Shown here in pieces: positions 1 through 24,260 of a stretch of 24,260 bases of DNA. Positions within the stretch are counted from its first letter, which is position 1; each line of letters opens with the position of its first letter. Source of the DNA: a virus; IMG/VR virus record IMGVR_UViG_3300018080_000585, positions 1-24,260 of that record; one strand, given 5' to 3'. The notes below the pieces were generated by a model, which did not search any database, was not told the DNA's origin, and saw only the letters and a program-made list of their open reading frames with translations. Both the position numbers and the translations under genes were made by a program.

Positions 1-161
1 AGCCGAAGGGCTGGACAGAGCAAAGGCTGTCCAGTCCAGATATAAACCAGCCCAACGGGGCGGATTAACAGCCAGGCGGCAAACGCCGCCGGCGAATATA
101 ACCGGCAAGGACGCCGACATGACAATAAAACACACCTCATCCCTTCCACCTCACAAACACC
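1..161 (+). other. Left-edge segment: possible 3' end of an upstream gene plus leader of the small terminase gene
   Basis: Two frames stay open from the left edge. One reads 21 codons to a TAA at 66-68 and gives a plausible hydrophilic C-terminus (begins PKGWTEQRLSS). The other runs 55 codons to a TAA at 167-169, but its end is His/Pro-rich and less protein-like. I cannot decide between them, and either may be chance. A GC hairpin lies at 75-90 (GGCGGC, loop AAAC, GCCGCC) without a U tract, so it is a weak terminator candidate. From 122 to 163 there is no G at all. Confidence 0.3.
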
Positions 162-596
162 ATGCCTAACATCAGAGACGAACACACCGTCCGCGCCATA
201 GCAAGAGCATACCTCGAAAACAATCGGAATAAGAGCCGCGCCCTCCTGTCATGCGGATATTCGCCAAACTATGCCCTTAAGGGCGGCCGTGGTATGAACG
301 TGGTGTTCAATAATGACCGAATAAAAGCCGAAATAAGCCGCCTGGAGGCCGAAAATAGGGCAAAACAAGGCGCACCAACCGCCGACGAGCTCGCCGCGCA
401 GTATGATGAGGTGCGCGATGCAGCTATGGCGAAAGGGCAATACGGCGCTGCTGTGGCGGCTATTACAGGACGTGCAAGGCTGTTCGGGCTGGATAAGGAC
501 GCTTCTGCCGATGAACCGGAGCGTAGGCGTTTGGCGGATGCCGAGGTTGTGGAGGCCAGGCGTATAGCGAGGATCAGGCTATTGGAGGCTGGATAA
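162..596 (+). CDS. terS: Phage terminase small subunit (Terminase_2-like)
   Basis: The 144-residue product probably recognises phage DNA and hands it to the large subunit for packaging. Residues about 12-40 read as a helix-turn-helix (ending SCGYSPNYAL). They are followed by a charged helical part and then a segment with AAVAAITGRARLFGLDKD. This HTH plus C-terminal L..L.GL arrangement is what I know from Terminase_2-type small subunits. The position just upstream of the large terminase supports the call. The ATG at 162 is the first start after an in-frame stop at 117-119, and the HTH needs this N-terminus. No Shine-Dalgarno sequence precedes it, and the leader is G-free. The stop overlaps the next start (TAATG). 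The family call rests on motif and context, not on a search. Confidence 0.72.
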   Translation: MPNIRDEHTVRAIARAYLENNRNKSRALLSCGYSPNYALKGGRGMNVVFNNDRIKAEISRLEAENRAKQGAPTADELAAQYDEVRDAAMAKGQYGAAVAAITGRARLFGLDKDASADEPERRRLADAEVVEARRIARIRLLEAG

Positions 597-946
597 TGGC
601 ACGATGTTTGAACTGCGGAATTGAGATTGAGGGCAGGGGCCGGACGTGCTCTGCCCGGTGTCGTGTGGCGTGGTCGCGGAAGTGTAACACTGTAACAGGC
701 GAAAGTGTAACACCGGCAAGTGTAACACCTGGTCCTGTTACACCTGCGATCGAGGGCTGGGCTGGCCATGACTGCCAGTGCCGTCACTGCCGGGCGAACA
801 GGACCAACGGAGGCAAGCACGCGATCAACCATGGTCCCGCACGTCCGGCGTGGGCACTGGGGCAGGGCGAGCTGAACCGCCAGGCCCTGCCCGGCGATCC
901 GGACTACACAGGCTGCGCACTGGTGCGCACCTCGGAGGGATGTTAA
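596..946 (+). CDS. Small zinc-ribbon phage protein with VTP repeats
   Basis: The 116-residue protein starts with a Cys pattern C4-x2-C7-x10-C18-x3-C22 in a basic context, which looks like a zinc ribbon. A second cluster follows at about 58-79 (H58, C60, C62, H64, C65, H75, H79). Between them sits a low-complexity linker in which V-T-P recurs (SVTPASVTPGPVTP), encoded by repeated GTGTAACAC words. Small zinc-binding proteins beside terminase genes are common in phages, and I recall VT-rich linkers in some, but no function is assigned. It could bind DNA near the packaging site. The start overlaps the small terminase stop by one base and has GGAGG at 584-588. The sequence shows the motifs; any DNA-binding role is inference. 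Confidence 0.65.
   Translation: MARCLNCGIEIEGRGRTCSARCRVAWSRKCNTVTGESVTPASVTPGPVTPAIEGWAGHDCQCRHCRANRTNGGKHAINHGPARPAWALGQGELNRQALPGDPDYTGCALVRTSEGC
681..743 (+). repeat. Array of GTGTAACAC near-palindromic words
   Basis: AGTGTAACAC occurs exactly at 681-690, 704-713 and 719-728. A further TGTAACA lies at 691-697, and its reverse complement TGTTACA at 736-742. GTGTAACAC is a dyad with one central base (GTGT-A-ACAC), so each copy could be a protein-binding half or full site. The array is inside the zinc-ribbon coding sequence and encodes its VTP linker, so protein-level repetition is the competing explanation. Confidence 0.6.
934..939 (+). promoter_or_regulatory. Ribosome binding site GGAGGG for the 948 ORF
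   Basis: GGAGGG lies 8 bases before the ATG at 948, inside the end of the zinc-ribbon gene. It is one of the better Shine-Dalgarno matches in the window and is the main reason to take the short downstream ORF seriously. Confidence 0.5.
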
Positions 947-947
947 A

Positions 948-1085
948 ATGGGCAAAATAAGCACCCCCTTGACCCCCCAAGCCGCCGAGGCCGCGAGCGA
1001 TATTCTCTCCCCCCGATTTTTTCTGCCCCGGGTAAAGTGCCAGCAAATAGTAGTTTGTGGTGTTGTGTTAATTTGCCAACATTAG
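948..1085 (+). CDS. Hypothetical 45-residue protein
   Basis: The ORF runs from ATG at 948 to TAG at 1083-1085. It begins MGKISTPLTPQAAEAASDIL and ends in a hydrophobic, Cys-containing stretch (VVCGVVLICQH). It starts one base after the preceding stop codon and has a good GGAGGG at a proper distance. I do not recognise the family. The first two thirds use C-rich codons like the genes upstream. The last third uses T/G-rich codons like the terminase downstream, so the ORF crosses a composition boundary and may be a truncated or chimeric relic. It could also be non-coding. Confidence 0.35.
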   Translation: MGKISTPLTPQAAEAASDILSPRFFLPRVKCQQIVVCGVVLICQH

Positions 1086-1092
1086 GTATAAT
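1063..1092 (+). promoter_or_regulatory. Candidate sigma70-type promoter before the large terminase gene
   Basis: A perfect TATAAT lies at 1087-1092. Eighteen bases upstream is TTGTGT (1063-1068), which matches TTGACA in the TTG. This is the largest gap between well-supported genes in the window. Transcription would start near 1099 and give a leader dominated by U and G. A perfect -10 box can arise by chance in this AT-rich patch. Confidence 0.4.
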
Positions 1093-1151
1093 GTGGTTAT
1101 TTGTATTATTTTGTTTTTTGTTGTTTTTGTTTTTGTTGTGGTATGACTTGA

Positions 1152-2774
1152 GTGGTTGAGTTAGGTCCATCTGACATAGCTGCTGTTGACTGTGGTTACT
1201 GGGCGAATTTACGTCAGGTTCGTTTACAGAGTGGTGCTTTTACGTTCCACGATCACGAGTACCAGGTTGAGCCGATGAGTGGGATGGAGCGTCGTCGTTG
1301 TGTTATGAAGGCGACGCAGGGCGGGTTTACGGAATTGGAGGTATTAAGCAGTTTATGGGGCATGTTGTATGGTCATTATCCTCAGGGGGTATTGTATTTA
1401 TTTCCTACGAGTGATGATGTTAATGAGTTCAGCAAGAGTCGATTTAATCCGTTGATTACTGACAATCGCACGAGCATAGGCAGGTATGTTAAGAGTGGCG
1501 GCAAGGGCACGGACACGGCGAGTTTGAAGAAGATACGGGATTCGTTTTTGTATTTACGTGGGGCGAGGTTGAGTCAGAAGATATCTGACATAAACGAGTC
1601 GAGCAAGTTGAAGAGTATACCTGTTGACCGTGTGGTATTTGACGAGGTTGACCACATGGACGATGAGGTGGTGAGCAAGGCATTGGGTCGGATGGGTCAC
1701 AGCAAGGTCAAGCAGGAGCGTTATTTGAGCAATCCGATAGTACCTGGCGAGGGGATAGATCGGTTATTTCAGAAGTCTGACCAGCGTCATTGGTTTCGGC
1801 TGTGTGGTTGTGGTCATTGGACGTGTGCGGAGTTGGAGTTTCCTGAGTGTGTGAAGGTTCGCAAGGATGGTACTGGTTACATAGCCTGCGGCAAGTGTGG
1901 CGAGCCTGTACCGGTATGGTCTGGTCCTGATACTGGCAAGTGGGTTCCTCAGGTTCCGTCTAACAGTGATTACATGTATGGTTATCGTTGGAGTCAGTTG
2001 AGCAGTTCGTTCAACGATCCTGCGGAGATATTGGCTGATTTTGCGAACCCTCCGGACGGCAATTTGGCGGATGTTTACCGGTTAAGGTTAGGTTTGCCTT
2101 ATATTCCGGCGGAGGATCGGTTGACTGTTAGCCAGGTTTACGATTGTTGTTGCAATGACGAGCAGAGCGTATCCCATCCTGGTCCGTGTGCTATGGGCGT
2201 TGACGTTGGGATAGTCAAGCATGTTGTTATTGGCACCAGGAGCAGTGATAAGCAGTATGACATATTCAAGGTAGCTGCGGTATCGGAGTGGTCTGATATA
2301 CATGATTTGGCGAAGAAGTTCAACGTCAAGAGTGCTGTGATTGACATACGGCCCTACCAGGATTCGGCCAAGATGTTTCAGAAGCAGGAGCCGTATTCGG
2401 TGTTTTTGTGCGAGTATTCTAACAATCCGGCGTACATGCGGACATGGGACACGAAGTTGGGCGTTGTCAAGGACTATCGCACGGCGTTATTTGATGAGAC
2501 TCACAGGGTGGTTACTACCCCTGGGATGTTACGGATACCGCGGTTAAGCCCTGCGATAAAGGAGTTTGCGTCTCAGTTATGCGATTCGTACAAGCTTTTG
2601 GAGACGAACAAGCGTACAGGTGCTCGTGAGTATCGGTACAAGGGCAGCAACGACCATTACCGCAATGCGTTGAATTATTTCGTTTTGGCTGCTTCTCGAT
2701 CGAGCATTGCCCGTCGTTCTGGCATTAAGCCGAGGCGTCAGTTGGTGGCTAACAACAGTTACAAGGTGATATAG
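1152..2774 (+). CDS. terL: Phage terminase large subunit (GpA-like packaging ATPase/nuclease)
   Basis: This 540-residue motor pumps DNA into the prohead and cuts it. Residues 53-60 (KATQGGFT) form a degenerate Walker A of the type seen in GpA-like terminases, and 161-165 (VVFDE) are Walker B with catalytic Glu165. A Cys-rich insertion near 217-256 (CGCGHWTC, then CGKCGEP) looks like a zinc site between motor and nuclease, again GpA-like. The nuclease shows acidic positions in MGVDVG, in AVIDIRPYQD, and at Asp501-His502 (SNDHYRNALNYF). The GTG at 1152 follows an in-frame TGA directly and no other start keeps the N-terminus, but no Shine-Dalgarno sequence precedes it. Codons are richer in T and G (ttg, ggt, gtt, cgt) than in the flanking genes. 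The terminase role is near certain; the GpA subfamily is likely. Confidence 0.92.
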   Translation: MVELGPSDIAAVDCGYWANLRQVRLQSGAFTFHDHEYQVEPMSGMERRRCVMKATQGGFTELEVLSSLWGMLYGHYPQGVLYLFPTSDDVNEFSKSRFNPLITDNRTSIGRYVKSGGKGTDTASLKKIRDSFLYLRGARLSQKISDINESSKLKSIPVDRVVFDEVDHMDDEVVSKALGRMGHSKVKQERYLSNPIVPGEGIDRLFQKSDQRHWFRLCGCGHWTCAELEFPECVKVRKDGTGYIACGKCGEPVPVWSGPDTGKWVPQVPSNSDYMYGYRWSQLSSSFNDPAEILADFANPPDGNLADVYRLRLGLPYIPAEDRLTVSQVYDCCCNDEQSVSHPGPCAMGVDVGIVKHVVIGTRSSDKQYDIFKVAAVSEWSDIHDLAKKFNVKSAVIDIRPYQDSAKMFQKQEPYSVFLCEYSNNPAYMRTWDTKLGVVKDYRTALFDETHRVVTTPGMLRIPRLSPAIKEFASQLCDSYKLLETNKRTGAREYRYKGSNDHYRNALNYFVLAASRSSIARRSGIKPRRQLVANNSYKVI

Positions 2775-3173
2775 ATGGCTCAGATATTCATACCGGCATT
2801 GATAGGCGCTGGCGTTGGAGCTGGTGGCGCTGCGATAACTGGCGGCGACGTTGGCAAGGGCGCGTTATTTGGCGCTGCCGGCGGTGCGATAGGCGGGCCG
2901 ATTGCCGGCGCCAAGGCTGGTGGCATGTCGGCTACTGGCGGTGCGATAGCTGGCGGTGCGTTGGGTGGTGTGGCCAGTGGGATGTTTACCAAGACGCCTG
3001 AGCCGGAATCTCCACCTTCACCTGGCGAGCCTACGCCGCCTGGCGCTACTGCGGACACTGAGGGCGCCCGGGAGTTTGCCCGCCGGCAGGCGCGGAAGCG
3101 TAGGGGGCGGAAGGAAACGTTTTTGACCGGCGATTTGACGCCGGCTACGGGCAAGAAGACTGTATTGGGGTAG
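2775..3173 (+). CDS. Glycine-zipper phage protein with LTG/KTVLG tail
   Basis: The 132-residue product has three parts. Residues 1-70 are almost only Gly, Ala and small hydrophobic residues, with repeated GxxxG spacing, so they are probably membrane-active or tightly packing helices. Residues 71-95 are a Pro-rich linker. A basic tail follows (ARKRRGRKE) and ends TFLTGDLTPATGKKTVLG. The tail recurs in the next protein. Small Gly-rich proteins between terminase and portal genes are frequent in podoviruses; I know of no assigned role. It starts immediately after the large terminase stop, with AAGGTG at 2763-2768. It may be a minor virion or membrane-interacting protein (inference). Confidence 0.7.
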   Translation: MAQIFIPALIGAGVGAGGAAITGGDVGKGALFGAAGGAIGGPIAGAKAGGMSATGGAIAGGALGGVASGMFTKTPEPESPPSPGEPTPPGATADTEGAREFARRQARKRRGRKETFLTGDLTPATGKKTVLG

Positions 3174-3175
3174 CT

Positions 3176-3367
3176 ATGGGTGGATCACCATCGAAACCGA
3201 GCATTCCTCAGCCGCCTGAGCCTCAGCCTCCTGCGGCGATAGCGCCGTCCGAGGCTGCGGACGTATCGGCGAGGAAGCGCCGGATGCACCGCAGCGGCAT
3301 AAGGGGCACGTTCCTTACCGGCGAGTTGATACCGGAAACTACTGGTAGAAAGACGGTCTTAGGATGA
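3176..3367 (+). CDS. Short paralogue carrying the same LTG/KTVLG tail
   Basis: The 63-residue protein consists of a Pro-rich N-terminal half (PQPPEPQPP) and a basic C-terminal half ending TFLTGELIPETTGRKTVLG. That end aligns with the preceding protein over the whole last 20-odd residues, so the pair are probably paralogues, this one without the glycine zipper. GGGG at 3167-3170 precedes the start. Its TGA overlaps the portal ATG (ATGA), which suggests coupled translation with the portal. The function is unknown; a short docking peptide for a virion partner is one possibility. Confidence 0.65.
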   Translation: MGGSPSKPSIPQPPEPQPPAAIAPSEAADVSARKRRMHRSGIRGTFLTGELIPETTGRKTVLG

Positions 3368-4977
3368 ACGCACAAGACTACATAACCATGTACGACCGCG
3401 CCGAGCGGGATGCGGTGAATTTTAGGTCATTGTACCAGAGCGTGGCTGATTTGATGTTTCCGCGGGAGAATAAGATCATCTCTACCCGCGTTGCCGGCGA
3501 GGAGAAGGGTTCTGGCGTTATTGATCCGACAGGGATAATGGCGTCGATCGAGATGGCCAGCGGGCTTTCGATTAACCTGTTCCCGCCGGGTCAGAGGTTT
3601 TACAACGTTGTGATGGCCGACAAGGCGTTGAATGAGATTGATTCGGTTAAGCGTGTTCTCGGCAAGATCACGGACATATCGCATCAGAAGCGTGCGAACA
3701 GCAACTTCATGCTCCAGGCGAATGAGACATTACGTTCGATATCGGTATTTGGGACCGGGTGTTTGTTCAACGAGTGGGTTCCCGGCATAGGGTTAAACTA
3801 CATTGACTATGACGTAGGCCAGTATCTCATCCGCGAGAACAGTAAGGGCCGCGTGGATACGGTTATGTTCAAGATACCATATACGGTTACCCAGGCCATT
3901 GAGGAGTATGGTGATCGTGCGGGCGAGTCTGTGATGGAGATGTACAAAGACCCATCGCGGCATAACGAGCAGTTCTGGTATATCCGGGTAGTCAGGCCAA
4001 GGGCTGTACCGAGCAGGTTTGAGATGCCATTTGAGGTTACTGACATAAGCATCAAGGATAAGGTGATAGTTTACGAGGGCGGGTACGAGGAGTTTCCGTA
4101 TGCGGTTCCGCGTTGGACCAAGTCGAGCGGTGAGGTATGGGGCCGCGGTCAGGGCACGTTTGCCTTGTCGGCTGTTCGCGGGTTACAGACGCTCAAGCGG
4201 GACTTGTACGAGTGCGGGAACAAGCACAACAATCCGCCGCTGGAGGTTCTCGAATCGTTTGAGGGCGAGGTGAAAACGTTCCCTGGGGCATTGAATTTTG
4301 TCGCCGAGAGAAAGAGCATTGGCGCCATCGAGCAGCAGGCGCTTGGCAATTTCCCGATAACGGTTGACATACTTGAGAATGCCCAAGAAGAGGTCAAGAA
4401 ATGGTTCTTCAACGACGTATTTGTACAGCTACGCGACCTAAAGGGGGACAGGCGCACAACCTTAGAAATTAGAGAGCGATTGGCAGAGGGTTTGCAGCGG
4501 CTTGGTCCCCCGATAGGTCGCCTACAGGAGGAGTGGTTAAGCCCCCTGGTGGCCAGGGATATACTCTTGCTGCTACGTAATGGCGAGTTGCCTCCCTTGC
4601 CGCCTGAGATGCACGGCAAGGCGTTCAAGATTGAGTATGTCGGACGGTTGGCGATGGAGCTGAAGAGTCAGCAGGCTCGTGGCTGGCAGCAGTGGGCGGC
4701 GACTGGCGCTGAGCTGTCGCAAGTATTCCCGGATGTTATTGATAACATCAACGTTGACAGCGGGTACCGCAGGCTTGGCGAAACCTTGGGCGTAAGCGTT
4801 GAGGATATGACCAGTGCCGATGAGCGTGACCAGCTCAGGCAGCAGCGTGCGGCGCAGCAGCAGGCGATGATGCAGACCCAGCTTGCGGCCGAGGCGGGCA
4901 AGGCGTACCCAGGCGCCACTAAAGCACCGGAGGAAGGCTCGGCGGCGAAGAAGATAATGGATGCAGTAGGAGTATAG
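3364..4977 (+). CDS. Portal protein (T7 gp8-like head-to-tail connector)
   Basis: The 537-residue protein forms the dodecameric ring at one capsid vertex through which DNA enters and leaves and to which the tail attaches. Its length is that of T7 gp8. It has the family's N-terminal helices (YDRAERDAVNFRSLYQSVAD), the MFPRE segment and the P-rich loop NLFPPGQRFY. Next come the FGTGCLF and YDVGQYLI strands and the helical region ending in DIL.NAQEEV. The C-terminus is a Gln/Ala-rich helix (QLRQQRAAQQQAMMQTQ), as in other connector proteins. It overlaps the previous gene by four bases. I place it in the phage head-tail connector family with high confidence. Confidence 0.93.
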   Translation: MNAQDYITMYDRAERDAVNFRSLYQSVADLMFPRENKIISTRVAGEEKGSGVIDPTGIMASIEMASGLSINLFPPGQRFYNVVMADKALNEIDSVKRVLGKITDISHQKRANSNFMLQANETLRSISVFGTGCLFNEWVPGIGLNYIDYDVGQYLIRENSKGRVDTVMFKIPYTVTQAIEEYGDRAGESVMEMYKDPSRHNEQFWYIRVVRPRAVPSRFEMPFEVTDISIKDKVIVYEGGYEEFPYAVPRWTKSSGEVWGRGQGTFALSAVRGLQTLKRDLYECGNKHNNPPLEVLESFEGEVKTFPGALNFVAERKSIGAIEQQALGNFPITVDILENAQEEVKKWFFNDVFVQLRDLKGDRRTTLEIRERLAEGLQRLGPPIGRLQEEWLSPLVARDILLLLRNGELPPLPPEMHGKAFKIEYVGRLAMELKSQQARGWQQWAATGAELSQVFPDVIDNINVDSGYRRLGETLGVSVEDMTSADERDQLRQQRAAQQQAMMQTQLAAEAGKAYPGATKAPEEGSAAKKIMDAVGV

Positions 4978-4981
4978 GAAG

Positions 4982-5122
4982 ATGCCGCTTAGTAAAAAGG
5001 GCCGAAAGATTAAACGTGCCATGCAAAAGACTTATGGCAAAGAGAAAGGCAAGCGGGTATTTTACGCAAGCCAGAACAAAGGGACAATCAAGGGTACACA
5101 CAAGAAAAGGAAAAAAAGATGA
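4982..5122 (+). CDS. Small basic conserved phage protein (46 residues)
   Basis: The ORF begins MPLSKKGRKIKRAMQK and contains YGKEKGKRVFYASQNKGTIK before a Lys/Arg tail. I recognise this pattern (KKG.KI.RAM...YG..KG..VFYAS.NKG.IKG) from many phage genomes, usually near the portal and capsid genes. No function is assigned that I know of. Strong positive charge suggests nucleic-acid or capsid contact (inference). GGAG at 4969-4972 lies within the end of the portal gene. Its TGA at 5120-5122 overlaps the next ATG, and an A7 run precedes the overlap. Confidence 0.78.
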   Translation: MPLSKKGRKIKRAMQKTYGKEKGKRVFYASQNKGTIKGTHKKRKKR

Positions 5123-5304
5123 GTTTGAGAAAGAAGCTAAGGCAACCGGCTGAAGAAACCGCGGATGGCGCCGAGACGATTCAATCGCCGGACACTGTCA
5201 TCGTAGAAAAAACTGTCGAAGCGAAGCCGAAGAAGAAGCGCAAGAGCAAGAAGGCGAAGCCGAAGAAGAAGCGCAAGAGCAAGAAGGCGAAGGATGGAGC
5301 TTAG
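5119..5304 (+). CDS. Lys-rich small protein with duplicated basic motif
   Basis: The 61-residue product has an acidic first half (ETADGAETIQSPDT) and then two copies of an 11-residue basic unit (AKPKKKRKSKK). It looks like an intrinsically disordered, nucleic-acid-binding tail protein. No family is recognised. It starts by ATGA overlap with the 46-residue gene and itself overlaps the next gene by 11 bases. The copy number of the basic unit may vary between related phages, because the repeat is identical at the DNA level. Confidence 0.6.
   Translation: MSLRKKLRQPAEETADGAETIQSPDTVIVEKTVEAKPKKKRKSKKAKPKKKRKSKKAKDGA
5221..5286 (+). repeat. Perfect 33-base tandem duplication
   Basis: Two identical, in-frame 33-base units lie at 5221-5253 and 5254-5286, followed by the first six bases of a third (GCGAAG). 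They encode the duplicated Lys-rich motif of the surrounding gene. Perfect identity indicates a recent slippage-type duplication. Confidence 0.9.
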
Positions 5305-5536
5305 TCCGGAACAACAACTGGCCTTGGACTTCCAGAAGACGTTTGACACTGACAGTGGCAAGCGGACGTTGGAGCGATTGAGCAAGCTCTGCAAAGAGAA
5401 CAAGCCGACGTATGTGGACCACAATGCGCTTGGTACGGCGTATAACGAAGGGCAGAGAAGTGTCATGCTGCATATCCGCAGCATGCTTGCCAAGAGTGTG
5501 GCCGAAGAACGGCAAAAGGAAGCGATAAGGAGTTAG
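5294..5536 (+). CDS. Bbp19-like small phage protein
   Basis: The 80-residue protein carries DFQKTFDTDSGKRTLERL, then a short Cys segment, then an H-A-L-x-x-A-Y-N-E-G-Q-R motif and a helical end. This matches what I remember of Bbp19 of Bordetella phage BPP-1 and relatives: F..TF.T..G..VL..L ... ...EG.R.V. Such genes sit between portal and capsid genes in podoviruses, and the role is not established. The start overlaps the previous gene by 11 bases. The stop is embedded in the next gene's ribosome binding site (ATAAGGAGTTAG). Confidence 0.72.
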   Translation: MELSPEQQLALDFQKTFDTDSGKRTLERLSKLCKENKPTYVDHNALGTAYNEGQRSVMLHIRSMLAKSVAEERQKEAIRS

Positions 5537-5537
5537 A
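5525..5537 (+). promoter_or_regulatory. Ribosome binding site overlapping a stop codon (copy 1)
   Basis: ATAAGGAGTTAGA encodes the last residues Ile-Arg-Ser and the stop of the Bbp19-like gene, and provides AAGGAG for the ATG at 5539. The same 13 bases recur at 5740-5752. Confidence 0.7.
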
Positions 5538-5538
5538 C

Positions 5539-5751
5539 ATGGCGAAGGTTAGCGTAAGATATCCATGCGGCAGCAAGGTGGCGTTGGGACCGGTAGAAGG
5601 TACCGTCACTGCAATCTTTGTTCGCAACCGACACCGTAGTTATGAAATCAGTTTTTTTAATAAGGATGGAACGCCGCAAACTTGCACTGCCGAAGAGCTT
5701 GAATTGACACCTTCTGCCGCAGAGAGAAAGTTAGGATTTATAAGGAGTTAG
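5539..5751 (+). CDS. Hypothetical small beta-rich protein
   Basis: The 70-residue protein alternates hydrophobic and polar residues (KVSVRYPCGSKVALGP, then GTVTAIFVRNRHRSYEISFF) and ends with a short helix. The pattern suggests a small SH3- or Tudor-like barrel of the kind that reads 'G..V....G.V..I..R......Y.V.F'. I do not know the family in phages. It has a strong AAGGAG and is tightly packed between the Bbp19-like gene and the scaffold gene, so it belongs to the head-gene operon. It might be a capsid accessory protein (inference). Confidence 0.6.
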   Translation: MAKVSVRYPCGSKVALGPVEGTVTAIFVRNRHRSYEISFFNKDGTPQTCTAEELELTPSAAERKLGFIRS

Positions 5752-5752
5752 A
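5740..5752 (+). promoter_or_regulatory. Ribosome binding site overlapping a stop codon (copy 2)
   Basis: This is an exact second copy of ATAAGGAGTTAGA. It again encodes Ile-Arg-Ser-stop and places AAGGAG six bases before the scaffold ATG at 5754. Confidence 0.7.
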
Positions 5753-5753
5753 T

Positions 5754-6620
5754 ATGGATGACAATGTGAACAACGACCAAGGACAACAGGATCAGGGCGG
5801 TCAGCCCCAAGGAACGCCTCCGCCTGCGGCGATAGTTGGCGCCGACGGCAAGTTCCGCGAGAATTGGCGGGAAGCCTTACCGGAGGATATCCGCGGCGAG
5901 AAGGTGTTCGAGCGGGCGAAGGATTGGGAAGGCTTGATGCGCACTACCGCAAGTGCTCAGCGGATGGTTGGCATGGACAAAATCGCAATCCCCAACGCCG
6001 AAAGCGGAGATGACGTATGGGATGCATACTATCGTGCTGGTGGTCGGCCGGAAACGGCGGCTGAGTACAACATCCAGCGGCCGGAACAATTCCCGGAGGA
6101 CCACTGGTCCGACGAGAGGGCCAACGCCTTTGGCGAGATATTCCACAAGATCGGGCTGAACAAAAAGCAGGTGGATACGATCCTTGCGGCGTACCACGAG
6201 GATTTGGGCAGGCAGATCACCGGCCGGCAGGATGCTGAGCGGTTGGAGTTGGAGAAGCTACAAGGCGACTTGACCGCCAAGTGGGGCAACCAGTTCGAGT
6301 CCAAGAAGCACCAAGGCAATCTTGCCATAGAGCGCGGTGCCGAGGATGCCGAGCACAAGCAGAGGCTTGTGGAAAAATACGGCAATGACCCGGATTTCAT
6401 ACTGTTTGCGTCCAATCTTGGCGCCAAGTACATGGAAGCGTCGGGGTATAAGCCGCAAGGCGCGCCTACGATGAGCACATCTGAGATAGATGCCAAGATA
6501 TCGGAAGTGATGAGCGGTGAGGCGTTTATGCAGCGCAATCACCCACAACATAAACTTGCAATAGAGAGAGTAAGCCAATTACATAAAGATAAAGCCGCCT
6601 TGGCCGGACAACCTGGATAG
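5754..6620 (+). CDS. Capsid assembly scaffolding protein
   Basis: The 288-residue protein should line the inside of the procapsid and leave before or during packaging. It opens with a Gln/Asp/Gly/Pro-rich disordered region (about 1-25). Next comes GKFRENWREALPEDIRG, a motif I know from podovirus and other scaffold-type proteins, and a stretch of predicted amphipathic helices (about 115-210, rich in Glu, Lys and Gln). A basic, helical C-terminus (IERVSQLHKDKAAL) follows; in T7-like scaffolds this end binds the coat protein. The place directly before the major capsid gene fits T7 gp9. The start is fixed by AAGGAG six bases upstream. The call is from composition, motif and synteny. Confidence 0.8.
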   Translation: MDDNVNNDQGQQDQGGQPQGTPPPAAIVGADGKFRENWREALPEDIRGEKVFERAKDWEGLMRTTASAQRMVGMDKIAIPNAESGDDVWDAYYRAGGRPETAAEYNIQRPEQFPEDHWSDERANAFGEIFHKIGLNKKQVDTILAAYHEDLGRQITGRQDAERLELEKLQGDLTAKWGNQFESKKHQGNLAIERGAEDAEHKQRLVEKYGNDPDFILFASNLGAKYMEASGYKPQGAPTMSTSEIDAKISEVMSGEAFMQRNHPQHKLAIERVSQLHKDKAALAGQPG

Positions 6621-6762
6621 ACCCGGCCAAAGGTTACATATATCGGGACAACCTCTGCAAAGGGAACCCAACCAACCTTGGTTGGAAAGACCCCATCGTG
6701 GACAACCTTTCCTACCGCAACAGTTTACGGACATTTTGTTGTGTTAAAGAAAGGGAACCACG
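6621..6762 (+). promoter_or_regulatory. Structured leader of the major capsid gene
   Basis: This 142-base gap holds no supported gene. GGACAACCT occurs at 6646-6654 and 6700-6708, with a further copy at 6606-6614 in the end of the scaffold gene. A short palindrome lies at 6672-6685 (CCAACC-TT-GGTTGG). CCATCGTGG at 6693-6701 is exactly complementary to CCACGATGG at 6758-6766, which includes the capsid ATG. The ribosome binding site is AAGGG at 6751-6755. No convincing -35/-10 pair or U-tract terminator is visible. Confidence 0.45.
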
Positions 6763-7722
6763 ATGGCAATCACACTATCGAGCGGCATACCTACATGGTT
6801 TATTGACCAGTTTGCCAATACCCTGTACCACGTATGCCAGCAGAAGGAATCGAAATTCGGCATGGCCGTCCGTGTCGAGCCGGTGTTGAACGCTGAGGAC
6901 AAGGCGTTTGACATGATGAGCAGCCTCAGCCTTGAGGAAAAGACCGGGCGTAACGTCCAGACTCCGACCACTGACCCGACCACTCAGAGACGCTGGGTCA
7001 ATACCACGCCGTATCACAATGCGGTGCTGTATGACAAGGATGACGATCTTAACATGATCGTTGATCCGACCAGCGACTTTGTGACTGCGTTCAGGCAGGC
7101 GGTCAACCGCAAGAAGGATGACATCATCCTTGCTGCGTTCGAGGCAAGCGTTACCAGCGGTCGCAGGGCCGGCAGTTCAATCACCTGGGCCAACCAGGAC
7201 GGCGACGTGAAGTACACCTCCACCAGCGGCGGGCGGACTATTCCGCACGACTGTTCCGAGGGCAACTGCTCCAGTTCGGACACCGGCATGACCGTAGAGA
7301 AGGTCGAGCTAATCAAAGAGTACATGAACATGAACGATGTCGATGAGGACATCCCTCTTTGGTGCGCGATCTCTCCGCGTCAGGCTACGCAACTGTTCGG
7401 GCAGGAGGAGTACGTCAACATTGACTATGCCCAGAACAAGCCGCTGGCGACCGGCAGAGTGCTGCGTAACTGGCACGGGCTAAACTGGATCGTATCAACC
7501 AAGATCGTCGCTGGTTCGTTAAACGACGTTGACGGCGATACGAGCGTTTACGAGTGCTGGGCATGGGCGCAGGACGGCATAATCCTGGGTGTTCAGGACG
7601 CCGTATCCGTCCAGATTTCAGAGCGTAGCGATCTGTCTTACAGCCAGCAGGTGTACGTCCACATGAACATGGGCGCCATGCGGATGGACGAGGATAAAGT
7701 TGTCAAGATCGAATGTCAGTAA
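6763..7722 (+). CDS. Major capsid protein (HK97-fold type)
   Basis: The 319-residue protein is the likely main shell subunit. It lacks a long pro-region, as expected when a separate scaffold gene exists. Segments I associate with podovirus coat proteins are the N-terminal WFIDQFANTLYHVCQQKESKF, the long helix FVTAFRQAVNRKKDDIILAAF, and the later CAISPRQATQLFGQEEY. The latter is followed by DYAQNKPLATGRVLRNW and a C-terminal strand region (YVHMNMGAMRMDEDKVVKI). Three stop codons follow in a row (TAA TAA TGA, 7720-7728), as suits a very highly translated gene. Position after the scaffold agrees with T7 gp10. The fold assignment is from family knowledge, not computed. Confidence 0.87.
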   Translation: MAITLSSGIPTWFIDQFANTLYHVCQQKESKFGMAVRVEPVLNAEDKAFDMMSSLSLEEKTGRNVQTPTTDPTTQRRWVNTTPYHNAVLYDKDDDLNMIVDPTSDFVTAFRQAVNRKKDDIILAAFEASVTSGRRAGSSITWANQDGDVKYTSTSGGRTIPHDCSEGNCSSSDTGMTVEKVELIKEYMNMNDVDEDIPLWCAISPRQATQLFGQEEYVNIDYAQNKPLATGRVLRNWHGLNWIVSTKIVAGSLNDVDGDTSVYECWAWAQDGIILGVQDAVSVQISERSDLSYSQQVYVHMNMGAMRMDEDKVVKIECQ

Positions 7723-7725
7723 TAA

Positions 7726-7741
7726 TGATGGTACGCCATCA
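7726..7741 (+). terminator. Small hairpin after the major capsid gene
   Basis: TGATGG-TACG-CCATCA forms a six-base stem with a four-base loop just after the capsid stop codons. No U tract follows, so it is more likely an mRNA-stabilising or processing hairpin than a full terminator. Confidence 0.3.
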
Positions 7742-7758
7742 AATAATGGAGAAACCAA

Positions 7759-8556
7759 ATGAGTTATGACAGTTACAATTTCAGTTACCGCAGAAACAAG
7801 ATCAAGGAGCCTTCGCAGCTATTGACCAGTTGCGACATCTTCACTCCGACCAGCGACCAGAAGTTCATGCTCGGTTGCATCTTGGAGCTGAACGACGGCA
7901 GGGCCTTCCGGTACTGCAAGGCCGGTTCTGTGGCCTTGACCCGGGCGCTTATGAACGCCAGTGAAGCTCCGAGCGCCAACGGCCTTGAGATAGTCCAAAC
8001 CGGCTACACCGGCTCGGTCGGCGATAAGAAGTTCAACATACTTCTTACCACCAGCCATAACTACTCCGATAGCGAGCTTGTTGACGGCTTTCTGTACATG
8101 AACAAGAGCGATACCGCCGGTAGTACCGTGGGCGACTATTACGTCATCAAGGACAACAAGATCATCACCGACGACACCGTCATGCAGATCGAGCTTGCCG
8201 ACGAAACCGGCCTTCGTACCGCTTTTGTGGCTACCGATGAACTCAGCGTCATCAAGAACCCGTTCCGCGATGTCGTGGTCAATCCGACTACGCAGGCGGC
8301 GATGGTTGTTGGTGTGAACGTTGTAGACGTGACGGCCGATTACTACTTCTGGGCGCAGTTCAGGGGCATTTGTGCCTTGATCGTTGACGCGAGCGATACA
8401 GTGGTCATCGGCGAGCCGATAGGCAAGGCCGGAACCGCGGGGACGGCTGGTGCTGGTGGCTTGATCGCCAACGACGGCACCGACTGCACCTGGGGCACGG
8501 TCGTAACCGTCGGTGATGGGGGCGAGCCGTCACTGGTCAACTTGATGATACCGTAA
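7759..8556 (+). CDS. Probable capsid decoration or auxiliary structural protein
   Basis: The 265-residue protein is beta-rich with little charge clustering. It has repeated short strands, a region reading GVNVVDVTADYYFWAQFRG, and a Gly/Ala/Thr turn-rich loop (GKAGTAGTAGAGG). Its end, VVTVGDGGEPSLVNLMIP, is typical of the outer-surface or spike proteins that follow the major capsid gene in many environmental phages. I do not recognise a named family. There is no signal peptide. GGAG at 7748-7751 sets the start. Position directly behind the capsid gene suggests a head-stabilising or decoration role (inference). Confidence 0.6.
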   Translation: MSYDSYNFSYRRNKIKEPSQLLTSCDIFTPTSDQKFMLGCILELNDGRAFRYCKAGSVALTRALMNASEAPSANGLEIVQTGYTGSVGDKKFNILLTTSHNYSDSELVDGFLYMNKSDTAGSTVGDYYVIKDNKIITDDTVMQIELADETGLRTAFVATDELSVIKNPFRDVVVNPTTQAAMVVGVNVVDVTADYYFWAQFRGICALIVDASDTVVIGEPIGKAGTAGTAGAGGLIANDGTDCTWGTVVTVGDGGEPSLVNLMIP

Positions 8557-8577
8557 ATTGACGAAAGGAATAAAACC

Positions 8578-10089
8578 ATGAAAACGCTTATTTTATGGGC
8601 TGCCATACTAAGCTTGGTGTTTTCTCCTGTCGCCTGGGCCAGACCGATATCCGGTGCGACCACATCGATCAAGATGGGTTCGTTTACCGGCCCTGTCGAC
8701 GGCGCGGCACAGGATGACAACGTCAAGGCTTCACTGGACCTTGCCCATACAGACCTGGACGCCGGCTTGGCCTACAACGTGGATGTTCTTGGCCTGCTTG
8801 GCTTGGGCGGCGTCGCTACCGTTTGGTACGTGGACAGCGCCGAGGCTACCGGCACTGAGGACGGCACCTCGTGGGCTACGGCCACCGATACGCTGGATGA
8901 GGCAATCAGCTTGGCTGGTGTTGTGGCCGACGATGCGGATATAATTCTTGTCGCCGCCGGCCACTCTGAAACGCTTACTGCCGCTGATGGCGTCGATTGC
9001 GATGTTGCAGGCATAACGATAATCGGGCTTGGCAATGGCGAGAATAGACCGCTGTTCGATTACACCAACGCCAATGGCGAGTTCGTTATCGGGACTGACG
9101 ATGTCGCGATCCACAACTTGCAGTTTTTGGCCAATGTGACCGATGTTACCACGGCGATAAATGTGGAGACTGGTTCGGAGAACTTTGTTATAGACAACTG
9201 TCGGTTCTACGTGGATTCGACTGGTACGGACGAGTTTACCGATGCCATAACCACCACTGCCGACTGTGATAACGGTCGCATTACCAATTGCCGGTTCGAG
9301 ATGGGCGCCGGTGGTGCCGATGCTGCCATTCAGAATGTGGGCTGTGACTACCTTGAAATCTCTGGCAATATCATAACTGGAGATTACGCGACTGCGTGTA
9401 TTGAGGACAAGACGACCGCATCTATCTGGGTCACGATCAAGGACAACGTTCTTGTCAACGGCACAGTGGGCGGTGCGGCGGGCCTTAATGCGGTTGCCTG
9501 TATTTCATTGAAGGCCGATACCGCCGCGATGATCGTCAATAACAGCGTGGCCTGTAACGTAGCTACGCCGGACTTGTCGATTGTTGCTGCTGACGGTTTC
9601 CTGTTTAACAACATTTATAACGAAACCGAAGGCGGCGATAGCGGTGGCCAGTTGGTCGGCACCAGGGCTGGACAGACTTATACGGCCACAAAGACTGCAA
9701 CGTCTGATGATGACGATCTGTTCGATGTTGACGGCGGGCCTATTCTAATCACCAGCTTTACTGGCGTTGTGACAACTCAGATTGGGGCTGTCGCTAATGC
9801 TCTTTCAATTACGCTGGATGCTGATAGCGGCTGGATTGACTCTGACTTCAGTACAGCCGTCGAGCTAAACGGGGATGTGGCTGGGACGCGGTATGTTTTT
9901 TCAGATGCCGATGAGTCGGTCTTAACGCCAATATCCGACACCAATGGTAACACCAACTCCATGCGACAGTGGTATTGCGGCGAAGGCATGATTGAGCAGG
10001 TCAACGGCGGCGCTGGTACGACCGGTGCGATTAAGTGGTATATGACTTACATACCATTTGATGACGGCACTACTGTGACGCCACAGTAA
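8578..10089 (+). CDS. Beta-helix protein with an N-terminal signal peptide
   Basis: The 503-residue product begins with a classical Sec signal: MKTL, a hydrophobic core, then AWA at 19-21 as a likely cleavage site. A strand after GGVATVWYVDSAEATGTEDG leads to SWATATDTLDEAI, the usual entry to a parallel beta-helix. From about 120 to 350 there are irregular turns with N-rich corners (FVIDNCRFYV, GRITNCRFEM, LEISGNIITGDY, VTIKDNVLVNG, AMIVNNSV), as in pectate-lyase-like folds. The C-terminal 140 residues are a separate beta domain. No catalytic residues can be assigned. AAAGGA at 8564-8569 sets the start, and a stable hairpin follows the gene. It could be a virion glycan-binding protein or a secreted, envelope-acting one. 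Export by a structural-cluster protein is unusual. Confidence 0.65.
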   Translation: MKTLILWAAILSLVFSPVAWARPISGATTSIKMGSFTGPVDGAAQDDNVKASLDLAHTDLDAGLAYNVDVLGLLGLGGVATVWYVDSAEATGTEDGTSWATATDTLDEAISLAGVVADDADIILVAAGHSETLTAADGVDCDVAGITIIGLGNGENRPLFDYTNANGEFVIGTDDVAIHNLQFLANVTDVTTAINVETGSENFVIDNCRFYVDSTGTDEFTDAITTTADCDNGRITNCRFEMGAGGADAAIQNVGCDYLEISGNIITGDYATACIEDKTTASIWVTIKDNVLVNGTVGGAAGLNAVACISLKADTAAMIVNNSVACNVATPDLSIVAADGFLFNNIYNETEGGDSGGQLVGTRAGQTYTATKTATSDDDDLFDVDGGPILITSFTGVVTTQIGAVANALSITLDADSGWIDSDFSTAVELNGDVAGTRYVFSDADESVLTPISDTNGNTNSMRQWYCGEGMIEQVNGGAGTTGAIKWYMTYIPFDDGTTVTPQ

Positions 10090-10106
10090 CTTGTTTTTTT
10101 GGGTTT

Positions 10107-10124
10107 GGGGGGCAACCGCCCCCC
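10107..10124 (+). terminator. Strong GC hairpin, candidate terminator
   Basis: GGGGGGCAACCGCCCCCC folds into a seven-base all-GC stem with loop AACC. Outer GGG (10101-10103) and CCC (10127-10129) can extend it across a mismatch. TTTATT follows at 10131-10136. The U tract is short and four C residues intervene, so termination may be partial. It separates the secreted beta-helix gene from the following small gene. Confidence 0.5.
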
Positions 10125-10149
10125 GGCCCCTTTATTAAGGGCGAGAATA

Positions 10150-10539
10150 ATGGCAACAGGCGACGAAACCATTGTGGAAACAAGCAATACGATTGCTTCA
10201 ATCCGCAGAAAAAAAGATGATAACGTATGGGAGATAACGGCAACCGCCACCCATGACGCCGACGATACCGGCGACGTGACGCTATCTGTGCCGATAAATG
10301 GCATCTTGCAAAAGGTCATTCTTGTCGTGCCGAATTTCACCAATGCGATTACCGGGCAAGTACAGATCAATGACAACGCGGATGTAACCATATTTGACTC
10401 TGGCGAGCAGGCTAAAAACGCGACATATACCTTCAATGTATCCGAGCCTCTTTCGGGCACGATTGATATCGTTGTTGGTGTGAGCGGCGCAGCCGGGGGC
10501 ACGGGCGGCTCCATTGTCGTATATTTGCGGGGTGTATGA
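10150..10539 (+). CDS. Hypothetical small beta-sandwich structural protein
   Basis: I chose the ATG at 10150 because AAGGG (10138-10142) lies 7 bases upstream. The earlier in-frame starts fall in the hairpin and give an Arg/Pro-rich N-terminus out of character. The 129-residue product is nearly all beta: DGTIVETSN-like opening, ITATATHDADDTGDVTLSVP, GTIDIVVGVSGAAGG and VVYLRGV. It resembles accessory tail or fibre proteins rather than an enzyme. No family is recognised. Its stop overlaps the LamG-like gene start (ATGATGA), so the two are probably made together. Confidence 0.6.
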   Translation: MATGDETIVETSNTIASIRRKKDDNVWEITATATHDADDTGDVTLSVPINGILQKVILVVPNFTNAITGQVQINDNADVTIFDSGEQAKNATYTFNVSEPLSGTIDIVVGVSGAAGGTGGSIVVYLRGV

Positions 10540-11246
10540 TGAAATACATACAGCCTCGGCCCAGATATGGGTCCGATTGTGTATTGTATCTTGACTTTGA
10601 GCAGGCTCTTACATCAACGCTGGTGCAGGACTTAAGTCCGTATGGCAATCATTCCACGCTTGCCGGCGGGACCGGCACGCCTACGCTGGCCTACCCGGGC
10701 GCGTCTTTTGCTGTCGCTAATACGCAATACATCAACGCGGACGGTGTCGTGGCGGACACTTCCTCTGCAACGGCGGGAACCTTGGCGGCTTGGGTGAAGG
10801 CCGATAATACTGCGGCGTGGAAGGATGTCGTCACCTTTGGAGATACTGATGCTGTTGAGTATATCGTTTTATCGGTTGCCGATGACGAGCAATTAACGGC
10901 CATTTGCTATGATGAGGCCGCGCAAAAGTGGTATCTGGAAACAGATTCGGCGGTGTCAACGGGTACGTGGATTCATGTGGCGGTAACTCATGACGGGACT
11001 GCCCCTGTTTTGTATGTGGATGGCACTGCGGTGGCCCAGACATTCTTGGCCGAGGATGACAAGACCGTATGGCTAAGCGACTGTGCTGGCATTGACAATT
11101 GCCGCATAGGCGCAACGTTCAATAATAGCACAGATAGCCAATATTTCAGCGGCTCGATCGGCGATGTGATGATTTACAAGCGGGCGCTGTCCGCGGCGGA
11201 GATACTCAGCCTCTATTACCTGACAAGATGGAGGTACAGCACATAA
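10536..11246 (+). CDS. LamG/concanavalin-A-like lectin domain protein
   Basis: The 236-residue protein is one jelly-roll domain. YLDFEQALTSTLVQDLSPYG gives the first strands and the 'D.S..GN' signature. TLAAWVKAD, GTWIHVAVTHDGTAPVLYVDG and the closing GDVMIYKRALSAAEILSLY are classic Laminin_G_3 markers. Such domains bind sugars or proteins. In a phage tail cluster the likely task is contact with host surface glycans or attachment to a fibre. There is no signal peptide. ATG at 10536 or the adjacent ATG at 10539 may be used. The fold is well supported; the ligand is unknown. Confidence 0.82.
   Translation: MMKYIQPRPRYGSDCVLYLDFEQALTSTLVQDLSPYGNHSTLAGGTGTPTLAYPGASFAVANTQYINADGVVADTSSATAGTLAAWVKADNTAAWKDVVTFGDTDAVEYIVLSVADDEQLTAICYDEAAQKWYLETDSAVSTGTWIHVAVTHDGTAPVLYVDGTAVAQTFLAEDDKTVWLSDCAGIDNCRIGATFNNSTDSQYFSGSIGDVMIYKRALSAAEILSLYYLTRWRYST
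11230..11235 (+). promoter_or_regulatory. Ribosome binding site deciding the tail tube A start
   Basis: GGAGGT lies 10 bases before ATG 11246. The alternative in-frame ATG at 11228 overlaps this element and lacks an upstream site, so 11246 is preferred. Confidence 0.6.
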
Positions 11247-11872
11247 TGTCTGCAACAGATATATGTAACATGGCATTGGGCTGGCTTGGTGCCAAGCGGA
11301 TAACCAGCCTCGATGACGGCTCGGTGCAGGCGATTCACTGCAAGCTGCACTACGAGCAGACGCGAGATGCTTTGCTTCGCAGCCATTGGTGGCGGTTCGC
11401 CTCGGCGCGGGCATCACTGTCACAGGATACCGACACGCCGGACTTCGAGTATGACTACCAGTACAGCCTGCCGAGTGATTTCTTGCGGCTAAAGAGCGTG
11501 TTCAGCGAGAACGGCACGGCCACCGAAAACACCAGGTACAGCTATGCAATCGAGGGCAACAAGATACTGACCGATGACGAGGAAAGCGACAATACCCTTG
11601 ATATCCGGTACATCAAGCGGGTGACGGATACTGCGCAGTTTGACCCGCTATTTACGGAGGTCTTAATACTCAAACTTGCCTTGAAGCTGGTAGGCCCATT
11701 GGATGCCGGTCAGGCTACCAGAGAAAATATCCTCAACGAGTTGAAGCTTGTCATGCCTCGTGTACGGGCGCTTGACCGGCAGGAAACGCAGGCTATCGGC
11801 CGACTGAACAACAGGCCGTGGACCGAGGCCAGGCTGCAAGGCGGCGGGATGTGGAGGCAGGATCGTGTCTGA
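11246..11872 (+). CDS. Tail tubular protein A (T7 gp11-like adaptor)
   Basis: The 208-residue protein should form the ring between portal and nozzle. It begins MSATDICNMALGWLGAKRI, the usual N-terminus of the family ('ICN.AL..LG...I.S'). This is followed by LHYEQTRDALLRSHWWRFA, PDFEYDYQYSLPSDFLRL, and a central IEGNKILTDDEE before TLDIRYIKRV. These are all hallmarks of gp11-type gatekeepers. The helical end (about 140-208) matches too. The stop of the LamG-like gene overlaps its ATG (TAATG). Placement upstream of the gp12-like gene is as in T7, with one small gene inserted between. Confidence 0.9.
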   Translation: MSATDICNMALGWLGAKRITSLDDGSVQAIHCKLHYEQTRDALLRSHWWRFASARASLSQDTDTPDFEYDYQYSLPSDFLRLKSVFSENGTATENTRYSYAIEGNKILTDDEESDNTLDIRYIKRVTDTAQFDPLFTEVLILKLALKLVGPLDAGQATRENILNELKLVMPRVRALDRQETQAIGRLNNRPWTEARLQGGGMWRQDRV

Positions 11873-12248
11873 CGAGATACGGCACAACTACTTCAGCGGC
11901 GAAACGCTGTACGCCTGCCGGTTCGATACCGATGGCACTGTTTTTTTGACCGATGGATCATCCTCGGAGGCATGGGGTACCGGCGCAAGCGATGCCGATA
12001 CGTATGATGTCGCGCTGACCGAGGACGGTTCCGGCGGGCATTATGTGGGCGATTTTGACGCATCCGGCAACATTGCCGCCGGGGTGTATCAGGTGGCGAT
12101 ATACCTGCAAGCTGGGGCGAATCCGGCGGATAGCGACGTGTGCATCGGCCAGGGTGAAATATCCTGGGACGGCACGGCGGAGGTGACCGAGCTTGGCATC
12201 TCCGGCGAGCAGGCTAAAGCAGTAAACGTTTATGGGCCTGGTGAATGA
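11865..12248 (+). CDS. Conserved small phage tail-region protein of unknown function
   Basis: The GTG at 11865 is preceded by GGAGG at 11853-11857 and overlaps the tail tube A stop. The 127-residue product reads ETLYACRFDTDGTVFLTDGS, then TYDVALTEDGSGGHYVGDF, then AAGVYQVAIYLQAGANPAD, and ends near IGQGEISWDGTAEV. I remember this pattern ('G.TLYA...DG.VW....... Y.I.LTE.G.SG.Y.GDFP..I..G.Y.V..Y...G..P...D..IG.G...WDG') from many environmental phage proteins. It is a small beta-sandwich with no established function. Lying between the two tail tube genes, it is probably a tail or fibre-attachment component. Confidence 0.68.
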   Translation: MSDEIRHNYFSGETLYACRFDTDGTVFLTDGSSSEAWGTGASDADTYDVALTEDGSGGHYVGDFDASGNIAAGVYQVAIYLQAGANPADSDVCIGQGEISWDGTAEVTELGISGEQAKAVNVYGPGE

Positions 12249-14755
12249 GATACCCGATAATTACATTCAACGCCGGCAAGTTGACGCCCTTGATAGACGT
12301 GCGCAGCGATACGGAGAAATACTCCGCCGGCTGCCGGCAGTTGCAGAACATGATCCCGCTTATCTATGGGCCGGTAACCCGCAGGCCGGGTACGAAGTAC
12401 ATCGCCGATTGCGCCGACCATGATGTTAAAAGCCGCATGGTGCCGTTTGTCTACTCTTCAAATGTAACATACGAGCTGGAGTTCGGTGACCAGGTTATCA
12501 ATGTCTATTATGAGGGCGAGCTGGTCCAGGGCGATATCAGCAGTCCGTACCTTGAGGACGATTTGTTCGAGCTTCAGTTCCGGCAGTCTGCGGACGTGAT
12601 GTGGATAGTACATTCCTCATACAAGCCGAGGAAGTTGTCGAGGGTTTCGGCCACGTCGTTTACTCTTGCCGAGATACCCTTCGAGAATGGTCCGTTTTTG
12701 GAGCGCAACGACATTGCCGAGGATGATGGCGTGACCATATCGGTAACTGGCTACACCATTGCCACAGCGACCAACGGCGCAGCGGGCGCAGGCAACTTCA
12801 CCATAACCAGTTCGACCGACATATCCGGGCTGTTTCCTGCCAATCAACGGTTTTATGTAAGCGGCTCGACCGGCAACGACGGGCCTTATACCGTACATGC
12901 CACGACAGCGACGACATACAGTGGCACGACATGCACGATATACACCAACGAAGCCATATCCGATGGGACCGATGACGGGCAGATAATGGTCGATGGCGGC
13001 ACGGTCGCGCTGACCTCGTCGAAGGCGACGTTTGTAACCGGCTCTTCCGGCCATGTGGACAGCCTGTTCAAGCTCACGCATAAGCGCGAGCAGACATCGA
13101 CTACCGGCAACACCAATACCACCGCACAGGTCGGCGAGATAATCGATGTCAAGGGCAACTGGTCATTCACCACGCACGGCAACTGGGAGGGCAGCGTTGA
13201 GTTGCAACGAATGGAGGACGGGACCAACTGGGAGGTGCTGAGAACATACACATCGGTAATGACCGGCGGCAAGGGTTCCCGGAACATACAGAAGTCCGAT
13301 ACCGAGGAAGCAGACGGAGTCCAGTACAGGATTTACGGCAAGATAACCGACGGCACGTTATACGCCGACTTGATCGTGGACGAGAGCACGCAGCACAGCA
13401 TTTACAAGATAACCGCTGTGACCAACACCAGCGAGGCCACTGCGACTGCGATTATTGCGGCCAATGAGCATGACGCAACTGTCCGATGGGCCGAGGGTGC
13501 GTGGTCGCATGTCCGAGGCTGGCCGTCGGCGATAACATTCTTCGAGGAGCGAGCGGTATACGGATTCACCAACAGCGATGCACAGGATATCTGGTTAAGT
13601 GGCACCGGCGATTTTGAGGATTTCGACACCGGCACGGATGACACGTCGGCATTTACTTTGACATTGCCGACATCGGCCAGGGGCCAGTGGCTTGCGGCGT
13701 TGGAGATACTTGCCGCAGGTACTACCGACGGCGAGTGGCGTATCGGCTTGCCTACCAGGGACGAACCGATAACACCGACGAACAACTGGGCGATGAAGCA
13801 GCAGACGGCAATCGGCTCGGCCAACCTTCAGCCTATCGAGGTCGGCAATGCCTTGCTATTTGTGGACTATGCGGCAAGGAAGATACGAGAATATGTTTGG
13901 CACGACACCGAGCAGAAGTACGTTGCGCCGGATTTAACAGCGCTGGCCGAGGATATCACCAGCGGCGGCATAACATGCCTTGGCGTGCAGAAGCGGCCGG
14001 ATACGATTATCTGGTTCACCATAGCGAACAGTCCATATTTGATATCAATGACCTATGAGCGGGAGCAGGACGTTGTGGCCTTTGCCGAGCATCCGCTTGG
14101 CGGCGATGGCATAGTCGAATCGTTCTGCATTACTCCGGGCAGTGATGAGGACACGATAACCTTGTCGGTACGCAGAACGATAAACAGGCAGACCAGGCGA
14201 TACATCGAGCAGATGCAACCTCGCGACTGGGGCAGCGACCAATCCGATGCGTTCTTTGTGGACTGCGGCATCACCGATACCACCGGGCTTGCTCGGATAG
14301 ATAACCTTGGCCACTTGGAGGGCAAAACCGTCAAGGTTCTGGTTGACGGTGCAACCCAGGACGACAAGACCGTAGAGGATGGCAGCATCACACTTGATGC
14401 GACCGGCGGCACTGTCCATGTCGGGCTTGGCTATACTTGGATAGTCGAACCGATGCGTATGGACACGAACAGCCCGGCCGGTACAACGCACGGCAGGGCC
14501 AAAAAGATACCGGAGATTGTCATAAGCTTTTACCAGACGGGTGCGGCAAGCTATGGTGATGGCGTTGATACGTACACAATTCCCTGGCGTAGCACCGAGG
14601 ACTATGACACGCCACCGGCGCTGTTTACCGGCGATAAGGAAGTGGCATTTGATGGTGGGTTCAGCACGGACGATGCGATAGAAATACGCGGCGATGATCC
14701 GGTCCCTGCTACGGTACGGGCGATAATACCTAAAGTTGAGGTGACAGAACCATGA
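12245..14755 (+). CDS. Tail tubular protein B (T7 gp12-like nozzle)
   Basis: The 836-residue protein forms the tail nozzle. The N-terminus (ITFNAGKLTPLIDVRSDTEK, then CRQLQNMIPLIYGPVTRRPG and FVYSSNVTYELEFGD) is the family signature. A second signature lies near 415-440, with PSAITFFEERAVYGFTNSDA. A third follows with WLAALEILAAGTTDGEWRIG and, later, YEREQDVVAFAEHPLGGDGI. An inserted beta-rich region at about 150-400 (Thr/Gly/Asp-rich, with an immunoglobulin-like look) makes it somewhat longer than T7 gp12, which is about 794 residues. It overlaps its neighbours on both sides by ATGA. Confidence 0.92.
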   Translation: MRYPIITFNAGKLTPLIDVRSDTEKYSAGCRQLQNMIPLIYGPVTRRPGTKYIADCADHDVKSRMVPFVYSSNVTYELEFGDQVINVYYEGELVQGDISSPYLEDDLFELQFRQSADVMWIVHSSYKPRKLSRVSATSFTLAEIPFENGPFLERNDIAEDDGVTISVTGYTIATATNGAAGAGNFTITSSTDISGLFPANQRFYVSGSTGNDGPYTVHATTATTYSGTTCTIYTNEAISDGTDDGQIMVDGGTVALTSSKATFVTGSSGHVDSLFKLTHKREQTSTTGNTNTTAQVGEIIDVKGNWSFTTHGNWEGSVELQRMEDGTNWEVLRTYTSVMTGGKGSRNIQKSDTEEADGVQYRIYGKITDGTLYADLIVDESTQHSIYKITAVTNTSEATATAIIAANEHDATVRWAEGAWSHVRGWPSAITFFEERAVYGFTNSDAQDIWLSGTGDFEDFDTGTDDTSAFTLTLPTSARGQWLAALEILAAGTTDGEWRIGLPTRDEPITPTNNWAMKQQTAIGSANLQPIEVGNALLFVDYAARKIREYVWHDTEQKYVAPDLTALAEDITSGGITCLGVQKRPDTIIWFTIANSPYLISMTYEREQDVVAFAEHPLGGDGIVESFCITPGSDEDTITLSVRRTINRQTRRYIEQMQPRDWGSDQSDAFFVDCGITDTTGLARIDNLGHLEGKTVKVLVDGATQDDKTVEDGSITLDATGGTVHVGLGYTWIVEPMRMDTNSPAGTTHGRAKKIPEIVISFYQTGAASYGDGVDTYTIPWRSTEDYDTPPALFTGDKEVAFDGGFSTDDAIEIRGDDPVPATVRAIIPKVEVTEP

Positions 14756-16953
14756 GTGTAAATGACACGACAAGGCGGGTATCAGCTACCGGCACAGGCG
14801 CCGAGCAGACCGTCAGCTTTACCTTTCCAATAGTCAACAATAGCGATATCACTGTTTACCAGCGTGAGATATCGACCGGCGACGAAACGGTATTGACCGA
14901 AACGACACACTACACCGTGACCAATAACGGCACGCGAGGCGGCTCGATAACCACAGTATCGCCGTATATCTCTTCATCGTACCAGATTCACGTGGTGCGC
15001 GATACCGGGTTGGCGCAGGAGACGATACTACCTACGGGTGGGGACTATTCGGCATCTGATATTGAAGCAGCATTTGATAAGATACACCGGATATTGATAG
15101 AGCTGAACGACGACATAAGCCGCTGCATACGCATTCCGGAAACAGATGCTTCGGCCACCACTACGGAGTTGCCTAACAGCGTTGACCGGGCAAGCGACAA
15201 TATCACCGCAGACTCCAATGGCTACATAACCGCATCCGATTCGGTCGAGGAAGGTTCTGTGAGTTTTACGTCCTTCGGGACCAGCATAGCCGAGGCGGCG
15301 AACGCCTTATCGGCGAAAAGTACGTTCAATCTGGACCACGTATACGATGTTCGCGACTATGGCGCCGCCGGCGACGGGGTGACGGATGATGCGTCTGCGA
15401 TACAGTCTGCCATAGAGGCGGCTGAGGCGGACGGCGGGATTGTATTCTTCCCTCCGGGCACGTACCTGATTCAAACGACACTGTCGCATGACCCGGACGG
15501 GTCTACTACGCTGCCGGTTCACATGGTTGGCGTCGGCTGCAAGGCAAGCAAAATATACTCAACGGCTACTGGCAACGCTTTAACAGTTGGGGTTGCAGGA
15601 ACTGATGTTTATGGGTTCGGGATGCACGGGCTTGCATTTTATGGTGATGCCTCCAGCGGCGAGAACGGCGTCGAGCTTATCCAGATGCACCAGTGGGAGA
15701 TATCCGCCTGCTGGATATACGGGTTCTATGGTGACGGGTTGACCCTCACTGCGGCGTGGAATGGGGTGATCCACAACTTCAGCCATTTCGGCGATGCGAC
15801 TACACAGAACACCGGAAGCGGCATTTATGCCACAGGCAACGCCAACGGCGAGGTGGTGACCGTTACGGTCAAGAACTGCGTAATCGACTGGAACAAGGAG
15901 TGGGGCATCAAGTGGGACTCGAATAGCGGGCAGACATCAAACGTGGTAGTCAAAGAAAACGTCATCGTCGCCAACGGCTTAGGCGGCGTCCACTTTCATG
16001 GCTGTACCGGTTCGGAGATAGCATTTAATGAAGTGGAGGCCAATGACAAGGAATGTTCCACCGATGCCGGAATGGGCATTCAAATAGACGGAACGACCTA
16101 TCAGTGTGTGGCGGTCGAGATTCATGGAAATGATATCGTCAACCATACGGACAGTGGTACGAGTAATGGCGGTGTGGGCGTTCACATAGGCAATTCGGAC
16201 TCGGTAGCCGTGCATGAAAACAGGTTTGCGAGCAATGATGTCGGCAGCATCCAAACGCTTACCACGGCGGTCAACGTGCAGATCGGCAATAATTATTTTG
16301 GCGATACTACTCGTTATATTTTGGGGGGCATCCAAGGGTTAAACGCTGCGGCGGAGAATTTCCTTAAAAATGGCTCATTTGTGCAGTGGTCGAGTGGTTC
16401 GACGAGCGCGCCGGATAGCTGGACATTAGAGAGGGCTACTTGCGACAAGGAATTGACGACTGTAAAGCTTGCGACGCAGTCAGTAAAATTGACTTCGACA
16501 ACGACACATGCCAATTTAAGGCAATCACTTACTACCGATCAGGTCAATAATTACAAGGGGCAGGTAATGAGTTTTGGTGTGTGGTGCTATGCCCCATCGA
16601 CCAATACGCAGACGCAGGCGATAACGATACTCGATAGCGCTGGGCAGACATGGAGCAATGATATACCAAAAGACGATGCTTGGCATTGGATAGAGCTACG
16701 CAGGACGATTGACAGTACGGCCCCTTATATCATTGCAGGAATATATGTCAATAAGGGCAGTACTTCAGATAGTGATGATGTTCTTTATGTGTCGTGCGCA
16801 ACTTTGCGTTTGGGCAACGTTGTAGCACCGTACACCCCGCACCCGGCGGAGGCGTTACGCAACTTGTACAAGGACCAGGCGCCGAACTATGTCTGCGTGG
16901 ATAACGCGGTAGTGTGCCTGGATAACGAAATAGTAATTCTGGACAGGAGTTAA
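14752..16953 (+). CDS. Tail fibre/spike: T7-type N-terminus, pectate-lyase-like beta-helix, C-terminal binding domain
   Basis: The 733-residue protein has three parts. Residues 1-125 are the T7 fibre attachment domain (QTVSFTFPIVNNSDITVYQR, YQIHVVRDTG, FDKIHRILIELNDDISR). It docks on the gp11/gp12 tail. From about 196 to 520 is a Pectate_lyase_3-like beta-helix that opens VRDYGAAGDGVTDDASAIQ and GGIVFFPPGTYLI, with N-rich turns after it. From about 535 comes a carbohydrate-binding-like beta-sandwich (NFLKNGSFVQWSSG, APDSWTLERA, then the LRQSLTTDQ strand). The helix may be a depolymerase, but no catalytic pair can be assigned by eye. It overlaps the nozzle gene by ATGA. In T7 the fibre gene follows gene 16, so its place here differs. 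Confidence 0.85.
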   Translation: MSVNDTTRRVSATGTGAEQTVSFTFPIVNNSDITVYQREISTGDETVLTETTHYTVTNNGTRGGSITTVSPYISSSYQIHVVRDTGLAQETILPTGGDYSASDIEAAFDKIHRILIELNDDISRCIRIPETDASATTTELPNSVDRASDNITADSNGYITASDSVEEGSVSFTSFGTSIAEAANALSAKSTFNLDHVYDVRDYGAAGDGVTDDASAIQSAIEAAEADGGIVFFPPGTYLIQTTLSHDPDGSTTLPVHMVGVGCKASKIYSTATGNALTVGVAGTDVYGFGMHGLAFYGDASSGENGVELIQMHQWEISACWIYGFYGDGLTLTAAWNGVIHNFSHFGDATTQNTGSGIYATGNANGEVVTVTVKNCVIDWNKEWGIKWDSNSGQTSNVVVKENVIVANGLGGVHFHGCTGSEIAFNEVEANDKECSTDAGMGIQIDGTTYQCVAVEIHGNDIVNHTDSGTSNGGVGVHIGNSDSVAVHENRFASNDVGSIQTLTTAVNVQIGNNYFGDTTRYILGGIQGLNAAAENFLKNGSFVQWSSGSTSAPDSWTLERATCDKELTTVKLATQSVKLTSTTTHANLRQSLTTDQVNNYKGQVMSFGVWCYAPSTNTQTQAITILDSAGQTWSNDIPKDDAWHWIELRRTIDSTAPYIIAGIYVNKGSTSDSDDVLYVSCATLRLGNVVAPYTPHPAEALRNLYKDQAPNYVCVDNAVVCLDNEIVILDRS

Positions 16954-16955
16954 AC

Positions 16956-17372
16956 ATGGCTGATTTACTCAAAAATGCCGAGTGCCTGCTGAGCAGCACG
17001 ACGGTTGCGTTTAATGCAACGGGTCAGACTACGCTGTATACTGTGCCGACCGGAAAGGTGTGCGTGATAACCAAGTGTGTTATCATCGCCGGTGGGGATG
17101 CTGGTGAGACGGACATAACTATCGGCGTTACCACAGATTGGGACAACTGGGCCGGGGCCAATGGCATTGCAGGGGCGGATATAGCCTTGGATAACGTCAA
17201 CGCCGCGGGCGACTGTGTAATCATCAGTCCGGCGACATTCGTGGCGACACCTGCGGCAAACAACGTTTTGCAACGTTACACTGCCGGCGAGGTGATTAAA
17301 ATGGACGTTGTCGCAGGCAATGGTAATGCCAGCAACCAAGTCGACCTCTTTGGCTATCTCTATGATGCGTAA
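16956..17372 (+). CDS. Small beta-sandwich fibre-accessory protein
   Basis: The 138-residue protein contains TTLYTVPTGKVCVITKCVII and later LQRYTAGEVIKMDVVAG. This strand-turn pattern ('T.LYTVP.GK..ITK......') is one I recall in short proteins behind phage fibre genes. Beyond a beta-sandwich virion component I cannot assign a role; it might cap, trimerise or decorate the fibre. AGGAG at 16945-16949 sets the start, and the stop overlaps the next gene (TAATG). Confidence 0.6.
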   Translation: MADLLKNAECLLSSTTVAFNATGQTTLYTVPTGKVCVITKCVIIAGGDAGETDITIGVTTDWDNWAGANGIAGADIALDNVNAAGDCVIISPATFVATPAANNVLQRYTAGEVIKMDVVAGNGNASNQVDLFGYLYDA

Positions 17373-17785
17373 TGGAGTTTCGTGAAGCTACACAGAACGA
17401 TCTGGACTGCGTGTCCGATCATACCATAAGCCGCGGCATACAGAAGAGGCTGCCGCACCGCATAGAGTACGTCTATGCCTTGGAGCATGAAGGCAAGGTA
17501 CTCGGCGTTGGCGGGTTCCGGTTAGTCAACCTGACAACGGCGTGGTGCTGGATAGACCTGGCCGAATCGGCCAAGAAGCACATTATGCCCGTGTATCGTG
17601 TTATCAAGGAATGGATGCACATATTCTGCACGGAGCACCAGATTCGCAGGTTGCAGGCGTATGTAGAACCTGACTTCCCGCAGGCCATTCGCACGGCAAC
17701 GCACCTGGGTTTCTTCAAGGAATCGGTAATGCGAAACTTCATGGGCGACAAGGATGCTTACATGTTTGTGTATTTGATGGGCTGA
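17372..17785 (+). CDS. GNAT-fold protein, T7 gp13-like position
   Basis: The 137-residue protein has a GNAT acetyltransferase layout: EFREATQNDLDCVSD opening, YVYALEHEGKVLGVGGFRLV (strands 2-4), and AWCWIDLAES. After that come a long helix PVYRVIKEWMHIFC and the closing RRLQAYVEPDFPQAIRTATHLGFFKE. The acetyl-CoA loop (Q/R-x-x-G-x-G/A) is not intact, so catalysis is doubtful. T7 gp13, a small internal-virion assembly protein, has the same size, a similar fold signature as I remember it, and the same place before the gp14-like gene. A gp13-like role is therefore the best reading. A functional acetyltransferase is the alternative. Confidence 0.72.
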   Translation: MEFREATQNDLDCVSDHTISRGIQKRLPHRIEYVYALEHEGKVLGVGGFRLVNLTTAWCWIDLAESAKKHIMPVYRVIKEWMHIFCTEHQIRRLQAYVEPDFPQAIRTATHLGFFKESVMRNFMGDKDAYMFVYLMG

Positions 17786-17788
17786 GCT

Positions 17789-18259
17789 ATGGCAGAGTTA
17801 GCAATTATCGGCGGTGGCCTTCAGGCGATGGGTTCGATGCAGCAGGGCCGCGCAGCGCAGCAGGAGGCGTCGAGTATGCGTGCGATGGCCGAGTACAATG
17901 CTGCCGTCCAGCGGCGCCAGGCCGAGGCCGAGCGGCAGAAGGCTCGGTTCGAGCAGAAGCGGCAGGCCCAGGCCGGCAAGCGGACGATGGCGGCGTTGGA
18001 GGCCCGTATCGCCAAGGCCGGCGGCACAGGCTCGCCGGTGGCCGCGGACCTCGCCGCCGAGCAGGCAGCGGAGCTGGAATTGGAGAACCTTCTTATCGGC
18101 TACGAGGGCGAAACCCGGGCGCAGAGATCGGAATCCCAGGCCGCCATAGATACCATGCAGGCGGGCATTTACAAGAAGCGAGGCAAGAACTACCGCCGTG
18201 CCGGCATGATAGGCGCCGGGACATCGCTTCTGACAGGTTTTGGGCAATACTATGGCTAA
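17789..18259 (+). CDS. Internal virion protein B (T7 gp14-like)
   Basis: The 156-residue protein is a Gln/Ala/Glu-rich helix from about 17 to 130 (MGSMQQGRAAQQEASSMRAM, EYNAAVQRRQAEAERQKARF). It is flanked by a Gly-rich N-terminus (IIGGGLQAMG) and a Gly-rich C-terminus (GAGTSLLTGFGQYYG) that could cross a membrane. The motif GSP-V-A-AD-L-A-AEQAAELELENL is typical of this podovirus ejection-protein family. In T7 the gp14 protein goes to the host outer membrane. The start at 17789 has only a weak upstream site, so it may depend on translation of the gp13-like gene four bases earlier. Confidence 0.8.
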   Translation: MAELAIIGGGLQAMGSMQQGRAAQQEASSMRAMAEYNAAVQRRQAEAERQKARFEQKRQAQAGKRTMAALEARIAKAGGTGSPVAADLAAEQAAELELENLLIGYEGETRAQRSESQAAIDTMQAGIYKKRGKNYRRAGMIGAGTSLLTGFGQYYG

Positions 18260-19739
18260 TTTCCCGATATACAGAACTGAAACTACCATCAGCCCCCGCG
18301 CACCAGTGCGCGGCTCGATAGACCCGCGGATAGGCGCTGCCGAAATCGGACAGGCTATAAGCCAAGCAGGCTCGGCCATTGCCAGTTTGGGCATGAAATA
18401 CGAATTGAAGGAGGCGAATACCCAGTTCAGCCAGTACAAAAGACAGGTCAAGGAAGATGACTTGACGTTGTCCCAAGAGATACTCCAGGAAACAGACCCG
18501 GCCAAACATGATGAAATACACCGCAGACATGCCCAGAATAGAGCAAAGTTGCTGGAAGGATTGAGCAATCGCAGGGCGGCAGAGGCCGCTCGATTGTGGG
18601 ATAACAATCAGGCACCGATACGGCAGGAAGCATTATTAAAGGGCAAGAAGGCCAGGATTGAGGATAACTGGAGAGCTGAACTGTTTGCCAAGCAACAGGA
18701 AGTTGCCCGCACCGGCGAGATGGGCGACATAGCCGCCTTCATAGCCAGGGGCATCAAAATAGACCAAGATAACCCGGACGAAATTGGTATGCCTTTAGAC
18801 AAGCTGGAGGCTGCCAAAATACTGGCGTCCACAAAACAGGCTGCCGCAGTTGCGCAGGTTAAGCAGCAATACATGGCCGGGAACTATGATGTTGCGAGGC
18901 AGATGGTCGATGACTCGGAAATACTCAGTATTGAGGACAAGGAAACCTTACTGGTAAACATTGGCGTTGCGCAGCGCCGGGCACAAACTGTGCAGACGCA
19001 GGCGAGTATAGAGGCGCAGAAAGAACTATATGCCAGGGAAGATGCGGGTGAACCACTGACCCGGAAGGATTACGAGCGGGCGTATCCTGACCCGGACGAG
19101 GCCGATCAGCGCTATGACGAATATAGGGCCAACCAAGCCGCGATTGCCAGAGGTGAGGCCGATCAGGCAGCCAATGGCGTTCCGCAGGTTCTGGCCATGT
19201 TTGAAGCGACTATTGATCTTCGGCCAGAAACTATTACTGAGGAAGATATTTGGCGGGCAGCAGACAAGGGCGTTGGCTACAAGAATGCCGCAAGGCTTGT
19301 TGATCGGTTGCAAGCGAATAAGGCCAAAAAGTTTGCCCCTGAGCAAAAGTATGACAGCCAGTTATCAACGCTGTTGAATGCCGGCTATTTTGGCGACAAA
19401 GACGAAGCCGAAACCAGCAATACATATCTTGACCTCAAGCGGAAGATGACGGAGTTTATCACATCGCAAAAGCCATCCGAGAAGGATGCGGATACATATT
19501 TCAAGCGACTTATCGTCGATGACTTCAAACTGTTTAGCTGGGGCGGTTGGGATGAAAAGGGCAAGAAATTCAGCTATGAAGATGCTGAAGGCAATCAGAT
19601 AGAGCAAACATTCAGGTATGGCGATATACGCAACCGAAGGACGAAGGACGGTAAGGTTATACAGGAATTCTTCGCCGGGCCGGATGAGAATGGAAACCCA
19701 TTGTGGATCCCACGTCTATATCCAACAGACCTACGTTAG
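18252..19739 (+). CDS. Internal virion protein C (T7 gp15-like ejection protein)
   Basis: I take ATG 18252, which overlaps the previous stop by eight bases; the in-frame TTG at 18240 is less likely. The 495-residue product is almost wholly helical and highly charged. Residues about 25-140 hold SQAGSAIASLGMKYELKEAN followed by long helices (DPAKHDEIHRRHAQNRAKLL). Further helical hairpins run to 420. The end is a short aromatic beta segment (FKLFSWGGWDEKGKKFSYED) before PRLYPTDLR. This is how gp15-type periplasmic tunnel proteins look, and the neighbours agree. No enzymatic motif is visible. Confidence 0.78.
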   Translation: MANFPIYRTETTISPRAPVRGSIDPRIGAAEIGQAISQAGSAIASLGMKYELKEANTQFSQYKRQVKEDDLTLSQEILQETDPAKHDEIHRRHAQNRAKLLEGLSNRRAAEAARLWDNNQAPIRQEALLKGKKARIEDNWRAELFAKQQEVARTGEMGDIAAFIARGIKIDQDNPDEIGMPLDKLEAAKILASTKQAAAVAQVKQQYMAGNYDVARQMVDDSEILSIEDKETLLVNIGVAQRRAQTVQTQASIEAQKELYAREDAGEPLTRKDYERAYPDPDEADQRYDEYRANQAAIARGEADQAANGVPQVLAMFEATIDLRPETITEEDIWRAADKGVGYKNAARLVDRLQANKAKKFAPEQKYDSQLSTLLNAGYFGDKDEAETSNTYLDLKRKMTEFITSQKPSEKDADTYFKRLIVDDFKLFSWGGWDEKGKKFSYEDAEGNQIEQTFRYGDIRNRRTKDGKVIQEFFAGPDENGNPLWIPRLYPTDLR

Positions 19740-19753
19740 ACATTGATGAGATA

Positions 19754-22700
19754 ATGTCTGACGACTTCGACGTGTCGAAGGTGGTGGACCAATCTGGCCG
19801 CCGCAAGCTGGAATTACTGCGCAATGACCAGGCATTAAGCCCGTTGGCGGACCAGATAGAAGATCGTTATCGCATGTCTGCGTTTATAGACAGCATCACT
19901 GATGTACGGCGCCCTATAAATGCCACAGCAACGATGTTTGAGGCTGTTACCGGGCAGGACGATTCAACCGGGGCATGGGAGAGCATAAAGAATTCATGGC
20001 GCATGGGCCGCAACCAGATGGATAGAGCAGAGTTGCGGTGGCAAGAGATGTTGGGTAGGCGACAGATTAACTGGGAATTGCCGCCGGTTGGACAGCTTCC
20101 TACGACGAAAGACAACTGGTTCGTATCATCACTAAATAGCGCTACGAATATATTGCCGATGCAGATTGATGCAGGTCTATCCGGGGCCAAATATGGTCTT
20201 GCTACCGGCGCTGCCGCCGCCGGCTTGGCTGCTGCGGCAGGCCAGGCGGGTCCGCAGGTGGCTTTGCCGGAAGAAGCTGTTACCGTTCCTGGTGCATTCG
20301 CTATCTTTGGGGCACTTGGCACGAAATACGGAGCGGCCAAGCGGGCAATGGAGTTGGAGGCTGGTCTTGAGTTTGAGGCGCTTATCCAGATGCGAGGTCC
20401 GAACGGCGAGCGAATAGACCCGAATGTGGCCAGGGCTATCGCTTCCGGCGTCGGGTTTGTCAATGGCCTGTTGGAGCTTGCCCAGATTGAAACGCTTGTC
20501 AAGACCATCCCTGGAGCAAAAAAGGTCTTGCGTAATGGCATCAGGCAGTCCATACGCAAGATGATAGCCAATCATTCCTTGCTGCGGTTAGGCCGCAAAC
20601 ACTTGGGGTCTTATGGCAAGACAATTGCTACGGAAACGGCGCAGGAGATTGCCCAGGAGTCAACCAGCATCATAGGCGATGAGCTTGCCAAATACATCAG
20701 GAATCAGGCCGATGAGGGCAAGATATCCCATGCCGATGCCGGCCAAATCCTTGAACGGCTGACCCAAACGGCAACTGAGAGCATCAAGGGCTTTTCTGTG
20801 CTTGCTGCGCCCGGGCACATAGGCGGCACGGTGGTTGATGTTATCGACAACCAGCAGGTTCGCACCGCTGAGAAAGTGGCTCCGGACCAGCAAATCCGGC
20901 GTGAAACGGAGATTGTCCCGCGTATTGACCCGCTTAGGATGGTCGAGAAGGCCCCTGGGGCACCGCAGGAGGCCGTAACTGCCCCGGAGGTGGCCCCAGT
21001 ACCCACACAGCCGTTAGAGGCCCAGGAGCAGGCCGAGGTGGCCCAAATCGAGGCCAATGTGGCGGCGGAGTTGCCGGCAACGGTCAAGCCAAATCTGTAC
21101 ATCGGCAACGTAACCCAGCGAATGAAGAGCAAATTCGCTGAGATATGGGGTACGGAGGAAGCAGACGTAAAGCCGTTCCTCGATGGGCCATTCCCGACCA
21201 AGCGGACGGCTATCGAAATGACCGGCGATCAGGCGATGGAAACGCTGGTTGTCTTGGAGGAAAGCCTCAACCAGAGGCTTGATGACAACCTTATCAGCAC
21301 CGAGAGCGATCTTGCCAGGGCAAATGCTGACTGGGGCGATATCAAAGAGCTTCGCAATGTTCTCGGTCTGCCGGAAGCCAAGCGGCCATTTACTGTCCAT
21401 CGGGCCAAATATGGGGTTTTGACGCCTGAGCAGGTGGCGGGCAAGATCGGCATCGCGCCGGAATTATCACGGGAGCAATCCGTTATCGGGGCATTGGGCA
21501 AGCGGATACTATTCACGGTCCAGAAATCCGCCGCCGATGTGATCCGAGTATCCCGCATTGACCAGCTAAATAATGTCATGCGCAGGATGCGAAAGGCAGC
21601 CAAGGAGGGCTATGCCGAAGCGAGGAAGGAGTATCGCCAAGCTCAGTATCTGAAGAAGCAGATAGAGATACGGAACCGACTGATTGATCGGATATCCAAA
21701 ACGCCGAGCAAGAATATCGACCCGTTCTACGCCAATGCCATTAAGCGGATTCAGTCTGCGATAGATTTTTCGGCACAAGGCAAGAAGCTTGCCGAGAAGG
21801 AAAGCCTGCGAAGCTTCCTGGACCAGAACCCGGACAAGAAGAATGAGATACCATCCGACCTTGTCGAGGCATTGGACAAGCGAGATATTGAATCGTTTAC
21901 TACCAGCCAGTTACAGCAGATTTTGGAGGAGGTGCAACGGCTTAGCAAGTTGGGCAGATTGAAATCCAAGTTACTCGCCAAGCAACGGGTCAAGGCCAAG
22001 GCGGCCAGAATTGCTGCCGCTACCGAGGCGGTGCGGGCCGCGAGAAAACCGAAGGGGCCAACTGCCGAACGGGCATGGACACTAAGACCGTTGCGGTTAT
22101 TGGACATGCTGGATGGGATGAAGAAGTTTGCCGGCACGCTGGTTACAATGTTTGATACGGCGATACAAGATAAGTATGACCAGGAACTGCGGCATACAGA
22201 TCACCGGCAGCAAAGGGGTCTGGCAAAACTCAAAGAGCTTGGCCTTACTCTTACTCATTTTGCCAAGAGGCGCAAGGTCGGCGATGTTACCATGACCGTA
22301 GATGATATGTGCGGCATCTACGCCGGCTGGATGAACGAGCAATCGAGGCTTGCCCTGCAATACGGCGGGATACGAATGGAAAACGGCCAAACATTGCTTA
22401 TTACTCAAGAGATATACGATCAAGTAGTGGAGGCCCTTACTGCCGAAGAGAAACGTTGGGCTGAGTTTATTATTGAGGAATACGCAGACAACTGGGAAAG
22501 AATCCGTAATGCTGTGCTTGAAACAGAGAACCGGGACTTGGGCCGGGTCACGAACTACACCAAGATACGTCGGATTGGTGTTGACAAGGCCGATAGCGCT
22601 GACGTTCTGGCGGGATTCGACTATTCCGACGAGAGCGACTATCGTAGCACGGTAGTCAAGGTTCACGACAAATTTACCAAGGAAAGGCAACAGATACCGC

Positions 22701-23881
22701 CGGAGTATCAGCTACCGATAGAAACGTCTTTGACAAGGATATGGGAGAGCGAGATACGCAAGCAAGAGCATTACATCGCTATGGCAAGGTTGCTCAAAGA
22801 CCTTAATGCGGTTGTCAGGGACAAGGGTTTCAAAGAGGCGGTTACCGAGATGTTTGGCGACAAGGTTTATACGTCCATACGGAACTACCTCAAGCGCACG
22901 GCGGACCCGGACTATTATCGCACCTTTGACGATGTGGAGAATATATCACGGATATTGCGGAAAAATGCGGCGATGGGGTTTTTGGCTTACAACCTTCTTA
23001 CAATGGCCAAACAGGCGCCTTCTATTGCATTCTATGCGATCAACTCCAGCTACAGTGATTTGTTCATGTCGGCCATACAGGTGGCGATCAGTCCGAAGAA
23101 AACATACGAGGCGATACTGAGCAGGAACCAGCAAATAAGCCATGCCCGGATAGTTAGGGAAATGGAAGAGCTAAAGCATACCAATCCTTCGGCATGGACC
23201 TTTATCGTTAGGCGGGTAGGTCTATCAGGAATGCGTGGTATTTACGAGGTGGACCGGGCGGTGCGAATAATCGGTGAAAACGCAGTAATAAACTACCAGA
23301 TGCGGCAAGGCTTGTCGATGGATGAAGCAGCCAAGAAAGCCAGGCAAACATCGCTGAGGACGCAACCGGCAGCGGGTTCAAAAGATATCGCTCAACTGTA
23401 TGCCAATAATGAGATATTGAACTGGTTTACGATGTTCACAAACCAGTTGAACCAGATATATAACGTGGCGACATACGATGTTTTTGCCGCATGGTACAAC
23501 CACCAGTTTGCCGAGGTGGGCAGGTCGGTAATAGCTTTAGGCGTTGTGGCAGCATGGATATGGGCGCTTCAGAACAGGCGGTTGCCAGAGGAGCCTGAGG
23601 ACATATTTGACGCAGTCACCGACCAGGCGGCAGCATCGATACCCGTTGTAGGCCAAGCGATATTGTCCGGCAAGCGAGGCTGGCGGTCGCCCACTGTGCC
23701 GCTCATTTCAACGGCGGCAAGAACATCAGGTGCGGTATTTAGCGGGGATATGGACAAGATCATGCCCGCATTGCTGGAGGCAACGGCAGTATCCACTGGG
23801 ATACCATATATCGCCATCAAGCGGGCCTATGAAACGGTAGAAGAGGAAGATTTGTGGGAGCTAATCGGCGGCAACAAGTAA
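19754..23881 (+). CDS. Large internal virion protein D (T7 gp16-like ejection protein)
   Basis: With ATG 19754 the protein has 1375 residues; GTG at 19703 would add 17 and overlap the previous gene by 37 bases. Neither has a good ribosome site. T7 gp16 is similar in size (about 1318). A small-residue hydrophobic stretch lies near 125-190 (GLATGAAAAGLAAAAGQAGP). A Pro/Ala/Glu linker lies near 395-440. Long charged helices run through 600-760. A C-terminal domain (about 1040-1375) has MAKQAPSIAFYAINSSYSDL, RQTSLRTQPAAGSKDIAQLY and a hydrophobic helix, VIALGVVAAWIWAL. I recognise this C-terminal type from large podovirus ejection proteins. I see no transglycosylase motif. The role as part of the DNA conduit is from synteny and size. 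Confidence 0.82.
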   Translation: MSDDFDVSKVVDQSGRRKLELLRNDQALSPLADQIEDRYRMSAFIDSITDVRRPINATATMFEAVTGQDDSTGAWESIKNSWRMGRNQMDRAELRWQEMLGRRQINWELPPVGQLPTTKDNWFVSSLNSATNILPMQIDAGLSGAKYGLATGAAAAGLAAAAGQAGPQVALPEEAVTVPGAFAIFGALGTKYGAAKRAMELEAGLEFEALIQMRGPNGERIDPNVARAIASGVGFVNGLLELAQIETLVKTIPGAKKVLRNGIRQSIRKMIANHSLLRLGRKHLGSYGKTIATETAQEIAQESTSIIGDELAKYIRNQADEGKISHADAGQILERLTQTATESIKGFSVLAAPGHIGGTVVDVIDNQQVRTAEKVAPDQQIRRETEIVPRIDPLRMVEKAPGAPQEAVTAPEVAPVPTQPLEAQEQAEVAQIEANVAAELPATVKPNLYIGNVTQRMKSKFAEIWGTEEADVKPFLDGPFPTKRTAIEMTGDQAMETLVVLEESLNQRLDDNLISTESDLARANADWGDIKELRNVLGLPEAKRPFTVHRAKYGVLTPEQVAGKIGIAPELSREQSVIGALGKRILFTVQKSAADVIRVSRIDQLNNVMRRMRKAAKEGYAEARKEYRQAQYLKKQIEIRNRLIDRISKTPSKNIDPFYANAIKRIQSAIDFSAQGKKLAEKESLRSFLDQNPDKKNEIPSDLVEALDKRDIESFTTSQLQQILEEVQRLSKLGRLKSKLLAKQRVKAKAARIAAATEAVRAARKPKGPTAERAWTLRPLRLLDMLDGMKKFAGTLVTMFDTAIQDKYDQELRHTDHRQQRGLAKLKELGLTLTHFAKRRKVGDVTMTVDDMCGIYAGWMNEQSRLALQYGGIRMENGQTLLITQEIYDQVVEALTAEEKRWAEFIIEEYADNWERIRNAVLETENRDLGRVTNYTKIRRIGVDKADSADVLAGFDYSDESDYRSTVVKVHDKFTKERQQIPPEYQLPIETSLTRIWESEIRKQEHYIAMARLLKDLNAVVRDKGFKEAVTEMFGDKVYTSIRNYLKRTADPDYYRTFDDVENISRILRKNAAMGFLAYNLLTMAKQAPSIAFYAINSSYSDLFMSAIQVAISPKKTYEAILSRNQQISHARIVREMEELKHTNPSAWTFIVRRVGLSGMRGIYEVDRAVRIIGENAVINYQMRQGLSMDEAAKKARQTSLRTQPAAGSKDIAQLYANNEILNWFTMFTNQLNQIYNVATYDVFAAWYNHQFAEVGRSVIALGVVAAWIWALQNRRLPEEPEDIFDAVTDQAAASIPVVGQAILSGKRGWRSPTVPLISTAARTSGAVFSGDMDKIMPALLEATAVSTGIPYIAIKRAYETVEEEDLWELIGGNK

Positions 23882-24260
23882 ATGAAGATTTTCCCCCTGA
23901 CAACTCTGGAGCAGCTTAGCGGCACGGCGCGAAGCGCCTTCGACTGGAACAGCCAGTCGCTTACTGGCGTCGACTCGCTCACGATAGCGGGAACCTTTAC
24001 CGATGGCACAGCAAGCCTCACGGCTGGCGCATGGACCGGCATTGCGTCGCTCGACGGCGGAGGCACTATTGACCTCGAAGACAATCTCGATGGTACTGGG
24101 TTTACGATAACCGGCGGGACCTTAACTGACGGTACGCTCTCGACTACTGCGGGGGTAATGACAGGCATCGCATCGCTGGATGGCGGCGGGACCATTGATC
24201 TCGAAGACAACCTTGACGGTACAGGCTTTACCATCACTGGCGGGACACTGACCGACGGCG
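23882..24260 (+). CDS. Second fibre-like protein of 42-residue repeats (5' part only)
   Basis: The reading frame opens at ATG 23882, right after the previous TAA, and stays open to the window edge (126 codons). A 24-residue start (MKIFPLTTLEQLSGTAR) is followed by a shortened repeat (LTGVDSLTIAGTFTDG). Then come full units at residues 40-81 and 82-123, and the beginning of a third. Each unit reads TDGT.S.TAG..TGIASL, DGGGTIDLEDNLDGTGFT, ITGGTL. Gly/Thr/Asp repeats of this sort build fibrous beta-structures in phage fibres. T7 has its fibre gene at this place, after gene 16, but the T7 attachment domain is not seen here. The gene is cut by the window. Confidence 0.75.
   Translation, partial: MKIFPLTTLEQLSGTARSAFDWNSQSLTGVDSLTIAGTFTDGTASLTAGAWTGIASLDGGGTIDLEDNLDGTGFTITGGTLTDGTLSTTAGVMTGIASLDGGGTIDLEDNLDGTGFTITGGTLTDG
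23999..24260 (+). repeat. 126-base coding tandem repeats, protein-conserved but DNA-diverged
   Basis: Units lie at 23999-24124 and 24125-24250, with a third starting at 24251. Units 1 and 2 agree at 38 of 42 residues with no length change. Of the 38 conserved residues, 27 use different codons in the two copies. Confidence 0.9.

Follow-up and report, generated by a model that had tools for sequence, protein, structure and literature searches.

The record analysed here consists of one virus contig, 24,260 bases in length, and we refer to the whole of it as the window. Its genes run in the order terminase, portal (head-tail connector), capsid, tail protein, tailspike and internal proteins, and the portal is ~30% identical to its counterparts in Pelagibacter phages of the HTVC010P group. 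At the end of this virion structural module, after the terminase, portal, capsid and tail genes and directly behind the stop of a gene for a 1392-residue protein, an open frame begins with ATG and extends for 126 amino acids on the + strand (23882-24259), still open where the contig ends (Table 1). Two complete, adjacent 42-residue units occupy most of it. In its sense frame the pattern GT[LFI]TDGT-x5-G-x2-TG has two exact matches where none is expected by chance, and the spaced double-TDGT pattern appeared in no shuffled window, indicating that the repeat is real. Because of this motif and the gene order, we read the frame as the beginning of a virion protein that resembles tail fibres; the fragment itself has no Pfam or PHROG match, and matches to curated families occurred only in other carriers of the motif. 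The unit is presumably beta-rich, with a peptide that would be fixed by the fold of a fibre shaft. AlphaFold monomer models of low confidence (mean pLDDT 47 and 55) contained strands in one case and none in the other.

Table 1. Features at the right-hand end of the window, and the two motif-bearing genes of virus contig L054
Feature	Position	Strand	Basis or remark
Upstream gene, 1392-residue protein, probable internal virion protein	19703..23881	+	Conserved in related viruses, where a different fibre-like gene comes next
Gene for a probable tail-fibre or other virion surface protein, 5' part	23882..24260	+	ATG start; motif; gene order
N-terminal segment, contains TGVDSLTIAGTF, supposed shortened unit	23882..23998	+	Similarity to the unit P=0.24
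Repeat unit 1, 42 residues (residues 40-81)	23999..24124	+	Comparison at lag 42
Repeat unit 2, 42 residues (residues 82-123)	24125..24250	+	38/42 residues and 11/38 codons in common with unit 1
Third unit, first three residues (TDG) only, cut off by the contig end	24251..24260	+	Sequence
Two motif genes of L054	1756-3576 and 10575-11087	-	LDGTG-ITGGT-TDGT motif in common with the window, codons randomised

The upstream 1392-residue protein has no Pfam match above the cut-off, and its relatives are found in L002 (66-76% identity, 66% over its length), L003 (36-42%) and phage OP947163.1 (28%). In all three, a long fibre-like gene follows within ~0.7 kb of the homologue, and in OP947163.1 this gene carries the name "tail fiber". 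The window's fibre fragment shows no similarity to the corresponding genes of L002 and L003, nor did the phage protein search, which is what covered OP947163.1, match its fibre-like gene to the fragment. At the site after the 1392-residue gene, the fibre position thus appears to be conserved and the fibre itself replaced. In L064, too, a motif-bearing gene comes after a large gene that resembles the 1392-residue protein, as judged by eye rather than by alignment. Elsewhere in the window, a 733-residue tailspike (14752-16953) combines a phage tail N-terminus with a pectate-lyase-like beta-helix; the virus probably carries both a depolymerase-type spike there and a fibre at 23882. A 503-residue protein with an apparent signal peptide (8578-10089) has relatives at ~30-34% identity in L110, L085 and L012, and the same contigs carry TDGT-motif fibres. 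On the - strand of L003, positions 20765-21103 hold an open frame in which Ala-Met and Ala-Leu alternate almost throughout, apparently reflecting a simple repeat in the DNA.

Aligned at a lag of 42 residues, the two units have the same residue at 38 of 42 positions. Of these shared residues, 27 are encoded by different codons and 11 by the same one, as the sequence-only reading had claimed. Over the whole 48-residue overlap, 43 residues but only 13 codons are identical. At the DNA level the units are 70% identical, with a longest exact run of 11 bases, and a repeat-finding program reported a 113-nt pair at 76%. Fourfold sites differ in 21 of 29 cases, and by the Nei-Gojobori method dN is 0.108 and dS is too large to be estimated, which bears out the same reading's description of near-saturated synonymous change around a constrained peptide. 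Third-codon GC content is 0.60 in both units, close to that of the neighbouring genes. In this pair, the only two complete units, the synonymous sites have reached saturation but do not go past what chance would give. These values support the view that the units do not derive from recent duplication or gene conversion. The contrast drawn earlier with the duplication at position 5221 was also right: positions 5221-5286 hold an exact 33-base tandem duplication (100% identical), which, within a small basic protein apparently starting near 5120, encodes the lysine-rich repeat AKPKKKRKSKK. A repeat placed right where a metagenomic contig stops might raise the suspicion of a sequencing or assembly artefact, but 43 of 144 bases differ between the copies, 33 of them at third codon positions, a pattern that errors or misassembly would not give, and we find this explanation barely credible.

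Random recoding is the baseline that a codon difference of this kind needs before selection on codons can be claimed. When the codons of the shared residues were chosen independently at the phage's codon frequencies, 13.5 shared codons were expected where 11 are seen (P(<=11)=0.24); the frequencies of the structural genes gave P=0.19 and those of the gene itself P=0.11. The number of identical bases (101 of 144) sits beside 102.7 under random recoding, and the longest exact match of 11 bases beside a mean of 11.5. The idea that codons are actively selected to differ, since DNA identity would let recombination delete repeats, can point to the slight shortfall in shared codons and to the lack of any longer exact match. 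The shortfall, however, lies within chance and the longest match is as long as random recoding makes it on average, even if a test on one pair has limited power and modest avoidance could hide in it. The synonymous differences are explained by random choice at the genome's codon frequencies, an outcome that the sequence-only reading had itself named as refuting, and its suggestion of selection against DNA identity is not supported.

Repeats in other virus genes allowed the same comparison on a larger scale. A scan of IMG/VR with GT[LFI]TDGT-x5-G-x2-TG returned more than 100 stretches, which sit in long repetitive proteins, several of which have matches to PHROGs for virion structure or tail fibres. 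Fibre-like genes of many uncultured viruses carry the motif GT-x-TDGT, and it is not peculiar to the phage of the window. A second scan, for a double TDGT at a spacing of exactly 42 residues, gave many matches, a good part of which belong to other types of repeat, for instance GTSGTSG. From both scans we pooled 78 non-redundant genes with repeated segments of about 30 or more residues and at least 85% identity, a sample that is biased towards TDGT proteins, contains non-independent pairs within genes and includes several compositional repeats of the GTSGTSG kind. In 34 of the 78 genes the most alike pair lay within chance codon identity. Significant codon avoidance was not found among the 723 pairs: five fell below z=-2, and none of the 128 pairs that are at least 88% identical did so. 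With low-complexity pairs removed, a filter whose cut-off the window's own pair just fails to reach, 16 of 34 genes and 82 of 145 pairs were within chance and one of the 145 fell below z=-2. The pooled fibre repeats therefore show no excess of below-chance pairs either, and we give active selection on codons very little credence. It is also very improbable that selection, acting on lineages or on codons, favours phage fibre arrays whose units have little DNA identity, arrays of identical units being lost by recombination; if this were true, the survivors would resemble neutral saturation in any single pair.

The pooled arrays also place the window's pair on a scale. Their median residual codon similarity is 0.22, with many pairs retaining some DNA similarity, and the window's pair stands at the saturated end of this continuous range, not outside it. 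Genes shared by the window and L002 offer a second yardstick: their codons are at or near saturation at protein identities of 29-66%, so saturated synonymous sites are normal on such a time scale. In protein, units 1 and 2 are better conserved than any of these shared genes.

The residues ahead of unit 1 had been taken for a shortened unit and, with it, for a sign that the array once expanded or shrank. Here TGVDSLTIAGTFTDGT does resemble a unit that lacks the DGGGTIDLEDNLDGTG stretch, yet residues 1-39 are not significantly similar to the unit (P=0.24). In other viruses the spacing between GT-x-TDGT motifs is 29 residues in 38 cases and 42 in one, and the spacer fits this ordinary spacing of 29. 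By itself, then, the short spacer shows neither expansion nor shrinkage. It may be that the short form is the usual state, of which the 42-residue unit is a lengthened version. The TDGT repeats of uncultured viruses (for example L017, L041, L109 and L116) share with the window the GT[LFI]TDGT-x5-G-x2-TG pattern, often in several units per protein, and matches to virion structural or tail fibre PHROGs; the window departs from them in its rare 42-residue spacing, where 29 is usual, and in the additional DGGGTIDLEDNLDGTG stretch.

One independent parallel came from L054, an unrelated 11-kb virus contig with two genes that contain NLETDLDGTGYTITGGTLTDGTIQITGGDLT and NLEKDLDGTGYQITAGTFTDGTIQITGGDLT. 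Compared with each other, these are identical at 34 of 40 residues and share 14 codons against 12.3 expected, and unit 2 of the window (DLEDNLDGTGFTITGGTLTDG) matches the first of them at 17 of 21 residues. L054 is thus like the window in its NLE-DLDGTGY-IT-GT-TDGT motif and in joining high peptide identity to codon identity at the level of chance. Unlike the window, it has a single motif per gene, in genes ~7.6 kb apart and with no tandem, and beyond the motif no other similarity between the two contigs was found. Related motifs occur in L116, L092 and L064, and the peptide is constrained beyond the phage of the window. Such a motif, found in unrelated viruses with unrelated codons, is what one would expect if each unit had been imported on its own by recombination, from the fibre gene of a different phage, with codons that differ by source lineage, and horizontal transfer of single units has been described for some BACON-domain arrays in the tails of gut phages (PMC6949934). 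Against separate import, third-codon GC content is the same in both units and near that of the neighbouring genes, neither unit is clearly nearer in its codons to any outside sequence, and no donor turned up in the collections searched. We consider this origin unlikely.

Other routes to relatives yielded little. Protein searches of IMG/VR, INPHARED phages and the PDB returned nothing usable for the fibre, probably because low-complexity filtering and exact seeds of 7-8 residues hide distant relatives, and degenerate peptide patterns did better at finding kin. A pattern for the part around DGGGTID had one viral match, in L247, that was unconvincing and one bacterial match, in L248, that was unrelated; one aimed at the array's far end had no match. 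A search for kin through the 499-residue gene added none, protein and pattern searches, in collections that may leave out near-identical records, found neither an overlapping nor a sister contig, and no close relative of the fibre gene turned up that would have allowed a direct measure of selection.

Taken with the recoding results, these comparisons make it likely that the window holds an old fibre repeat whose peptide is kept by purifying selection and whose synonymous sites have drifted to equilibrium, free of recent homogenisation. The units would have formed long ago by duplication or exchange. Purifying selection would then have held the residues, and drift would account for synonymous positions that now stand at equilibrium at phage codon frequencies. 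Homologous recombination generally requires longer identity than the 11 bases of the longest exact match. Recombination between the units is therefore probably rare, which would preserve the array: they have probably diverged beyond the point at which such exchange could make them alike or remove one, and the codon-diverged state may maintain itself with no selection on codons at all. What speaks against an old repeat of this kind is that many of the pooled arrays do retain DNA similarity between their units. Between repeats, relaxed selection is what is usually reported (PMC5120217), and the 90% protein constraint in the window is stronger than that. The window, with one independent parallel in L054, is a clean example of a fibre repeat peptide outliving all DNA similarity. 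Such repeats escape searches that rely on DNA or on database families, and degenerate peptide patterns are better suited to find them.

Among known tandem repeats, the BACON-domain repeats of crAssphage resemble that of the window in belonging to a probable phage tail protein. Duplication of units or their horizontal transfer gave rise to them (PMC6949934, a text in which the words "synonymous" and "nucleotide" are absent), and they consist of a different, larger domain. Polyubiquitin shows the pattern of the window's repeat, with head-to-tail units, a conserved protein and many synonymous differences, and has prompted the same debate, between birth-and-death evolution under purifying selection and slow concerted evolution (PMC10457151). 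As that paper discusses it, the study by Nei et al. (2000) explains the polyubiquitin pattern by purifying selection. Polyubiquitin differs from the window's repeat in being a cellular protein that is processed to monomers and in having undergone concerted evolution in several lineages. The repeat of the window is probably an ordinary old one under purifying selection, of the kind debated for polyubiquitin.
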